Shown here: positions 1 to 60,113 of the stretch, one piece after another
Layout of the letters: each line of letters opens with the position of its first letter
Position numbering within the stretch: the first letter of the stretch is position 1
Origin: a virus
Reading direction: 5' to 3' (one strand)
Length of the DNA: 60,113 bases
IMG/VR virus record: IMGVR_UViG_3300030105_001581
Location: 1-60,113 of that record
The notes under the pieces: generated by a model
What the model was told of the DNA's origin: nothing
What the model saw: the letters and a program-made list of their open reading frames with translations, nothing else
Databases searched by the model: none
Position numbers and translations under genes: made by a program

Positions 1-22
1 TGCCTATTTTTGTTATTGCCAT
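1..22 (-). CDS. Start codon and first seven codons of the LamG tail protein (partial)
   Basis: An ATG at 22-20 on the minus strand opens MAITKIG and runs off the left edge. It sits 9 bases after the stop of the preceding tail gene and has an A-rich leader. The two neighbouring tail proteins start MATTKV, so this is the same kind of N-terminus. The only tail gene lacking a start is the one leaving the right edge at 60113, so I infer that the two pieces are one gene split by linearisation. Joining the edges directly leaves the frame off (22 bases is seven codons plus one), so some bases are missing at the junction. Confidence 0.6.
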
Positions 23-31
23 AATTTTTTA

Positions 32-1192
32 TTAAGGTGTAGTGTATGTTCCTGATTCTTTAAATATTACAGCAGTATATCCACCTCCTAAAGATACCGA
101 TGTGTTCGATGTCCCTGAAATTGTTCCTAATGTACTTGTAAAAACTTTTAATATCACAACTCCTGAGCCGCCATTACCTCCAAGTCTTTCAGTGTAGGTG
201 GGGTCTGAACCTCCGCTGCCAGCACCTCCGCCGCCTGCGCCGCCAGTGTTTGGAGAACCATCTGCTGCTGCAGTATTTTGTGTTCCAGCTTTACCGCCGC
301 CAGTGCCACCAGTGCCAAAAATAGAATTAGTAAAGCCGCCGCCGCCGCCGCCGCCTGAAAAATAAACATCTGTGCCGTCTACTTCTCCAACACTTTGTGA
401 AGTTGCAATTGCTGTTGTTATGATTGTACTAATACGTCCATCTCCCCCATTTGCGCCGCCTTTTAGAGCACCTGGTCTAGACACTCCAACTTGACTTGCG
501 CCGCCGCCGCCGCCTGAGCTATCACCGTCTGTTGATGAAGCGCCGCCTGAAAACCCTTGATTGCCGCTATTAGTGGCTGCTGCTCCAGGGATAGCAGTCG
601 AGCCTCCTCTAGACCCTCCTCCACCGGAGGCTCCCGTTCCTCCAGCGTATAGAGGGCCTGTATTGGAACCTGAGCCTCCAAATCCACCGCCATTAGCAGT
701 AATAGTAGTAATTCCTGTTCCGGCTATTGTTGTGATACCTCCAGGGCTACCATTTGTATTAAACTCAAGAGAACCTTTTGAGCCGCCTGCGCCTATAGTA
801 ATTGTATATGCTGTAACTGCGGTTAGTGTTAAAGTTGATTCTCTCGTATTTAAAGTCCCTCCGTTTGTGTCTGTAGAGACTGAAGTTAATAATCCGCCAG
901 CTCCTCCGCCGCCGCCTGTATTAAAACCACCAGCTCCGGCTCCGGCTACAGCTAAAAAATCTGTATTATAATTAAGAACTGCTTTATTAACAAAGTTTTT
1001 CCAATCAGTGCCGTTATAATGCTGCATCGTAGATGCTGAACTTTCAGAAACTTGACCCACTTGATTACGCATCATGCCTTCTGCAACCGTTGGACCTGAA
1101 TATGCTGCATTACTGCTTGGCATTCTAAGTCCACTTTCTGAATTGGCTTGATTTAATTCCGTTAAGTCTTTTATTACTTTAGTTGTTGCCAT
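32..1192 (-). CDS. Polyglycine tail adhesin, 386 aa
   Basis: Likely receptor-binding or tail-tip protein of the virion. The N-terminus MATTKV and a short phase containing HYNGTDWKNFVN resemble the attachment segments of marine phage tail proteins. From about residue 80 the motif FLAVAGAGAGGFNTGGGGG begins a long glycine-rich domain with many GGGG runs, of the type Pfam calls a glycine-rich domain and known from polyglycine-sandwich adhesins. The C-terminus (VVILKVFTSTLG) is beta-rich. It lies 3 bases from the next gene in a run of tail genes and is a paralogue in layout of the gene at 2097-3194. Family assignment is good; the receptor is unknown. Confidence 0.7.
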   Translation of the reverse strand: MATTKVIKDLTELNQANSESGLRMPSSNAAYSGPTVAEGMMRNQVGQVSESSASTMQHYNGTDWKNFVNKAVLNYNTDFLAVAGAGAGGFNTGGGGGAGGLLTSVSTDTNGGTLNTRESTLTLTAVTAYTITIGAGGSKGSLEFNTNGSPGGITTIAGTGITTITANGGGFGGSGSNTGPLYAGGTGASGGGGSRGGSTAIPGAAATNSGNQGFSGGASSTDGDSSGGGGGASQVGVSRPGALKGGANGGDGRISTIITTAIATSQSVGEVDGTDVYFSGGGGGGGFTNSIFGTGGTGGGKAGTQNTAAADGSPNTGGAGGGGAGSGGSDPTYTERLGGNGGSGVVILKVFTSTLGTISGTSNTSVSLGGGYTAVIFKESGTYTTP

Positions 1193-1195
1193 AAT

Positions 1196-2095
1196 TTATC
1201 TTTCTACCCAGGTTAATGTTTCTTCATCCCACGTATATAAACCCCCTGGTTTATCAGGCATAGGTGTTGGTGCTTTCCAATTAATCCCATCATAAGTCCA
1301 GCTAGGGTAAGGTTGTTCAGAAGTAGGTGCTTGCCAATAATAGTCCACCCACTCTGTTGTGTCTTCTTTCCAATACCAATCCATCCCTTCCGGTCTAGGT
1401 GTTGGAGGCTCCCAATAACATGCGTCTTCATTTAGCGTCCAGCTTGCATAGGGCTGCTCGGTATAAAAAGCATCTCTCACAGGGTCGTAGATATACCCTA
1501 CCCCTGCATAATTTTTTCTAAAAGGTGTGCCGCCTAACTTGTGCACGCCTCCTTGTGTGTTGTATGAAGTTCTCTTGCAGCCTCCGTAAAATCCTTCCCA
1601 GTATACTGAGTTGTCAACTTCAGTTACTTCTCCATTAGAAGACACAAACTCATCTGCTCCCGTGTACATGTCTGTTACTCTGCATAGCGCATTGGCTATT
1701 GTAGTGTTTAGTGTTTCAATCTCAGTTACTAAATCTTCTGTTCCTTCGACTTCTTTAGCCTTAAGGCTATCTAGTGCTGTTTCTTGCCCTGGAATAAGCG
1801 CTGCTTTTTCAGCGTCTATTTCTTCTTGCTTGTCTGTTATTGAGTTAGTATAAGATGTCATCTCCTCCTTAGTCATATCAAACCAGTCTTGAGACTGGAA
1901 TGTAGCTAGCTCATCCTGTAGAGTTTGTAAAGTGTCTGAGGTAAATGATTCTTCGTAGGCAGTTTTGAGTGTCGCATACTCATCACTCATTGTGTTATCA
2001 TTTTCAATAACATTAATTTCCTGGCAAGCTTCCATAAGCCTAGCCCACTCACTTACTGTGAACTCCTGATTTGATATTTTTGCGTAGTATGCCAT
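1196..2095 (-). CDS. Tail protein with C-terminal Trp/Pro repeats, 299 aa
   Basis: Probable virion tail or fibre accessory protein. The N-terminal half (about residues 30-135) is acidic and predicted helical. The C-terminal third carries three related units around QPYASWT, EQPYPSWT and PTPMPDKPGG, each a proline, an aromatic Trp-rich core and an acidic turn. The segment with YAGVGYIYDP and RDAFYTEQPY is a motif I know from tail-region proteins of marine T4-like and podophages. It is sandwiched between the two polyglycine genes with 1-3 base gaps. No enzymatic signature is visible and the exact role is unknown. Confidence 0.6.
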   Translation of the reverse strand: MAYYAKISNQEFTVSEWARLMEACQEINVIENDNTMSDEYATLKTAYEESFTSDTLQTLQDELATFQSQDWFDMTKEEMTSYTNSITDKQEEIDAEKAALIPGQETALDSLKAKEVEGTEDLVTEIETLNTTIANALCRVTDMYTGADEFVSSNGEVTEVDNSVYWEGFYGGCKRTSYNTQGGVHKLGGTPFRKNYAGVGYIYDPVRDAFYTEQPYASWTLNEDACYWEPPTPRPEGMDWYWKEDTTEWVDYYWQAPTSEQPYPSWTYDGINWKAPTPMPDKPGGLYTWDEETLTWVER

Positions 2096-2096
2096 A

Positions 2097-3194
2097 TTAA
2101 CTAAATGTTATTGTTCCTGACCCTAGTGTTGCTGAATAATAATAGTCACTTGTTCCGGAGATTAATACTCCATTTACTGAGCCAGGGCCTGCTGTACTAT
2201 TAACTGTTATGCCTGAGCCTAATGTTGCTGTGGCTTTAGTGCATCTTAGTATAACTATTCCAGAACCTCCTGCTGCTCCAGCTCCGCCGCCGCCGCCAGC
2301 GTTTACAGCACCAGAGGTATTTCCTGCAATTGATGATGTTCCAGTATTCCAACTTCCCCCGTTTCCTCCAACACCAGAACCGCCACTAGATTGCGTTCCA
2401 CCAGCAATGAAAATTACTCCACCGCCGCCGCCAGAGTAAAATATTCCTGTTGCACCTGTTATTTGATTTTCCGTTCCCGTACCACCATTTCCACCAACTC
2501 CTGCTGTGGCGGTAGATCCAACAGAGCCAGCACCTCCTCCTCCTCCACCTTGATAGGTTTCAGAAGGTGTACTAGTATACATACCAGCGCCGCCATTATT
2601 GCCTTGAGATGGTGTAGTAATAGGAATATTTCCAGAACCTCCAGAAGAATCAGTTGGTCCATCAGAACCTCCTCCTCCAGAACCACCGTCTGCTGCAGCT
2701 CCTGTAAGTGCGCCTGTATCATTACCGCCATAACCGCCACCCGCCGATGTTATTGTAGTTATTCCTGAACCTGATACAGATGAAAGTAAACCTTGAGCTC
2801 CAATCCCAGTATAAACATTTCCTGAACCTGCGCCGCCAGTCCCTACTGTTAATGTGTAAGCAGTAGATGGAGATAATGGTAAAGAAGTACCACCAACGTT
2901 AGTTAAATAACCACCGGCTCCGCCGCCGCCATATGAACTGCCGCCGGCTCCGCCGGCTACTACTAAATATTCTACATTAAAGCTAGGTCCAACTACAGCC
3001 GCTTCCTTTAGATTTCTCCACTCAGTTGTGCCTGTCTCGTCTGTATATACTAGTGTGCGATTAGTGTCAGTGTCTTCACGGATTTCACCGATGACTCCTG
3101 AAGGTTGTTGAGCAGTAGTGCCCTTCACCCAGGTAAGCCCTCCAGCGTTACCACTCATGTCAATTACATCTGTAGTTACTTTGGTTGTTGCCAT
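2097..3194 (-). CDS. Polyglycine tail adhesin, 365 aa
   Basis: Second tail protein of the same architecture as the one at 32-1192. It has an MATTKV start, an N-terminal segment with TTEWRNLKEAAVV, then FNVEYLVVAGGAGG opening a glycine-rich domain that fills residues 80 to about 320, and a C-terminal beta-rich tail ending ATLGSGTITFS. The phrase VEYLVVAGG is typical of glycine-rich tail proteins in marine phages. Two related adhesins in one operon suggest duplication followed by divergence of receptor-binding ends. The codons for glycine are mostly GGT, GGA and GGC, which produces the GC-rich GCC repeats seen on the top strand. Confidence 0.7.
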   Translation of the reverse strand: MATTKVTTDVIDMSGNAGGLTWVKGTTAQQPSGVIGEIREDTDTNRTLVYTDETGTTEWRNLKEAAVVGPSFNVEYLVVAGGAGGSSYGGGGAGGYLTNVGGTSLPLSPSTAYTLTVGTGGAGSGNVYTGIGAQGLLSSVSGSGITTITSAGGGYGGNDTGALTGAAADGGSGGGGSDGPTDSSGGSGNIPITTPSQGNNGGAGMYTSTPSETYQGGGGGGAGSVGSTATAGVGGNGGTGTENQITGATGIFYSGGGGGVIFIAGGTQSSGGSGVGGNGGSWNTGTSSIAGNTSGAVNAGGGGGAGAAGGSGIVILRCTKATATLGSGITVNSTAGPGSVNGVLISGTSDYYYSATLGSGTITFS

Positions 3195-3206
3195 TGAGCT
3201 TTATTT

Positions 3207-5390
3207 TTATGTTGTTGATACTACTTCTACAATTGCTCCATTAGGGAAGTATGCGCTACTATCTAATGTTATTGTAGATCCTGATAGACTATATACTGAT
3301 TTGTTTTGATATACACCTGAAACATACATGTCTGTATAAGCCTCGCTTGTAGGTGAAACGGTTAATGATACTGTTCCTGTAGTTGCATTTGCAATAGTAA
3401 CTTGGTCTACTGTTTTTGTAGGAGCTGCACTCGCCGGTGTTGCCCATGCACCTAAATAATTTAAAAACTGACCTGAACTACCTCCTGTAGGGGTTACAGC
3501 TAATGTTCCTGAAGATGTAATAGGACTTCCGCCTACCGCAAAAGCACTTGGCATGGTAAGAGCTACCGAAGTAACCGAACCACTTACTGAAATGTTACCA
3601 CCCATGTTTTGGTGATTGTAACACACATAGTATAAAGTAGGTGCAACCTGATTAAGAGTAACTCTTAATTGTCTTGTAGTAGCAGCATTAAATCCTGTAT
3701 TGTACGCCGCTGCATTAGCAACAGGAACATTATCTAATAAATAAACAACCCCAGTAGCATATTCTGCTTTCGTAGGAGTAGTTGTACTTAATATTAAAGG
3801 ATGACCATCATTTGAAGCATCGCTTTGATCAATTAAATAAGTTACGTCAGGCATCAATGTTATGTCCGCTTGTTGCGTGCCATCTACATAAAACAATCCA
3901 TTACCTGCTCCAACACGAGTTATAACAACTGTGTTTAGAGTTGTAGAGGTTATAAATCCATTTGCAGTTGTAGCAAACATTTGATTATCAAACCCAGCAA
4001 TTCCTTTAGCAGTAGCAGCGTCAGTTGCGCCAACTTGTGCTGTTCCTACATTATTTTGTACTGTAGTCCACTTGGTCAATGCGCTTCCACCATTAGCGGC
4101 CATGTCGTCATTAGCAATTAATAAATCACCAATACCTACAGCCTCAGTAAAAAATGTACCGGCTACAGTTACTGTATATGCGTCTCCTTTTGAAATTGCA
4201 ATATTGCTACCAGAATCTAAATCAGGGCTGTTTGATGAAGCATTATAGCCTCCTTTATAATCTAACAAACCTGCTACAGCAGAATTAATTGCTGCTTGTA
4301 TTTGAGCACCTGTAGCTAAACTAGTTGACCCAGCTCCTACACCTCCAGAAGTTACGGCAGTAATAGCAGGAGTACTTGCTCCCGAAGCTACAGTAATTGT
4401 GTTGGTGTCTGCTGAGGTTACATTGGTTACTGTTCCAGTGCCCGAAGCTGAGGTGTCTAATGTTATTACATCTCCTGACTTAGTTATTGTAAGTCCACCA
4501 GCTGGAGTTAATTTTATTGTGTCTGTTGTTCCTGTTGAAGGAACTAAGTTAACATCAACACTTGTGCCTGATGCTTGACTTGTTAAATCGTAAGTTGTAT
4601 TTGTATCTGTTGGCAGGGTACCTAAAGTACCATTACCTAAGACTACTTGACTTGCACTTCCTGCACCACTTATAGCAAACGTGCCACTAGTAGTAATAGA
4701 TGCTGGTGTTACAGCGAATGCTGCTGGAACTGTCATGCCTATACTTGTAACACCTCCACCACCACCACCTGCAGGAGTAGCCCAATTTCCTAAATAATTT
4801 AAAAATTGTCCCGCGCTTCCTCCAGTAACACCAAGCGTTACTACAGGAGTAGAAGTTGGTGAAGTAGTAACTAATGTTAAGGCAGATGCATTAGAGGCAG
4901 AGCTAACATTGGTAACAGAACCGCCGCCGCCGCCGCCAGTGCCGTTTATTGTAATTGTATTTCCACTAGATGTAATTCCGATTGTGCCTGTTCCCACTAG
5001 ACTAACAGTATCTGTTCCCGCGTCTCCACCACCCGTTCCCGTAAGAACTAAAGGTACAGTTCCCGCTGGGGAAGTGTCAGTAGAAGTTAATGCATAGGCA
5101 GTACTTGCAAAATTAATTGTTGTACTACCGTCTCCTGCCAAAAGAGTTCCGCCTGATCCCGTAAGACTAACAGTCGATGGGTTTATAACTGCCGTCTGCC
5201 CAGGTTTAGTTCCTTGAATATTTATTGTAGGTGACGCACCTGCATTCTTTGTAGATACCACGTAAGTAGTGTCAAGATTTGCAGGGGGTATCATAATATT
5301 GAGTTCTCCTGCAGCCAAGTAACCAACCATGTTAGTTACGGCAACCGATGCATCTTGTTTTTGCGTAAAATCTGAAAATTTAACTGCCAT
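3207..5390 (-). CDS. Tail fibre with repeats and a cupredoxin-like domain, 727 aa
   Basis: Long Thr/Ser/Gly-rich fibre. It contains at least two copies of a repeat with the core GQFLNYLG-WATPA (near residues 195 and 645), each neighbouring a VTS-(M/L)T-P-AFAV strand pattern. Residues about 500-605 form a different domain: a DGHP histidine (His530) and the cluster Cys590-x2-His593-x2-Met596 in YYVCYNHQNMGG, which is the ligand pattern of type 1 copper proteins. It lies upstream of the two polyglycine genes in the same operon. Role as a virion fibre is a confident inference; metal binding is untested. Confidence 0.65.
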   Translation of the reverse strand: MAVKFSDFTQKQDASVAVTNMVGYLAAGELNIMIPPANLDTTYVVSTKNAGASPTINIQGTKPGQTAVINPSTVSLTGSGGTLLAGDGSTTINFASTAYALTSTDTSPAGTVPLVLTGTGGGDAGTDTVSLVGTGTIGITSSGNTITINGTGGGGGGSVTNVSSASNASALTLVTTSPTSTPVVTLGVTGGSAGQFLNYLGNWATPAGGGGGGVTSIGMTVPAAFAVTPASITTSGTFAISGAGSASQVVLGNGTLGTLPTDTNTTYDLTSQASGTSVDVNLVPSTGTTDTIKLTPAGGLTITKSGDVITLDTSASGTGTVTNVTSADTNTITVASGASTPAITAVTSGGVGAGSTSLATGAQIQAAINSAVAGLLDYKGGYNASSNSPDLDSGSNIAISKGDAYTVTVAGTFFTEAVGIGDLLIANDDMAANGGSALTKWTTVQNNVGTAQVGATDAATAKGIAGFDNQMFATTANGFITSTTLNTVVITRVGAGNGLFYVDGTQQADITLMPDVTYLIDQSDASNDGHPLILSTTTPTKAEYATGVVYLLDNVPVANAAAYNTGFNAATTRQLRVTLNQVAPTLYYVCYNHQNMGGNISVSGSVTSVALTMPSAFAVGGSPITSSGTLAVTPTGGSSGQFLNYLGAWATPASAAPTKTVDQVTIANATTGTVSLTVSPTSEAYTDMYVSGVYQNKSVYSLSGSTITLDSSAYFPNGAIVEVVSTT

Positions 5391-5391
5391 T

Positions 5392-5580
5392 TTATATTAG
5401 TTTTTCTGTTATTAAATCTGATCCTGGTAAACCTGTTCCGTCTTCGCTTACCATTTGCAACGGACCTTGACCAACCCCAGGGGTATTTATTTCTGTTATT
5501 ATATCTGAACCTCCTTGAGGTGGATTAACACCATATAAATTAGTTCCGATAAAATTTGCTATAGCAATTAAATTAGGCAT
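5392..5580 (-). CDS. Small virion-region protein, 62 aa
   Basis: Short ORF with 1-base gaps on both sides, so it is clearly part of the tail operon. The N-terminus (NLIAIANFIGTNLYG) is mildly hydrophobic. The remainder is rich in Gly, Pro, Thr and Asp, with two related pieces GGSDIITE and GSDLITE that look like a small internal repeat. I recognise no family. It may be a structural accessory of the adjacent fibre. Confidence 0.5.
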   Translation of the reverse strand: MPNLIAIANFIGTNLYGVNPPQGGSDIITEINTPGVGQGPLQMVSEDGTGLPGSDLITEKLI

Positions 5581-5581
5581 A

Positions 5582-6085
5582 TTACCAGAGCGCTATTATG
5601 TTAGAGGCCGTTGTTCCCGTTGCCCATACTTTTATTACTTGAACTGGGAAGAATGCGCCTGTGTTTATTCCTGTAAATGTTACATCATCTCCAGCAATAG
5701 TTGTTACTCTTAGATTTCCAGCCGTTCCAATATATAAAACAGCCCCCTCTTGAGTTCCGCCATATATTGCATATGCTTTAGCCGTAGTAGCAAAAATATT
5801 TTGAGCAACCAAAATTGTTGTTCCATTGACAACCTGCTTAACAGTTGTCTGCGTTCCGTCGGTAGTATTAACAATAATCATCCCAATCTGAATACCTGAC
5901 TTTGTAAAACTTAAAGTAGCTAAGTTTCCGATGTCACTGCCTGTTCTGCCTGCATCAATTAATTGAGTAGCACTACCCGCAGTAGTAGTTCCAGTTACAC
6001 CATCCAATCCCGTATTGGGAATGTCTGTGTTATCACTATTGTTTACTGCCCACGCTTTTCCAGCTTGTAGTTTTTGATATGCCAT
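5582..6085 (-). CDS. Small beta-rich virion protein, 167 aa
   Basis: Probable virion decoration or spike-base protein. The N-terminus YQKLQAGKAWAV and the C-terminus (GDDVTFTGINTG, then PVQVIKVWATGTTASNIIAL) match a pattern I know from small structural proteins of many marine phages, where the end reads as PVQV followed by a TGTTA-I-AL strand. There is no signal peptide and no enzymatic motif. It precedes the fibre genes in the direction of transcription and follows the cluster of tiny genes by 3 bases. The exact location in the particle is unknown. Confidence 0.55.
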   Translation of the reverse strand: MAYQKLQAGKAWAVNNSDNTDIPNTGLDGVTGTTTAGSATQLIDAGRTGSDIGNLATLSFTKSGIQIGMIIVNTTDGTQTTVKQVVNGTTILVAQNIFATTAKAYAIYGGTQEGAVLYIGTAGNLRVTTIAGDDVTFTGINTGAFFPVQVIKVWATGTTASNIIALW

Positions 6086-6088
6086 GTT

Positions 6089-6244
6089 TTATTGTTTATA
6101 AGGAAATGCTCGGTTTAAAGTATCACGCCTATCGTCACACCCACAGTCGGCATCCATAGCATTAGCAACTTTATCAACCACATACTTTATTCCTGTGGCT
6201 GTAGTAAATTTTGCTACACTATCTCCGAATCCTTTTGATTTCAT
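6089..6244 (-). CDS. Tiny conserved phage protein with CGCDDR motif, 51 aa
   Basis: ORF of 51 codons from ATG 6244. It begins MKSKGFGDSVAKFTTATGIK and ends with a CGCDDRRDTLN motif followed by a short tail. I recall similar miniproteins (GDT, ATGIK, then a C-x-C-D-R ending) in marine flavobacterial phages. The Cys-Gly-Cys-Asp motif could bind a metal, but two cysteines alone are weak evidence. Its ATG shares one base with the TAA of the gene before it (TAATG), so translation is probably coupled. Function unknown. Confidence 0.6.
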   Translation of the reverse strand: MKSKGFGDSVAKFTTATGIKYVVDKVANAMDADCGCDDRRDTLNRAFPYKQ

Positions 6245-6405
6245 TATTGATTATTTATTTTTCGCATTGTCTTGGCGAAATTGTATTTCTTTGAACCAGG
6301 AGGACAACTTGAACTTCCATACTTTCTTCCCGTGCAGTCACCTAGAGTACCTCTGCGCTTTGCTCCTTGAAAAACATTCTGTATAAAGTTCTTACTATCT
6401 GCCAT
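6244..6405 (-). CDS. Tiny basic Cys-containing protein, 53 aa
   Basis: ATG at 6405, 53 residues, ending in a TAA whose last A is the first base of the next ATG. The core reads GDCTGRKYGS followed by SCPPGSKKYNFAKTMRK: two cysteines, a PPGS turn and a basic helix. I know this as a recurrent miniprotein of marine phage genomes, but its role is not established. Dense overlap with both neighbours argues for a real gene. Confidence 0.6.
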   Translation of the reverse strand: MADSKNFIQNVFQGAKRRGTLGDCTGRKYGSSSCPPGSKKYNFAKTMRKINNQ

Positions 6406-6560
6406 TAGTTCATGTTTGAATCGGCAGAATATGGATTCTCACCATAATGTTTCATCATTCCCTTTGATTCGTTTCGACGAGACTTCATTGACTGAGATTT
6501 TTTCCCATTACGTGCCCCTAAAGATTCATTGAGTCTTGAGTTGTAACCTTGCTTTTTCAT
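6405..6560 (-). CDS. Tiny basic protein, 51 aa
   Basis: ATG at 6560, 51 residues. It starts MKKQGYNSRLNESLGARNGK and continues through a Lys/Ser/Arg-rich stretch (QSMKSRRNESKGMMKHYG). It is strongly basic, lacks cysteines and has no membrane segment. A perfect -7 box TATCTTTG (plus positions 6584-6591) lies 24 bases before the start, in the only real gap of this cluster, so this gene probably heads its own transcript. Proteins like it occur in marine flavophages; function unknown, possibly virion-associated or nucleic-acid binding. Confidence 0.6.
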   Translation of the reverse strand: MKKQGYNSRLNESLGARNGKKSQSMKSRRNESKGMMKHYGENPYSADSNMN

Positions 6561-6583
6561 AATAAATATTTTATTTATAAATA

Positions 6584-6591
6584 CAAAGATA
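6584..6591 (-). promoter_or_regulatory. -7 box TATCTTTG within the miniprotein cluster
   Basis: Perfect TAnnTTTG on the minus strand in the 47-base gap after the gene at 6608-6862, 24 bases before the ATG at 6560. It likely starts a transcript covering three miniproteins and the small virion protein. Confidence 0.5.
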
Positions 6592-6607
6592 GTAATATTT
6601 TCGTTGT

Positions 6608-6862
6608 CTATTTTTTAGACTTAGCGCCTACACATTTCCAACGTTTTCTCGATAAATTGTTTGGGGTATTGGGATCGTTTTGTTTCTTTTTACTAAGTCG
6701 TTTTTTGATCCCTAGGCTTCTGGCGCAGTAGCTGTCGCCTTTAGAAGTGCCTGGTTTTACTCTAGGTCCTCCGCCCTTAGCTTTACCGGCTTGACCATAG
6801 CTTACTCTTTTGCCGGTTGATGTAATTTTTACTTTTGCCTTTCCTTTTCTAGGAGTTGCCAT
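6608..6862 (-). CDS. Basic protein resembling DUF6321, 84 aa
   Basis: Lys/Arg-rich protein with the central signature VSYGQAGKAKGGG, then RVKPGTSKGDSYCARSLGIKK and a C-terminal RKRWKCVG. The words PGT-KGD-YCAR and WKCVG match small basic proteins of marine phages grouped, from memory, as DUF6321. Two conserved cysteines are present. High charge suggests DNA packaging or a role inside the capsid, but that is inference. It is followed within the operon by the promoter at 6584-6591. Confidence 0.55.
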   Translation of the reverse strand: MATPRKGKAKVKITSTGKRVSYGQAGKAKGGGPRVKPGTSKGDSYCARSLGIKKRLSKKKQNDPNTPNNLSRKRWKCVGAKSKK

Positions 6863-6982
6863 TTACTGTTTTTTATGACTATAGTTTAGTTTTTTAAGAC
6901 GGTTATGATCTGCTACTGTCTTAGCAATTTTTACTATTCCCGTCTTGCTATACATTTTGTGTACCTTAAATGCTTTCGCCAT
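6863..6982 (-). CDS. Tiny basic protein, 39 aa
   Basis: ATG at 6982 with the stop immediately before the next gene (zero-base gap). The sequence is MAKAFKVHKMYSKTGIVKIA followed by a basic helix ending KKQ. No cysteines, no membrane segment. Reality is supported by its tight tiling between two other miniproteins and by its TAATG overlap with the upstream gene. Function unknown. Confidence 0.5.
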   Translation of the reverse strand: MAKAFKVHKMYSKTGIVKIAKTVADHNRLKKLNYSHKKQ

Positions 6983-7104
6983 TATTTTTTTATTGTTTTA
7001 ATTTTTCCATTTGTAGTACGAGCGAATATCTTGTCTTTAGTTTCTCTAATAAAAGTTCCACTATAGGTTTTTCCGCCCCACTTCCAACTAACTTTTTTAG
7101 CCAT
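6982..7104 (-). CDS. Tiny basic beta-rich protein, 40 aa
   Basis: ATG at 7104, 40 residues. It starts MAKKVSWKWGGKTYSGTFIR and continues with alternating basic and aliphatic residues that suggest a small beta sheet (SWKW, TYSGTF, IFARTT). Its TAA shares a base with the ATG of the next gene. No family recognised. Confidence 0.5.
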   Translation of the reverse strand: MAKKVSWKWGGKTYSGTFIRETKDKIFARTTNGKIKTIKK

Positions 7105-7105
7105 T

Positions 7106-7186
7106 TTACTTATTTAAGTGCGAGCCGTCACAGTTTCCATCTGAATTAGATGTATTACCGCATTGGCACATAGGTTGTTTTTTCAT
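7106..7186 (-). CDS. 26-aa CDGSH-like iron-sulfur miniprotein
   Basis: ATG at 7186. The whole protein is 26 residues and contains C-Q-C-G-N-T, a four-residue spacer, then N-C-D-G-S-H. This matches the CDGSH iron-sulfur motif (C-x-C-x2-S/T, spacer, C-D-G-S/T-H) except that the usual Pro is replaced and the spacer is one residue longer. In known CDGSH proteins three Cys and one His hold a 2Fe-2S cluster. Here all four ligands are present but almost nothing else is. It lies one base from the next miniprotein gene, so it looks translated. Confidence 0.55.
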   Translation of the reverse strand: MKKQPMCQCGNTSNSDGNCDGSHLNK

Positions 7187-7204
7187 CGTTCTATTTTTTA
7201 TCGA

Positions 7205-7360
7205 TTAGTATCCGGATTGAGTTTTTTTCTCCATACCGTAGTTTGGATTGTTTTTAATCTTTCCGCTATTCATGCTTGCAAAAACTGAAGCTTGAGCTTT
7301 CCCCACCGCGTTGTATGGGAATATTCTTTTTTTTCCGTTTGGTAATTTTACTGTTGGCAT
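7205..7360 (-). CDS. Tiny basic protein, 51 aa
   Basis: ATG at 7360, 51 residues, beginning MPTVKLPNGKKRIFPYNAVG. Continues with KAQASVFASMNSGKIKNN, an amphipathic helix, and ends QSGY. It is basic and soluble and tiles with its neighbours (2-base gap upstream, 18 downstream). It looks like other small marine phage proteins starting MP-VKLPNGK-K. Function unknown. Confidence 0.5.
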   Translation of the reverse strand: MPTVKLPNGKKRIFPYNAVGKAQASVFASMNSGKIKNNPNYGMEKKTQSGY

Positions 7361-7362
7361 AA

Positions 7363-7494
7363 TTAAGCTGTTGTTATAGGTTTTTTTGTTCTGAATACAG
7401 TTCCTGCTGGTCCTGTTCCGGCTATTATTCTTTTATTTCTCTTAGCTTTTCTCGCTTTCATTCGAGCTAGCATCTTACTTCCTCCGTGTGGCAT
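7363..7494 (-). CDS. Tiny strongly basic protein, 43 aa
   Basis: ATG at 7494, 43 residues. It starts MPHGGSKMLARMKARKAKRN, with more than one third Lys/Arg in the first 24 residues, followed by AGTGPAGTVF. It is probably a nucleic-acid-binding or capsid-internal peptide, on charge alone. Two bases separate it from each neighbour. Confidence 0.5.
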   Translation of the reverse strand: MPHGGSKMLARMKARKAKRNKRIIAGTGPAGTVFRTKKPITTA

Positions 7495-7496
7495 AA

Positions 7497-7622
7497 TTAT
7501 ATATTTACTATTACATAACTCTCACCATTCCAAACTCTTTTTGTTGTCGGAACTTCTACTTTAGGTGCATCTTCTTTTTTAGATGAAGCTTTATTTTCTG
7601 TTGTTTTCTTTTTTGTCGCCAT
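7497..7622 (-). CDS. Tiny Lys-rich protein, 41 aa
   Basis: ATG at 7622, 41 residues. The N-terminal half is a low-complexity Lys/Ser/Glu tail (MATKKKTTENKASSKKEDAP). The C-terminal half, RVWNGESYVIVNI, is beta-like. This layout of a disordered charged tail plus a short strand suggests a peptide docking onto another protein. Function unknown. Four bases follow the upstream membrane-protein gene. Confidence 0.5.
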   Translation of the reverse strand: MATKKKTTENKASSKKEDAPKVEVPTTKRVWNGESYVIVNI

Positions 7623-7626
7623 AATA

Positions 7627-7971
7627 TTACTTTTTAATAGTTTTAATGTCAGATAGCTTTTCTATTATTTGCTTCTGCATGTCAATTATCATTTGTTCTA
7701 ATTGATCATTCCTAACCTCCATCTGATGATTAGTAGAACTTAGGGATTCGTTTTTCTTTTGAAGTTTATTCACCTCATCTGGCTGTTGACCGATTATCGT
7801 ATAAACTACAACACCTAAACTAGAGACAAGTGTACCAACGATTGCTACAAATAAATCTTTGTTCACAGGTGGAACTTCGACGTAAGATAAGAATATTAAC
7901 AACATGATTATTAAAAGAAATATTCCAGCTGCTCCAGCGTAATGTCTTATGTCTTTGTGATCTGTTGTCAT
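7627..7971 (-). CDS. Two-TM protein with C-terminal coiled coil, 114 aa
   Basis: Membrane protein. Residues about 14-31 (AGIFLLIIMLLIFLSYVEV) and 38-60 (LFVAIVGTLVSSLGVVVYTII) are hydrophobic helices. Residues 66-110 form a charged heptad-like coiled coil (LQKKNESLSS, then QLEQMIIDMQKQ). This is the layout of some class II holins and of phage membrane adaptors, so a lysis or membrane role is possible, but the recognised lysis cassette lies at 57-58 kb. A TAACTTTG box at 7988-7995 on the minus strand probably drives this gene and the miniprotein cluster after it. Confidence 0.6.
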   Translation of the reverse strand: MTTDHKDIRHYAGAAGIFLLIIMLLIFLSYVEVPPVNKDLFVAIVGTLVSSLGVVVYTIIGQQPDEVNKLQKKNESLSSTNHQMEVRNDQLEQMIIDMQKQIIEKLSDIKTIKK

Positions 7972-7987
7972 AATTTATATCTTTATG

Positions 7988-7995
7988 CAAAGTTA
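7988..7995 (-). promoter_or_regulatory. Bacteroidetes-type -7 box TAACTTTG
   Basis: TAACTTTG on the minus strand matches TAnnTTTG and lies 16 bases before the ATG at 7971. The 38-base gap it occupies also carries a plus-strand TTTG-N20-TATCTTTA for the divergent gene at 8010. The two promoters overlap, so they may compete or be co-regulated. Confidence 0.5.
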
Positions 7996-8009
7996 TAAAA
8001 TTAAATCTA

Positions 8010-8459
8010 ATGAAATCAAAGAGAAAAAACGACTACATGAAGCACTGGAAGATAGTGCGTAATTTAGCTAAAGCAAGATACGGACTTACCGTTCCAGACT
8101 TAGACATGATGTTCTTCATGTACAGTGAAGAATATTTTACAAAAGAAAAATATCGTGAATTTGAAAAACTACTCCGATGGGAATCAATTCGTTTCAAAAG
8201 ACTACTGAGAGATGGTTGGATAGAAAACTATAAAACTAAAAAAAAGAGTGCACGATCTATATATGGCCTATCATTCAAAGGGCAAAGAGCAATAGGCTCT
8301 CTCTATTCACAATTAAACGGAGGTTTATTCCCAGAAGATATTAGGGTAAACCCACTTATAAAAACTAAAAACGTTCCCTACATATACTACCTAAACGCTA
8401 AGTTTATAAAAAGCATAAATAGCTTTATAAAACAACAACAACATCGTTCTCCTGAATGA
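8010..8459 (+). CDS. Winged-helix (MarR-like) DNA-binding protein, 149 aa
   Basis: The only plus-strand gene between the tail cluster and the chaperonins. Residues 10-100 have the helix-rich, basic pattern of a MarR-like winged helix: a first helical pair, LTVPDLDMMFFMY, the recognition region FEKLLRWESIRFKRLLRDGWIE and a basic wing KTKKKSARSIYGLSFKGQRA. Small proteins of this kind are common in marine flavobacterial phages and are presumed regulators. It is divergent from the two-TM gene, and its 3' end overlaps the GroES gene by 35 bases tail to tail. It may switch the flanking minus-strand operons; that is inference. Confidence 0.55.
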   Translation: MKSKRKNDYMKHWKIVRNLAKARYGLTVPDLDMMFFMYSEEYFTKEKYREFEKLLRWESIRFKRLLRDGWIENYKTKKKSARSIYGLSFKGQRAIGSLYSQLNGGLFPEDIRVNPLIKTKNVPYIYYLNAKFIKSINSFIKQQQHRSPE

Positions 8460-8682
8460 TGGTATAGGCTATATTATCAATAAGCATCGTATAACCCGCG
8501 CGTTTGTCGTAGTATATCTCGCTGTCTTTCTCAATTGCTATTACGTCAGTGCCTATCTCAACAATCCTGCCCTTCTTATAGCGAAGTTTATTGGCATCGT
8601 CAGAAGAAAGTAACAACCCAGAGGAGGTTTTAATCTCCTCCTCAATTGTTTTTATTACTATATTTTTTCCTATTGGCTTCAT
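8425..8682 (-). CDS. groES: GroES-like co-chaperonin, 85 aa
   Basis: Cap of the chaperonin folding chamber. It has the Cpn10 layout: start MKPIGKNIVIK, a mobile-loop region KTSSGLLLSS, then KKGRIVEIG, DSEIYYDKRAG and the C-terminal strand YTIIQENDVVVVL. At 85 residues it is slightly shorter than bacterial GroES (about 95). It is the last gene of an operon that begins with GroEL and has a 4-base overlap with the gene before it. The 3' end runs 35 bases into the convergent gene at 8010-8459. Assignment is confident. Confidence 0.9.
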   Translation of the reverse strand: MKPIGKNIVIKTIEEEIKTSSGLLLSSDDANKLRYKKGRIVEIGTDVIAIEKDSEIYYDKRAGYTMLIDNIAYTIIQENDVVVVL

Positions 8683-8915
8683 TCGTTGTTTGCGTCTACA
8701 CGTCCTTTTTTAAATCCTCGGTTATAACCATCTAGGTATTCATTCTTAAACATTTCAGACATAGGACACATAGGCACAATTGGACAGAACGAAAACTCAC
8801 CCTTTACGTCTTCCCATCCCTGGCAGTATCCTAGTTCCCAACCTTCGCAGTAGTCTTCTTGAAGAGTAGTAAAGGATAATGATATTAAGCTAAGTAGTAT
8901 AATTATTTTTTTCAT
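8679..8915 (-). CDS. Small exported Cys-rich protein, 78 aa
   Basis: The N-terminus MKKIIILLSLISLSFTTLQE is a clear signal peptide (KK, hydrophobic core, small residues). No lipobox is visible. The mature part has five cysteines, the repeated word (C)EGWE-GYCQGWE, and YLDGYNRGFKKGR. This CEGW/GYNRGF layout recurs in small secreted proteins of marine flavobacteria phages. It overlaps its neighbours by 4 bases on each side (ATGA), inside the chaperonin operon. Role unknown; a periplasmic function or superinfection exclusion are possibilities. Confidence 0.6.
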   Translation of the reverse strand: MKKIIILLSLISLSFTTLQEDYCEGWELGYCQGWEDVKGEFSFCPIVPMCPMSEMFKNEYLDGYNRGFKKGRVDANNE

Positions 8916-9112
8916 TTGCTTCTTAATTCATATGTTCTCATCATAGCTTCATATACAATTTTTTTTACATCAAGATAAACACTGTTTGCTTGCATTACTC
9001 CAATGTAGTTTTCTTTAAATAATTTGTTTGAAAATTCTTCTGTCACCTTTGAGCTTTGTATGTAAGCTTCGGAATTGGCTCTTTGTTCTTCTATGTGATT
9101 TTCTAGTTCCAT
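8912..9112 (-). CDS. Small helical protein, 66 aa
   Basis: Charged, helix-predicted protein starting MELENHIEEQRANSEAYIQS. No cysteines or membrane segment. It lies 4 bases after GroEL and overlaps the next gene by 4 bases, so it is translated with the chaperonins. I do not recognise a family; it could be a chaperonin adaptor or simply a passenger. Confidence 0.5.
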   Translation of the reverse strand: MELENHIEEQRANSEAYIQSSKVTEEFSNKLFKENYIGVMQANSVYLDVKKIVYEAMMRTYELRSK

Positions 9113-9116
9113 AATT

Positions 9117-10730
9117 TTAGTTTTTAGATTCGTATGAACGGGCCATAGTAACTATGGCGTTGGTTGATAATATAGTTACTGCCACTGAGACAGCATTTTG
9201 CAGGGCTACCTTTGTAACTTTTACAGGGTCTATGATTCCCATCTTAATCATATCTCCAGTCTTACCAGTCTTAACGTCAAGTCCGAAACCTTTTTTGTCA
9301 TCACTAGAAACTTTCGTGTACTCTATACCAGCGTTTTTTAATATTTGAAGTAAAGGAGCTTTAAGCGCCGAGCTTAAAATCGCGCCAGCGATCAATTTTG
9401 AAAATTTAGCTTTGAACTTTGACTTGCCCATCTCTAGGTTAGCATCTTGTAGTGCTACCCCTCCTCCTGGAAGTATCCCCTCTGAGAGTGCGGAGCGTAC
9501 TGCACACACCGCGTCATCAACACGGTCCATCAGCTCCTTCTGCTCTAGGTCTGTAGCACCCCCGACTTTTATAACACCTACCCCCCCAGTTAGTGAGGCG
9601 ATACGAGACGCTATAAATTCCTTATCAATTTTTTTAGTGGAGCCCTTGTGCGCATCCCACAACTCTTCAACCCTCTGATCGATCATCTGGTCATCGACAT
9701 GTGTGTCGTCTTTCATCACGATGGTCTGGTCAACGCCAACAATTATTTTCTTAGCCCTACCGAGGTCACTGAAACTTATGATCGACAGATCATCTCCCGT
9801 ACTCTGTGAAAAATAAGTAGCGCCAACTGAGAGAGCAATGTCGTTCATCAGCTCGTGTTGTTTGTAACCAAAGTTGGGAGGAACGATGGTACAAAGTTTC
9901 AAATTGTTCTTCATGACATTTGCTGCCAACGTATTTATTACGTTTTGAGAACAAGGCGCTACTATTAATAATTTTTTATTGTCTGCTATGATCGGTTTTA
10001 GCACGTTCTCAATTGAAAGTATGTTATTTATCTCAGCATCAGACACTAGCACATGCACATCCTCCAGGATACACTCGTCTTTTTTGTGGTTGTTCACGAA
10101 CAGGTGTGATGAATACCCGCGGTCTATCTTAATTCCATGGGTAGTCTCGAAGGTAGTGTCAGAGGTCTGGCTCTTTTCAACGGTCACGATGCCGTTCTTA
10201 CCCACTTTTTTATAAGTATCCGCTATAATAGCACCTATCTTAGGGTCATTGTTTGATGAGATGGTTGCCACGTCCAATAACTTCTGGTCAGTTACAGGCT
10301 CCGCCCATTCTTTTAAGCACCCTATCACATCCTCAGTGTGCGACACTAACTCTCGAAGTATCTCTGTCTTGTTATCCTTGGGGGTTATAAGTTTCATGCC
10401 CTCTTTTACTATGGCCTCTGTAAGTACAATAGCCGTGGTGGTCCCATCACCAGCCTCACTGGCTGTGCGGTCTGCCGCCTCTTTCATCATCTGAACTGCT
10501 AGGTTCTCTACAGGGTCTAGTAGTTGAATGCTCTTGGCTACTGTTACCCCATCCTTTGTCACGGTGATCCCATGAGTGTGATTAGGTGACTCTATAAGCA
10601 CCGTATTACCCATTGGTCCCAATGTGCTCTTCACTGCGTTTGACAGTTTCGTTATTCCCGATATAAGTTTTGATTGTGCGTCTGCACCAAAGTGCAAATC
10701 TTTTGGTGAATACCCTCCCGATTCATTCAT
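9117..10730 (-). CDS. groEL: Phage GroEL chaperonin, 537 aa
   Basis: ATP-driven double-ring folding chamber. It has the GroEL hallmarks: KSTLGPMGNTVLIE, TKDGVTVAK with Asp60, the ATPase motif GDGTTT at 94-99, TGGVGVIKVGG, RVDDAVCAVRSAL containing the catalytic Asp of the ATPase, and GILPGGGVAL. Length is close to the bacterial 540-550. The C-terminus ends MARSYESKN without the usual GGM repeats. The N-terminus is extended (SGGYSPKDLHFG). The apical domain is more divergent than the equatorial one, as expected if it serves a phage substrate such as the capsid. It heads an operon with GroES. Promoter box TATCTTTG is at 10762-10769. Confidence 0.95.
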   Translation of the reverse strand: MNESGGYSPKDLHFGADAQSKLISGITKLSNAVKSTLGPMGNTVLIESPNHTHGITVTKDGVTVAKSIQLLDPVENLAVQMMKEAADRTASEAGDGTTTAIVLTEAIVKEGMKLITPKDNKTEILRELVSHTEDVIGCLKEWAEPVTDQKLLDVATISSNNDPKIGAIIADTYKKVGKNGIVTVEKSQTSDTTFETTHGIKIDRGYSSHLFVNNHKKDECILEDVHVLVSDAEINNILSIENVLKPIIADNKKLLIVAPCSQNVINTLAANVMKNNLKLCTIVPPNFGYKQHELMNDIALSVGATYFSQSTGDDLSIISFSDLGRAKKIIVGVDQTIVMKDDTHVDDQMIDQRVEELWDAHKGSTKKIDKEFIASRIASLTGGVGVIKVGGATDLEQKELMDRVDDAVCAVRSALSEGILPGGGVALQDANLEMGKSKFKAKFSKLIAGAILSSALKAPLLQILKNAGIEYTKVSSDDKKGFGLDVKTGKTGDMIKMGIIDPVKVTKVALQNAVSVAVTILSTNAIVTMARSYESKN

Positions 10731-10761
10731 GTAATTTGATTAGATTAAATTTGATTTATAC

Positions 10762-10769
10762 CAAAGATA
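10762..10769 (-). promoter_or_regulatory. -7 box TATCTTTG of the chaperonin operon
   Basis: Perfect TAnnTTTG match on the minus strand, 31 bases before the GroEL ATG at 10730. At the -33 position a TTA with 20-base spacing is seen rather than TTG. The leader between box and ATG is AT-rich with two AATC-type repeats, as at other starts here. Confidence 0.55.
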
Positions 10770-10869
10770 AAAACTTAACCTTAATTACCTAATGTCGTAA
10801 ATGTTATTTTTTTTTCCATACTTACCCTTTTATTATATTTATTATTACTTTACTTTCTATAAATTTTTC

Positions 10870-11112
10870 AGTTTAAAATCAACATTATTAACACTAGTCT
10901 TGATAGTCAGATAGTTAGCTCAAATAATTAACATTAAAATCAACATTATTTGTGTTGATTATTGAGTTTAATGCTCATTTTATGATTGCTCATACGAAAT
11001 ATAGAGGATTAGAAAAAAGGCGATAAAGAAAAATTCGAAGTTCATGGTTGAAAATCAACATAAAATGTTGAAAATGTTGATATTGGTTTTGACTAAATTT
11101 TAAAATCAACAT
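10870..11112. repeat. ATCAACAT repeat region, possible origin or operator
   Basis: Within 240 bases of gene-free AT-rich DNA, ATCAACAT occurs directly at 10878-10885, 10939-10946, 11054-11061 and 11105-11112, and inverted at 11074-11081. A one-base-shorter inverted copy is at 10953-10960. Pairs 10938-10945/10953-10960 and 11054-11061/11074-11081 form inverted repeats with 7- and 12-base spacers. The same word appears twice just before the primase gene (20417-20424, 20467-20474). This is the layout of iterons or of a multi-copy operator. The 10731-11164 stretch has no credible gene. Confidence 0.6.
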
Positions 11113-11142
11113 ACAAAAAAAGCTACCCGAAAGTAGCCTTTT
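11113..11142 (-). terminator. Rho-independent terminator
   Basis: On the minus strand the stem GGCTAC/GTAGCT (one G-T pair) closes around a 6-base loop and is followed by seven T. It lies 22 bases after the stop of the small gene at 11165, so it ends that transcript. Confidence 0.7.
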
Positions 11143-11164
11143 ATAGTTAGATGAAAACCAACAA

Positions 11165-11359
11165 TCATCCAAAAAAATCGTTCATCATTTTGTTACTCTC
11201 AGCTCGCTCAATTCCATCAGCAATCATCTTGATCTTGCGATCCTCATCTATGATCCTTTTCATATTAGCTGCCTTCTGTATTCCAGTCATTGAATTAGGT
11301 CTGTCGTTAATTAACCTACCGTCCTTTACATACAATCCTTTATTATCCATTCGTCTCAT
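11165..11359 (-). CDS. Small basic helical protein, 64 aa
   Basis: Starts at ATG 11359 (MRRMDNKGLYVKDGRLINDR). A longer version from a TTG at 11377 is possible but that TTG lies inside the promoter box TATATTTG, so I prefer the ATG. The middle is a polar helix with NMKRIIDEDRKIKMIADGIERAE. It has its own promoter boxes and its own terminator, so it is an independent minus-strand unit beside the repeat region. That placement would suit a regulator or origin-binding factor, but no DNA-binding fold is recognisable. Confidence 0.55.
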   Translation of the reverse strand: MRRMDNKGLYVKDGRLINDRPNSMTGIQKAANMKRIIDEDRKIKMIADGIERAESNKMMNDFFG

Positions 11360-11374
11360 AATACTTCGTTTGCT

Positions 11375-11390
11375 CAAATATACAAAATTA
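11375..11390 (-). promoter_or_regulatory. Two adjacent -7 boxes, TATATTTG and TAATTTTG
   Basis: On the minus strand TAATTTTG (11383-11390) and TATATTTG (11375-11382) lie back to back, 15 and 23 bases before the ATG at 11359. Both match TAnnTTTG. They probably start the transcript that ends at the terminator 11113-11142. Confidence 0.5.
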
Positions 11391-11762
11391 TTAGATACAC
11401 CGGGGTGTTGGGTAATATACGCATACAGGAGCGATGGCCCTAAAATAAAAAGTCAAATTCTGAGTTCAAAACTTTTTTTAAAACTTGTTACTTTCCAGAT
11501 ATTTTAGGCTTTTACTTTTAGATGGGGGTAACCCTGGTCACCTCGTCCTCTTGCGCTCGCCTTGTTCCCTCTTATCCCTTCAACCCCTGGACACGTTAAC
11601 GCGTGAACTGCTCCGCGGTTATCTCTGCCCCTCCTGGAACAAAGATAGACCAAAGACAAACCTTTTTTTATTCTGTTGCTCTTTTGTTCTAGCCCTGGGG
11701 ACGTTGTTGAACTATGCGCGCGAACAATAGCAAAAAAATATAAAACTTTAACATTCTTATAC
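11391..11762. other. Gene-free stretch with a GC-rich island
   Basis: No credible gene. Bases 11521-11640 contain 71 G or C of 120 by my count (59%), against roughly one third in the surroundings. The island is C-rich on the plus strand and includes small dyads such as GGTAACC and CACG-TTAACG-CGTG. An 81-codon plus-strand frame crosses it but has poor protein character (Leu-rich, no leader). A structured RNA or recently acquired DNA are possible explanations. Confidence 0.4.
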
Positions 11763-11793
11763 TTGTTTTTTGTTTCATTTATGGTTATATTGT
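11763..11793 (+). promoter_or_regulatory. Early promoter, TTG-N20-TATATTG
   Basis: TTG at 11763-11765 and TATATTG at 11786-11792 with a 20-base spacer approximate the Bacteroidetes promoter (TTG, about 19 bases, TAnnTTTG). The first early gene starts 24 bases downstream. This is the best candidate for driving the rightward early operon. Confidence 0.5.
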
Positions 11794-11816
11794 GTAATAA
11801 TTAAAACCCTAATACC

Positions 11817-12002
11817 ATGAAAGCATTAAAAAAAGTTTACCCGATTGAATTTAAAACCTCTTATTTTAAACAGTACGAGAATCAAGAAAAATCCAATCTT
11901 ATGTATGTAATTTATACAACTGTTAATAATGACAAAGAGGAAAATACTTTTTACGAGGACATTTCTCACGAGTGTAATCTTAAAATTGAATCAAATTTAT
12001 AA
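11817..12002 (+). CDS. First early gene, hypothetical, 61 aa
   Basis: Starts MKALKKVYPIEFKTSYFKQY and is mixed charged/aromatic with beta-like alternation (LMYVIYTTVN), ending in an acidic part. It is the first gene after the early promoter. First early genes of phages are often host-takeover factors, but nothing in the sequence shows that here. No family recognised. Confidence 0.5.
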   Translation: MKALKKVYPIEFKTSYFKQYENQEKSNLMYVIYTTVNNDKEENTFYEDISHECNLKIESNL

Positions 12003-12030
12003 CACCAATTTAAACCTTAAATAAACCAAC

Positions 12031-12276
12031 ATGAAAACAATTTCAATTACTTCACCCCAGGAGCAAGTACTTTGCAAAATAGCGGAAGAGATGAATATAA
12101 GAGATCCGAGAGAATTTAAATTTGCTTTCTCTATAGTTTGTAAAGTAATGGCAATCTATGAAGCTGACAACTCCGACGAACTCCTGGAAGAAATCCAAGA
12201 TATAACAGAAACCGCTGCCGGGGACTTTAGATGCTCAACATGTGACCAGGTAAACAGTATTGCAAAGCAAAGATAA
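12031..12276 (+). CDS. Early protein, hypothetical, 81 aa
   Basis: Starts MKTISITSPQEQVLCKIAEE after the recurrent leader ATAAACCAAC. Mostly helical, with an acidic stretch DNSDELLEEIQDI and a C-terminal CSTC pair (Cys-x2-Cys) that could hold a metal only as a dimer or with other ligands. It is followed directly by a nested hairpin. Function unknown. Confidence 0.55.
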   Translation: MKTISITSPQEQVLCKIAEEMNIRDPREFKFAFSIVCKVMAIYEADNSDELLEEIQDITETAAGDFRCSTCDQVNSIAKQR

Positions 12277-12282
12277 AACGCT

Positions 12283-12323
12283 CCACCAGGTAAACACCTC
12301 GCCCATTGGCGGGGTTTTGGTGG
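12283..12323 (+). repeat. Nested hairpin module 1
   Basis: Outer stem CCACCA (12283-12288) pairs with TGGTGG (12318-12323). Inside it CCTCGCC pairs with GGCGGGG around the loop CATT, followed by TTTT. It lies just after a stop codon. The same two-level design recurs at 12605 and 13202 with different inner stems. It may act as a terminator, attenuator or mRNA stabiliser. Confidence 0.65.
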
Positions 12324-12356
12324 TAAACAAACACAATTAATTTAAATCAAACCAAC

Positions 12357-12596
12357 ATGGAAAAGTTACAAGTTTTTTTTACTTCAAAAATTGACAAAGG
12401 AAATTTAGCACTAAGCGTTTTTAGTGATCAAATTCTTATTGCTGAGGGACATTTAAACATTTGCACGAATTGGGCGCATGTAAACATCTTAAAAGGGTCT
12501 TTACAAGCTTTCGAAGATATGGAGCACGAAATCGAAAAAGCCATCGAAGATCGGCGAATAATAGATAATAGAATTGAATTAGCATTTAATGACTAA
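12357..12596 (+). CDS. Early protein, hypothetical, 79 aa
   Basis: Starts MEKLQVFFTSKIDKGNLALS after the leader AAATCAAACCAAC. The N-terminal half is beta-like; the C-terminal half is an acidic helix (AFEDMEHEIEKAIEDRRII). No cysteine-rich or membrane segment. Followed by the second nested hairpin. Family not recognised. Confidence 0.5.
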   Translation: MEKLQVFFTSKIDKGNLALSVFSDQILIAEGHLNICTNWAHVNILKGSLQAFEDMEHEIEKAIEDRRIIDNRIELAFND

Positions 12597-12604
12597 CACC
12601 TAAC

Positions 12605-12643
12605 CCACCAATTAAACCGCTGCCTTAGGGCGGCTTTTGGTGG
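12605..12643 (+). repeat. Nested hairpin module 2
   Basis: Outer stem CCACCA (12605-12610) with TGGTGG (12638-12643). Inner stem GCTGCC with GGCGGC (one T-G pair), loop TTAG, then TTTT. Same design and outer sequence as module 1, but a different inner stem, so the structure rather than the sequence is conserved. Confidence 0.65.
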
Positions 12644-12670
12644 TATAAATTAACACTTAAATAAATAAAC

Positions 12671-12934
12671 ATGACAACACAAGAAAGAAAAGTATTTAAC
12701 AAATTAAAAAAAATTGGCATCGCAGTACGCGAACCGATGGAGTGGGACAACAACGGGCATTACGGGGTCTTTTGGATTGACTGCGAACAAGCCGGCGAAA
12801 ACGACAAAACTTTTTTACACGCTGATTACTATGGTAAGTTTTGGGGAAGTGACATATTAAACGAAACATTAGATGAAGCTGGATTGTATTTTGAATGGGT
12901 GAACGCTGCATATGCTTCGTGTAGATTGGGGTAA
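12671..12934 (+). CDS. Early protein, hypothetical, 87 aa
   Basis: Starts MTTQERKVFNKLKKIGIAVR and has an acidic, aromatic core with WDNNGHYGVFWIDCEQAG and FLHADYYGKFWGSDIL. It looks like a compact alpha/beta protein. Similar small proteins occur in flavobacterial phages, but I know no function. A remnant of the hairpin module (CGCTCCACCA without the inner stem) follows its stop at about 12940. Confidence 0.5.
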   Translation: MTTQERKVFNKLKKIGIAVREPMEWDNNGHYGVFWIDCEQAGENDKTFLHADYYGKFWGSDILNETLDEAGLYFEWVNAAYASCRLG

Positions 12935-12960
12935 TAAACCCGCTCCACCAAAACAAACAC
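12935..12960 (+). repeat. Remnant of the nested hairpin module
   Basis: CGCTCCACCA followed directly by AAACAAACAC. The first ten bases are identical to those at module 1, and the next ones match the sequence after its right arm, so the inner stem and right arm look deleted. Confidence 0.45.
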
Positions 12961-12972
12961 TAATTAAATATT

Positions 12973-13194
12973 ATGATCATGACACAAAAAGAATTTAACA
13001 ATTATTTTAAAATGGAGGTTTTGCCATTAATCGCAAAACAATATGAAACAGACGGAATACCCGACAGACCAGCAAGAAGAGGAGAATATAATAATACCCT
13101 GGACTACTTCCATAGGGGAAACCAAATAACCGACAACCAGGCGAACACCTGGAGCATTTCGGACAGCTTAGAAACTACAAAATACTGGCTATAA
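12973..13194 (+). CDS. Early protein, hypothetical, 73 aa
   Basis: Start MIMTQKEFNNYFKMEVLP, either at 12973 or at the second ATG two codons on. The body reads YNNTLDYFHRGNQITDNQANTW, which resembles a short conserved early-phage protein ending in a Trp-rich tail. No catalytic motif. Followed by nested hairpin module 3. Confidence 0.5.
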   Translation: MIMTQKEFNNYFKMEVLPLIAKQYETDGIPDRPARRGEYNNTLDYFHRGNQITDNQANTWSISDSLETTKYWL

Positions 13195-13201
13195 GCCACC
13201 A

Positions 13202-13243
13202 ACCACAGACAAACAGTCCATCAGTTGATGGGCTTTTTGTGGT
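13202..13243 (+). repeat. Nested hairpin module 3
   Basis: Outer stem ACCACA (13202-13207) pairs with TGTGGT (13238-13243). Inner stem GTCCATCA pairs with TGATGGGC (one T-G pair), followed by five T. Relative to modules 1 and 2 the outer stem has changed on both sides in a compensating way, which supports a real RNA structure. Confidence 0.65.
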
Positions 13244-13264
13244 ATAAACCAACAACAAATAGCA

Positions 13265-13996
13265 ATGGAAACAAAATATAAAATACCTAAAAACCTTTTA
13301 AGTAAAGGAAATACAAACGCTAAAACTTCAAAGAATAGTTTAAAAACGTTTATACTTTACTTAGCCCCCCATAAACAAAATGCAAAAAATGTAAACATTT
13401 GCCCAATGGCTTCAAAAGGCTGTATTTCCGCGTGTCTTTATACCGCTGGACGGGGTAAGTTCTCAAACGTTCAAAATGCACGAATAAACAAAACAGATTT
13501 TTATATCTATGATAAAGAAATGTTTGTTTTAAAATTAGCTAGCGAAATAATAAAAGAAACCAACAAAGCTAAAAAGAATAAGGAAAAAATAGCATTCCGT
13601 TTGAATGGAACGAGTGATATTGATTTCATTTACTTATTACAAAAATACGCTCAATTAAACATTGAGGATTTAAAAGAGAATGCCGTTTTTTATGATTACA
13701 CAAAAATATTAGGCAAAATAAGAAAGTACAAAGATCATTCAAATTATCATTTAACTTTTTCCAGGGCGGAAGACAATAATTCTATTGCGGAAGCTGCTTT
13801 GAATGATGGTGCAAACGTTGCGATCGTTTTTCGTGATAATTTACCCAGGTTTTGGAGAGGATATAAAGTTATTGACGGGGACACCTCAGATATTTTAATG
13901 ATCTATAATAGGAATGTTGTACTAGGATTAAAAGCGAAAGGCGATGCAAAAAAGGATAAAAGCGGATTTGTAGTTGATGCAGTAAACCCAATTTAA
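13265..13996 (+). CDS. Gp88/DUF7227-like protein, 243 aa
   Basis: Contains the cysteine cluster C-P-M-A-S-K-G-C-I-S-A-C-L-Y with TAGRGKFSNVQNARINKT just after it (about residues 47-77). This CP-x5-C-x3-C pattern followed by a GRG/VQ-AR-KT stretch is characteristic of the phage gene-88 / DUF7227 type families, whose function is unsettled. Three close cysteines suggest a metal or Fe-S site. Downstream, FRLNGTSDIDF and YDYTKILGKIRKY are further conserved-looking blocks. It is the largest gene of the early small-gene region, so probably an important early enzyme. Confidence 0.6.
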   Translation: METKYKIPKNLLSKGNTNAKTSKNSLKTFILYLAPHKQNAKNVNICPMASKGCISACLYTAGRGKFSNVQNARINKTDFYIYDKEMFVLKLASEIIKETNKAKKNKEKIAFRLNGTSDIDFIYLLQKYAQLNIEDLKENAVFYDYTKILGKIRKYKDHSNYHLTFSRAEDNNSIAEAALNDGANVAIVFRDNLPRFWRGYKVIDGDTSDILMIYNRNVVLGLKAKGDAKKDKSGFVVDAVNPI

Positions 13997-14001
13997 ACAC
14001 T

Positions 14002-14214
14002 ATGACACTATTTGAAGATATAGAGACGTACACAGAAAATAAGCCGACAAAGAAAGAAATAAAAAACTATTTGATAAACAAATATTTTGGCGGATCCTTC
14101 ATGTCAGACAAAGCAAAAGATATTGACTTTGAACTTGAAGAGGGTTTTGAATTTGGATATAAAACTTTTTTCGGAGGAAATAAAAAAGGAATAACTATAA
14201 TTAAAAAACGATGA
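14002..14214 (+). CDS. Early protein, hypothetical, 70 aa
   Basis: Starts MTLFEDIETYTENKPTKKEI, 5 bases after the Gp88-like gene. Mixed charged helix, then FELEEGFEFGYKTFFGGNKK, ending in basic residues. Its TGA overlaps the next ATG by 4 bases (ATGA), so translation is coupled. No family recognised. Confidence 0.5.
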   Translation: MTLFEDIETYTENKPTKKEIKNYLINKYFGGSFMSDKAKDIDFELEEGFEFGYKTFFGGNKKGITIIKKR

Positions 14215-14354
14215 ACGAAATCAAAAAGATTTCCCAGGCTTTAAAAAAGCAAAAAGAAAGAACTGCGACTATCCAGGACATTAATTTTTTAATACTTAAA
14301 GAGAGCCAATATGGGACATTGGACACGCGAAGAATTAATCAACTAATAAAATAA
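14211..14354 (+). CDS. Early basic miniprotein, 47 aa
   Basis: ATG overlaps the preceding stop (ATGA). Sequence starts MNEIKKISQALKKQKERTAT and then IQDINFLILKES, a basic helix followed by a short hydrophobic one; it resembles a small helix-turn-helix half. The next gene starts 2 bases after its stop. Tiling in the operon is the main support. Confidence 0.45.
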   Translation: MNEIKKISQALKKQKERTATIQDINFLILKESQYGTLDTRRINQLIK

Positions 14355-14355
14355 T

Positions 14356-14622
14356 ATGCTACATTCAAAATTTAGTACCTCAATTAATATTGAGGATCAG
14401 TCAATAACAATTTTTATTGAACACCTGGTAAACGATGAAAAAAACTTTTTTAATCCAACTTTTTATTTTGACGAAAAAAACAAATTAAAAATTTTGGGTC
14501 ACGGAAGAAAGGAGACTTTTAAATACTTAGCCAGGCACATAAAGACCACAATTAACAATTTGACGCAGTACCTGGAAGATCAGTACCTTCATGAAAGATC
14601 GTACAAGGAATTACCTTTTTAA
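14356..14622 (+). CDS. Early protein, hypothetical, 88 aa
   Basis: Starts MLHSKFSTSINIEDQSITIF. The first half is beta-like (TFYFDEKNKLKILG); the second a helix with arginines and histidines (KYLARHIKTTINNLTQYLED). Ends in a Leu-Pro-Phe. Function unknown. Leader of the next gene is TAAAACCAACAAACA. Confidence 0.5.
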   Translation: MLHSKFSTSINIEDQSITIFIEHLVNDEKNFFNPTFYFDEKNKLKILGHGRKETFKYLARHIKTTINNLTQYLEDQYLHERSYKELPF

Positions 14623-14639
14623 CTTAAAACCAACAAACA

Positions 14640-15191
14640 ATGAGAATAATAGAAATTAAGGCATATCAATTCAAGGAATTAGATGAGCAAACAAAAGAAA
14701 AAGTAATTCAAGATAATTATTATATATCAGTACTTGATGATTGGTATGATTTTACTAAGCAAGATTTGAAAGAAGTAGGTATTGAATTAGAAAGTTTTGA
14801 TATTGATAGAGGAAATTACTGTAATATTCAAATTGACTATGTGTTTAATACTTGTGAGAAAATTATCGAATCTCATGGAGAAAATTCTGAAACGTATAAA
14901 ATTGCTGAAAGATTTATTAAAAAATATAATTCTATTCAAGAGGAAATTGATTCTCTGAATGATTATGATACTGATGATAGCGATGAGGAATATCAAGATA
15001 AACTAATGCAATGCGATGAAGATTTGGATGATTTAGATGAGGAATATATAAAGGAATTCTCTCAAGAAGCCTTATCAATGTTAAAACAAGAATACGAACA
15101 CATGACTAGTGAGGAATATATCATTGATATGTTTGAGGCTAATGAATATGAATTTACTGCTGAAGGTAAAATAATTAAAAACCAACAATAA
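14640..15191 (+). CDS. Acidic early protein, 183 aa
   Basis: Very acidic, helical. The opening IIEIKAYQFKELDEQTKEKV and the segment WYDFTKQDLKEVGIELESFD match a phage family in which this region precedes an SGF-SQGDGA-type segment; here that part reads DRGNYCNIQIDYVF instead. The C-terminus MFEANEYEFTAEGKI also fits that family. The middle has long Asp/Glu runs (DYDTDDSDEEYQDK), which could mimic DNA as anti-defence proteins do. The family is widespread in phages but has no established function that I know. Confidence 0.55.
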   Translation: MRIIEIKAYQFKELDEQTKEKVIQDNYYISVLDDWYDFTKQDLKEVGIELESFDIDRGNYCNIQIDYVFNTCEKIIESHGENSETYKIAERFIKKYNSIQEEIDSLNDYDTDDSDEEYQDKLMQCDEDLDDLDEEYIKEFSQEALSMLKQEYEHMTSEEYIIDMFEANEYEFTAEGKIIKNQQ

Positions 15192-15192
15192 A

Positions 15193-15525
15193 ATGAAAGA
15201 CAATAAACTAATAGCAGAATTTATGAGATTTCCCCAACAATCTGATATAGTAGATGACAGAACAACCGCATACTATATTGGAGATGTAATAAAAGCAAAT
15301 AATGTAAATAATAAAAACGAAGACAATGTGTTTCATCCAGAGGATATGATGTTTCATTCCTCATGGGATTGGCTGATGCCAGTAGTGAATAAATGTTTTG
15401 ATACACATTTTGAGCATAGTGATGATGTAACTTTTGCATTAAATGATGCATTAGTTACGACCAACATTCATGCATTATATGAAGCAGTACTAGAATTTAT
15501 AAAACGTACTAAAAAAAGTACATAA
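15193..15525 (+). CDS. Conserved phage early protein, 110 aa
   Basis: Starts MKDNKLIAEFMRFPQQSD and contains FHSSWDWLMPVVNKCFD and ALVTTNIHALYEAVLEFIKR. The words NKLIAEFM, SWDWLMPVV and NI-ALY-AVVEFI are typical of a short protein family common in Bacteroidetes phages; no function is known. One base separates it from the preceding gene. The last seven codons lie in a 21-bp tandem repeat whose second copy follows the stop. Confidence 0.6.
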   Translation: MKDNKLIAEFMRFPQQSDIVDDRTTAYYIGDVIKANNVNNKNEDNVFHPEDMMFHSSWDWLMPVVNKCFDTHFEHSDDVTFALNDALVTTNIHALYEAVLEFIKRTKKST

Positions 15526-15544
15526 CGTACCAAAAAAAGTACAG
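15503..15544 (+). repeat. Two-copy 21-bp tandem repeat, GTAC-A7-GTAC hairpins
   Basis: Two consecutive 21-base units (15503-15523, 15524-15544) differ at two positions. Each has GTAC, a pyrimidine, seven A and GTAC, so each can fold into a 4-bp hairpin with an A-rich loop. The first unit encodes the C-terminus of the upstream protein; the stop codon spans the unit boundary. Confidence 0.6.
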
Positions 15545-15586
15545 AGCAACATGGTGGATTGTTTAGGTTCGATTCCTAATTGCTCA
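15544..15586 (+). ncRNA. tRNA-like minihelix 1 (acceptor stem plus T-arm)
   Basis: GAGCAA (15544-15549) pairs with TTGCTC (15580-15585). Directly inside the 3' strand is a perfect T-arm: TTAGG, the 7-base loop TTCGATT, CCTAA. The D and anticodon arms are replaced by 13 bases beginning CATGG. The order of T-arm then acceptor strand then A is exactly that of a tRNA 3' half. A second element at 16287 keeps the fold with different stems. I infer a processing or regulatory RNA in the early transcript; it is not a functional tRNA. Confidence 0.6.
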
Positions 15587-15589
15587 CAA

Positions 15590-15603
15590 TGAGAATATTC
15601 TCA
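15590..15603. promoter_or_regulatory. 14-bp palindrome TGAGAATATTCTCA, copy 1
   Basis: Perfect palindrome 4 bases after tRNA-like element 1 and 23 bases before the ATG at 15627. Identical copies are at 16334-16347 and 47640-47653. It could be a protein-binding operator or, in RNA, a hairpin. Confidence 0.6.
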
Positions 15604-15626
15604 GAGATTAAATAAACCAACAAACA

Positions 15627-15833
15627 ATGACAATTATATTTACAATACAAGATATCCTAGATATATCACAAAATCAAATAGATGGCAACTCAGACCTTTT
15701 CACTAAGGGACTGAGTGAAGAGGATGCAAAACAACTTTTGCAGAGCATAGAATCGACCATTAAACAAGAAGCATCAGATATGATTCACGAATTAGTGTAC
15801 GATGATTTAATGGTTATCAATGATCACAATTAA
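15627..15833 (+). CDS. Early protein, hypothetical, 68 aa
   Basis: Starts MTIIFTIQDILDISQNQIDG after the leader TAAATAAACCAACAAACA. Acidic, helical (LSEEDAKQLLQSIESTIKQE), ending DHN. It sits directly downstream of the tRNA-like element and palindrome, so it is a candidate for control by them. No family recognised. Confidence 0.5.
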   Translation: MTIIFTIQDILDISQNQIDGNSDLFTKGLSEEDAKQLLQSIESTIKQEASDMIHELVYDDLMVINDHN

Positions 15834-15848
15834 TTAATTTAAACCAAC

Positions 15849-16097
15849 ATGGAATATAAAGTAATTAGAGAAACACGATTTAATTGTTTCGATAAAGAAA
15901 TTGGCAAATCAGTTTTCTTAGCTGAATGGTCAACAGAATTAGATGATATCATTTCTATTCTTGATGACACTACAATTTACCATACAGAAGAAAAAGAAAC
16001 TTCATATGGTCATGTAGAATGGGAAGCAATATTTAGAGATAAAGATTTTGCAGATACCAGTTTTCTTGATGAAAGCCAATTAATTAAAAACGATTAG
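15849..16097 (+). CDS. Early protein, hypothetical, 82 aa
   Basis: Starts MEYKVIRETRFNCFDKEIGK after TTTAAACCAAC. Acidic alpha/beta protein with ILDDTTIYHTEEKETS and WEAIFRDKDF. No cysteine cluster and no membrane segment. The next gene begins 2 bases after its stop. Function unknown. Confidence 0.5.
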   Translation: MEYKVIRETRFNCFDKEIGKSVFLAEWSTELDDIISILDDTTIYHTEEKETSYGHVEWEAIFRDKDFADTSFLDESQLIKND

Positions 16098-16099
16098 CT

Positions 16100-16285
16100 A
16101 TGAAATCAGTACAAGATGATTTTTGGAATCACAGCATCAATCCTATTACTGGATATGTTGTAGAAAAGCATGAGATGAAAAATCTTGTTTCTAGTTACAA
16201 ATATATTACAACACCTTTTGTAATCCCCAAAGAAATAAAAATACGACCATATAGTATTTTATATGATATAATAATTAGTGCCTAA
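16100..16285 (+). CDS. Early protein, hypothetical, 61 aa
   Basis: Starts MKSVQDDFWNHSINPITGYV and ends with a hydrophobic YSILYDIIISA. No leader motif, but it follows the previous stop by 2 bases, so it may be translated by coupling. The tRNA-like element 2 begins one base after its stop. No family recognised. Confidence 0.45.
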   Translation: MKSVQDDFWNHSINPITGYVVEKHEMKNLVSSYKYITTPFVIPKEIKIRPYSILYDIIISA

Positions 16286-16286
16286 A

Positions 16287-16330
16287 GGATAGCATGGTTG
16301 CATGGAGGAATTCGATTTTCCTCCTATCCA
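16287..16330 (+). ncRNA. tRNA-like minihelix 2 (acceptor stem plus T-arm)
   Basis: GGATAG (16287-16292) pairs with CTATCC (16324-16329). The T-arm is GAGGAA, loop TTCGATT, TTCCTC. The linker CATG-GTTG-CATG can form a small third hairpin. Compared with element 1, both stems have changed sequence but keep pairing, while the T-loop and the start of the linker (CATGGT) are conserved. This covariation is strong evidence for selection on RNA structure. It is followed by ACA and the identical palindrome. Confidence 0.65.
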
Positions 16331-16333
16331 CAA

Positions 16334-16347
16334 TGAGAATATTCTCA
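16334..16347. promoter_or_regulatory. 14-bp palindrome TGAGAATATTCTCA, copy 2
   Basis: Same perfect palindrome as at 15590, in the same position after the tRNA-like element. The following AGATTAAA leader is also shared, so the whole cassette was probably duplicated while the stems of the tRNA-like part drifted. Confidence 0.6.
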
Positions 16348-16365
16348 GAGATTAAACAAACAAAC

Positions 16366-16434
16366 ATGAACGCACTAATATTTTTAGCACCTAGTTTTTT
16401 ATATTTAATAGTATTAATTTTAATAAGCAAATGA
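16366..16434 (+). CDS. Single-TM micropeptide, 22 aa
   Basis: ATG after AACAAACAAAC. The first 20 residues are MNALIFLAPSFLYLIVLILI and almost all of it is one hydrophobic helix. Its TGA overlaps the next ATG by 4 bases (ATGA). A leader-like or membrane-active peptide is plausible; alternatively it only serves to couple translation of the next gene. Confidence 0.45.
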   Translation: MNALIFLAPSFLYLIVLILISK

Positions 16435-16658
16435 CAAAATTAAGAGGAACATATCAGAGGGTAGAAAAAGAGTATACCCTTTCTGTTGATTACACTTACG
16501 AGTGGGAAGATGCAGAATGGGATTATCCTGGAAGTGCTGATTTGGAAGTCACTGAGGCATACCTAAATTCAGAGACTATACCTATGGCGTTTTATCACGA
16601 GTATATTCATGATAAGGTTGAAGATGATTTAAATGAACACGCAAAAGACAATATATGA
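16431..16658 (+). CDS. Early protein, hypothetical, 75 aa
   Basis: Starts MTKLRGTYQRVEKEYTLSVD. Acidic and Trp/Tyr-rich (YTYEWEDAEWDYPGSADLEV). Overlaps both neighbours by 4 bases, so it is tightly coupled. No family recognised; the acidic aromatic surface is similar in character to small inhibitor proteins, which is only an impression. Confidence 0.5.
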   Translation: MTKLRGTYQRVEKEYTLSVDYTYEWEDAEWDYPGSADLEVTEAYLNSETIPMAFYHEYIHDKVEDDLNEHAKDNI

Positions 16659-16912
16659 AAATCTTAAAAAAATTTGGAGTAAGAAGGGGTTACCTAAAAG
16701 AAACTCATATTGCTTTTTTAATTAAGGCAATGTATAGACCCAAGTCTAGACCCAAACCGGGGAGCATGCTAGAGATATTTGTAGAAGCGAGTGTTGACGA
16801 TTATGAGGGAATAAGAGGGGTTAGCCTTCGCGAGAACGGAACTAATAAAATTCTTCTCCTGGAGAACTTAGACAAGGATGGTCTACATGAATTAATTATT
16901 AAGCAGTTATGA
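16655..16912 (+). CDS. Early protein, hypothetical, 85 aa
   Basis: Starts MKILKKFGVRRGYLKETHIA, a basic N-terminus, then PKSRPKPGSMLEIFVEASVDDY and a C-terminal acidic helix. Codon use is slightly richer in G and C than its neighbours by eye. Overlaps both neighbours by 4 bases. Function unknown. Confidence 0.5.
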   Translation: MKILKKFGVRRGYLKETHIAFLIKAMYRPKSRPKPGSMLEIFVEASVDDYEGIRGVSLRENGTNKILLLENLDKDGLHELIIKQL

Positions 16913-17127
16913 AAAAAGCAATAACAATAATTTGTAGTATATTCATATCTGGTTTTGCTTCACAGGAGTATACAAAGGCAGAATTTAAAGCTAGGGCAAA
17001 AGCCTTAGAAATAATCCCCTCGGAATCATTAGATGGCTACCATAGTTGGGATCAAGACGTTTGCTACACATGGCAAGACATTGAATTAATTTTATTTAAC
17101 GAAATACAAAAATCATGGAGAAGATAA
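16909..17127 (+). CDS. Small exported protein, 72 aa
   Basis: The N-terminus MKKAITIICSIFISGFASQE is a signal peptide with likely cleavage after FAS. The mature part is charged and helical with one cysteine and DGYHSWDQDVCYTWQDIE. Early exported phage proteins often act on the host envelope (for example superinfection exclusion), but there is no direct evidence here. Its end overlaps the next gene by 13 bases. Confidence 0.5.
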   Translation: MKKAITIICSIFISGFASQEYTKAEFKARAKALEIIPSESLDGYHSWDQDVCYTWQDIELILFNEIQKSWRR

Positions 17128-17372
17128 TTGAAAAAATTAAAGAGAGGATGAAACAGAGTAAAAAGCGAGCATTAGAGAGGAATATACTTTTTTCTAAACT
17201 CATTGACAATGATCGCAAATGCAGAGCATTAAGATTAACGATGGCCAGAAAATACATCAAGGATGGTAATCTTCTGGAAGACGAGAGATCAATGAAAAGA
17301 TTTATAAAATCTATGGATTTGACTGTGGAGCAGTTAAACATCAGAAAGCAACTTAAATATCAATCATCATGA
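17115..17372 (+). CDS. Basic coiled-coil protein, 85 aa
   Basis: Starts MEKIIEKIKERMKQSKKRAL. Nearly entirely helical and strongly basic (ERNILFSKLIDNDRKCRALR). Overlaps both neighbours. The composition fits a nucleic-acid-binding or bundle-forming protein. No family recognised. Confidence 0.5.
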   Translation: MEKIIEKIKERMKQSKKRALERNILFSKLIDNDRKCRALRLTMARKYIKDGNLLEDERSMKRFIKSMDLTVEQLNIRKQLKYQSS

Positions 17373-17485
17373 TATACGAACCAATAGTAGATGAAACCAA
17401 TATAGACTTTCTTTTAAAGAGCAATGAAGCCCTGAGAGAGGAAGTGGATAGATTAAAAAAATTAATAGCTGCCCTTAATAAGTAG
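17369..17485 (+). CDS. Leucine-zipper miniprotein, 38 aa
   Basis: ATG overlaps the preceding stop by 4 bases. The sequence MIYEPIVDETNIDFLLKSNE is followed by a heptad pattern (ALREEVDRLKKLIAALNK), so it is likely a short coiled coil that pairs with itself or with the protein before it. It ends 25 bases before the operon terminator. Confidence 0.5.
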   Translation: MIYEPIVDETNIDFLLKSNEALREEVDRLKKLIAALNK

Positions 17486-17510
17486 CTACTGATGTTGTTT
17501 TGTTTGTTTG

Positions 17511-17540
17511 AAAGGGTAGCAGAAATGTTGCCCTTTTTTT
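17511..17540 (+). terminator. Rho-independent terminator of the early operon
   Basis: AAAGGGTAGCA pairs with TGTTGCCCTTT (two wobble pairs) around a GAAA tetraloop and is followed by further T. An 11-bp stem with a stable loop makes this the strongest terminator in the window. It separates the small-gene operon from the DNA operon. Confidence 0.85.
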
Positions 17541-17560
17541 ATGACCTGTAAAATGGACTG

Positions 17561-17592
17561 CCCATTATGGGACAAAACTACCCCATTATGGG
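17561..17592. promoter_or_regulatory. Operator pair CCCATTATGGG, 21-bp spacing
   Basis: Two identical 11-bp palindromes, CCCATTATGGG, at 17561-17571 and 17582-17592. Their starts are 21 bp apart, two turns of B-DNA, so two dimers could bind the same face. They lie just upstream of the promoter for the DNA operon. Next to them AACACGT occurs twice. Confidence 0.65.
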
Positions 17593-17612
17593 AAAACACG
17601 TAAAAAACACGT

Positions 17613-17642
17613 TTTGCACACATAAAAACACAACTATATTAC
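17613..17642 (+). promoter_or_regulatory. Promoter of the DNA-replication operon
   Basis: TTTG at 17613-17616 and TATATT at 17635-17640 with an 18-base spacer approximate TTG-N19-TAnnTTTG. The paired CCCATTATGGG sites end 20 bases upstream, a position suited to an activator. The first ATG is 75 bases downstream after a leader with three AAATC repeats. Confidence 0.45.
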
Positions 17643-17714
17643 TTCCAAGTAAGTATTAGGATTTTAACAAATAATTGCTTAAATTTATACATAAATCAAA
17701 TCAAATCAAATTAA

Positions 17715-17897
17715 ATGCATTTAACCAACGACACAATTGACCGCTTCATTGACGATGATTATCAATGTAAAGGCTATGTTCAGGCACACGACTTTATTCT
17801 TGAACTAAGAAACACCACCTTTAAAAAACTAAACGAAAATGAGTTGTTAGAGTTTCGAAAGACTCTGGCAAACGCATTAGATTTCACACTCAAATAA
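17715..17897 (+). CDS. Small protein of the DNA operon, 60 aa
   Basis: Starts MHLTNDTIDRFIDDDYQCKG after a leader of repeated AAATC. Helical, acidic at the start, ending LRNTTFKKLNENELLEFRKT. It is the first gene of the replication operon, 5 bases before the DnaA-like gene. No family recognised; a small regulator or replication accessory would suit its place. Confidence 0.5.
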   Translation: MHLTNDTIDRFIDDDYQCKGYVQAHDFILELRNTTFKKLNENELLEFRKTLANALDFTLK

Positions 17898-17902
17898 TTA
17901 AA

Positions 17903-18199
17903 ATGAAAGAAAAAATATTCAATCAATTTATTGATAACATATTGGACCATACTGGTCTTACTAGAGAAGAGTTTTTCTCTAAATCTCAAAACGGTGAGAT
18001 AGTGTTAGCAAGGCAAACCTTGTTCTACTTATGCATAAAAAGAAAGTTAACCGTGGGTCAGATTATGCAGTACATGAAAAACAATGACAATCAACTTCAG
18101 AGGAGTCCAATAACACATGGAGTATCCGCAATAGAGAAGCAGCTTTTAGAAGATAGTGACTTAAATGAAATAATTAATAAGCTAAGCATTGTTTTCTAA
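17903..18199 (+). CDS. DnaA domain IV-like DNA-binding protein, 98 aa
   Basis: Residues 19-80 resemble the DNA-binding domain IV of DnaA: TREEFFSKSQNGEIVLARQT matches the DnaA signature (S-x-x-R-E-I-V-x-A-R-Q), followed by LCIKRKLTVGQIMQYM and SPITHGVSAI where DnaA has the GRDHTTVLHA recognition helix. There is no AAA+ ATPase part; the protein is only the helix-turn-helix domain plus a short N-terminal helix. It likely binds DNA at an origin or regulates the operon. DnaA domain IV relation is good; target sites are unknown. Confidence 0.7.
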   Translation: MKEKIFNQFIDNILDHTGLTREEFFSKSQNGEIVLARQTLFYLCIKRKLTVGQIMQYMKNNDNQLQRSPITHGVSAIEKQLLEDSDLNEIINKLSIVF

Positions 18200-18611
18200 A
18201 CTGCGCCTTGAAGAAATATTTCAAGAGGCTAAGACAGATGGAGTCAGTAAAAATATTAGCAGTAAGCTATACGAGGCATATATGAATAAGGGAGTAAAGA
18301 TTATCAAGGATACTCACTCAACAAGAATAGAAACATCTGGAATTAATTACTATCAGGAGTTGTCTGTAGAGCAGTATAAACTATTTAATAAGGGGTGGCT
18401 TTTTGGGGTGTATACAATAGCCTTAAAAAAATATCAACTTCACTTAGAAAGGCTCGATCTAAAAGTGCGTGATGAAATGAACTCAAGTAAATCTATGAAG
18501 CTGTTAGATGGACACAAGACTCATAGACATACACTTAATAAAAAACATGAAGATGTGTCAAAAAAGTTACATGAATTAACCAAAAATAAAACCAACAATT
18601 ATGAGCAATAA
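18189..18611 (+). CDS. Hypothetical protein of the DNA operon, 140 aa
   Basis: Open from a TTG at 18189 that overlaps the previous gene by 11 bases; the first in-frame ATG is at 18282 (MNKGVKIIKD), so the N-terminus is uncertain. The segment between them reads like protein (LEEIFQEAKTDGVSKNISSK), which favours the upstream start. The rest is helical and basic (YQLHLERLDLKVRDEMNSSK). It sits between the DnaA-like protein and the annealing protein. No family recognised. Confidence 0.5.
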   Translation: MFSKLRLEEIFQEAKTDGVSKNISSKLYEAYMNKGVKIIKDTHSTRIETSGINYYQELSVEQYKLFNKGWLFGVYTIALKKYQLHLERLDLKVRDEMNSSKSMKLLDGHKTHRHTLNKKHEDVSKKLHELTKNKTNNYEQ

Positions 18612-19221
18612 AAAATCAGTATATGAAGTACTATCGGCAGTAGATGTCAGTACGCACGTTAAAAGAAAAGGAAACCTATCCTATTTGTCATGGGCATGGG
18701 CATGGGGAGAAGTTGCAAAGCGATACCCTGATGCTAACTATGAAGTTTATAGAAATCCAGAAACTAATCTCCCTTACGATTATGTGGAGGGAACTGGCTA
18801 TATGTGTTACACTACTGTAACTATAGAGGGTAAGTCACTACAGATGTGGTTACCAGTAATTGACTTTAAAAATAAGTCTATACTAAGCAATGCCACCACC
18901 TTTGATATTAATAAAACACTCATGCGATGCCTGACTAAGAATGTGGCTATGCATGGTCTTGGACATTATATCTATGCGGGTGAGGATCTTCCAGAGCCTT
19001 CAAAGATAGCCAGTCCACAGAGCCTTGACTTGGGTACAATTCCTAAACCTAGAGATGTTACTTTAGACATTGGGGATGACGATATGTATGTGGTCCTTAA
19101 AAAAATGGTAGAGTATAGGGACGAAGGACATTCTTTTGATAAGATCGTAAGTGGTCTAGAGAAGAAATATAAATTTAATGAAAAAACAACTAAATACTTA
19201 AAACAAGCGTACAATGGCTAA
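18601..19221 (+). CDS. Sak-type single-strand annealing protein (DUF1071-like), 206 aa
   Basis: Recombination protein that anneals complementary ssDNA. It has the DUF1071/Sak layout: KGNLSYLSWAWAWGEVAKRYPDA near residues 23-45, an aromatic beta core (YDYVEGTGYMCYTTVTIEGK), and NKTLMRCLTKNVAMHGLGHYIYAGEDLP at about 102-130, the strongest family signature. It overlaps the exonuclease gene by 8 bases, the usual annealase-nuclease pair of phage recombination systems. The C-terminal 60 residues are a variable tail. Confidence 0.8.
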   Translation: MSNKKSVYEVLSAVDVSTHVKRKGNLSYLSWAWAWGEVAKRYPDANYEVYRNPETNLPYDYVEGTGYMCYTTVTIEGKSLQMWLPVIDFKNKSILSNATTFDINKTLMRCLTKNVAMHGLGHYIYAGEDLPEPSKIASPQSLDLGTIPKPRDVTLDIGDDDMYVVLKKMVEYRDEGHSFDKIVSGLEKKYKFNEKTTKYLKQAYNG

Positions 19222-20005
19222 ACTAAAAAAAGATAAGATTATAGAGAAACTTCGTATTGATAAGCATTACTATGGAGATTATGGTTCAAAATGGATGAGC
19301 AACTCAGACATAAAAAACCTCCAGCAGGACACCTTCAAACAATTTAAAGGTAGACCTGAAGATGGTGAGAACCTGGTGAAGGGGCGGTATTTTCATCAGA
19401 GCATTCTAGAGCCTGAACTTATAATTGACTTCCCAATATGGAAGGATACAGAGATCAGAGGCAAGGCTTATAAGGAGTACTTAGCAGAGCATGGTCTAGT
19501 GTATATGTTAAAAGAGTCTGAGGCTGAAGAGATTAAGGAGATGATCGTAAATTTCTTAAGTCGCAATGAGGAGTTAACAAAGTTAATAACACACAACAAT
19601 GCTGAATACGAAACCCCAATTGTTGGAGAAATATTCGGACATCCATTCAAGGCAAAGGCGGATATTATATCTGATGGTATAGTAATAGACTTAAAGACAA
19701 CCTCTGCAAACACAATACAAAAGTTTATCTATGATGGGCGCAACAAGTACTTCTACGATACTCAGGCTTTTATATACCAGACGTTGTTTCATAAGCCTAT
19801 GACTTTTGTGGCGGTGGATAAAAATAAAAGATACTATAATAATTCTAAGGAGTATTACTGGGAGATTTATGTATGCCCTGCATCAGAGGAAACTGTACTT
19901 CAGGGGAAACAAAAGGTAGAGATGGCTCTCCAGCTCTATGAAAAATACTATGGAGAGAACAAGATAGAGGATATAAAAAACGTAATATATAACTCTAAAT
20001 TTTAA
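19214..20005 (+). CDS. PD-(D/E)XK exonuclease (RecB/RecE-like), 263 aa
   Basis: 5'-3' exonuclease partner of the annealing protein. The catalytic core reads GHPFKAKADIISDGIVIDLK with Asp150, Asp159 and Lys161 as the likely metal and catalytic residues, followed by TTSANTIQKF and DTQAFIYQT (the Q-x3-Y motif typical of RecB-family nucleases). The N-terminal helical part with WMSNSDIKNLQQ and KGRYFHQSILEP (His) also matches phage RecE/Cas4-like exonucleases. The 8-base overlap with the annealase gene indicates stoichiometric expression. Confidence 0.8.
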   Translation: MAKLKKDKIIEKLRIDKHYYGDYGSKWMSNSDIKNLQQDTFKQFKGRPEDGENLVKGRYFHQSILEPELIIDFPIWKDTEIRGKAYKEYLAEHGLVYMLKESEAEEIKEMIVNFLSRNEELTKLITHNNAEYETPIVGEIFGHPFKAKADIISDGIVIDLKTTSANTIQKFIYDGRNKYFYDTQAFIYQTLFHKPMTFVAVDKNKRYYNNSKEYYWEIYVCPASEETVLQGKQKVEMALQLYEKYYGENKIEDIKNVIYNSKF

Positions 20006-20023
20006 TCAATTAAATCAATAACT

Positions 20024-20284
20024 ATGAGTGAAAATAAAGAATACATCCATAAAGAAGGTCGTGGAAGCCTATTTAAAAACAGCTATAAGAAAAAAGATAA
20101 TGATCCTGACTTCAAAGGTACAGGGACCACATTAGATGGTAAGCAAATTCAAATTGCAATGTGGAAAGGAGAGACCCAATCTGGTCAGCCAAAACTATCT
20201 CTCACATTTTCTCCACCTTATGTTAAGAAGGAAGAAAAACCAACATCCCCTGATGGGAAACAAGATGACGGCTTAGGCTTCTAA
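20024..20284 (+). CDS. Small recombination-associated protein, 86 aa
   Basis: The sequence GRGSLFKNSYKKK, DFKGTGTTLDGKQIQIAMWK and SGQPKLSLTFSPPYV forms a compact beta protein with an acidic tail ending DDGLGF. Small proteins of this sequence type often sit beside phage annealing proteins. The beta core plus acidic C-terminal tip recalls ssDNA-binding proteins, but an OB fold is my inference, not shown. It is last in the operon, 18 bases before a terminator. Confidence 0.55.
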   Translation: MSENKEYIHKEGRGSLFKNSYKKKDNDPDFKGTGTTLDGKQIQIAMWKGETQSGQPKLSLTFSPPYVKKEEKPTSPDGKQDDGLGF

Positions 20285-20302
20285 AACACTGGCACTTTAA
20301 AG

Positions 20303-20330
20303 AAGAGGAGGGTAGTCTTCCTCTTTTTTT
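20303..20330 (+). terminator. Rho-independent terminator
   Basis: AAGAGGA (20303-20309) pairs with TCCTCTT (20319-20325), 9-base loop, then a run of T to 20330. It ends the recombination operon before the AT-rich region upstream of the primase. Confidence 0.8.
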
Positions 20331-20339
20331 GTGTGCTAA

Positions 20340-20477
20340 ATGTTAAAAATTTTTTGACTTTTTCTATATATATATTTATTATTATTTATTTTTATGACTC
20401 AGTTTTCAAAAATAAAATCAACATTTTCAACACAACTCAGATAAACAAAGGGATTAGACCTAAATAATCAACATTTA
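20340..20477. promoter_or_regulatory. AT-rich control region upstream of the primase, two ATCAACAT sites
   Basis: Gene-free 138 bases, nearly all A/T in the first half (TATATATATATTTATT). ATCAACAT occurs at 20417-20424 and at 20467-20474, the latter directly before the primase ATG at 20478. ACTCAG occurs on both sides of the first copy. The same octamer clusters at 10.87-11.11 kb. It is either an operator for the primase gene or part of an origin with an unwinding element. Confidence 0.5.
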
Positions 20478-22907
20478 ATGAACACAAACCAAGAACATAT
20501 AGTCACAATCTTTAAGAATATTAAAGAAACCGACACACCTTTCTATAGAAAAGTGGAGTCAGTACTAGAAAGAATTAAAGAAGGGGCTTCAAAAGACTTA
20601 ATTCAAAAGATTAGATCTGAATCAAATAAGTCGGCTCGAAATGAACTTAAAAAAAAATTACCATCAATATGTTTTTCAGGAGAGTTTAATAAACGTAGTG
20701 ATATTTCATTAAAAAAACACTCAGGATTAATCACTTTAGATCTAGATGGGTATTCGAGACAAAAGCTGATGCTAGATGACAAGAAAAAATTTAGCAAAAA
20801 TAAGTATGTCTTTAGTGTATTTATATCACCTTCTGGAAAAGGTTTGAAGATTCTAATTAAAATTCCTCGGGACCCTAAGAATCATGTAGGCTACTTCAAT
20901 GCACTAAAGAATCATTTTAAGTCTGAGTTCTTTGATACTACCAGCAAGAACATTAGCAGGGTATGTTATGAGTCTTTTGATCCACTAATATATATTAACT
21001 CAAGCGCAGAGGTGTGGACAGAGATAGAAGAAACTCAATATAAAGAAATAATAAAAGGCGAAGGTATCAACACTATTCCTATTAACGAAGAGGATAAAAT
21101 AACCTCTAATCTAGTGAAGTGGCACACTAAAAGCTTCCCTATGGTGGATGGCATGCGCAATAATAATGCCTTTACATTAGCTATGGCTTTTAACGAGTAT
21201 GGGGTATCTGAGACAATGGCTACTATAGTATTAAGCAAGTATGCATCCTCTAGCTTTACAGTTAGCGAGATAAACAAAACTATTAAGAATGCCTACGGAC
21301 ATAGAGAAAAATACAACACAAAATATTTTGAGGACGAGGAGAAAGTAAACGATATACAACAAAGACTACGTCGAGGGGAATCTAAAAACGAAATACGTCA
21401 ACAATTATCTGATTCAATGTTGGATGATGATTTGATTGATTCAGTTATTGAAACCGCAGAAGAGAACAACTCCGTTAAGTTCTGGAATAAAAATAGTAAG
21501 GGAATAATAAAAATGTTACCCTTAATATTTAAAAAATTCCTGGAGGCTAATGGTTTTTATAAGTTCTGCCCCGAAAATCAAAGCACCTACCTATTTGTAA
21601 AGGTTACCAACAACCTTATCTCAAATACCTCAGAGAAGGAAATAAAAGATTTTATTCTTGGACACTTGATTGAGATGGATGACATGAGTATTTATAATTA
21701 CTTTGCCGATCAAACTAGGATATTTAAGGAGGAGTTCTTGACTCTTTTAGATACCATTGATATATACTTTATTGAGGATACGGTAGACACTAGCTATCTG
21801 TACTATCAAAACTGTGCTATTAAAATTACAAAGGATAAAGTAATTCCGATAGACTACCTGGAGCTAAATGGATTTGTTTGGAAAGCTCATATTATTCCAA
21901 GGGACTATAACAAGTGTGAGTTAAGTGACGGAGACTACAGGAAATTTACGGCTAATGTATGTGATAATGATTCAACAAGAATAAAGTCAATGGAGTCTAC
22001 TACTGGTTTCTTACTTCATGGATACAAAAACATTTCTTACTGTCCAGCAGTTATACTTAATGATGAAATTATCTCAGACCAAGCAAATGGTGGAACAGGA
22101 AAGGGAATATTCTTTCAGGCGATTAATGCAATTAAAAAGTTAGCTACCATAGACGGTAAGGCCTTTGCATTTGAGAAGTCTTTTCCTTATCAGACCGTAT
22201 CTGCAGATACTCAAATAATATTATTTGATGACGTCAAACAAGGCTTTCAATTTGAAAGACTCTTTAGTGTTGTAACAGAGGGATTAACTTTGGAAAAGAA
22301 AAATAAAGATGCTATAAAAATTCCTTTTAGTAAATCACCAAAAATAGCAATAACAACTAATCACATTATTAAGGGAACTGGTAACTCCTTTATCAGAAGG
22401 AAGTGGGAGCTTGAACTTACTCAGTACTATACTGAGGTGCAAACGCCCCTGGAAGAGTTTGGGAGATATCTTTTCGGAGGCTGGGATCAAGACGAGTGGT
22501 GTCAGTTTGATAACTATATGATCTACTGTCTTCAGCTTTACTTGAGCAAAGGTCTGATTAAATCAGTACTTAAAAATCAAAAGATAAAACTATTCCAAGC
22601 GGACACGGACGAGATATTTACTGAGTGGTGTGGACTCTTAGGTGATCAGCACAACCCTTTACTTAAAATTAACGAAAAGATTTACACCAACTATCTGTAC
22701 GGTGACTTTGTTACAATGAATCCTGATTACGGACAGTTTGGTAAACGTAAGCTCTCCAGGACTGAGTTCAACAAGTGGTTAAAATCTTATGCCATGTATA
22801 CTCAAGATGTTGAACCTATTTTTGATCGAGACTCCATAGGTAAATTTATAATAATAAAAACAAAGCCTACCAAGAAGGAAGCCGAACAACCAGAACTAGA
22901 ATTTTAA
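20478..22907 (+). CDS. Primase-SF3 helicase (BT4734/VirE N-terminus, D5-like C-terminus), 809 aa
   Basis: Replicative primase-helicase. Residues 1-190 resemble the BT4734/VirE-type N-terminal domain found in Bacteroidetes mobile elements (SGLITLDLDGY, FSVFISPSGKGLKILIKIP, SRVCYESFDP). Residues about 210-280 look like a primase C-terminal segment. The C-terminal half is a superfamily 3 helicase: Walker A GGTGKG at 538-543, Walker B QIILFDDV at 579-586, and a sensor segment KIAITTNHII followed by FIRRKWELEL. With no polymerase in the window it is the central replication protein. ATG lies 4 bases after an ATCAACAT site. Confidence 0.85.
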   Translation: MNTNQEHIVTIFKNIKETDTPFYRKVESVLERIKEGASKDLIQKIRSESNKSARNELKKKLPSICFSGEFNKRSDISLKKHSGLITLDLDGYSRQKLMLDDKKKFSKNKYVFSVFISPSGKGLKILIKIPRDPKNHVGYFNALKNHFKSEFFDTTSKNISRVCYESFDPLIYINSSAEVWTEIEETQYKEIIKGEGINTIPINEEDKITSNLVKWHTKSFPMVDGMRNNNAFTLAMAFNEYGVSETMATIVLSKYASSSFTVSEINKTIKNAYGHREKYNTKYFEDEEKVNDIQQRLRRGESKNEIRQQLSDSMLDDDLIDSVIETAEENNSVKFWNKNSKGIIKMLPLIFKKFLEANGFYKFCPENQSTYLFVKVTNNLISNTSEKEIKDFILGHLIEMDDMSIYNYFADQTRIFKEEFLTLLDTIDIYFIEDTVDTSYLYYQNCAIKITKDKVIPIDYLELNGFVWKAHIIPRDYNKCELSDGDYRKFTANVCDNDSTRIKSMESTTGFLLHGYKNISYCPAVILNDEIISDQANGGTGKGIFFQAINAIKKLATIDGKAFAFEKSFPYQTVSADTQIILFDDVKQGFQFERLFSVVTEGLTLEKKNKDAIKIPFSKSPKIAITTNHIIKGTGNSFIRRKWELELTQYYTEVQTPLEEFGRYLFGGWDQDEWCQFDNYMIYCLQLYLSKGLIKSVLKNQKIKLFQADTDEIFTEWCGLLGDQHNPLLKINEKIYTNYLYGDFVTMNPDYGQFGKRKLSRTEFNKWLKSYAMYTQDVEPIFDRDSIGKFIIIKTKPTKKEAEQPELEF

Positions 22908-22909
22908 TT

Positions 22910-24136
22910 ATGGAATTTAGAGATTATCAAAAAGAAATAATTGACAAAGGTATGGACGTGTTGGGTGAGCATGGCTTTGTGTATCTAGCCATGGAGGTTA
23001 GAACTGGAAAGACTCTTACCAGCATGGGTATAGCTGAAGGCATGCAGATAAAGAGTATGCTTTTTATTACGAAGAAGAAGGCTATAAGCTCTATCGAAAG
23101 TGACTATAAAATGTATGGTCCCTCGTTTGACATACAAGTAATCAACTATGAGAGCCTACACAAAATAAAAGGAACCTTCGATATAATTGTTCTTGACGAG
23201 GCTCATAATATGAGATCTTTCCCTAAGCCTAGCAAAAGATCTAAGCAAGTAAAGACGCTAATTCAAAAAAATGATCCGCTTGTTATCCTTCTCTCTGGAA
23301 CTCCAACTCCTGAGTCATATAGTGAGATCTATCATCAAGTTTATGCTATCCCAGGGAATCCATTTAAAAAATACAAAAACTTCTATAGGTTTTGCGATGA
23401 TCATGTCAATGTTACTCAACGACCTATCAATGGTATAAACATAAAAGACTACCGCAAGGGAAAGGCAACCATCATGGATGCCATGCAGCCATACTTCATT
23501 AGCTTTTCTCAAAAGGAAGCAGGATTTAAGGTTGAAACTACCGAGAATATTATGCACGTTAAAATGAGCAACATCACTCACAATATTGCTAGACAACTTA
23601 AAAAGAACTTAGTAGTTGAAGGAAAGCAAGAGGTCATACTTGCAGATAGTCCCGTAAAGCTTATGGGTAAGCTCCATCAGATTTATTCCGGGACTGTAAA
23701 GTTTGAGAGTGGAGCTTCGCAAATATTAGACTTCACCAAGGCTGAGTTTATAAAGGACCAATTTAAGGGTAAAAAAATAGGCATCTTCTATAAGTTTAAA
23801 GAAGAGTTGAATGCTTTAAAGGAAGTTTTCCAGGACAATTTAACTGCCGACCTTAAAGAATTTGTTAACACTGGCAAAAACATTGCCCTTCAGATAGTTA
23901 GCGGAAGAGAGGGCATAAGTTTACGTCAAGCTGAGTGTTTAGTTTATTACAATATTGACTTCAGTGCTACTAGTTATTGGCAGTCACGAGATAGGATGAC
24001 CACCAAAGAGCGACTAAAGAATGACGTGTACTGGATCTTCTCACAAGGGGGTATTGAAGACGATATCTACAAGGCAGTTATTAACAAGAAGGACTACACC
24101 CTTAATCACTTCAAAAAAGATTTACTAAATTTATAA
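22910..24136 (+). CDS. SNF2-like superfamily 2 helicase, 408 aa
   Basis: DNA-dependent ATPase. Motif I is EVRTGKT (Lys34), motif Ia LFITKKKAI, motif II DEAH at 96-99, motif III SGTPTPES at 129-136, and the second RecA domain ends with SGREGISLRQA, VYYNIDFSATSYWQSRDR (motif VI, arginine fingers) and a short tail. Overall it is a compact phage version of SNF2-type enzymes, often used to remodel forks or branched DNA. It follows the primase by 2 bases, so the two are co-expressed. Confidence 0.85.
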   Translation: MEFRDYQKEIIDKGMDVLGEHGFVYLAMEVRTGKTLTSMGIAEGMQIKSMLFITKKKAISSIESDYKMYGPSFDIQVINYESLHKIKGTFDIIVLDEAHNMRSFPKPSKRSKQVKTLIQKNDPLVILLSGTPTPESYSEIYHQVYAIPGNPFKKYKNFYRFCDDHVNVTQRPINGINIKDYRKGKATIMDAMQPYFISFSQKEAGFKVETTENIMHVKMSNITHNIARQLKKNLVVEGKQEVILADSPVKLMGKLHQIYSGTVKFESGASQILDFTKAEFIKDQFKGKKIGIFYKFKEELNALKEVFQDNLTADLKEFVNTGKNIALQIVSGREGISLRQAECLVYYNIDFSATSYWQSRDRMTTKERLKNDVYWIFSQGGIEDDIYKAVINKKDYTLNHFKKDLLNL

Positions 24137-24144
24137 TTAATACT

Positions 24145-24561
24145 ATGAAAACACAAAAAGAACAATCAGAATACGTAGAAACTCTTAAGACCATGGAGGA
24201 ATCCGAAATAAAGGAGTTTATTAGGGAACGCCTAACTAAAGATGGAGAAAGATTAAGGTTTGAAATGAGTGGGTACGACAGTTCTGATATTCCAAATTCA
24301 TTGTACAAAAAGGGAAGCTGTACATTACATAATCAAAAAATACTAAATGTTTTCGCATATTTAGGTCTATACGATTACACTAATTTTTTATTTTTAGATT
24401 TTTACAAAGGAGGTAGTCGTCTTTACTTTAAATATTGGCGTGATGATGAATTGTTTATTGATTCTGATTTTACAAATGGGGCTACAACCACACAAATTAT
24501 TTATGAGATTTTTAAATTAACCATTTTGTCCAACAGGTTGACGAGAAGAAGAGAATGGTAA
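24145..24561 (+). CDS. Hypothetical protein, 138 aa
   Basis: Starts MKTQKEQSEYVETLKTMEES. N-terminal acidic helix, then an aromatic beta part (FAYLGLYDYTNFLFLDFYKG, RLYFKYWRDDELFIDSDF) and a basic C-terminus ending RRREW. No motif recognised. Overlaps the next gene by 7 bases. Its place between two DNA enzymes suggests a DNA role. Confidence 0.5.
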   Translation: MKTQKEQSEYVETLKTMEESEIKEFIRERLTKDGERLRFEMSGYDSSDIPNSLYKKGSCTLHNQKILNVFAYLGLYDYTNFLFLDFYKGGSRLYFKYWRDDELFIDSDFTNGATTTQIIYEIFKLTILSNRLTRRREW

Positions 24562-24734
24562 ACAAAGAAAGCATGATAGATTTTAGCAAGTGGCCTTTTA
24601 AAAAAGGAAGTTACGAGTACTACTTTGATATGTTTTTTGATATTCCAGAGGGCATTCATGAATACTCAGATAAAGAAGCGCATAAATATGCAATAAAACG
24701 CATCGAATATGACCGAGCAACAAGTACAATCTAA
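24555..24734 (+). CDS. Small hypothetical protein, 59 aa
   Basis: ATG at 24555 overlaps the preceding stop; 59 residues starting MVNKESMIDFSKWPFKKGSY and continuing with acidic aromatic EYYFDMFFDIPEGIHEYSDK. The last 26 bases overlap the nuclease gene. Tiling and coupling are the main support. Function unknown. Confidence 0.45.
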   Translation: MVNKESMIDFSKWPFKKGSYEYYFDMFFDIPEGIHEYSDKEAHKYAIKRIEYDRATSTI

Positions 24735-24951
24735 AAAGATTAAAGAATTAGAGTCCGAGGGATATTATGTACTAAAGCTTATCAAGACAAACAAGAATGG
24801 TATACCTGACTTGTTAGCGTTGCATCCTGATAGGGATATATTATTTTTAGAAGTGAAGACACGCAAGGGTCGAGTGTCTAAGCTCCAGGAGTATAGGATT
24901 AAAGAATTAAGAGAACATGGATTTAAAGCAGACATTTACCGAGGCACTTAA
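24709..24951 (+). CDS. VRR-NUC domain nuclease, 80 aa
   Basis: Stand-alone VRR-NUC nuclease, a family of the PD-(D/E)XK fold associated with Holliday-junction and flap cleavage. The core is NGIPDLLAL with Asp34, ILFLEVKT with Glu48 and Lys50, and KGRVSKLQEYRI with Gln60, in the correct order and spacing. At 80 residues it is the minimal domain with no extra part. It overlaps the neighbouring genes on both sides and completes the DNA module of helicases, annealase and exonuclease. Confidence 0.85.
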   Translation: MTEQQVQSKKIKELESEGYYVLKLIKTNKNGIPDLLALHPDRDILFLEVKTRKGRVSKLQEYRIKELREHGFKADIYRGT

Positions 24952-25252
24952 AGAAACTGAAGATGGTTTCTTATACACCTTCGACAGTAATTTTGTTTTA
25001 GACTTAATGAATTTAGATTTGTTTAAGTCTGTGCAGATTGTTATGCAAATTGAAAAGTTTGTAGACAATGCATATGTTACTGCACCAGATGAAACTTTTG
25101 AGATCTGCGGCGTAACCAAGGGAGAAAATCCTTTTTATTACTTGCTGTACATAGATAACACTAATCACATGATCTTTGAATTTTTAGAACAAATAGACTC
25201 AGACACCTATCTAGACTACTATAACAAAAATATGGTAATTGGTAAAGCTTAA
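24917..25252 (+). CDS. Hypothetical acidic protein, 111 aa
   Basis: Starts MDLKQTFTEALKETEDGFLY, 35 bases inside the nuclease gene. Acidic, with beta-like and hydrophobic parts (FDSNFVLDLMNLDLF, FYYLLYIDNTNHMIFEFLEQ). No signature. Overlaps the next gene by 14 bases, so translated as a chain. Function unknown. Confidence 0.5.
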   Translation: MDLKQTFTEALKETEDGFLYTFDSNFVLDLMNLDLFKSVQIVMQIEKFVDNAYVTAPDETFEICGVTKGENPFYYLLYIDNTNHMIFEFLEQIDSDTYLDYYNKNMVIGKA

Positions 25253-25472
25253 TGAAAAAATTTATAACTTAGAAGGCATGAAACTTAATGTCTCTCCCGT
25301 TGAGAAAAAAAGAATACAGAACATTAATTTTGTTATGGCTGATCTTCACACCTCATTAAACAACATTTACGAATTACTTATGGATAAAGAATATGCTCCG
25401 CTACGAGGTGAAGTTAATTTGTTGTCCAAAAAACTTAAGAACGTAAGTGAATCAGTAACAGATGAAATTTAA
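25239..25472 (+). CDS. Small helical protein, 77 aa
   Basis: Starts MVKLNEKIYNLEGMKLNVSP. Helical with heptad-like spacing (INFVMADLHTSLNNIYELLM, LLSKKLKNVSESV), so probably oligomeric. Overlaps both neighbours. No family recognised. Confidence 0.5.
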   Translation: MVKLNEKIYNLEGMKLNVSPVEKKRIQNINFVMADLHTSLNNIYELLMDKEYAPLRGEVNLLSKKLKNVSESVTDEI

Positions 25473-25548
25473 TCCAGACTGGGAATATATTGTAGCAGTA
25501 ATGTTCATGATTAGTATCATGTATCTTATATACCTTGTTATGCCCTAA
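25462..25548 (+). CDS. Single-TM micropeptide, 28 aa
   Basis: ATG at 25462 overlaps the preceding gene. The opening MKFNPDWEYIVAVMFMIS is followed by IMYLIYLVMP: a short polar head and one membrane helix. Last rightward gene; its stop lies inside the convergent gene at 25538-25711. Small one-TM peptides at operon ends are common in this phage type, function unknown. Confidence 0.45.
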   Translation: MKFNPDWEYIVAVMFMISIMYLIYLVMP

Positions 25549-25711
25549 TCTTTCTACGTCTTCTTCGCTGAGTTAATAGGCTAGGAGGCTTAGCCTTAGG
25601 ATGTATGCGCTTAGGCAATGTCCCAGAGACAGTCTCCTTCTCCCACTTCGCCGCTATCTCCGGTAGGTTCTTATGCATGTATGCTCGCTGTGCTTGACTT
25701 CTAAAGGGCAT
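25538..25711 (-). CDS. Small conserved phage protein MPF-SQAQR-YM, 57 aa
   Basis: ATG at 25711. The start MPFRSQAQRAYMHKNLPEIA followed by AKWEKET is a signature I know from many phages (MPF-SKAQRRYMYANHPEIAKRWEKHTP). The C-terminus is very basic (RRRRRKIRA). It sits 11 bases downstream of the ejection protein gene and ends the leftward late operon, overlapping the last rightward gene by 11 bases. It is likely virion- or packaging-related; function not established. Confidence 0.65.
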   Translation of the reverse strand: MPFRSQAQRAYMHKNLPEIAAKWEKETVSGTLPKRIHPKAKPPSLLTQRRRRRKIRA

Positions 25712-25722
25712 ATTTAATTATT

Positions 25723-28700
25723 TTAATCATCTCTTCCGAATCCTTTTGATTTCTTTTTTCTTCCTGAACTTTTTCTTCTTCCAAAACCTCCCGACGTTTT
25801 CTTAGATTTAGGAGTGTAATTATAAAGCTCATCTTTCTGTTCTTGCTTTATTTTTCTTTGAGCTTTTTTAATTTCCTTTAAAGCTTTTCTTTCGTCATAG
25901 CCTTCTGATTCAGATCCATAAGTTCTTTCCCATAAATCAAGATCATATCTTTTCATGTCAGATTCGCTATCATATCCCTGGAGCATTTCTTTTTTAACTT
26001 TTCTTTTATCTTTTGATTGTTTCTTTGCTCTACTTAAATCTCCATATAGCTGATCTAAAACAATTTTTCTAATGTCTTTATATACAGGAACAAAGCCTAG
26101 GTTACCTAGTAGCTCTAGAGGTAATCGAACATAGTTCTCCATCTGTTGTCTTTCACGAGCTGATTCTGACTTTTTCTCTCCTTCAGTTAAAGCCTGGATC
26201 AACAAGTCAGACGTTCCAAGTATAGGTCCGTAAGGACCTGCTAATCTCTTAAGCAATGCACCTAAGTCAGTTCCTTTTCCTGACTCACTTTTAGGGATAA
26301 TAGTATACTGTAAAGCATCCTTGTATGGGTCATAATCTCCGTCTCTCAGAAACTCTAGCTGTGATTCATTAAACTCTTCAACACCTAAATTTATTATACT
26401 TTTAGTCGCATTACCAAAGTCTCTGCCAAAAAGCAAGGACGTAAAACTAGAAGCAAAAGCTTGACCTAACATTTTTTCTGGTGACTTCATACCGTCTTCA
26501 TCAGGAGTCAGATTAAAGTCATCATCATCATCATCAAACAATGATGTCATTCCTTCTGCTAACATTTGTCCTATCAAGGTGTAAAGAACCATCCTTGAAG
26601 TAACTCCTCCAATCAAAGCTGCACCTTGAGTCTTCGTCAACTCTCCCTTTCCTATTAAACTCATTACTCCTGTTCTCGCAGTTATATATTCAAATATTAA
26701 AAAACGAGTCATGAAATTATTAAAAGTATTAAAAGCTTTTAAAGCAAGACTTTGATTCGGTTTTGATGTTCCCTTCAGCATGCCCATAAATGCATTATCC
26801 GTTGCCCCTGCCATTACCGATCTTCTGTCTGCTAAATCTTTAGCTTCAGCCAAGAAATCTTTATTGGCTTCCATGTATGTCTGATCATTATCAGCTATCT
26901 TATCAAAATCAGGCTTTTTTCCTGCTAATTCTTTAAACCTATTTTCAAAAGCTCCAAACCACAGAGGCCTCATCACAGCTTTGTCAGGAGTAGATATAAG
27001 ATAATCGGCAGTAGTCTCCACACCTTTAACCCATTTTTGCCCACTTTTATCCCATACTTTCAACAAGAAATTTTCTGTTTTACTCACGGCCTTACCTCCG
27101 GTAGCTCCTGTGCGTTGACTTATAATAGAGGTGTCTATATACCTAGTATTTAAACCTTCTCCAAACAATCTAGTAGTTTGCTTACTGCTTAAATTATTTA
27201 AAATGCTTGCGCCTTGATCAGATATAACGCCGCTTAGCTTTGCTCCAGCTATGAATCCATTAGGATCGACCAATAGTGCAAAACTTATATTTGACGCAGA
27301 CTCTGCCACAAACCTTCCTCCACCTGCAAGTATAGATCGATAACCTGTTTTTTGTAAATAGTTTAAAATTGCATCAGCTATTGAACTTTCACCAAAACTA
27401 TTTATAAGTAAATTTTCTACTGCTTCATTATAAGCCGATTCAATTGCATTTAATATGTCTCTTTGTTTTGAAGGCATCCTATTATCAGGACCAGATTCCT
27501 TTAAATTTTTTCTAGCTTGATTTAATGTTTTTCTTCCTGTTCTTATAGGTTCTGTTAAATGATAATCCATTAGCACATACTTAGAACCTCTAGATGCAGA
27601 TGCATATACGTCAAAGTTTAATGCACTTACGTCTCCAGTTCTTTCTATTAAAGATTTGGCTTTTGTCGAAGGCATCAACGCATTGTTATACGCATCGATA
27701 ATAGACGCGTCACCCATAACAGAGCTAGCCTTGCTATCTGGGAGGACGTTTAAATGAACATAATTATTTAATGGATTAAACTCAACACCTCTAATTATTG
27801 TAGCTGTATAAGCAGCTTTCTCTGCGTTGTCTCTGTTTATTTTGTAGATAGCATCTATAGATTCTTTTTCGGCTTTATTAAATGATTCGTATAGACCATC
27901 AAGATTAAAGTTTCCTGATGTGCTAATTCCTATTAAGATATCTCCTGGTTTATCCGTATAAGTGCTTAATATTTCTTGAAGCATGTCCGCTTCTTGATCT
28001 CCGTATCTGGTATTGCCTTCATCTATAGCGGCAATTGTTGATTTTAAAAATCCTACCACTGAGTTAACCTGAGGATTACCAGGGTTACTTCTAAATTCAT
28101 TTTCAATCATATAAACCATCTGTTTATATGTAGACATTAAAAATTTATTAGAATCACTTCCTAATGATTTAAATACTTTATTTGATGCTTTCTCTATAGC
28201 GTTCTCCACAACTTTAAAATCAAACGTAAATGAAGCTAAAGCCTCTGCTGCTTGACCAAACAACGAATCAAAAATTGTTTTAGTCTTAAAATCACCAAAC
28301 ACGTTGTCAATATAAAACAATGGATTACGCCGTATCAATTCCTGTAATCCACCCTTTCTAGTGGAGTTTCTTTTTATAATCGATTTTATCCTAGAGTACA
28401 TACCACTAAACTTTAAAGGCTTAGCTTGTTGTATAGCATCCGATAGAGATTTACCAAAATTTATAGAGTTTAATTTTTCAGAATTAATCTGAGTTAAATG
28501 AGGGAGGTATCCATTATTAATATTATCAATTAAACGTAAAACATTTTCTAGCTCTTGAACTGATAATGTTTCTATTGCTGGAGAGTTAATTAATTCTTCA
28601 AATTTATTTGCTAAATTCTGCTCATCTCTACTGGGTAATTGAGATATTTTTAAAGCCTCAGAACTTTTTATTGCTTTAACTAATTTTTTTCTATCAACCT

Positions 28701-31700
28701 CTATTTCTGCTTTAGTTTTTGGAGCTTTAACAGCTTTAGGATTTATTTGTGATCTATATCTTTTCATCACCTGATACTCATCTTCTGTTATTTGACTTGC
28801 ATCAAGCATCTTTTTTATAGTAGCACTATAATCTAATTTACCTTTCTTATCTTTAACCTTAAGATTTGTGTCATTAAATCTTTCTGTTAAATCAATTACC
28901 ATTGAAAGATCTTCGTCTAATTGTTTTAAAACCTCTTCTGTTTGCTTAGTAACTTCTGTAATAGAATCTAACGTAAGAACTGCTTTCCCTTTGCTAAACA
29001 TTTCAACTAAAGAAATGTATTTTTTAAATACAGATTCGGGAATTAAAGAAGGGTTTACCGTAAACAATCTTTTTAATTGAGGAACTAACGCATCAGCCTT
29101 CCCTATTTTTACACCAGCATTCTTCTTAGCTTTTGCTTTTTTGCTTCTAGCCATAGCAACTTGACCAGCATATTCTTTATTAGCAAAAACTCTAGACATA
29201 TAATTTAAAAAACTGTCTCTTGATGCAGGACTAAACATGGTGACATTTGAAAATCTAGACATCACATCAGTCATTTGTTTAGTCGTAACCACTCCTTTTC
29301 TTACCAAAGCTCTCACTTCTTTAGCCAGAAGCTTACTAGCTTTTTTATATGCAGACTCTGGAGTGGCAGAGGTTCTTTGAATCTCTTCTAACACCTCTGA
29401 TGATTGTCTTTTCTGTTCATTAGTTATTTGCTGAAGATCAGAAATGTTTCCTAGTATTGTTTTAGAGGTGATGGGACCTCTTGTTGGGTCTATCCCAAGC
29501 ACAGTACTTATATTCCTAGGTGTTGCTTTTAGTCCAGTAAGTTTTTCAAACTTATTCTGTAGACTAACCAAACTAATACTGTCAAGAGATGTTCTTGAGG
29601 CTAATTTTAAATCCTCTGGTGTAGGGTAATTATTAACAAACTCTATTATTTCTTCTCTTGTAAACCCAAGAGCTCCATCCGCCACATTGATGCCTCCCTT
29701 TTCTTTTGTTCGTATCCATCTGCTGCTTACGGTTTCTTCCCACGGAAGACCCGTTGCTTCCTGCCAGCTTTCAGGTGTAAATGCAAGCCCTGATATTGCA
29801 AATAATCCTTGATCTTGAGTTTCTATTTTGTCAGCAGTATCTTTAGATTCTTTTAATCTATTTTTCTCAACCTTAATAGCTTCAGCAACTTCTCTTACGT
29901 TTTCGCTTTCATCAGCTATTAAATCAGTGGCTTGTTCTGGAGTAATTCCTTCTGAAAATTCAACCACTTTCCCTTGATCAACATCTATGAATGACTCTAA
30001 GTAAATTTTTTCAGCTTTTTTACGAGCTTGAATAGACACAGGCTTTCCTGTTTTTATATTTATTACAGACTTAATCTTACCATCATCGGTAAAATTAATC
30101 TGAATATTACTAGGTTTATTTTTATTACCCGGAACTATGTATGGACTATCGGGAGAAGGCGTAAAAGCAACAATGTCAATCTCCTCTACGACCTCTTTTG
30201 TTTCTGAAACATCAGATTTCTTTTCTTCAATACTTGGCTTAGCATCAGCAGTGATTTCTTGAACACTTGATGAAGCATCATTTACTTGGTTTTTATACTT
30301 AAGAGTTACTTGCGCGCTCCCCGAAACACCAAGCCCTTTAATTTTATTTTGTTCAATAGCACTTAAATCTCTTTTTACATCTGCTATGGCAGCGACATTA
30401 AACGGAGCAGTGGGCTCTTCCATTTTTCTAGTAGCTGCAATAAGAGTGGCTTCATCTGAGCTTGGATCTGCTAATGCTTTCTCAGCGGCTTCTGTCTCAT
30501 TTATTCTAATACCTTCGCTAGTTTTAATGGTTTTATTATTGACAAATTTATTGCGCTTGGTTTCATCTTCAATTTTATTTGCTAATACTTTATCTTCTTC
30601 GCTTAGTAATTCAAATCGCTCCTTATTGTAATCACGCCCAGGAGATTCCTCGGCAATGTTGCTATCTAAAACTTCAACGCTAGCGTCTACAGAAGGCTCT
30701 TGTAAAGCTTTCATTTGTTCCTTAAGCAATGCTGATTTTTGTTTTGCTGCTTCCGTTTTGTTTCCTTCCAGATCATTTAAAGATAACTGAAGATCTGTTA
30801 AAGCTTCTAGAGTAGTTTTGTTTAAGTCAGAATCTCCTTTTAATATGTCTCTCTGAGTACTAAGTCTAATCTTTTTATCCTGAAGTCTTCCGTCTCGTCC
30901 TTCGTAGTCATTAGTTATTTTAATTTTAGATGCTACCAACTGATCAAGAGTCATTGTTTCTATGAGCTCATCTATTTTTTCCGCTGTTACTTTTTCTCCG
31001 TTAACTTTATAAGAAGGAGCGCTAAATCTTGTAGATATAATATCCTTTACTCCACCAGGCATTTCCGCTAAACCTTCAAGAACTATTTCCGAAATATCCA
31101 TTTCTTGATCTGCTGCCAATCGACCCGCTACCTCTCCTACGGATCCCCCAAATCCTTCAACCACTCCTGCTGTAGCTACAGCGCCTGTAGTTCTAGCTTG
31201 ACTTGCTGCTCGAGCAGCTTGTTTACCGCCTTTGCTTAAAACTTTACCAGCTATTTTACCTCCAAGTTTACCGGTAAACGCATCTATAGCTCCTATGGTT
31301 AAACCACGGGCTACAGCTTTATTTCTAATGTCCGCAAACTTTTCGGGATCATTTAATAGTTCTGTAATTTTTTCTGAATCTAATTCTTCACCTTCAGCAG
31401 CTTCTGTTAATAGCTCTGAAAATGTAGATCCCATTTCTAATACTGACCCTGCAGCTGCAAAAGCATAAGGAAGGGCTGATGCTCCACCAGCAATTGCGCC
31501 AGGAAGAGCTCCTATTCCTCCAGCCGCGACTCCTCCTAATGCGCCAGTTGAAGCTCCTGTTCCTAGTGTTGCTGCAGCTGCGGCAAGTGAATCGGAATTA
31601 CTAGCCATAGCTGTCATTGAGCTAACAAAAAGTTCGGGGACAATAGTAAGTCCTGACTTTAAAAGACCTAACACAACTCCTTTAAATGATTTGCCATTTT

Positions 31701-32259
31701 CTTCGTATATTTTCATATACTCTTGCATCTCTTTAGATTGGCCGTAAGTTTGAGTTTTTTTATTAGATTCTATAAAGCTCTCAATGTCTTCTTGAGTAGC
31801 CATAGATCCGGATATCAATAGATCAGAAGCATTTTCAGCAGCTACTCCTTGATAGTATCCTGAGGCTACGCTTCGCGCCATATCGTCAGCAAAGTCTCCC
31901 ATCCCTAAAGGAACTACAAAATCTAAACCTCGCAGTACATCTCCAAATGTTCCTTGAAAATAATCTTTCTCTCCAGAAGTATCATAAATTGCTCCTGAGT
32001 CTGGCGAAACCAAAGAACCATCCGCCGATACGGAATCCATATTGATTTCGTTTTTTTGATCTTTTTTTTTTAAAGGATCAGCCCATGCATTTGAAAAGTC
32101 TTCTACAGTGCTTGATTCAAAAAGTCCGTCTTCTTTCCCTAAGTCAAATAGCTGTTGTTGTTGAGATACATTCGCCGCTTTAAAAGATTCAAAAGTGGTG
32201 GCTTCGGTAATAAGACCTTGTTCTAAGTAAAGATTATATAATTGTTTTATTTTATCCAT
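25723..32259 (-). CDS. Giant internal virion/ejection protein, 2178 aa
   Basis: Largest gene in the window. The N-terminus (DKIKQLYNLYLEQGLITEAT) begins an acidic helical region. Residues about 215-270 are a hydrophobic Ala/Gly segment (LAAAAATLGTGASTGALGG and GAIAGGASALPYAFAAAGSV) suited to membrane insertion. A long helical, charged body follows, then a short DDDDDD run and a basic tail (KSKKTSGGFGRRKSSGRKK). It is the third of three internal-protein genes in the order of T7 gp14-gp15-gp16, so I infer a role in forming the DNA ejection channel. No lytic transglycosylase or RNA polymerase motif is visible. Confidence 0.6.
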   Translation of the reverse strand: MDKIKQLYNLYLEQGLITEATTFESFKAANVSQQQQLFDLGKEDGLFESSTVEDFSNAWADPLKKKDQKNEINMDSVSADGSLVSPDSGAIYDTSGEKDYFQGTFGDVLRGLDFVVPLGMGDFADDMARSVASGYYQGVAAENASDLLISGSMATQEDIESFIESNKKTQTYGQSKEMQEYMKIYEENGKSFKGVVLGLLKSGLTIVPELFVSSMTAMASNSDSLAAAAATLGTGASTGALGGVAAGGIGALPGAIAGGASALPYAFAAAGSVLEMGSTFSELLTEAAEGEELDSEKITELLNDPEKFADIRNKAVARGLTIGAIDAFTGKLGGKIAGKVLSKGGKQAARAASQARTTGAVATAGVVEGFGGSVGEVAGRLAADQEMDISEIVLEGLAEMPGGVKDIISTRFSAPSYKVNGEKVTAEKIDELIETMTLDQLVASKIKITNDYEGRDGRLQDKKIRLSTQRDILKGDSDLNKTTLEALTDLQLSLNDLEGNKTEAAKQKSALLKEQMKALQEPSVDASVEVLDSNIAEESPGRDYNKERFELLSEEDKVLANKIEDETKRNKFVNNKTIKTSEGIRINETEAAEKALADPSSDEATLIAATRKMEEPTAPFNVAAIADVKRDLSAIEQNKIKGLGVSGSAQVTLKYKNQVNDASSSVQEITADAKPSIEEKKSDVSETKEVVEEIDIVAFTPSPDSPYIVPGNKNKPSNIQINFTDDGKIKSVINIKTGKPVSIQARKKAEKIYLESFIDVDQGKVVEFSEGITPEQATDLIADESENVREVAEAIKVEKNRLKESKDTADKIETQDQGLFAISGLAFTPESWQEATGLPWEETVSSRWIRTKEKGGINVADGALGFTREEIIEFVNNYPTPEDLKLASRTSLDSISLVSLQNKFEKLTGLKATPRNISTVLGIDPTRGPITSKTILGNISDLQQITNEQKRQSSEVLEEIQRTSATPESAYKKASKLLAKEVRALVRKGVVTTKQMTDVMSRFSNVTMFSPASRDSFLNYMSRVFANKEYAGQVAMARSKKAKAKKNAGVKIGKADALVPQLKRLFTVNPSLIPESVFKKYISLVEMFSKGKAVLTLDSITEVTKQTEEVLKQLDEDLSMVIDLTERFNDTNLKVKDKKGKLDYSATIKKMLDASQITEDEYQVMKRYRSQINPKAVKAPKTKAEIEVDRKKLVKAIKSSEALKISQLPSRDEQNLANKFEELINSPAIETLSVQELENVLRLIDNINNGYLPHLTQINSEKLNSINFGKSLSDAIQQAKPLKFSGMYSRIKSIIKRNSTRKGGLQELIRRNPLFYIDNVFGDFKTKTIFDSLFGQAAEALASFTFDFKVVENAIEKASNKVFKSLGSDSNKFLMSTYKQMVYMIENEFRSNPGNPQVNSVVGFLKSTIAAIDEGNTRYGDQEADMLQEILSTYTDKPGDILIGISTSGNFNLDGLYESFNKAEKESIDAIYKINRDNAEKAAYTATIIRGVEFNPLNNYVHLNVLPDSKASSVMGDASIIDAYNNALMPSTKAKSLIERTGDVSALNFDVYASASRGSKYVLMDYHLTEPIRTGRKTLNQARKNLKESGPDNRMPSKQRDILNAIESAYNEAVENLLINSFGESSIADAILNYLQKTGYRSILAGGGRFVAESASNISFALLVDPNGFIAGAKLSGVISDQGASILNNLSSKQTTRLFGEGLNTRYIDTSIISQRTGATGGKAVSKTENFLLKVWDKSGQKWVKGVETTADYLISTPDKAVMRPLWFGAFENRFKELAGKKPDFDKIADNDQTYMEANKDFLAEAKDLADRRSVMAGATDNAFMGMLKGTSKPNQSLALKAFNTFNNFMTRFLIFEYITARTGVMSLIGKGELTKTQGAALIGGVTSRMVLYTLIGQMLAEGMTSLFDDDDDDFNLTPDEDGMKSPEKMLGQAFASSFTSLLFGRDFGNATKSIINLGVEEFNESQLEFLRDGDYDPYKDALQYTIIPKSESGKGTDLGALLKRLAGPYGPILGTSDLLIQALTEGEKKSESARERQQMENYVRLPLELLGNLGFVPVYKDIRKIVLDQLYGDLSRAKKQSKDKRKVKKEMLQGYDSESDMKRYDLDLWERTYGSESEGYDERKALKEIKKAQRKIKQEQKDELYNYTPKSKKTSGGFGRRKSSGRKKKSKGFGRDD

Positions 32260-34276
32260 CGTTTAGTATATTATCTCCCCGCTTCTTTCCTTTAGATGTG
32301 CTAGGGTCAACTTCAAAATTTAATTTTTCTTGTAATTTTAATTTTCCAATACCTAATTTAAGAAAGTCTTTTAATTTTTGTTTTTCCTTTCTGCTTCCGC
32401 TAATGGTAAAATTGTTTGTGTCAATAATTATTGTTTCATTAATCCCTGGGATACGCACTAATACTCTATTATTCAAGCCATCAGTGTCTTTGGCTATTAC
32501 TCCTATATCTTTAAATTGTTCATTTATGGCTTCTGCTAATTCTTCGTCTTGAAAATTACCTGCTTCAAAATAATTTAACTTCTCACTTTCGAGAATGTTG
32601 TCAAGATATTTATTAGTCGCTATATCAAATGTTTGTTGTTTAGGTGCTTCAGTAATATCTGCAGCTGAACCAGCTGATACATTAGATAATGTTTCGTTCA
32701 ACACAAATTGTCCATCGGAATTTTTAGCGTTTACTATCTTAGTAAATTCTCGTTTTTTAGCCTCATCCGAACCAATCAATAAGTTACCAGCAGAAAGAAT
32801 GAAATCTCTTTGATTTTTAATTTCAGGAATTAATTTCTGATTATCTGGTCCTTCGGGTTGGCTCTCATCAAAGTTTGTATTTTCTATCATGCTAAACCTT
32901 GTATTATCTGGTCCTTCAGCTATAGCCGGATTAAATTTTGGATTTTCTATTCCAAATACAACAGGTCTTTTGACAGTGGTTCCATTCTCGTCCGTATAAG
33001 TTACCGAAATCCCACCCGGTATTCTCTCTACTAAAGATACTGAAGGATTAATATCTCTAAAGTATTCCGTTGCCGCCTTAACATTAACCTGATCTCCTGA
33101 ATATAGGTCAGCCATGGTGCGCACTTGCACATTCATAGCGTCTGATTTTTCATTCTGTAAATCAGCAAGTTCTTGTCTTTTTAATCCAAGCATTGCGTTT
33201 TGATACTTAGTCATTAAGTTAGGGTTAACAGTCTCTTTAATATCTAGCTTAGCTTTAATTTGAGCCAATACTCCCTTATGAGCCACATCTTTTAACTCTT
33301 CATTAATTTGAGGCGTTTGTACGCCGTTAACTGTATTAACTAAAAAAGATTTTTCAGGCTTTTTATTAATAATTTCTCCGGTTTCTAAATTAGTAAACCC
33401 TGATCCATTTTCATTTTCAGCAATTGGAACATAGCCCAAAGTATCAAAAAGCATACTTCCGTAAGCTGCATTTGAACCAAAGGAAAGTTTAATCTGAGAC
33501 ATAATTGCATTACCGTCAGCAGTCAATTCTTTACCTTCAAACATTCTTCTATAGGAATCTTCTTTTGTTCCTACATTCCCTAACATATCGGCTGTTATAA
33601 GTACACCGGCTTCATCAGCCAAAATTTTCGCATTAGAATTTGATTGATATCTAAGATCATTTTGTTCAATAATTCGTTCAGCGGCTGAAATCCCCATTAT
33701 AGAATGAGCTTGATTTCCTATCATGACAGTACCGTCTCCTTTTTTATCTGTAACTACGGCTAGAAAAGATTCTCTTGTTTCTGGATCTACATAATACTTA
33801 GTATTGCCGGGATCAGCAAACCTTTCAACCATTTGTTTGTATACGGCATTTAGTCCTGAAGCTTGAATAATCCCATTTTCATCAGGCTTCAAAGAATCTA
33901 ACTGTTGTTGACGGGTATCTTGATATTTTTTTGAAAGTTGAAACATTCTTTCAGTCCCTCCTTGCGCGGTATTAATTCTGGAAGTATATTGTTGTAGCGT
34001 AAGATCTCCACTTTTAAGCATTGCCAAATCTTCTCTTGCCATTGCTTCTTGCTGCGCTGCATAGCTTGCTATATTTTCATTTTCTAATACATCTGGACCC
34101 TGAGGCTTGTTTGATATAGCTTCTAATCTTTCTACAGCAGCATCTTCTACGTCTTTTCTTTTATCGTCCCGCTCTCCTTTAACTCTAGATATCTCATCAG
34201 TAATTCCCTTAGTTACTGTTCCCCAGTCAACCTGGTCTTGACCCTCTCGAGACTTATACTTGTAATATGTAGCCAT
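32252..34276 (-). CDS. Internal virion protein, 674 aa
   Basis: Starts MATYYKYKSREGQDQVDWGT. Almost entirely polar and helical with coiled-coil-like parts (AQQEAMAREDLAMLKSGDL), no signal peptide and no membrane helix. Positioned between the small Ala-rich protein and the giant ejection protein, as T7 gp15 is between gp14 and gp16; its end overlaps the giant gene by 8 bases. Role in the internal core is inferred from size, composition and order only. Confidence 0.55.
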   Translation of the reverse strand: MATYYKYKSREGQDQVDWGTVTKGITDEISRVKGERDDKRKDVEDAAVERLEAISNKPQGPDVLENENIASYAAQQEAMAREDLAMLKSGDLTLQQYTSRINTAQGGTERMFQLSKKYQDTRQQQLDSLKPDENGIIQASGLNAVYKQMVERFADPGNTKYYVDPETRESFLAVVTDKKGDGTVMIGNQAHSIMGISAAERIIEQNDLRYQSNSNAKILADEAGVLITADMLGNVGTKEDSYRRMFEGKELTADGNAIMSQIKLSFGSNAAYGSMLFDTLGYVPIAENENGSGFTNLETGEIINKKPEKSFLVNTVNGVQTPQINEELKDVAHKGVLAQIKAKLDIKETVNPNLMTKYQNAMLGLKRQELADLQNEKSDAMNVQVRTMADLYSGDQVNVKAATEYFRDINPSVSLVERIPGGISVTYTDENGTTVKRPVVFGIENPKFNPAIAEGPDNTRFSMIENTNFDESQPEGPDNQKLIPEIKNQRDFILSAGNLLIGSDEAKKREFTKIVNAKNSDGQFVLNETLSNVSAGSAADITEAPKQQTFDIATNKYLDNILESEKLNYFEAGNFQDEELAEAINEQFKDIGVIAKDTDGLNNRVLVRIPGINETIIIDTNNFTISGSRKEKQKLKDFLKLGIGKLKLQEKLNFEVDPSTSKGKKRGDNILNDG

Positions 34277-34298
34277 TATTTATATGCTTTTATTATAA

Positions 34299-35003
34299 TC
34301 ATCCACCAAAACCTCCCATACCACCCATTGCTTCTTCTGTGTTTGCCGTTTGAGATGGGTCATCATCAGGTGAAAATATACTTGAATATAGATCGTTAAA
34401 TTTAGCTCCTACACTCGAAAGTAAACCTCCTAATTTAGTGTCTCCTAATTTTTTAGGATCTTTTAATTTTTTCTGAGAGCTCATTAGTCCTGTAACTGCA
34501 CTTCCTATTCCTTTAACTCCTGCAGTAATTGCATTGGCTCTATTAATACCAGCCTCTTTAGCAGCTATCTGAGCTCCTGCCGACTCTTCTAAATCTAATT
34601 TTATCCTTTCTTCGCCAAGGCGTGACTCTTCTTTAGCAACAGTCTGTTCTAGCTTTTCAAGACTATTAATCTGTCTGTTAGTAATATTTTGCTCGTTTTT
34701 TTGCATTCCCAGCATAACTTGTCCAGCGATTGCTCCAGCTCCACGTTCTCCTTCTTGACCTGCCTCCACTAGCCTCTCACCTACTCCCGCCAAAGAATCA
34801 CGCTCTTGCTGAAAAGACTTAAGGTTGATGTCTAGTCCTTCATAAAAGTTCTGTTCTAACTTATCTTTAGCTGCTTTTGCTGCTTTTTCAGCATCATCTT
34901 GCGCTTTTCTTTGTAGCTCCCCTTGCTTAGCAGCTTGAGAAAAGTTCTGTACTGCGCCTGCCACCGCTAGTCCTGTTGATACAATTGCTGTTACTGCTGC
35001 CAT
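34299..35003 (-). CDS. T7 gp14-like internal virion protein, 234 aa
   Basis: Starts MAAVTAIVSTGLAVAGAVQN, a hydrophobic Ala/Val/Gly N-terminus, then FSQAAKQGELQRKAQDDAEK and long Ala/Lys/Gln helices, and a second Gly/Ala segment around TAGVKGIGSAVTGLMSSQKK. The C-terminus ends in GGMGGFGG. This Ala-rich N-terminus plus coiled coil is typical of the small internal core protein of podoviruses. First of the three internal-core genes. Assignment by composition and position. Confidence 0.6.
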   Translation of the reverse strand: MAAVTAIVSTGLAVAGAVQNFSQAAKQGELQRKAQDDAEKAAKAAKDKLEQNFYEGLDINLKSFQQERDSLAGVGERLVEAGQEGERGAGAIAGQVMLGMQKNEQNITNRQINSLEKLEQTVAKEESRLGEERIKLDLEESAGAQIAAKEAGINRANAITAGVKGIGSAVTGLMSSQKKLKDPKKLGDTKLGGLLSSVGAKFNDLYSSIFSPDDDPSQTANTEEAMGGMGGFGG

Positions 35004-35004
35004 A

Positions 35005-35415
35005 TTATAATTTTTTTATCATTTCTTGTGAATAACTGTCTGCTGATATATATCCAAGGTCCTCATATGTTTTAATTAGACTTTTACTTTTAAGCAGTGC
35101 ATAGCAGAACTTGTTCCCGCTAGTCTTACATGTGTCTGTTAATGTTTTAATAAGCAAACTTAAAGCTTGTTGACGCTGTGGCTTTTTACTATAATTTCTA
35201 CTAGAAATAATCCAATCCACCCAGGCAACTTTTGAATTTGTCATATATACAAAACCTGCACATACAGGTATATCATTATCTAAAACCATTATACCTCCCT
35301 TACCATTGTCAGGCAGGAAGTCTTGCAGAGGTGGATTCCATTTCCAGTCTTTCCACCAGCCCACGAGTATTGCGTCGTAGTCTGTTTCTACTAATGGTCT
35401 TATGTTAAAACTCAT
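35005..35415 (-). CDS. GNAT-family acetyltransferase, 136 aa
   Basis: N-acetyltransferase fold: FNIRPLVETDYDAILVGWW (beta1-alpha1), a middle strand VCAGFVYMTNSKVAWVDWII, and KPQRQQALSLLIKTLTDTCK where acetyl-CoA normally binds. The Q/R-x-x-G/A motif is degenerate (QRQQA). The C-terminus LIKTYEDLGYISADSYSQEM is the usual last strand-helix of GNATs. Small GNATs of this kind are common in the structural operons of marine phages; substrate unknown, possibly a virion protein. A perfect TATCTTTG lies 8 bases before the start, too close for a normal leader unless transcription is near-leaderless. Confidence 0.7.
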   Translation of the reverse strand: MSFNIRPLVETDYDAILVGWWKDWKWNPPLQDFLPDNGKGGIMVLDNDIPVCAGFVYMTNSKVAWVDWIISSRNYSKKPQRQQALSLLIKTLTDTCKTSGNKFCYALLKSKSLIKTYEDLGYISADSYSQEMIKKL

Positions 35416-35422
35416 TTCTAAA

Positions 35423-35430
35423 CAAAGATA
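35423..35430 (-). promoter_or_regulatory. -7 box TATCTTTG before the acetyltransferase gene
   Basis: Perfect TAnnTTTG on the minus strand, ending 8 bases before the ATG at 35415. No clear TTG is seen at -33. If used, the transcript would be nearly leaderless. Confidence 0.4.
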
Positions 35431-35437
35431 CTAATTT

Positions 35438-36232
35438 TTAAGGATTGCTTTTAACTACTTGAGACTCTACAGCAAACAGCTCTGTTGCTATCGTTGCATT
35501 ATTCTGAAGTATAAATTTCATGTAGTGTCCTAAAAGTCCATGTGACTCAGCCTCTTGATTTTTAATATATAAAATAAAAGAGTCTTGAAGTGTGGGTGCT
35601 GCACCACCAGCCACTGTCGCATCTACCGTAATCCTGTTTATATTATTCACCAGATCTATTTCTATTGCTGTCACCGTTCCCACTAAGGTAGGACCCGTGT
35701 AAGGAGGGTTAACAGAGTACAGGCTGTCTCCTATACTTATTATATTTCCTATGTTTATAGTAGTAGCAAAATTTATAATAGGAGTATTAGCAGTTCCTGT
35801 TACAGACAAACTCTGTGATATACCATTCATTGATCTTAGGGCATACTCTGTAAGCGCTGCTGGATCACCTCCGGCACTTCTTATGTATGCAAACCAGTCG
35901 CCTTCTTTTTGAACAAACCACTCTAGGTCAATGAGTCCTGTGTTAGGCAAGTCAGTTTCTAAAGAAGCGGACCATGCGGCATCTGCCTCTAGGTTTATTG
36001 TCTTAAATATTTTATTAACTAAAGGATCTTCGTTAAATACACTAGTAATTCTAGAAAAACTTTGTGTACCATAATAATTGTTTCTTACCGCATTCGTATT
36101 GTGCTGGTATATGTTACCTCCTGAAAAAGAATATAAATAATTATTCATACCAGCCATGTACTCAGGAAGATAAGAATAAAATGAAGGCCACCCCTTAGAG
36201 TTTTCGCTGTATGTTAGAGTATAATCTGGCAT
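35438..36232 (-). CDS. Tail structural protein, 264 aa
   Basis: The motif SENSKGWPSFYSYLPEYM near residue 9, then GMNNYLYSFSGGNIYQHNTN and FKTINLEADAAWSASLETDL recurs in tail proteins of marine and crAss-like podophages. The middle is beta-rich (ITVDATVAGGAAPTLQDSF). The end LGHYMKFILQNNATIATELF resembles a trimer interface. No enzymatic signature. Its place between the glycosyltransferase and the acetyltransferase makes it a possible substrate of either; that is speculative. Confidence 0.55.
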   Translation of the reverse strand: MPDYTLTYSENSKGWPSFYSYLPEYMAGMNNYLYSFSGGNIYQHNTNAVRNNYYGTQSFSRITSVFNEDPLVNKIFKTINLEADAAWSASLETDLPNTGLIDLEWFVQKEGDWFAYIRSAGGDPAALTEYALRSMNGISQSLSVTGTANTPIINFATTINIGNIISIGDSLYSVNPPYTGPTLVGTVTAIEIDLVNNINRITVDATVAGGAAPTLQDSFILYIKNQEAESHGLLGHYMKFILQNNATIATELFAVESQVVKSNP

Positions 36233-36251
36233 AATAAAAAGTTTATTTATA

Positions 36252-36259
36252 CAAATTTA
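36252..36259 (-). promoter_or_regulatory. -7 box TAAATTTG
   Basis: TAAATTTG on the minus strand matches TAnnTTTG, 20 bases before the ATG at 36232, in a 27-base gap after the glycosyltransferase gene. No obvious TTG at -33. Confidence 0.4.
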
Positions 36260-37486
36260 CTAAAAATAACTGACCACTTTATCTCCCCATCCATGCGATG
36301 CGCTATAAGGCCATACAAAGTATCTTAAAGGCTTAGTTCCCTTCATTGATCTAACCACATTAATGTATGAGCCTTCTGCTGATTTGAGGGCCACTATCTC
36401 CTCTTTATTTATGGTATCATAGTATACGACCATTCCGTTATTATCCTCAAACACAAGGGCTGCAAATACGCAATCTTCATACAAGAAGTCATGTTTATTT
36501 ATCCTAACGTGATAGTCTTTTAATTCTATATAAACTGAGTCACCCTCTAACCCTGGCGTAGGTAGATTTTGTTGACACCTATGGGTCATGGTTTGATCCC
36601 TAAACTTTAATCCTGAATATAACTCATACTCTTCTAAAGTTCTTTCATCTCCTAAGCCGTACTTTTTAAAAGTATTTTTATTACAAGGACTGCAAATCTC
36701 TCCATTAATTCCTAGCAGTTGACGAACTCTAGACTTTGACTGATTATCTCTAGCACTCCAATCAGAATTGTCATCCCAATGCCTTGCACGTTTGTCACCA
36801 GTGTAGTCATGCCAAGCAATAGGCTTGTTAGGAACAAACAGGTCATAACCATGCGTGTAAGCCCTTACGGATATTGAAATTTCTTCTCCATTAAAATACA
36901 TTAACGGATCATGAGGTACTTCTTTGCAGAACTTTCCTAGCGTAAAAGCAAAGTGACCTGAGTAAAACCTAGATGGCGTAGGCTCTTGTTGTTTGCCTGC
37001 ACTATAGAGACTAAATATAGGAACGCCTTGATCCCACTTCCTAATAGACATTGCATAACTATTTTCATCTGTACCTTGTGGGTAAGTTTCAGGACTATAC
37101 GCAGGTACACGAGAGGTTAGCAAAGGTTTTTTATGACCTTTTTTTATTAAACTATTTAAGGTATTTATACAATCTTTGTCCCATCCCTTTACAAATCTAT
37201 GATGCGAGTCTATTTGCAGGGTATAGTCCTCTCCGCTATAGTGCTGTTGAATTTCATTACGTGCCCAGCACACACCTTGAGAATCGGTATGAGGTATCTG
37301 AATTACAATAAACCTTCCGTCACTAGCAAACTGATCTAGATTGTCCCATTCATCCTCTTCAGAGTACTGATGAGCTATACATATTTTTAATCTTTCAGGG
37401 TGAGCTGTTTGTTCAATGAGGTCCTTGATGGTAGGTACAAGCTCAGGGTCACGATAGCTAGCTATCTGTACAAATATAGATTTCAT
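36260..37486 (-). CDS. GT-A glycosyltransferase (GlcNAc-transferase-like), 408 aa
   Basis: Sugar transferase. The N-terminus MKSIFVQIASYRDPELVPTI and the metal-binding segment YTLQIDSHHRFVKGWD (Asp93-x-His95 in place of DxD) are the signature of the Skp1-type GlcNAc-transferase family (PF11397). FYSGHFAFTLGKF and DPLMYFNGEEISISVRAYTH with the Glu pair fit the acceptor and catalytic region. Residues about 255-300 look like a small Cys-containing linker, and the last 90 residues (VYIELKDYHVRINKHDFLYE) form a separate beta domain. It lies inside the structural operon, which points to glycosylation of a virion protein or of host surface sugar. Confidence 0.8.
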   Translation of the reverse strand: MKSIFVQIASYRDPELVPTIKDLIEQTAHPERLKICIAHQYSEEDEWDNLDQFASDGRFIVIQIPHTDSQGVCWARNEIQQHYSGEDYTLQIDSHHRFVKGWDKDCINTLNSLIKKGHKKPLLTSRVPAYSPETYPQGTDENSYAMSIRKWDQGVPIFSLYSAGKQQEPTPSRFYSGHFAFTLGKFCKEVPHDPLMYFNGEEISISVRAYTHGYDLFVPNKPIAWHDYTGDKRARHWDDNSDWSARDNQSKSRVRQLLGINGEICSPCNKNTFKKYGLGDERTLEEYELYSGLKFRDQTMTHRCQQNLPTPGLEGDSVYIELKDYHVRINKHDFLYEDCVFAALVFEDNNGMVVYYDTINKEEIVALKSAEGSYINVVRSMKGTKPLRYFVWPYSASHGWGDKVVSYF

Positions 37487-37520
37487 TTAATTTAATTTTA
37501 TATACGAATATACTAAATTA

Positions 37521-39803
37521 TTAACATTGAAATGAATTACAATTGTTTCCAGAAGAAACTTGATACATGAAATTTCCTGTAGGCGAAATGCTTGACGGTT
37601 GCTGTTGACCCACAATTCCACACAAAACTTGACCTCCGTTTGTGCTGAATTTTATAGTACTTCCTTGAGATAAAACTTGAGTGCTTTCTATGTTCCAAAA
37701 TGTATTGTCACATCCGGTTACCGAATAAACAAATGATGAAGCGTCTTGAGTAATTGCTCCGGTTATGGTCATTGTTACATTTTGATCAGAATTTATATCT
37801 GTTGGAGCGTAAGATATATTTATACCAGTGCCCGTAAATCCTTGAGTTACTAGAACCCTAGTATTAAAGGTCCCTGGATTAGTATCAAGGGGTGCTGTTC
37901 CGGATATGAAAGAGCTAATTATGTCTCCTGAAAGATTGTAATTAGTTCCCGCTACACCTCCTGTTAATCCAGTTGTATCTATAGCCGTTATGGTAGCCGT
38001 AACACTTTGAGGAGTAGAGCTACATGTCTGAGCTGCGCCTAGAGTAGATCCATTCCAATACCTAGAGGTTTTGATATTAGCGCTCGTAAAGGTATAGACT
38101 CCTGAAGAAGCAGCTTCCGATGTAGTACATCCTGCTTGACTTGCAAAAAGCTGTGTTGCTGTTAAAAAATTATTTGTATCTCCAAACACTACACCTTGCC
38201 CACCTGCTAAACAAACTGTAGTTCCTGAAGAATACTCTATTGAATAGCTAAAGCATGTTACTGGAGGATCACAAATATCACATCCGCTAGTTATATTAGT
38301 AGCATCTTGTGTTGTTGTTAATCCACTTCCGCCTGTAACCTTATAGCATGTTACGCCATTATTTATTCTTACAGATTGATTTGCATCTAAGGTTGTCCCT
38401 ACTGGAACTCTAACTACTGTCGCGCCGCCTCCTGAGCAAAGCTCAACATTATAGTAGTTGTATTGCGGTGTTAATGGAATGTCTGTATTACATGATCCCG
38501 TTCCAGAAGATCCTCCATTACTAGCAGCAACACTACCTGTAATAGCACATACCGCTTGAGTTATCCCTGGTGATAAATTTAAATAACTTTGTGATCCTCC
38601 AGCTCCTGCAGAACATGTAATATAGTAACCTGTTCCTGTAAACTGGTAAGTAGTACAAGAAGATACTGCTGGGCAAAAATCTTGAATAGTATTAGCGGTT
38701 GCTGTGGTGCTTGGCGAAACCAAATTCCAACATCCTGCTAATCCCGTTATTACAACTTTAGAATTTTGACCAAATCCGTTTCTTTTAGTAACTAAGTCAG
38801 TAGCTCCACTCGTAGTTTCTACAACATTAAAAGAAGGTGTAGGAACCACAGCAAGGATACATGGATTATCTCCAGTTCCTGCGCTATCACAAGCGCTATA
38901 AACAGTTCCGTCATACAGTCCTATATCATCCACTTCATCACTAGTACATAACGACAAGTTGTCTATGGTATAGCAAGTACCAGATACTTTTACGGATGAT
39001 GTTCCCTGTGTAATGCTGTCAAATACATTAGTAGGCGTTTTAATTATTACTTTAGAACCACCGCTGCAAGGAGTAGCATTCCAATAGCAAAACCTTTCAG
39101 GTGGAGGAGGGCAGCCTAAATTAACTGGATCTGAAGGAAATGATCCTTGTAAAGCTAAATTAACATTTAGATCTGTGTTGTAACGATTATTTGAACCAAT
39201 ATTAGGAATAGAACTACCTTCAGGATGAGCCGTATTAGCACTAGTATAAAACTGACCAGTTGTAGTATCTAAATACCTTCCGTTTATTGGAGGTTTGTCA
39301 GTAGCTGAATCTATAATATAAGTAAATACATATTCATTAGACGAAGGCACACTATTAGGACATGGATTTAATAAATAGTATTTCTCTATAGGAACAGTCT
39401 GAGTATTGCAAGATCCAGTTATAGTTGCGGTTACTGTATCCGTTGATCCATTATTAATTAACCAACAATTGGTGCTAAGGCTTGTTGTAATTTTTTGAGT
39501 AGGCTGATAGTCAGTTGTTATGGCTACAAATGCAATCGTACCAGTAACTACATCGGTAACCTTATAGCTAGTATTAGCAGGAATAGGAGCATCTTGAGAG
39601 GGAGGCGTACATGAGGGGCAAGTTACAGGATCTAAAAGTCTTCCACCGACACCACCGACACAGTCAACTTGCTCTCTTGCAGTCGCGCCACCCATTTGAT
39701 AAAAACCATTAGGAGCGCACGTAGTTAAAGCTTCGTCTAGAAAAACCTCATTTGCGTCTGCAAAATTTATAGTGTCAATATAGTATGTACCCGCTGCTGC
39801 CAT
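37521..39803 (-). CDS. Large Cys/Thr-rich tail adhesin, 760 aa
   Basis: Secreted-looking beta-repeat protein, Thr/Ser/Gly/Asn-rich with regularly spaced cysteines. Repeated units have the form C(Y/W)xI(x)n-C with C-x2-C pairs such as CPSCTPPS and CDICDPP. The phrases GRYLDTTTGQFYTSAN, GLYDGTVYSACD and FSYSIEYSSGTTVCL recur in tail adhesins of marine flavophages. No catalytic site seen. Next to the glycosyltransferase and the 1923-residue tail protein, it is likely a distal tail component. Many Thr/Ser could be glycosylation sites. Confidence 0.6.
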   Translation of the reverse strand: MAAAGTYYIDTINFADANEVFLDEALTTCAPNGFYQMGGATAREQVDCVGGVGGRLLDPVTCPSCTPPSQDAPIPANTSYKVTDVVTGTIAFVAITTDYQPTQKITTSLSTNCWLINNGSTDTVTATITGSCNTQTVPIEKYYLLNPCPNSVPSSNEYVFTYIIDSATDKPPINGRYLDTTTGQFYTSANTAHPEGSSIPNIGSNNRYNTDLNVNLALQGSFPSDPVNLGCPPPPERFCYWNATPCSGGSKVIIKTPTNVFDSITQGTSSVKVSGTCYTIDNLSLCTSDEVDDIGLYDGTVYSACDSAGTGDNPCILAVVPTPSFNVVETTSGATDLVTKRNGFGQNSKVVITGLAGCWNLVSPSTTATANTIQDFCPAVSSCTTYQFTGTGYYITCSAGAGGSQSYLNLSPGITQAVCAITGSVAASNGGSSGTGSCNTDIPLTPQYNYYNVELCSGGGATVVRVPVGTTLDANQSVRINNGVTCYKVTGGSGLTTTQDATNITSGCDICDPPVTCFSYSIEYSSGTTVCLAGGQGVVFGDTNNFLTATQLFASQAGCTTSEAASSGVYTFTSANIKTSRYWNGSTLGAAQTCSSTPQSVTATITAIDTTGLTGGVAGTNYNLSGDIISSFISGTAPLDTNPGTFNTRVLVTQGFTGTGINISYAPTDINSDQNVTMTITGAITQDASSFVYSVTGCDNTFWNIESTQVLSQGSTIKFSTNGGQVLCGIVGQQQPSSISPTGNFMYQVSSGNNCNSFQC

Positions 39804-39826
39804 TATGTAAAATTACTTTATTTTTT

Positions 39827-42800
39827 TTAACATTCCCTAAATGATACTACCCTTCCTGTATTATCTATCTGAAGCCAGCCTTGCAAAAATCCTTGAGCTG
39901 CCTCTTGTTCTCCAGCTGCTGGAGCTTTAAATGCAAAGTACTTGTTGTTTCCTCTGAAGGGAACACTAAAGGTTGGATTCTCAAAGAACAAAGTATCAGG
40001 ATTATAAACATTGCCTATACTTGTTACTGAAGTATATACAGGAACATAGCAAAAAGTTGTATTGTCGCACAAAGGAGCTATGTCTTTTCCTTGACTTGCC
40101 TTACCGCTAAACATCCATACAAGAGGGTCAGCGACTAGAGATGGACAATAAGTTGTGTCTTGACACCCTGAGGCTCTGCCTATAATTTCTCCACTAGCAC
40201 CATTACCCCAATTTATTTTTTCAATTGTAGCACACTTACGATCACTAGTATTATTGCTTGTTAAACCTATCTCATCATAATAAATTATATCTCCAAGACT
40301 GTATAAAGCTTGAGAATCATCGGCTGATAAAAATACTCTTGTAGCATTACCGCCGCACTGTATTGCTGCGTAGTAATTCTCTGCACATGACGCTCCTTTA
40401 GTTACCGTTAAAGTAGCTCCTGAACTATGATCGCTTAAAGTTGGAATACTTTGACTGCATACTGTTTTAGGCGAGGTACTTGTGCTTATATCATCTTGAG
40501 TCTCTACGCCATTGCAAGCCGTATATAAAAATGTGTTTACAGCAGGAGCTCCACATGCTGCTCCTGCTTGAGGAGTTCCGTTATTATTATCAAAAACTGG
40601 AAGTGTAGAAGAACATACCTCAGGCTCTTGCGCCGGAAGTATATCTGGAGCTAAGTCTCTTACACGACTAGGACCAAAATCGCCACATTGAGTAAATTCA
40701 ACATCAGTAGGTGAACCGCCGCTATCATTATTTCTTAAACTATAAGTTATACATTCAGATGGAGCAGTAAGAGTATAAGTATTACATCCTGCAGGAGTAG
40801 CTTCAGGAACTAAAGTCCCTCCATTATCTGCAACATTACATCCTACACAACAAACGTCATTTAAATCAATATTAGAATAACACAATTGAATTTCAGTACT
40901 ATCTCTATAGTCGTATATCAAGTACAGGTTATCATTATTCTTACCGCTAGGCATAGTAAACTCAGCAAAATACTCCTGAGTATTTAAAACATTTCTAACT
41001 GGAGTGGCTTTAGTAGATGCAGCCAATAAACTTCTAGTATCTGACTCTAAATTTCCGTAGAAAGTAGCACTTCTTAAAAACCTAAAGTTATTTTTACCTA
41101 ATTGAAAATCGTAGTTATCATTATCTTTAATAAGTTTATTACTTATAATCCTTACAATAGCATTTTGATTTGGAATTAGACTAGCTCCTTGAGGCCCAGT
41201 AAAACTTAATCTGTCAGATACCAAGGGGTTTAATGTTCCACTTTTAAACTCCATTTGATTAGACTGTCGATCAGATCTTCTAAATAAACCATCTTGCCAA
41301 AAATATTGATTGGTAATAGTCTTCGTTAAAGTAGGAGTACTCCTATCTGCATTACTAGTTATCCCTATTTGCCAAAGTGTAATTGTATCTGCCACAGGAC
41401 AGTTAACAGTTACCTCTATAGTGTCTGCAGTTATACTATTAGAAGATACTGTAATTGTCATATCCTCAGCATATACTGAGTTTTTAGGAACTTGAAGTAT
41501 ACCATTTATAGAGCTGGTAACACTTGTGCTAGTCCCATTATAAAGTGCAGTAATCGTATAGGTATTATTGTCTGTAGAATCTTCAGTAACAATATCGCTT
41601 CCTGAGGCTGAATTTGATCCAGTTTCTGTGATCATCTTGACTAGACCTCCGCCCACATTAGGAGTGTTATCTTGAGTTACAACATTGTCGTTTCCTCCAG
41701 AAGGAATAACATACTCTATGTCAACCGTACCTACTTCTTGAGTTACGTTAACACAGTAAGTGATTGATTCACCTACAGGTATAGTAATATTACGGCTCCC
41801 TCCACATAAGTCACAATTACCCACAAAAGGTAAGGTGATGCTATTAGCAGATAAAACATATTCGTTCATATAGGGGTCAAAACCACCTAACTTTTGAGCG
41901 TCAAAATTGTCATGAAATAAATCTCTAAACCATCCACGCATCCCTGTTTCAGATATAACAGCAAGAGATTCATTATTATAAGCACCCCCTTTTAATTGAA
42001 TAACAGCTCCTCTTTGCTCATCAGTAAAGAATTTGTCAGCTCCAAAAACTGCAAAGCTTTCAGGATTTCTGCTTATACCAAACTCTTCTAGTCTAGCTAT
42101 TTGCTGACCTAGTACTTCAGGAACAGATGTTAATGTTTGTTGGCCTGCGGGAGTTGATAATAACTCTTTAGATGCTAGTACATAAGAAATCTTATCTTCT
42201 TGAAGTGTGAGTATGTCTGTTTGTCTAGCGTATAACTTTTGTATTGATCCAAAAGAATCTTCAAGTGGTTTAAAGTTTAAAAGTCCTAAGTTAAACTCAT
42301 TAAGTCTGTTTATGTTAGACTCATCGTTATATACACCACTATAAGTTAAGTCTGCAAATCTATGTGCTTCTTGATATTCACGAGCCGAAGTTGTTGTCAC
42401 CCTGTTTCCTAAAGCTAAAGCTTCTCCTTTTATAGAGTCTCTTACGGTATAACTTTCAACACCATTTCCAAAAGTGTAACAATCAAAAAATTCTGTGTCT
42501 ATAACTGCTGGTTGCTCTGTATTTATATCTTGATTACTTTGAGTTCCTTCATGCTGTCCACTATCATCTATTTGCAAAGACAAATTATTTTCATACCATA
42601 CGTCAGATAAAGCATCAGATGGAATACTTTCAAAAACAACAAGACCTCCTCCATCAGCCCTTTGAACACTTATATTAATTTGTACACTTGAAGTAAACCT
42701 AGTGCTTTGAGGGCCAGTAGCTATAATCCATAATGAATTATTCCCGCCATTATTGGGATCGCTTCTCCAAAAATTGTAAAAATTAGTAACAGGACTAGTT

Positions 42801-45598
42801 GATATATATCCTCCAATTGCACCTTGAAAAACCGATATATTTTCAGGAGGAGACAACTCACCTGCTTGCCCAACTATTGGAGGTATTCCTGTTCCTCCAA
42901 GATAAACATTTTTAGTAGTGGATGAAGATTTTGTACCAATATCTGACTTGCTATCTCGTTCTATAAAATCGCCAATATTATCACCGTTAAACCAATCAAA
43001 AAAATTGGCATAATTTATTGATGCAACAAGAGTTTCAGAGTTTTTATAAATATTTTCTCTTCTTTCATCTTCTCCCAAAAAACCCCCTTCAGGACCGTTT
43101 CTATTTTGACGAATAAAAATATTAATTATGCTGTTTACAGGCACAGTGTAGTCTACGTATGAATTTGCTAGACTTGCTGTTGTGTCTGGGTTTTCAATAT
43201 TAACTAAAAAAGAACCTACTGGAAATACAACTTGATTTGTTCTAGCTACAGATCTTGTTTCAGGTCTAGCCACAAGGCTACCGCCAATTTCTCCGCTTAC
43301 CACTAAGTTAATACCGTTAGGTATAATTTCCATGTATGGTCCCGCCGGAATATCTAGATAATATCCATTGGGGATGGGGTCTGCTATTGGAGGACCATTA
43401 GGTGCTGGAACTAAAATAAAGTCTTTAGATTTAACCGACTTGCTAATAACAACTACTTCATTACATGTGTTAAGAGCTCCACGCGCATCGGTTTTTACTA
43501 TAAGTCTCTGTCCTGATTCTATCTTAGCTGCGCTTTCTCCTTCTAATAAAAAGAAATAACTATTACTCCTAGGATCTTTATAATACACTTCACTATAAAT
43601 AGTTTCATAGGTAGACTCATTTGGTTTAATAACAAACTTGTAGAATCTAGCCCAAACAGGAGCTCTTTGTGTCCAAGGGATAGTTACTTGTATTTCATTT
43701 TGAGTAATTGAATCACCACAAGATGTTTGAATTGTATTATTAGGACTCACTAAAGCTGTAGATGATCTTAAAAATTCATCCATATAAACTATTCCTATTT
43801 CATAGCCTCTGTTGCTATGAAGACTAGTAGGAGTTATTGTGCTTCCTAATGATACAGTAGAAGAAATAATTTTATAATATTCATAAAAACCTCCTGATGG
43901 AGCAGCCGGATCAACAACAAATCTGACAGCAGGTATTTGAAGCTCTAAGGAAGTTGCTCCAGGAGCATTACCAACAATTGCTATTGGATCTCCTGCCGTA
44001 ATTATACCGCTTGAAAATTTTGTTACTGTTCCCGTTGAAGTTGTTAGTGTTATTGGAACCGAACAATTAAACTGGTCTGTTAACGTATACCCATCACATG
44101 ACGTGGCTCCAGATGCCGCGTAAACAGGTTTAATATTTGCAGTTGTACCTATTGCATTTTTAAATTCAGTTGAATCAACTAACTCATATATAGAATCATA
44201 ATTTCTAGGTAAAACAAAAGTAAATTGAAGATTTGTATTTTCAGTTTTTTGAGTTGGTTGTCCTGCGGTAGGGTCAAATATATAATGTTCGTAAGTAAAA
44301 TTAAAATTTAAAGAAGCCGATGTAATTAAATCTGTAAAAGGATTTATTTGAGATAAGTTTATATTAACTCTAGCTCCAGGCACTAATTGAATACTGCCAA
44401 AAGTATAAGCTCCAGAATTTAAAGTACTTTTTAAACTTGTATTTTTTAATTCACCAGTAATTAAATCAGCTGAATACTGTAATTGTATAGGATCATTGAA
44501 TACATCTTTTAAATCATAACCTTCAATATAGTTACCATAAACCAACCTATTACTCATAATGGTTTGAGCTTGAGCAAGTAACGGAACATTGTCAAAAAGC
44601 CTAAGAAGCTCTATCGATGGAATAACTGTAAATATTTTACTATTGTTAAATTCAAAAGAATACAATTGATTATCCGCATAACCTAAACGATCTTTATTTA
44701 ACTTGTCAATAACCTTAATTGTGCTATCAGTATTTTCTTTATATAAAATTTGTATTGATTTTACTAAAGGACCTCCAGAATTAAAATTTACGTCAACACC
44801 TATAATAGTGTTAACCATCCCTTCGTTTAAATTTGAAGCAAAATCATATCCATAAAAACCTGGAGAAAAAGCTGGAGGTGACCATTGCGAAGTAGCGGAA
44901 TACTCATCATTTGTATACTGATATCTATAAGCAAAACAAATAAATCTTGTTTTTAAAAAATCATCTGACTCACCAAACGGAGAAATTCTTAATGTAAAAG
45001 TAGGAGCAGAAGTAGGCGGCTTTTTAATAACCATCAACTCTTCAGCTGTTATACCATCAGTATTATAAAAAGGATTAGGATAGTTTTGTAATATATTAAT
45101 AACCCTTGGAGGGTTAAAGTTATCCGTAAAAAACAACAAGTCATCTACCAAGTCAACAGCTGTAATTAAATGTGTTGGATTAAAGTTTAGCGTTGTACTT
45201 CCACCAGATCCATCATCAATGCTAATAACATGATAAGTTAAATTTCCTGTAGTAGGATTAAAAGAAACAATCAAATCTATCTTCCCTGTGTTTCCGATAG
45301 TAAATGCTGGATCATGAACAAACCAGTATATACGGTTATTCTGTCCATCTTCATACGCACCCAAACACCTAGCTTGATCACTTAATAATTCTGCTCCTGA
45401 TATTGATCCTGTCTCTTCGTACTGAAGCGAGGTTAACTTGGTATTACCTTTAGAATTTTCTACTGAACCAATTTCAGATCCTTCAGTTGATCCTAGTCTT
45501 ACATTTAATGCATCCTCATATTCACCATTCGGTATAAGCCTTTCGTCAAGAGACTTATTCATTCTCCCTGCGATAAAATTTCTTTGAATATTTGCCAT
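39827..45598 (-). CDS. Giant tail protein (stabilisation/nozzle-like), 1923 aa
   Basis: The N-terminus ANIQRNFIAGRMNKSLDERL, followed by IPNGEYEDALNVRLGSTEG and VENSKGNTKL, is a conserved entry of tail-nozzle or stabilisation proteins in marine and crAss-like podophages (T7 gp12-type beta-propeller). Residues about 95-400 contain many Tyr/Trp/Asn loop repeats. From about residue 1320 there are Cys-rich beta units (DLCGGSRNITIPVGESITYC and later CCVGCNVADNGG). Head of the tail genes, 1 base from the ring protein. Probably the central tail tube end-piece, with the C-terminal part fibre-like. Role by similarity and position. Confidence 0.6.
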   Translation of the reverse strand: MANIQRNFIAGRMNKSLDERLIPNGEYEDALNVRLGSTEGSEIGSVENSKGNTKLTSLQYEETGSISGAELLSDQARCLGAYEDGQNNRIYWFVHDPAFTIGNTGKIDLIVSFNPTTGNLTYHVISIDDGSGGSTTLNFNPTHLITAVDLVDDLLFFTDNFNPPRVINILQNYPNPFYNTDGITAEELMVIKKPPTSAPTFTLRISPFGESDDFLKTRFICFAYRYQYTNDEYSATSQWSPPAFSPGFYGYDFASNLNEGMVNTIIGVDVNFNSGGPLVKSIQILYKENTDSTIKVIDKLNKDRLGYADNQLYSFEFNNSKIFTVIPSIELLRLFDNVPLLAQAQTIMSNRLVYGNYIEGYDLKDVFNDPIQLQYSADLITGELKNTSLKSTLNSGAYTFGSIQLVPGARVNINLSQINPFTDLITSASLNFNFTYEHYIFDPTAGQPTQKTENTNLQFTFVLPRNYDSIYELVDSTEFKNAIGTTANIKPVYAASGATSCDGYTLTDQFNCSVPITLTTSTGTVTKFSSGIITAGDPIAIVGNAPGATSLELQIPAVRFVVDPAAPSGGFYEYYKIISSTVSLGSTITPTSLHSNRGYEIGIVYMDEFLRSSTALVSPNNTIQTSCGDSITQNEIQVTIPWTQRAPVWARFYKFVIKPNESTYETIYSEVYYKDPRSNSYFFLLEGESAAKIESGQRLIVKTDARGALNTCNEVVVISKSVKSKDFILVPAPNGPPIADPIPNGYYLDIPAGPYMEIIPNGINLVVSGEIGGSLVARPETRSVARTNQVVFPVGSFLVNIENPDTTASLANSYVDYTVPVNSIINIFIRQNRNGPEGGFLGEDERRENIYKNSETLVASINYANFFDWFNGDNIGDFIERDSKSDIGTKSSSTTKNVYLGGTGIPPIVGQAGELSPPENISVFQGAIGGYISTSPVTNFYNFWRSDPNNGGNNSLWIIATGPQSTRFTSSVQINISVQRADGGGLVVFESIPSDALSDVWYENNLSLQIDDSGQHEGTQSNQDINTEQPAVIDTEFFDCYTFGNGVESYTVRDSIKGEALALGNRVTTTSAREYQEAHRFADLTYSGVYNDESNINRLNEFNLGLLNFKPLEDSFGSIQKLYARQTDILTLQEDKISYVLASKELLSTPAGQQTLTSVPEVLGQQIARLEEFGISRNPESFAVFGADKFFTDEQRGAVIQLKGGAYNNESLAVISETGMRGWFRDLFHDNFDAQKLGGFDPYMNEYVLSANSITLPFVGNCDLCGGSRNITIPVGESITYCVNVTQEVGTVDIEYVIPSGGNDNVVTQDNTPNVGGGLVKMITETGSNSASGSDIVTEDSTDNNTYTITALYNGTSTSVTSSINGILQVPKNSVYAEDMTITVSSNSITADTIEVTVNCPVADTITLWQIGITSNADRSTPTLTKTITNQYFWQDGLFRRSDRQSNQMEFKSGTLNPLVSDRLSFTGPQGASLIPNQNAIVRIISNKLIKDNDNYDFQLGKNNFRFLRSATFYGNLESDTRSLLAASTKATPVRNVLNTQEYFAEFTMPSGKNNDNLYLIYDYRDSTEIQLCYSNIDLNDVCCVGCNVADNGGTLVPEATPAGCNTYTLTAPSECITYSLRNNDSGGSPTDVEFTQCGDFGPSRVRDLAPDILPAQEPEVCSSTLPVFDNNNGTPQAGAACGAPAVNTFLYTACNGVETQDDISTSTSPKTVCSQSIPTLSDHSSGATLTVTKGASCAENYYAAIQCGGNATRVFLSADDSQALYSLGDIIYYDEIGLTSNNTSDRKCATIEKINWGNGASGEIIGRASGCQDTTYCPSLVADPLVWMFSGKASQGKDIAPLCDNTTFCYVPVYTSVTSIGNVYNPDTLFFENPTFSVPFRGNNKYFAFKAPAAGEQEAAQGFLQGWLQIDNTGRVVSFREC

Positions 45599-45599
45599 T

Positions 45600-46520
45600 C
45601 TATTTAAGCCACTTGTTTTGTCCTCTCATGCTCATTAAAAGTCTTCCAGGATGAATATCACTTATTCTAATCTTTGCATTTCTTAATAAAGAACTTTTAT
45701 CTTTTCTAGCTCTGTTTATTATATACTCTTGTACTCCAAATTTATTATTTAATATTTCATATTTTACATATGCATAGAGATATTCTTCAAATAATTTATT
45801 TACACTTACCAATGAATCATTACCATTTTCCATACCATCGCATATGTACTCTAATACACACTGCTCATTAGCCATTGTAGAGTCAAAATTAATAACACCT
45901 GCCTTCTTATCTATTCTAAAGGTAGGATTAGCATTAGCGGTTTCAGTATTTAGACCATATCTAGCTCCAATATTATAATCTCTCCATGTGTCGGGATTAT
46001 CTGGTGAGACATTTGACCCATCATTAGAATTGTTTTGATTTAGGTATATGCTTTGTTGTGATCCATTAACTCTTTCAGTATCTAATGTTGATGCTGCAGT
46101 CTGAATTGTTCCGTCTGCATTAAAGCTTAGAGTACCCGTTGCGCTCTGCAAATACGATGCAGCTGAGTTTACTTGTATGTTCTCAGTAAGTGGTCTTAAA
46201 AAGCCGTTCTTGTACAAAGAGATCCTAACCCAGTTTACGTAATCAGAGGGTAGAGTAAAGGTAAGAGTATCAAATACCTTTAACTCTAACGCTTTTATTT
46301 CTTTAAAGGCATCATAGTTAAGTTCCTGTATACCACGTTTAGTGTGAAATAAAATCTTATACCTTTCCTCGTTGTTTACTAATGAGTGATTTCCATCATA
46401 CATTAATAGAAAATTATTAACTATATCAGTTAATGGAACATACTGAAAAGAACCCCAATTAGCATTAGAGGGAGTTACTCCAGCATTGTCGTAATATTGA
46501 TATTCAGATAAGTATGCCAT
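45600..46520 (-). CDS. Head-tail connector/ring protein, 306 aa
   Basis: Starts MAYLSEYQYYDNAGVTPSNA and contains YVPLTDIVNNFLLMYDGNHS, FHTKRGIQELNYDAFKEIKA and LPSDYVNWVRISLYKNGFLR. These words are a well-conserved block in marine podophages and in crAss-like phages, where the protein is a tail/ring component under the portal. Its ATG shares a base with the stop of the next gene (TAATG). Assignment to the connector region is confident; the exact ring is not. Confidence 0.7.
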   Translation of the reverse strand: MAYLSEYQYYDNAGVTPSNANWGSFQYVPLTDIVNNFLLMYDGNHSLVNNEERYKILFHTKRGIQELNYDAFKEIKALELKVFDTLTFTLPSDYVNWVRISLYKNGFLRPLTENIQVNSAASYLQSATGTLSFNADGTIQTAASTLDTERVNGSQQSIYLNQNNSNDGSNVSPDNPDTWRDYNIGARYGLNTETANANPTFRIDKKAGVINFDSTMANEQCVLEYICDGMENGNDSLVSVNKLFEEYLYAYVKYEILNNKFGVQEYIINRARKDKSSLLRNAKIRISDIHPGRLLMSMRGQNKWLK

Positions 46521-47251
46521 TAGTTTTCTTTTTGTTCTTCCATTTGTTCTTGCTCTGCCCCAAACTGTGCCTCTTGTATATCTCTAATTGACATACCAGC
46601 ATACTGTAGTATTTTAAATACAAGTGATGTTTCATCATCAGGAGATAATTCAAAATCTTGAAAATCTGCATTACTCTGATTAAACGCAGGGTCTCCATTA
46701 GCTACATTTAAATAAGTCCAGTTTGGTTCTTTTGGGTAACGTATGTATTGAGCTTGTACATCTGTAGCTCCATTAAACTGAGCAGGAAATATTGTTATAA
46801 AAGAACTCTGTAAGCTATAAGCAGGATACTCTAAAGTAGGTGATGTTAAGTTAGAAAGATTTAACATAGTAATTTTACTATTAGAAACTTTTTCTGCTTC
46901 TCCTTGATAAATACCTCCGCTAGAACACAAAACTTTATTTATTAAATAATAGTCGTCACTTGTAGTGGTTTGAGAAGGTAAAAAATATTGATTTAATAAA
47001 TTTTGAGTTAGCGTTTTTGTTTCTGAAAACATATCGATAACCTCTTCGTAGCCTTTAGTAATATTGGCATACCCCGTGCCCGAAAGGCGAGCATTTTCTT
47101 TGTTTATTAATTGATTGTATTGATAGAAATAATCATCGAATATATCTAGCTGCGCTTGTTTAGCAAACAAATTAAAATCTTGCGGTGAAATATACCCGTA
47201 ATTATTTTTATTAAGGATTGCCAAAACTGTATTTCGTACAGAATTTATCAT
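46520..47251 (-). CDS. Connector/tail-tube-associated protein, 243 aa
   Basis: Start chosen at ATG 47251 (MINSVRNTVLAILNKNNYGY). A longer frame is open to 47350, but it would cross a terminator (47278-47310) and a promoter (47267-47295), so the internal ATG is right. Body is helical with QDFNLFAKQAQLDIFDDYFY and LVFKILQYAGMSIRDIQEAQ, common in head-tail connector proteins of marine podophages. The C-terminus is Glu/Gln-rich (EQEQMEEQKEN). Neighbour of the ring protein and portal module. Confidence 0.65.
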   Translation of the reverse strand: MINSVRNTVLAILNKNNYGYISPQDFNLFAKQAQLDIFDDYFYQYNQLINKENARLSGTGYANITKGYEEVIDMFSETKTLTQNLLNQYFLPSQTTTSDDYYLINKVLCSSGGIYQGEAEKVSNSKITMLNLSNLTSPTLEYPAYSLQSSFITIFPAQFNGATDVQAQYIRYPKEPNWTYLNVANGDPAFNQSNADFQDFELSPDDETSLVFKILQYAGMSIRDIQEAQFGAEQEQMEEQKEN

Positions 47252-47266
47252 TGTTATTCTTTTACA

Positions 47267-47295
47267 CAAAGATAAGCAAAAAAAAAAGAGGTCAA
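47267..47295 (-). promoter_or_regulatory. Promoter TTG-N18-TATCTTTG
   Basis: On the minus strand TTG (47295-47293) is followed after 18 bases by a perfect TATCTTTG (47274-47267), 15 bases before the ATG at 47251. The TTG is the end of the terminator stem described next, and the spacer contains its T-run, so terminator and promoter overlap. Confidence 0.7.
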
Positions 47296-47310
47296 TTTTT
47301 GTTGACCTCT
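47278..47310 (-). terminator. Rho-independent terminator overlapping a promoter
   Basis: Perfect 9-bp stem AGAGGTCAA/TTGACCTCT with a 6-base loop, followed on the minus strand by ten T. It ends the transcript of the 92-residue gene at 47337-47615. Its 3' arm supplies the -33 TTG of the next promoter. Confidence 0.85.
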
Positions 47311-47336
47311 CCTTAAATAAAGTGTTGTTAGTATAA

Positions 47337-47615
47337 TTATGCGTTAACAATACTTGTAACTGCTTTTGGAAGCGCTACATTATAATAGGGATTCGTCCAA
47401 GAGGTAGTTAAAGAATTTTCAACTGCATTTTTAATAGCATCATAAACATCATGCGCAACCTGAGCTGCAGTAGTTATTGTAGTTGTAGTTCCATCAACAT
47501 AATCGACAGTCACAGTAGTTGCTGTCGCAGTAGCTGTTCCAATGTTTTTAATACCATTTACACTGATCAATTGGCCTGTAATTGGCGCGTTTGATACATA
47601 AAGAAATTTAGTCAT
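47337..47615 (-). CDS. Small Thr/Val-rich virion protein, 92 aa
   Basis: Starts MTKFLYVSNAPITGQLISVN; beta-rich with TATATATTVTVDYVDGTTTT and an amphipathic helix AAQVAHDVYDAIKNAVENSL. Small proteins of this composition occur near the capsid genes of marine phages and may be decoration proteins. It forms its own transcription unit, with promoter TATATTTG plus the TGAGAATATTCTCA palindrome upstream and a strong terminator downstream, so it is probably made in a distinct, possibly high, amount. Confidence 0.55.
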   Translation of the reverse strand: MTKFLYVSNAPITGQLISVNGIKNIGTATATATTVTVDYVDGTTTTITTAAQVAHDVYDAIKNAVENSLTTSWTNPYYNVALPKAVTSIVNA

Positions 47616-47638
47616 CTTTCAAAAAATTTATGTTTTAT

Positions 47639-47664
47639 ATGAGAATATTCTCATCACAAATATA
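47639..47664 (-). promoter_or_regulatory. Late promoter box with operator palindrome, copy 3
   Basis: On the minus strand TATATTTG (47664-47657) is a perfect -7 box. Two bases downstream lies ATGAGAATATTCTCAT (47654-47639), a 16-bp perfect palindrome containing the 14-bp one found twice in the early region. A protein bound here would cover the expected transcription start, so repression is the simplest model. Confidence 0.65.
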
Positions 47665-47685
47665 CTAAAATTAAAAACACACTAT

Positions 47686-48438
47686 TTACATATTCTTTAT
47701 CAAGCCTGACAAGTGTTTCAGCACTTCTATACCTTCATCATTCTCAAAAAATGATGCTACCATGTGTGTAGATTCTTCACCATAAGGTACATTAAGCATC
47801 TTCTTTTTATTAGAAGGAGTATTAAACCAAACCTCTTTATCCTTATTTCTCATTTGCAATAAGTTTTTATCAAAGAAATTTTGAATAGTTGCATTCATTT
47901 TAAGCATAGGATCTTGTAACAATAACAAGAAATCTTTTGGTTGATTCTTAGCGAATACTAATATGTCTCTTCTTAATTCAGAAGTTGTAATTTTAGTAAC
48001 ATCAACTTGAAACAATACACGTCCTACATTTTCTACTTGATCAACCGTAAGCTGACGTGCTTCTATTAAAGCATCAACCTCATCGTTTAATTCTTGTACG
48101 ATTTCAGCGGCTTCTTTTGCTTTATCTACTAACACATATACCCGGCCTTTGCCAGGGTGAAAGTCTAAAAATTTTTGTAGTACTTGATTTTCTTTTCGTA
48201 CGGTTAAGAAACCGTTTTCAAATACAATAGGCTCTAGAATTGCATTATTATCTTGCTCCTCCTGAAAGGGAGAGTTCTGATTTCTAGCATATCGTAAAGC
48301 TTTATTAGTTCCTGTCTCTTCATCAAACCATAACAATGGAAATCTTTGAGTGTGTCGTGATGCTAAGATTAAGGAAAGTGGCGCAGTTTCGCGCGTAAGT
48401 TTGTAGATCTTGTCTACATATTTTGAAGTAGTTTTCAT
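47686..48438 (-). CDS. Virion-assembly-region protein, 250 aa
   Basis: Contains FENGFLTVRKENQVLQKFLD, FHPGKGRVYVLVDKAKEAAE, VGRVLFQVDVTKITTSELRR and NTPSNKKKMLNVPYGEES. These blocks make a protein I know from marine T4-like and podophage genomes near capsid genes, annotated only as structural or hypothetical. It is helical, with no membrane segment. Between the major capsid protein (with a terminator) and the small virion gene. Probably head-related. Confidence 0.55.
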   Translation of the reverse strand: MKTTSKYVDKIYKLTRETAPLSLILASRHTQRFPLLWFDEETGTNKALRYARNQNSPFQEEQDNNAILEPIVFENGFLTVRKENQVLQKFLDFHPGKGRVYVLVDKAKEAAEIVQELNDEVDALIEARQLTVDQVENVGRVLFQVDVTKITTSELRRDILVFAKNQPKDFLLLLQDPMLKMNATIQNFFDKNLLQMRNKDKEVWFNTPSNKKKMLNVPYGEESTHMVASFFENDEGIEVLKHLSGLIKNM

Positions 48439-48465
48439 TTGATTAGATTTAAAATTTATAACAAT

Positions 48466-48491
48466 AAAAAAGGGGGCGATTAAACCCCCTT
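48466..48491 (-). terminator. Terminator after the major capsid gene
   Basis: On the minus strand AAGGGGG pairs with CCCCCTT around an 8-base loop, followed by T. It lies 14 bases after the capsid stop at 48506, as expected for a highly expressed capsid gene. Confidence 0.8.
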
Positions 48492-48505
48492 ATTAATTTA
48501 CCCTA

Positions 48506-49975
48506 TTACTCTTGGAAGATAAAGAAGTTGTTAGCACCTAAAGTACAAACAGCTCTCTCTGACAAGAAGTTTACTTGCATGTTATCCACATCACTAGTAG
48601 CTGCACCACCGGCTGAACCAGTAATCCAAGTTTTGTAACGACGATCTTCTGTTTCAGAAGCTCTGTAACGTACATGTAAGAAAGGACGTTTAGCATTTTT
48701 ACCAAGTATTTGGTCATAAACACTAGTTGATCCAGCTGGTACAAGTAGTCCGTTTACACGTCCTGATCCTGCTCCTGTTGGAAGTCCACCTCTCATTGTT
48801 GGGTCATTTAAGTATTTCCAGTCACTCTTATAGAAGTCATAACCTCTACGGAATCCTGTAAATCCTAAGTTTAACGCCATCTCTTGATCATTGTCAAAAA
48901 GACCATATGAAGTACCACCTGCTCCGTAAGAGTTTTGTGCTGCTAACATATCATCGATATCAAAAGCAAACTGACGATCAACGAATAATACGTTTTCTTC
49001 AATTGCCCCTTGCTTGTCAAGACGACTAATTACATTGTCAAAGTCAGCTAATACTGTTGGGTTTCCACCGTCCCAGATATTACCTCTTTGTTGTACAGCA
49101 TAGAAAATACCATCTGATCCTGCTCCAGTTTCACCAGCTCCAGCGTTAGAACCACCTAAGATAAGATCTGCTCCTGAACCTTGTTCTGCAGGTACAGCCT
49201 CAATCATTGCTGTCTCTAAGAAATCATCAAAACGTAGTCTTGTTTCATGCTCAGACTTAAGATACCATAAGTATCCACTTGCTCCGTCTTCAGTTGTAAT
49301 TTCAATCCATCCAATCTGAGCCATGTCAGATCCAGATACGTTATAAGTATCTTTAATGATAATAGGCTTGTTGTCAAAAATGAAATCATTTGATTCAAGA
49401 GAACCTTGCATTCCTGCTGTTCCTTTTCTAAATTCAGATCCGTAGATAAATACAGTAACATCTGCATTAGCTAATCCTGTTCCTCCAGTAAATCCAGCTG
49501 CTTCATAAAAATCTGCTGTGAATTGACCTTGACCATTACCAGCTGCTCTTGCAGTTACTGCACTAACAACCGCTTTGTTTGATCCTGATCCGTCATTTTT
49601 TACGACAACAAGAGTTTGACCAACTCTAATAACTTGATTAGCTGCAGCTGGGTCTAGTACGTCATTTACTTGAAATACAACTTGATTAGCACCTGCTATA
49701 ACTCCACAACCTACTTGAGTATATTTAGTATGTAATCTACCTTGCTCAGCCCATTTGATAAGGTCAGAGTTAGTAGGCATCTCAGCACCTACCATACGGA
49801 GGAATGAAGAGATTGTTCTGTTACCATAACGCTCGAATTCTTTTTCGTAAGTGTCTGGTAAATATTGATTTAACCAATTGAAATCTGCATTGGTTAGATA
49901 ATTTTGTGCTGTTGGAGTTCTCTCTGAACTCGGGGTTAGCGCAAACGTTGGTGCGGCTTTTACTTGTCCTGCCAT
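48506..49975 (-). CDS. Major capsid protein (HK97-fold, marine podophage type), 489 aa
   Basis: Starts MAGQVKAAPTFALTPSSERT. Contains TNADFNWLNQYLPDTYEKEF, RTISSFLRMVGAEMPTNSD, the E-loop/P-domain-like HTKYTQVGCGV and the conserved C-terminus MQVNFLSERAVCTLGANNFF. These blocks are characteristic of capsid proteins of crAss-like and related marine flavophages. It directly follows the scaffold gene (22-base gap) and is followed by a strong terminator. Identity is confident by sequence and position; the fold is inferred from the family. Confidence 0.85.
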   Translation of the reverse strand: MAGQVKAAPTFALTPSSERTPTAQNYLTNADFNWLNQYLPDTYEKEFERYGNRTISSFLRMVGAEMPTNSDLIKWAEQGRLHTKYTQVGCGVIAGANQVVFQVNDVLDPAAANQVIRVGQTLVVVKNDGSGSNKAVVSAVTARAAGNGQGQFTADFYEAAGFTGGTGLANADVTVFIYGSEFRKGTAGMQGSLESNDFIFDNKPIIIKDTYNVSGSDMAQIGWIEITTEDGASGYLWYLKSEHETRLRFDDFLETAMIEAVPAEQGSGADLILGGSNAGAGETGAGSDGIFYAVQQRGNIWDGGNPTVLADFDNVISRLDKQGAIEENVLFVDRQFAFDIDDMLAAQNSYGAGGTSYGLFDNDQEMALNLGFTGFRRGYDFYKSDWKYLNDPTMRGGLPTGAGSGRVNGLLVPAGSTSVYDQILGKNAKRPFLHVRYRASETEDRRYKTWITGSAGGAATSDVDNMQVNFLSERAVCTLGANNFFIFQE

Positions 49976-49997
49976 GATTATAAGTTTTTAATTAATA

Positions 49998-51131
49998 TTA
50001 AGTTCTTTTTATACTTCTAATTTTTAGTCCATTGCTTGAAGGCGTTGAAACTGATTTAACTTGCATTCCTCCTTGTGTTGAAACTTCTGGTGCACTACGC
50101 TCACTCATATTTATATTTTTTGTTTTGCGTATCACATCTTCCGTTGCATTTGATTGACCCTGTTCGTAAAAGAACTGAGCAAATTTTTCCGGATTCATTG
50201 CTATAGCTAAAGAGCGATGGTATCCCTCTGCGTCTTTAAGCATACCCGATTCATCTAAGAATTTATTTACAAAATTCATAGGCGTTTCTTGAGCTTTTCT
50301 TAACTCAGAAGCATTGCCTGGAGAAAAAGTTATATCGGACTCGTCAACTTTAAATTTAAAACCTTTAAATTCAGTGCTAAAGACTTCGTCACTTTTCTTC
50401 GCAAACCAATCAGATTTACGATCACTTTCTTCTTTCTGCGTTTTAGCTTCATTCACATATTGCTTGTAAGCTTTAAATTCTTCATTCTGAGAGGCTGAAC
50501 TTTCTCTTGACTCAAGAGGCTGTTTATACACTTCCTGTTGTTCTCTGAAGAACTTTTTTGCTTTAGCAATAATTTTTTTCTTTGCTAACCTTGTTTTTTT
50601 AACATCTGCAGGATCATCCAGTTCCTCATCAAACTCATAATCTTCCATTATGGATTCGATATCTTCAGGATCTAAACCTTCCTCAGTTATAGTTAAATAC
50701 TCTTTTAGCAAAGAGTCAGGATTCATTTGAGAAAAGTCTTGCTGTAGCTTAACATATTCTTCCAAACTTCTTCCTGTTTCTTTTTTGTACTTAAAGTAAG
50801 CAGCCACATCTTCAGGAAGGGTCTCTGACTCTTCTCTTTCAGCTGTCAATTCTTCTAAAGAATTTATTTGCTTACCATATCTTTTTTCAATAAACGAAAG
50901 AACTTGTTCTTCATTTAATTCTGAAAGCTCAGGATCTTTTTTAAGTTCCTCTACAATACTTTCTTCGGATTTTATTTCAGGCTCCGAAACTTCAACAGAA
51001 TCTACCTGTTCTTTTTTGTCATCATCAAACTCAAGTTTTTGTTGAGCCTCATGCTTGTCTAATAATTCTTGCTCTATCTGTTGTTTAGACTTTTCTACAA
51101 CGTCAGTAACTTCTCTTACTTGCATTTCCAT
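49998..51131 (-). CDS. Scaffolding protein, 377 aa
   Basis: Highly acidic, coiled-coil-rich protein (EQELLDKHEAQQKLEFDDDK, SIVEELKKDPELSELNEEQV) with a basic C-terminus ending LKIRSIKRT, the usual capsid-binding end of scaffolds. It lies between portal and major capsid genes, the canonical scaffold position. No protease motif seen. Leader is a repeated AAATC stretch; promoter box TAATTTTG is at 51153-51160. Confidence 0.7.
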   Translation of the reverse strand: MEMQVREVTDVVEKSKQQIEQELLDKHEAQQKLEFDDDKKEQVDSVEVSEPEIKSEESIVEELKKDPELSELNEEQVLSFIEKRYGKQINSLEELTAEREESETLPEDVAAYFKYKKETGRSLEEYVKLQQDFSQMNPDSLLKEYLTITEEGLDPEDIESIMEDYEFDEELDDPADVKKTRLAKKKIIAKAKKFFREQQEVYKQPLESRESSASQNEEFKAYKQYVNEAKTQKEESDRKSDWFAKKSDEVFSTEFKGFKFKVDESDITFSPGNASELRKAQETPMNFVNKFLDESGMLKDAEGYHRSLAIAMNPEKFAQFFYEQGQSNATEDVIRKTKNINMSERSAPEVSTQGGMQVKSVSTPSSNGLKIRSIKRT

Positions 51132-51152
51132 TTGATTTGATTTGATTTATTA

Positions 51153-51160
51153 CAAAATTA
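51153..51160 (-). promoter_or_regulatory. -7 box TAATTTTG before scaffold and capsid genes
   Basis: TAATTTTG on the minus strand, 21 bases before the scaffold ATG at 51131, in the 53-base gap after the portal gene. It would give the scaffold and capsid genes an extra transcript in addition to read-through. Confidence 0.45.
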
Positions 51161-51184
51161 CTAAAAAAACAAATACGTTTTTAC

Positions 51185-53620
51185 CTACCTAGGATTGAAC
51201 TCCGCTAAGTCAAACCCATCCATTGAGTCTTCATTAGATTCAAATCTTTTAGGTGGTAAATTATTTTTTCTTTGATTAATTAGCTGTGATTGTTCTGTGT
51301 TTTGCTGACTAATTCTATTATTTTTAGCCTCTTCTCTTGCCCCTTCTCTTGATGACAATGCGGTTTCAGTAATATTGTTAAGTTGCTGATTATAAGCAAA
51401 CTCCTGCTTCATAAGCATAGCCTTTAGATTAGCTTCATTATTTTGCTTTTCAATTTCAAAAGCTATTTCAGCTTGTCTTATCTTTATTTGAGCTTGAGCT
51501 TCAAGTTCTATTTTTTGAACCGCAACTTGCGCTGCCATTTCTTGTGATTTTAATTGTTGCTGAGAAACCATTGCTTGCTGCTGCATCTGCATCTTCTCTT
51601 CTTGCTCTTGCTTAGACTTACGCTTAACCTTTAATAATTGATTAGCAAGTTTAAGGTTTTTAATTTCACGTATGTCTATAGCGTCTTCAAGATTTATACT
51701 ACTCTTAGATAATGCCATCTGAATATTTTGCTCTAGCATTGCCTTCTGTTCCTCGTCTGGTGATAGCTCTATAAATACTCCAAAGTCATAAATATATAAT
51801 TGTGATATTTCACCTAGTATACTCACATTATACTTACCTATTTTATTAATAAAGTCTTCTTTAAAATCGGCATACTCTAAAATATCAGCCACCCTATACG
51901 TTAACGCTTCAGCTAACGCTCGATATATGTAAAGACTTCCGTCTAATATATGTCGGGTAGCTGTATTTGAGCTTAAAGCTGCTAATTTCTGAACACCTAC
52001 TAAAGCATCAGGATTAGGGCTTGACCCATCTCTCGCTTCATTAAGACCAGTTACTGAACGTATCATGTCTAAGTAATGATTGTAATTTGCTAACAGCATC
52101 TGTGTTTTAGAAGCTCCTGAATTACCTGTAAGCTGTTGAATCGGAACTCTTCCCTGATTGTACTCACCGTCTTGAGTATAGCTACGACCTATAACACTAC
52201 CTGTTTGAAAATACAAACGCAATGCGTCTTCTGGATTATATGCTGCCCCTGTTCCTAAGTCAACCTCATTTAAACCATCTGCATCAATATAAACCCCGTC
52301 AGGAACTACTTTAGCAATTACTTGCTGTAGCTTTAAATGTGTTATTTGTATAAGATCTGCAAAAGGAATCATTCGTCGAACTAAAGATTCAATAACACCC
52401 TTGTACATTCTTGGTGCTACTGCTACATAATTAGGTAATGCATGCTGCGATGAAGACTTAGGTCTAACCATATTCCTTGCAAGTTCCCACTTAAGTATAA
52501 TGTTAGTTCCCATAACCATTACACCGTCATACCACACATCGATAGTCTTTTCAATCTTTTCAAAGTTTCCTTCTTCAAGCATTTCTTCTGGAGGATTAAA
52601 AGTATCATCCTTTTCTATCATTTTAGTTGCACCACCTTCACCTATTTTTTTCTTATAAACTATTTTTTTTGTTGTCTTGTAGTTGAAATACATTAACGTA
52701 CAAGTGTCGCGATAAAATATATCGTTTTCAGAATATTGTGCAGTATTAAAATAATCATACCAGCTTTGACCGTATCTAGATATTTCTTCTAACTGTTCAT
52801 TAGTTAAGGTTGGATCAATTTTTACTAGTTCACTTATACTCACTGTTTTTATTTCACCCCAGTAGAAACAATCTTTAAAAAATGGATCTTCAGTATAACT
52901 ATATATAACATTAGCAGGATCTACATACGATACTTGAACTCCAGAACCTGGGAGAAACTCGTGCTTAGCCATACCAACTCCTATAACCATCTGATCATAG
53001 TCTATTCTTTTTCTAGTATCTTGATAATGATTTTCAGCAAACATGGTATCGATTGCTTCTTCTTCTGCAATTTCTATTGCTGGTTTATAGTTAAGATTCA
53101 TGTACAATGAAAGTTCTTCGTCAGTTGCCGGAAGATCATCAGGATTCATAACAAAAGGATCAAATCCAGTTTCTTTTTGTATAGTTTTTAAAATAGGTTT
53201 AGCTGCCATCTGACCTTCAATCATCTCTTGATACTTACTTCTTTTTGATTGAGACAAAGCATCTTGAGCATAAGCCTTAACCTTAAAAAGCCTATCCTGC
53301 ATACCATTAACAACAATGTCTACAAACTTTGGAAGTATAGGAACCGGAGTCCAGTCAAGGTTTAAATAAGACAGATCACCATCTATAGATAATTCATTCT
53401 TATATTTAGCAACCGACTGTTCACCCCTAGCATATAGACGCAATCTATTAAAATCTCTCCACTGACTGTGGTATCTAGATCCGCTAGAATCTTTTCTGAA
53501 CCACTCGTACTGTATCGCTTGACCTATCTGTAGACCGAATTGATCGGAGGCTTTTTCTGAGTCTGATACAAACTGACTAGGAAAACCTACAGATGAAATA
53601 TTTATATTAACGTCTTTCAT
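51185..53620 (-). CDS. Portal protein, 811 aa
   Basis: Forms the dodecameric DNA entry ring. Features: WFRKDSSGSRYHSQWRDFNR and LRLYARGEQSVAKYKNELSI near the start, VDIVVNGMQDRLFKVKAYAQ, IDYDQMVIGVGMAKHEFLPG, and SVTGLNEARDGSSPNPDALV in the stem/wing region. Residues about 630-780 are a long Gln/Lys/Glu coiled coil (EEKMQMQQQAMVSQQQLKSQ), the helical barrel of podovirus portals. It follows terminase directly (adjacent stop and start). The same portal type is found in crAss-like and marine flavobacterial podophages. Confidence 0.85.
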   Translation of the reverse strand: MKDVNINISSVGFPSQFVSDSEKASDQFGLQIGQAIQYEWFRKDSSGSRYHSQWRDFNRLRLYARGEQSVAKYKNELSIDGDLSYLNLDWTPVPILPKFVDIVVNGMQDRLFKVKAYAQDALSQSKRSKYQEMIEGQMAAKPILKTIQKETGFDPFVMNPDDLPATDEELSLYMNLNYKPAIEIAEEEAIDTMFAENHYQDTRKRIDYDQMVIGVGMAKHEFLPGSGVQVSYVDPANVIYSYTEDPFFKDCFYWGEIKTVSISELVKIDPTLTNEQLEEISRYGQSWYDYFNTAQYSENDIFYRDTCTLMYFNYKTTKKIVYKKKIGEGGATKMIEKDDTFNPPEEMLEEGNFEKIEKTIDVWYDGVMVMGTNIILKWELARNMVRPKSSSQHALPNYVAVAPRMYKGVIESLVRRMIPFADLIQITHLKLQQVIAKVVPDGVYIDADGLNEVDLGTGAAYNPEDALRLYFQTGSVIGRSYTQDGEYNQGRVPIQQLTGNSGASKTQMLLANYNHYLDMIRSVTGLNEARDGSSPNPDALVGVQKLAALSSNTATRHILDGSLYIYRALAEALTYRVADILEYADFKEDFINKIGKYNVSILGEISQLYIYDFGVFIELSPDEEQKAMLEQNIQMALSKSSINLEDAIDIREIKNLKLANQLLKVKRKSKQEQEEKMQMQQQAMVSQQQLKSQEMAAQVAVQKIELEAQAQIKIRQAEIAFEIEKQNNEANLKAMLMKQEFAYNQQLNNITETALSSREGAREEAKNNRISQQNTEQSQLINQRKNNLPPKRFESNEDSMDGFDLAEFNPR

Positions 53621-55867
53621 CTATTTTATTAATTCACTATAAACTCCATTATTAGTATATCTTGCAAAGTTAAGATTTATTTTGGTTTGTTTTTGATCAG
53701 GCAAATACAGATTCTTTTGATTAGCCATAACCGCTAAACCTGAGCTAATACTAGCATCAAACTTTGTTCTATTATTAATATCAAACCTTGACCACTCCTC
53801 CAAGGTACGCATAAAATACATGGTTCCCATTTCAGAAACATCTCGGTAAGCCCCATCTAAATCTAGGCCTACATATTTTTCTATATACGACTCAATAGCT
53901 GCTGCATGTGACTGCTTAACATCCTCTGATGTATTCGGTATACCTCCTAATTCTTTTTCTGTTTTAGATAGTTTGTTGAAATGACGATCAGGTCTATTCA
54001 CACTATAGCCCCTATACCCTCTGTTTTTAAAGTGATACAAAAGCCTTGGCTTATTGTTCTCTACAAGTATCGGCATACTATAAAAAATACACGCCATTAA
54101 TACTTCTTCAAAAAATATCTCTGCCGTCTGTGGTCTAGCAACGTACTCTAGAAAAAACTCATTACTCGGAGCTTGCTCCATATTAAATTTAGTCAGTCCA
54201 TGCAACGCACCGTTAGATCCTCTTCCTCCTACCGTTCCAGATATATCATAAGAGTCACAGCCAAACGCACCAATATGTTCATTTAGAGGATAAAAGACTC
54301 CATTTTTAGTCTGCTTTCTATTTGTCAAAGATTTATTAGGAGTCCACGATACCTTAAATCTACCGTTAGGATCAGGAGTGAATATAACTTCAGTATCTTT
54401 TACTCCGTCTTTCCAATAAAACTTACCTGTAGTTACGTGCTGATTTATGATAAGCGAATCATTATAATCTATCTGTTGATATATTTTACTTAAATTAAAT
54501 AAAGAAGATTTGCTTTCATCTCTAAACGCATGCGATACACTTCTAGGAAACTGACGGTAAAATTCATTCAATGCATCTGGATCTTTTTTAAGCGAATCAA
54601 CTTCAGCTTGCCAGTAATCAATTGCACCATTAAGGATCATTTCTCCATCAACTCCAAGCACAGGTTCCTCAGGCTTGTAAAATACAGGCATCCCATACTT
54701 ATCTATAAAACCTTCCATGTTCCACTCCATAGGAATAAACAAAGAATACATACCACTTTTAGTTTGACCATTTGAATTACGTGTAGATAAATCAGAGTCT
54801 TCAAACAATTTTTTAAAATTAGATCCTCCTTTATTTAAAGCATTAGAAGTAGAACCCATCATACACTTGCCTATTATCTTGCTACCTAACCTCAAGCAAG
54901 TCTTAGTTACGCGCCAATTATTTAATATGTTATTAGGCTTTAGCCATTTTCCACTCTCATCATGAACTAATAAAAGTAATTTTTCACCATCATAGGAGTT
55001 TTCATCTGTATTCTTCCAGTCAATAGTGGTATCTAAACCATAGAGCTCATCATCCACAGTATCATACATATTTTTTTTAGTAATCTTAGAGGCAGGTATA
55101 CGAAATGCTAATTCTGTTTTTGGCTTATCCATACCATCCTGAATAGGTTTAAAAAAGAATGGCAACCTATTCGCAATAGGAACTACCTTATCGGTAAACA
55201 TTTTCTTAGCATCAGACCCAGTCTTAGATAGTATGCCTACCCTAGAGTCTTTTACTAAAGTGCCCGTGTTAACACATTCTGACGACCCCATAAATGAAAA
55301 TCCAGAACGTCTTATTTTTAAATAGTCCATTCCAAAACATCTCTTGTCAGCCTTACAAGCTTCCCAGTAAATAAAAAATATTCTATTAGCCTCTCTAAAG
55401 TCTGGATATCCAATATCAATACTTGTCCACTGTAAATACATGTAGTGAGATCCAGTCATATAAGTTCGAATACCGTTGTTATAAAACCAAAAGCCTAGCT
55501 CTCTCCTGTCAAATTCTTTTTCTATGTAGTCAACCCACTTATCTTTAAACAAAGATGACATTTCATTCCATTGAAATATAGAATTAATTCGTGATAGCTG
55601 CTTTGGTATAGATTCTCTTTCCCAATACTGATCAACTTTAGAATCAGATCGTTTATGTATTTCCTTGGGTTGCATCGGTAGACCGATATATAAACCATTA
55701 ACTTCTATTACCTGATCAATTTGACCTGTTTTAGAAATAACAACTAGCTTATACTTTTCATTATATCCGTAAAGCCATGATCGATTATTATTCTTATTCT
55801 TTAGAACTCCAGAAGGAATAAAATCTTTTACATTACTATATATTTTATTTTGATCTTCTTTCTGCAA
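53621..55867 (-). CDS. terL: Terminase large subunit, 748 aa
   Basis: DNA-packaging ATPase and nuclease. The Walker A position reads KIRRSGFS (184-191), an R-rich deviant form as in crAss-like terminases; Walker B is LLLLVHDE (297-304, Asp303, Glu304), and the coupling motif is GSTSNALNKGG (338-348). The nuclease domain starts FGCDSYD (535-541) with Asp538, and later DNNG-type segments include SHAAAIESYIEKYVG. The first 150 residues (KDKWVDYIEKEFDRRELGFW, MTGSHYMYLQWTSIDIG) are also typical. The portal follows immediately, the small gene precedes with a 23-base overlap. Confidence 0.9.
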   Translation of the reverse strand: MQKEDQNKIYSNVKDFIPSGVLKNKNNNRSWLYGYNEKYKLVVISKTGQIDQVIEVNGLYIGLPMQPKEIHKRSDSKVDQYWERESIPKQLSRINSIFQWNEMSSLFKDKWVDYIEKEFDRRELGFWFYNNGIRTYMTGSHYMYLQWTSIDIGYPDFREANRIFFIYWEACKADKRCFGMDYLKIRRSGFSFMGSSECVNTGTLVKDSRVGILSKTGSDAKKMFTDKVVPIANRLPFFFKPIQDGMDKPKTELAFRIPASKITKKNMYDTVDDELYGLDTTIDWKNTDENSYDGEKLLLLVHDESGKWLKPNNILNNWRVTKTCLRLGSKIIGKCMMGSTSNALNKGGSNFKKLFEDSDLSTRNSNGQTKSGMYSLFIPMEWNMEGFIDKYGMPVFYKPEEPVLGVDGEMILNGAIDYWQAEVDSLKKDPDALNEFYRQFPRSVSHAFRDESKSSLFNLSKIYQQIDYNDSLIINQHVTTGKFYWKDGVKDTEVIFTPDPNGRFKVSWTPNKSLTNRKQTKNGVFYPLNEHIGAFGCDSYDISGTVGGRGSNGALHGLTKFNMEQAPSNEFFLEYVARPQTAEIFFEEVLMACIFYSMPILVENNKPRLLYHFKNRGYRGYSVNRPDRHFNKLSKTEKELGGIPNTSEDVKQSHAAAIESYIEKYVGLDLDGAYRDVSEMGTMYFMRTLEEWSRFDINNRTKFDASISSGLAVMANQKNLYLPDQKQTKINLNFARYTNNGVYSELIK

Positions 55868-56123
55868 AGCCTTGTTTTGTTTGAGGTTTATCTTTATTAA
55901 CTGACATATTTATATTCTCTTGCTCTGTATCAATCTTATTAAGAATCTCAAACGCATCGAATATAGCTAATTTTTTAGTGGCTGCCGCATTCTTCAATCT
56001 ATCTGCAGCTAGCTCATCTTCCGGATCATGCTTTATTATATCCTCCTTTGCAACTTTTATTAATTGCTCAACAGCTTTTTTACCTGCCTGTATTATTTGT
56101 AGTTTTAATAAATCTGAACTCAT
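55845..56123 (-). CDS. Possible small terminase subunit, 92 aa
   Basis: Helical protein starting MSSDLLKLQIIQAGKKAVEQ, with KVAKEDIIKHDPEDELAADR and LKNAAATKKLAIFDAFEIL and a disordered charged end. Position immediately before the large terminase, with a 23-base overlap, is the usual place of the small subunit, and an all-helical oligomer would fit. No helix-turn-helix is obvious, so this is by position mostly. Overlaps the preceding gene by 4 bases. Confidence 0.4.
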   Translation of the reverse strand: MSSDLLKLQIIQAGKKAVEQLIKVAKEDIIKHDPEDELAADRLKNAAATKKLAIFDAFEILNKIDTEQENINMSVNKDKPQTKQGFAERRSK

Positions 56124-56683
56124 AGCATCATTGTTATTTGATGATCAAACATTCTATATAGCTTCTCACCATCTACTTCAAATTCATACTCACTATCTGG
56201 TTTAAAAACTATTTTTTGTCCACGCTCCACTCCCTTAGATAATAAATATTTATTTGGATAAGCCATCTCTCCCATAAGAGGCTCTTCATTTCCTCTTTTA
56301 AATATAGAAGACTCTTGTTTTTTCATGGGTTTAACAAAGCAATAACGGTCATGGCTATGCCACTCACCATCTTGATTGTACATATAGAATTGATCATTGT
56401 CTATAAAAAACAAATCATCTTTAAAATAACTTTTACCACTCTGCTGCCTACCCTTCATGTCATTATAAAACTTAAACACATTGTGATGTACCAACAGAGT
56501 ATCATCTATTTTAATAGGTCCATTATAATTAAGAGGTAACTCTTGTACTATTCCTTTTCTGTTTGAAAACTTATAGTCTTCTTCTGAGGAACTCGTTATA
56601 ACATCTAAACCTCCTATATTTTTTGTGTTATTATATCGCTTTCCTTCTAAAGGCTTAACGATAAAGTAAAAGGGAGATCTCAT
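56120..56683 (-). CDS. Cpn10/GroES-like protein, tandem, 187 aa
   Basis: C-terminal part (SKGVERGQKIVFKPDSEYEF followed by VDGEKLYRMFDHQITM) has the GroES pattern of a G-D/Q-K-V/I-F strand, then EVDGE-LYR-M and a final I-strand. The first half repeats a similar order (KIDDTLLVHHNVFKFYNDMK, then FFIDNDQFYMY), so it may be two fused Cpn10-like folds. Comparable proteins near terminase genes in marine phages are annotated as GroES-like. Together with GroEL and GroES at 8.4-10.7 kb it gives the phage three chaperonin-related genes. Moderately sure of the fold. Confidence 0.5.
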   Translation of the reverse strand: MRSPFYFIVKPLEGKRYNNTKNIGGLDVITSSSEEDYKFSNRKGIVQELPLNYNGPIKIDDTLLVHHNVFKFYNDMKGRQQSGKSYFKDDLFFIDNDQFYMYNQDGEWHSHDRYCFVKPMKKQESSIFKRGNEEPLMGEMAYPNKYLLSKGVERGQKIVFKPDSEYEFEVDGEKLYRMFDHQITMML

Positions 56684-56907
56684 TAAAAATTAATGTTATA
56701 CTCTATTGACACGGGCATCTTAGAGCCAAACTCTTTCCATAACAATATCTCGTCACTTCTTTGAATCCATATTTTAAAAGAGTTATTTCCAGGGTCGTGT
56801 TGTATGAGATGTATAAAATACTGACCGTTTAAAATTTCCTGACCCACTAAGTAGTGCATCGCTCCAGACTTAAAATCTGGTCCAACAGAAATTTTCCTTA
56901 TATCCAT
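56683..56907 (-). CDS. Small beta-rich protein, 74 aa
   Basis: Start chosen at ATG 56907 (MDIRKISVGPDFKSGAMHYL) because it directly follows the A-rich AAATC leader; an upstream ATG 11 codons earlier encodes a stretch (QIKSNQ) that is the leader itself. Body: VGQEILNGQYFIHLIQHDPG and FKIWIQRSDEILLWKEFG. Beta-rich, no cysteine. One base overlap with the Cpn10-like gene. It begins the terminase transcript. A near-consensus TATCTTTA lies about 25 bases upstream. Function unknown. Confidence 0.55.
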   Translation of the reverse strand: MDIRKISVGPDFKSGAMHYLVGQEILNGQYFIHLIQHDPGNNSFKIWIQRSDEILLWKEFGSKMPVSIEYNINF

Positions 56908-56962
56908 TTGATTTGATTTAATTTGAATATAAAGATACAAATATTTTTACGCCTCTATTTGA

Positions 56963-57391
56963 TTAGCTGTTTTTGGAGGGGAATTTGACTCCTATTTTAT
57001 CTGCCGTTCTCGCTCCGAAGTATCCGCAAAGCACCCACGTAACTAGACTTGCCGTATCCTCAGTATCTAAGCCCATGAACCATCCGCCCACATATGCCAT
57101 TACTAATACCGCAAGAGTTAGAGGTCTAATATTACGAGCTAACCAACTCTGGCTATTTGAATCTGCCACCCATCTTTGAGTGACTCCATCTATTTCTGCT
57201 CGTTCTATTTTTAATTTTTCTAAAGCAATCTTCTTATCCCCTTCAGAGAGTTCGGTGTTACCACTAATAAGTTCTGAAATAACATTGCCGGGAAGTATAG
57301 CATCCCCTACAATTCCTAGAATCGATGGCGCTTTCTCAATAAGAAATTTGCCTACTCTTGTTTCTTTAAAAGGTTTTTTTGTTTTGCTCAT
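56963..57391 (-). CDS. Holin (3-TM GTA-holin-like), 142 aa
   Basis: Membrane protein with hydrophobic segments around residues 20-40 (APSILGIVGDAILPGNVISEL), 92-110 (TLAVLVMAYVGGWFMGL) and 113-126 (SLVTWVLCGYFGART). The words WLARNIRPLTLAVLVMAYVG and GYFGARTADK are typical of the GTA/phage 3TM holin family (PF11351). Its ATG overlaps the endolysin stop by 4 bases, giving a holin-endolysin cassette. Opens the inner membrane for lysis. Good assignment. Confidence 0.8.
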   Translation of the reverse strand: MSKTKKPFKETRVGKFLIEKAPSILGIVGDAILPGNVISELISGNTELSEGDKKIALEKLKIERAEIDGVTQRWVADSNSQSWLARNIRPLTLAVLVMAYVGGWFMGLDTEDTASLVTWVLCGYFGARTADKIGVKFPSKNS

Positions 57392-57849
57392 GCCACTCTG
57401 TATGATGTGCGTCCTTTAATCTTTTCAGCGATCAAAATTCTTTTTCTATTCTCTTCTTGCGACACGTAGCTAACGTGTACCCAGTTGGGATTAGTAGAGT
57501 CTCCAAATTCCCATATAAGCTGGTCGAAGCTTAAATTGTTTTTTATGTAATTAAACATTTCCGCGTTGGTCTTATGACCAAAAGTATCGTCCAGGTCAAT
57601 GGCTCTACCCTGACAGTGCTGGCTTGATTTGCTTCCACCTATAGCGGTATTCAAATCTTCAGACCTAAACATGCTATTAATTTTTATGGGTCCACATACA
57701 TATTCTCTAAGAGGCTCGAAAATATGAGTAGCAATACCAACCATATTAGAAACTTGATAATCATTCGGATTGTTTTTTAGATTCAACCGAAGGGCTGTAT
57801 TAGAGTATACAGCTTCTTTGTGTGTTATATGTTTACTTATTCTTTCCAT
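57388..57849 (-). CDS. Endolysin, peptidase M15 (L,D-/D,D-peptidase), 153 aa
   Basis: Zinc peptidase that cuts peptide cross-links of peptidoglycan. The zinc site is SSQHCQGRAIDLD with His78 and Asp85, and the third ligand His125 in NPNWVHVSYV. The N-terminus HITHKEAVYSNTALR is the usual M15 start and INSMFRSEDLNTAIGG the substrate loop. At 153 residues it is a single domain without signal peptide, so export depends on a holin. Overlaps the holin by 4 bases. Confidence 0.9.
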   Translation of the reverse strand: MERISKHITHKEAVYSNTALRLNLKNNPNDYQVSNMVGIATHIFEPLREYVCGPIKINSMFRSEDLNTAIGGSKSSQHCQGRAIDLDDTFGHKTNAEMFNYIKNNLSFDQLIWEFGDSTNPNWVHVSYVSQEENRKRILIAEKIKGRTSYRVA

Positions 57850-58006
57850 ACATTATATACCATTTGTGCAGAGTATATCCTATTGCGATAATGGTAGCAA
57901 TAATCTTTAGGGCCACATCTAAATTTGTCATTGATGTAGCTACAGCTCCTATGTTTAGAGCATAGATTTTTAAGTCAGTCAATGTTTCTGTTTTTAGATT
58001 TAACAT
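57833..58006 (-). CDS. Small membrane protein near lysis genes, 57 aa
   Basis: ATG 58006; MLNLKTETLTDLKIYALNIG, then a hydrophobic helix VALKIIATIIAIGYTLHKWY. One membrane helix with charged ends. Overlaps the endolysin start by 17 bases, so it belongs to the lysis cassette and could be a second holin or antiholin. No specific family recognised. Confidence 0.5.
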   Translation of the reverse strand: MLNLKTETLTDLKIYALNIGAVATSMTNLDVALKIIATIIAIGYTLHKWYIMYGKNK

Positions 58007-58058
58007 ATATATAGTTTACTTGAATGTCACCTACTGTGGTGTCTTGCACGTAATTCAT
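57975..58058 (-). CDS. Possible micropeptide, 27 aa
   Basis: ATG at 58058 overlaps the stop of the gene before it by 4 bases (ATGA) and encodes MNYVQDTTVGDIQVNYIYVK plus a short tail. It overlaps the next gene by 32 bases in another frame. The coupling geometry is like real genes here, but the length makes it doubtful. Confidence 0.25.
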   Translation of the reverse strand: MNYVQDTTVGDIQVNYIYVKSKNRNID

Positions 58059-58348
58059 TTCTTGTTTGGTTTTTTGCCTGATCTATTCTGCCCTTTCATT
58101 GCACCGGGGACATCTCCGATTTGATTGCCTACTTCCTTAATAGCCTTAGTAACGTCTCTAAGCTCTTCTCCGACACGATCAACTCTTTTTGATACATCAG
58201 CCTTCATCTTATCAAACTTCTTCTCTAGGATGTCTGGAATCATATTGTTGTTTGTGTCTTTAGTAAGACCTTTTTTTGTAAGCCATATAGCGGCTATGTT
58301 TATTAAGATCAGTAAAACTATTAGTCCGATTAAAATTGTTATTGTCAT
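58055..58348 (-). CDS. One-TM protein with charged helix, 97 aa
   Basis: MTITILIGLIVLLILINIAA forms a membrane helix at the N-terminus. It is followed by a long charged helix (DKMKADVSKRVDRVGEELRD, KAIKEVGNQI) and a Lys-rich tail ending KKPNKK. Such a layout fits spanin-like or holin-associated envelope proteins, so a lysis role is plausible given the neighbours. No lipobox. Family not recognised. Confidence 0.55.
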   Translation of the reverse strand: MTITILIGLIVLLILINIAAIWLTKKGLTKDTNNNMIPDILEKKFDKMKADVSKRVDRVGEELRDVTKAIKEVGNQIGDVPGAMKGQNRSGKKPNKK

Positions 58349-58373
58349 AGTATTGTTATTTGTATATATTCCA

Positions 58374-60113
58374 TTATGCTATTGCTAAATATAAGTAGGT
58401 TACTCCACTCTCATTTACAGATTGTGCAGACCCTGTAAGTGTAAAACCATCAGAATTAAAATTTATATTCTCATTAGTTGAACCATTTTCAGCGTTATCA
58501 AGATTTGGTAAAACGTAGGGTCTTGCATTTAATGTACCTGCATTTGAACCTACCGAAACTAATCGTAGATTATCGTATAATTGCCAACCATAACCATTTG
58601 CTAAAGATTTAATCAATAAAAATCTTGGACTAAAACCATTTGCACCACTAGAAGAATCATCGTCTGTTGTGTAACGCCTGTTAGTGGTTTCATTTCCGAG
58701 ATAGGTGCCGACACGTTGATAGCCAGACATATTCGCAAAACAATAAGCAATATAAGATAAACTAGCGCTAGTTACGTTGGTAGTAAATGATGTTGAACTA
58801 ACTGTGCTAAAAGACGCTGCTCTGGTTTGTATTCCGTCATTGCCCTTTCCGTTTCCTGTATCATTTCTAGTAAAAGATAAATATTTTCCTGTACCACTTA
58901 TGGAATTATATACGTACCAATCTTCCGTAGCGCTATATCCTTTTGCGATAATAAGATTTGGTGGTACATCTAGTCCATGCCCAGGATTTAATACACCAGG
59001 ACCTGTATACTTAACCATACTAAAACCAGCAGCTTTATTTGCCCTAACTATACTTGTATCGTTGCCCTCATTATTTGTTGCATTACTTGCTGCTGCTTTC
59101 CAACACCAAGCGACAAATGATTGACCACTTTGATTACCATCTAAATCACTTCCTAAAGTAAATCCATTTGTGTTAAAATTAGTTAAACTTGTATTAGCAC
59201 TTGTTTCTGGGTCAGTTTCGTTTGAATTTATTCTGTTTGTTGTACCCCTAATAGAATCAAATAATTGGTGCCATCTCGAACCACTTCTTTGTTTTATCCA
59301 AACTAAATCTGGTTGGAATTCTAAGCCTGTGTATCCGATATCTGTTGTTGTGCCGTTATAATTTGTAGAAATATCATTACCATTACCATCTAACTGGTAA
59401 GCAGCGATACATCCTGCTCCCGCTGGGAAGTTTAATGTAGCGGCTGTTGTTGTTGTTTCGTCTGTATATAAATCTTCAGCCTGATCAGCTGTAAGCGCTG
59501 TATTAAATACTCTTACTTGATCAATTTTTCCGTTAAAATAAGTACCAGATGCTCCGCTTTGTTTTCCTATATGAAAATTCAAAGTGTTAGGGATTGTACC
59601 AATAGAAGAAACAGTATATTCTGCAGCACCATTCTTATAAACTATAGCTGTAGACCCACTTATAGTAAATCCTATTTGTGTCCAAGTTTCTTTAGGCAAT
59701 AAAATGGTATTAGAATCAGAGTTTCCGCTACCGCTTGGGGTTGTAAATCTTGAATATATCTTTCCATCACTAGTTATTCCAAAATCAATTCCATAATAAT
59801 TAGTAGGACCCGCTCTATTACTAAAAACTGCGCCGTAAACATTATCAACACTTGGATTTACCCACGCAGAAAATGACATTAATTGAGGAGTAAATTTTGT
59901 GTTAGTGTCTATGTAACTACTAGTCCCATTAAAATTCGCAGCCTCATTAAACTTAGCGTCTATTTTTTGAGTACCCCCATTACCGAAATAGGTGTTAGTG
60001 TTGAAGTTTTCCGCAGCTTTAAATGTTGGTGCAACAGCCTCAGTGTCTATCTGTCTCCATGCTCCGCCATCATAATACTCAACGTATTTCAATTCACTGT
60101 TAAAACGCCACTC
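58374..60113 (-). CDS. LamG-domain tail protein, 3' part, at least 579 aa
   Basis: Reads open to the right edge with EWRFNSELKYVEYYDGGAWR at its visible start. The TTG at 60092 is inside this motif and is not the start. Residues (visible numbering) about 55-205 form a LamG/concanavalin-like domain (FNGTSSYIDTNTKFTPQLMS, SFSAWVNPSVDNVYG, GKIDQVRVFNTALTADQA). From about 240 come tandem segments with the core FQPDLVWIKQRSG, PPNLIIAKG and FSPRFLLIKS of the DUF7483 type of marine phage tail proteins. The N-terminus MAITKIG appears at 1-22. Likely receptor-binding or carbohydrate-binding tail protein. Confidence 0.75.
   Translation of the reverse strand, partial: EWRFNSELKYVEYYDGGAWRQIDTEAVAPTFKAAENFNTNTYFGNGGTQKIDAKFNEAANFNGTSSYIDTNTKFTPQLMSFSAWVNPSVDNVYGAVFSNRAGPTNYYGIDFGITSDGKIYSRFTTPSGSGNSDSNTILLPKETWTQIGFTISGSTAIVYKNGAAEYTVSSIGTIPNTLNFHIGKQSGASGTYFNGKIDQVRVFNTALTADQAEDLYTDETTTTAATLNFPAGAGCIAAYQLDGNGNDISTNYNGTTTDIGYTGLEFQPDLVWIKQRSGSRWHQLFDSIRGTTNRINSNETDPETSANTSLTNFNTNGFTLGSDLDGNQSGQSFVAWCWKAAASNATNNEGNDTSIVRANKAAGFSMVKYTGPGVLNPGHGLDVPPNLIIAKGYSATEDWYVYNSISGTGKYLSFTRNDTGNGKGNDGIQTRAASFSTVSSTSFTTNVTSASLSYIAYCFANMSGYQRVGTYLGNETTNRRYTTDDDSSSGANGFSPRFLLIKSLANGYGWQLYDNLRLVSVGSNAGTLNARPYVLPNLDNAENGSTNENINFNSDGFTLTGSAQSVNESGVTYLYLAIA

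What the first reader, a model, noticed from the sequence alone, without database searches (positions are those of the whole stretch)
15544..16347. Two tRNA acceptor/T-arm minihelices with covarying stems in the early transcript
Elements at 15544-15586 and 16287-16330 each consist of a 6-bp acceptor-like stem, a 12-13 base linker starting CATGG, and a T-arm with the canonical 7-base loop TTCGATT placed directly before the 3' acceptor strand. Both stems differ in sequence between copies (GAGCAA/TTGCTC versus GGATAG/CTATCC; TTAGG/CCTAA versus GAGGAA/TTCCTC) but remain paired. The D and anticodon arms are absent. Acceptor plus T-arm is the known minimal substrate shape of RNase P and RNase Z, so these may be processing signals that cut the polycistronic early mRNA, or decoys of tRNA-binding enzymes. 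Each is followed by the same palindrome and leader, defining a repeated cassette. I know of no described family of this kind.
Basis: partly seen in the sequence, partly recalled or inferred. Interest (0 to 1): 0.9.

Follow-up and report, generated by a model that had tools for sequence, protein, structure and literature searches.

The report
Miniature tRNA mimics between phage genes
Between genes of this phage, and of many unrelated phages and prophages, sit roughly 44-base RNA elements shaped like the top half of a tRNA, most likely signals that let the host's tRNA-trimming enzymes cut long phage messages into separate mRNAs, a device known from mitochondria but, as far as I could find, not described in phages.

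Summary
The two elements are real and significant. A covariance model finds both copies in the window (E 2e-11 and 2e-9). It also finds them in related Flavobacteria-type phages (all on the early strand), in unrelated phage contigs (up to 13 copies per contig) and in bacterial genomes, in several cases beside phage genes, including Mu-like ones. In a non-circular test, 36 of 86 sequence-selected places had a complete T-stem plus a flush acceptor stem (control 0.8). The coaxial stack is 11-13 bp, like the 12 bp of tRNA. The linker holds a D-loop mimic (UGG closed by two covarying pairs), so the D arm is reduced, not absent. Elements sit after one gene's stop codon and before the next ATG. Relatives carry elements of very different inner size in the same gene slot; acceptor and T-arm stay. 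The bases after the acceptor favour C-N-A but rarely CCA, which blocks RNase Z. Best explanation: cis-acting tRNA mimics that host RNase P and/or RNase Z cut, separating early mRNAs (tRNA punctuation). The structure is shown; cleavage is inferred. Nothing in Rfam or in ten literature searches describes them.

The parts
15544..15585 (+). mini-tRNA element 1: acceptor 15544-15549/15580-15585, D-loop mimic CATGGTG 15550-15556, T-stem 15563-15567/15575-15579, T-loop TTCGATT 15568-15574
   Evidence: CM E = 1.6e-9, not in the training set
15586..15589 (+). ACAA after the acceptor, equivalent to tRNA positions 73-76 (N-C-N-A, not CCA)
   Evidence: family preference
15590..15626 (+). leader: hairpin TGAGAATATTCTCA (15590-15603) and A-rich stretch up to the ATG at 15627
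15193..15525 (+). upstream ORF (110 aa, unknown); its stop codon is 18 nt before element 1; its orthologue in L009 is also followed by a mini-tRNA element
15627..15833 (+). downstream ORF (68 aa, unknown)
16100..16285 (+). upstream ORF (61 aa, unknown); its stop codon ends 1 nt before element 2
16287..16329 (+). mini-tRNA element 2: acceptor 16287-16292/16324-16329, D-loop mimic CATGG 16293-16297, T-stem 16305-16310/16318-16323, T-loop TTCGATT 16311-16317
   Evidence: CM E = 1.6e-11 (in the training set)
16330..16333 (+). ACAA after the acceptor (N-C-N-A)
16334..16365 (+). leader: hairpin TGAGAATATTCTCA (16334-16347) and A-rich stretch up to the ATG at 16366
16366..16434 (+). short ORF read from the sequence (22 aa, hydrophobic, MNALIFLAPSFLYLIVLILISK); its stop overlaps the ATG of the 75-aa ORF at 16431
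   Evidence: (read by eye)

Best explanation
The elements are cis-acting mimics of the acceptor/T-arm half of tRNA, with a D-loop stub that can dock on the T-loop to form the tRNA elbow. They lie between genes of co-transcribed operons. The host's tRNA maturation enzymes would treat them as pre-tRNA: RNase P cuts at the 5' side of the acceptor stem, giving the upstream mRNA a 3' end just after its stop codon, and RNase Z cuts after the base that follows the acceptor stem, giving the downstream mRNA a new 5' end beginning CAATGAG..., protected by the leader hairpin. The anticodon arm is not needed for this and has been lost or varies freely. Shown here: conserved structure, stack length, elbow mimic, position between stop and start codons, strand, same-slot exchange of elements with different inner parts, and a C-N-A trailer that is rarely CCA. 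Inferred: that RNase P and/or RNase Z cut them, in which order, and that this separates or stabilises the mRNAs.
For: Non-circular tests: of 86 viral places chosen only by ATGGT-N6-12-GGTTCGATTCC, 77 pair the three unselected outer T-stem pairs (control 9.8), 38 have a flush 6-bp acceptor (control 2.2) and 36 both (control 0.8, max 4). Bacterial genomes: 33 of 80 both (control 1.0). Bases flanking ATGGT pair in 64 of 86 (expected 39.7, reached by none of 10,000 shuffles), a covarying mini D-stem. Stack length 11-13 bp in 88 of the 94 places where a stack could be measured, although longer was allowed, matching the 7+5 bp stack that RNase P binds and measures from the elbow (PMC4919913). 131 matches: 95.9% of cells paired against 55% shuffled, changes on both sides at all 14 pairs. 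Strand: all matches in the window's relatives are on the early strand. Position: inside ORFs of 100 aa or more in 19 of 124 elements against 441 of 620 random places; median 18.5 nt after a stop and 42 nt before an ATG. L196 has six gaps of the form stop, mini-tRNA, hairpin, Shine-Dalgarno-like GGAG, ATG. The same gene is preceded by a 12-nt-inner element in L008 and a 45-nt-inner one in L063/L069. The L022 tRNA-like element lies between a Bacteroidota-type promoter and the leader hairpin that relatives have directly behind their promoter. C-N-A trailer in 58 of 124: CAA 28, CTA 17, CGA 9, CCA 4; CCA is the main antideterminant of RNase Z (PMC4919913). RNase P is known to cut tRNA-like structures, phage M3 and C4 RNAs and mRNAs (PMC11143913).
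Against: No transcript end, cleavage or host enzyme was tested. Several tRNA-binding factors besides RNase P and Z read the elbow (ribosome L1 stalk, CCA-adding enzyme, tRNA-modifying enzymes). The mimics lack a consistent G at +1 (50 of 124 G) and T at -1 (40 of 124), so typical RNase P cleavage-site preferences are weak. Many neighbouring gaps in the same operons have no element, so it is not needed at every gene border. Similar leader hairpins also occur without the element.
Confidence: 0.62

Rival explanations
1. Translation element: the tRNA-like fold right after a stop codon and before a start codon binds the terminating ribosome (elbow contacts) and promotes reinitiation at the next gene.
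For: Very regular placement between stop and start codons; elbow features conserved; Bacteroidota mRNAs often lack a Shine-Dalgarno (general knowledge).
Against: In L196 the elements are followed by a Shine-Dalgarno-like GGAG and a start codon a few dozen nt away. Full-length tRNAs and tRNA-like elements occupy the same kind of slot, which suits excision better than ribosome docking. Some elements lie in long non-coding gaps (L267).
Confidence: 0.12
2. Regulatory or decoy RNA: the fold binds a tRNA-handling protein (aminoacyl-tRNA synthetase, EF-Tu, tRNA-modifying or elbow-binding protein, or a tRNA-targeting defence factor) to regulate the mRNA or titrate the protein.
For: T-arm plus elbow are sufficient ligands for several enzymes (general knowledge; PMC4919913 for elbow readers).
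Against: No fixed acceptor identity: all acceptor and most T-stem pairs vary freely. No anticodon, so not a decoy for anticodon nucleases. Position tied to gene borders, which a trans-acting decoy would not need.
Confidence: 0.13
3. Only RNase P (not RNase Z) acts, leaving the tRNA-like fold at the 5' end of the downstream mRNA as a stabilising cap, without release of the element.
For: RNase P is known to cut polycistronic mRNAs (PMC11143913); all determinants lie in the acceptor/T stack.
Against: The C-N-A trailer that is rarely CCA and the leader hairpin placed just behind the element point to a second cut there, but indirectly.
Confidence: 0.08
4. Decaying tRNA genes: phage tRNA genes that lost their anticodon arm and are drifting.
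For: In the window's family elements range from full tRNAs (L046, Met) through odd tRNA-Leu-like forms to the mini form, so a tRNA origin of some is likely.
Against: Drift does not keep 96% of pairs with changes on both sides at every pair, 11-13 bp stacks, copies between successive genes or the C-N-A trailer.
Confidence: 0.05

Closest known systems
t-elements of plant mitochondria (and the tRNA punctuation of mitochondrial transcripts)
   Same: tRNA-like folds in transcribed spacers that mark mRNA ends for endonucleolytic cleavage, alongside tRNAs removed by RNase Z and protein-only RNase P (PMC8003010)
   Different: Here in phages and prophages, in a ~44-nt acceptor/D-stub/T-arm form, in multi-copy sets with different stem sequences, with a C-N-A trailer and often a leader hairpin
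tRNA-like domain of tmRNA
   Same: Acceptor, T-arm and a D-loop with little or no D-stem (general knowledge); precursor cut by RNase P (PMC11143913)
   Different: No tag reading frame, no pseudoknots, no CCA, no fixed alanine identity; embedded in mRNAs; no tmRNA hit by ARAGORN in the scanned loci
Viral 3' tRNA-like structures (TYMV) and mascRNA of MALAT1
   Same: tRNA mimicry with RNase P cleavage (TYMV: PMC11143913); RNase P and RNase Z for mascRNA (general knowledge)
   Different: Those end a genome or transcript once; these lie repeatedly between genes of DNA phages
RNase P-cleaved phage RNAs (M3 RNA, C4 RNA of P1/P7) and polycistronic mRNAs of E. coli
   Same: Phage or polycistronic RNA as non-tRNA substrate of RNase P (PMC11143913)
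   Different: To my knowledge those are singular structures without a shared tRNA-elbow architecture or a covariance family
Phage-encoded tRNA genes
   Same: Same half-molecule and 12-bp stack; full tRNAs or tRNA-like forms sit in similar slots in relatives
   Different: No anticodon arm, rarely an encoded CCA; the mini form is generally not called by ARAGORN

Membership tests
tRNA | Acceptor stem and T-arm stacked to 12 bp with T-loop TTCRANN | tested here: met
tRNA | D-loop GG that docks on the T-loop | tested here: inconclusive
   Conserved UGG closed by covarying pairs; docking itself not testable
tRNA | Anticodon arm | tested here: not met
   Inner part of 12-13 nt in the window and mostly 9-14 nt in mini elements; ARAGORN finds no tRNA in the window and, in 30 loci with mini elements, two calls in all, one of which (L151:6876-6969) overlaps an element
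tRNA | Encoded CCA | tested here: not met
   4 of 124; true tRNA genes of some bacteria also lack it
Mitochondrial t-elements / tRNA punctuation | tRNA-like fold located at gene borders in polycistronic transcripts | tested here: met
   (co-transcription inferred from gene layout)
Mitochondrial t-elements / tRNA punctuation | mRNA ends coincide with the element borders | not testable with these tools
   needs RNA end mapping
RNase P substrates | Cleavage at the 5' side of the acceptor stem | not testable with these tools
   needs in vitro assay
RNase Z substrates | No CCA directly after the base that follows the acceptor stem | tested here: met
   CCA in 4 of 124, C-N-A in 58 of 124
RNase Z substrates | Cleavage after the base that follows the acceptor stem | not testable with these tools
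   needs in vitro assay or end mapping
Rfam families (4227) | Match at gathering score | tested here: not met
   none; permissive scan of 15400-16500 gave only hits far below gathering scores
tmRNA | tmRNA gene with tag peptide | tested here: not met
   ARAGORN

The most novel reading that the evidence does not exclude
A previously undescribed, very widespread class of phage RNA elements, present in phages of several bacterial phyla, recruits host RNase P and RNase Z to cut polycistronic phage mRNAs between genes: a phage counterpart of mitochondrial tRNA punctuation, achieved with about 44 nt.
Probability: 0.55. Interest if true: 0.92.

Novelty: new variant of a known kind. Interest (0 to 1): 0.86.

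Why it matters
It would show that many phages organise their operons by hijacking an essential host enzyme that a cell cannot easily lose, giving a general rule for phage mRNA ends and stability. It gives genome annotation a recognisable gene-border signal that tRNA finders and Rfam miss. It also provides a large natural set of minimal RNase P / RNase Z candidate substrates (elbow, 12-bp stack, no anticodon arm, C-N-A trailer) with which the substrate rules of both enzymes could be tested across phyla.

Tried and rejected
DNA similarity searches of the window region and of L151 and L196 in the phage collection gave nothing. The exact palindrome pattern in viral contigs gave no hit. A first pattern scan (51 stretches) was mostly chance, with L087 the one clear hit. 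Attachment site or DNA recombination site: rejected, because stems change in compensation and only pairing is kept. Transcription terminator: no T-run follows the stems. Decaying tRNA: rejected for the mini form. Promoter replacement upstream of the 364-aa gene was first read from L022 and L052, but L022 keeps its promoter upstream of the tRNA-like element, and the short L052:3225 element is, read by eye, better seen as a full-size tRNA-like form, so only the weaker statement is made. Leader hairpins as an obligate partner of the element: they also occur alone. The nearest relatives L003 and L004 lack the upstream region because the held sequence ends there, so absence there says nothing. Structure prediction of proteins was not used: the flanking ORFs are unknown small proteins. 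Ten literature searches found no description; the library holds only open-licence papers and no preprints, so a report elsewhere is possible.

Full report
What is in the window. The window is a 60-kb virus record of a tailed phage with GroEL, whose portal protein is 74% identical to that of an uncultured podovirus from Manatee Spring and about 45% to Flavobacterium phages of the elemo group; its primase/helicase has hundreds of relatives in IMG/VR. The host is therefore probably a member of the Flavobacteriia (inference). Two elements lie in the early operon of small unknown genes, at 15544-15585 and 16287-16329, each followed by ACAATGAGAATATTCTCAGAGATTAAA and an A-rich leader. Element 2 starts one base after a stop codon and element 1 eighteen bases after one; the next start codons are 41 and 36 bases downstream. 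ARAGORN and Rfam see nothing.

From two copies to a family. A descriptor scan of 80 relatives found 25 similar elements, all on the early strand, none in shuffled sequence. Their inner part ranges from 8 to 56 nt, from full tRNA (Met in L046) through odd tRNA-Leu-like forms to the mini form of the window.

Non-circular statistics. At 86 viral places chosen only by ATGGT-N6-12-GGTTCGATTCC, 77 pair all three unselected outer T-stem pairs (9.8 when downstream flanks are swapped), 38 have a complete flush 6-bp acceptor (2.2) and 36 have both (0.8, maximum 4 in 1000 swaps). The bases on either side of ATGGT pair in 64 of 86 cases against 39.7 expected, none of 10,000 shuffles reaching this: A-T 33, C-G 11, T-A 9. 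This is a reduced D-arm with the UGG triplet in its loop, as in the G18-G19 motif that docks on the T-loop of tRNA (comparison from general knowledge). In bacterial genomes 33 of 80 places pass both tests against 1.0 in swaps. The continuous stack of T-stem and acceptor is 11-13 bp in 88 of the 94 elements where it could be measured, although up to about 20 was allowed; for 28 more the script found no qualifying stack. tRNA has 12, and RNase P measures this stack from the elbow (PMC4919913).

Covariance model. A model of 17 elements finds window copy 2 at 1.6e-11 and copy 1, not in the training set, at 1.6e-9. It finds relatives only on the early strand, and whole contigs with 13, 7 and 6 copies. 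In 131 collected matches 95.9% of cells are standard pairs against 55% in shuffles, and all 14 pairs show changes on both sides; this alignment is fitted to the model, so carry the statistical weight. No Rfam family matches the positive loci scanned.

Where they sit. Elements avoid genes (19 of 124 inside ORFs of 100 aa or more; random places 441 of 620) and lie a median 18.5 nt after a stop and 42 nt before an ATG. In L196, a GC-rich contig, six gaps read stop, element, hairpin TTCGC..GCGAA, GGAG, ATG (a seventh model match lies in the following non-coding stretch). L087, with WhiB-like and SSB-like proteins (read by eye), has element, hairpin, ATG. Named carriers include Dysgonomonas sp. 216, where the element is just upstream of a MuA-like transposase, Chryseobacterium kimseyorum, Carboxylicivirga linearis and Lachnospiraceae. 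A weak match (E = 0.011) in the cultured Elizabethkingia phage TCUEAP3 fills the 55-nt gap between a stop codon and MuA.

Natural experiments. The same gene is preceded by a 12-nt-inner element in L008 and by a 45-nt-inner element in L063 and L069. The 110-aa gene upstream of window element 1 has an orthologue in L009 that is also directly followed by an element, with different but still paired stem sequences. Upstream of a 364-aa gene most relatives have a Bacteroidota-type promoter followed by a leader hairpin; in L022 a tRNA-like element lies between promoter and the same leader. What is kept is the acceptor/T half; the inside is free.

Mechanism. RNase P and RNase Z both read what is kept here: the elbow and the acceptor/T stack. 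The bases after the acceptor are C-N-A in 58 of 124 elements (CAA 28, CTA 17, CGA 9, CCA 4); CCA is the main antideterminant of RNase Z (PMC4919913). I therefore propose that host RNase P cuts before, and RNase Z after, the element, separating early mRNAs, and that the leader hairpin protects the new 5' end. RNase P is known to act on phage M3 and C4 RNA and on mRNAs (PMC11143913), and t-elements mark cleavage sites in plant mitochondria (PMC8003010). Cleavage in phages is inferred, not shown. Rivals (reinitiation, protein binding, RNase P alone, tRNA decay) are listed with their tests.

Limits. Model E-values are rough. Patterns with ATGGT and TTCGATTCC bias the sample towards these letters. 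Many genome loci were not proven to be prophages. The literature library lacks preprints and most subscription journals.

Noticed in passing
window 47640-47653: Third exact copy of the palindrome TGAGAATATTCTCA, without a tRNA-like part; on the minus strand it starts 3 nt behind a TATATTTG box (47664-47657), in front of the ORF 47337-47615(-), as if at a promoter-made 5' end.
   Followed up: partly
window 12312-12335, 12632-12655, 13231-13254, 18397-18415: Another repeated early sequence, GGCTTTTKGTGGTATAAAC(CAACA), the first three copies shortly before start codons.
   Followed up: no
window 15504-15542: Two copies of ACGTACYAAAAAAAGTAC overlap the end of the ORF 15193-15525 and lead into element 1.
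   Followed up: no
L267:779-1259: Four mini elements with different stems within about 480 nt of a non-coding gap in a MAG labelled Bathyarchaeota, separated by AGTGAAGT-like repeats; possibly viral.
   Followed up: partly
L282, L275, L268 upstream of the elements: Runs of GGCATGG / GGCAAGG / GGTATGG-like repeats directly precede elements in several bacterial-genome loci; role unknown.
   Followed up: no
L281:5471-5515 (-): A mini element followed by a hairpin and an ATG in a 3-Mb contig of the archaeon Haloferax marinum (E = 1.4e-7).
   Followed up: partly
L047, L049, L067, L079, L082 between the ~247-aa and ~104-aa genes: A conserved motif TTAGCCTCAGAGG...GGTTCAAATAGACTGAGGCA before the start codon, likely a separate structured leader RNA.
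   Followed up: no
L011, L022, L043, L049 and other relatives, intergenic: Repeated leader hairpin GTGTCTTCAAAGACAC shortly before start codons, behind promoters, behind tRNA-like elements or alone.
   Followed up: partly
L151:705-9237: Many elements per contig (13 model matches on the whole contig), each followed by a conserved GCTGGCATCNTACTGC-like stretch before the ATG.
   Followed up: no
window 16366-16434: 22-aa hydrophobic ORF (possible membrane microprotein) directly behind element 2, overlapping the next start codon.
   Followed up: no
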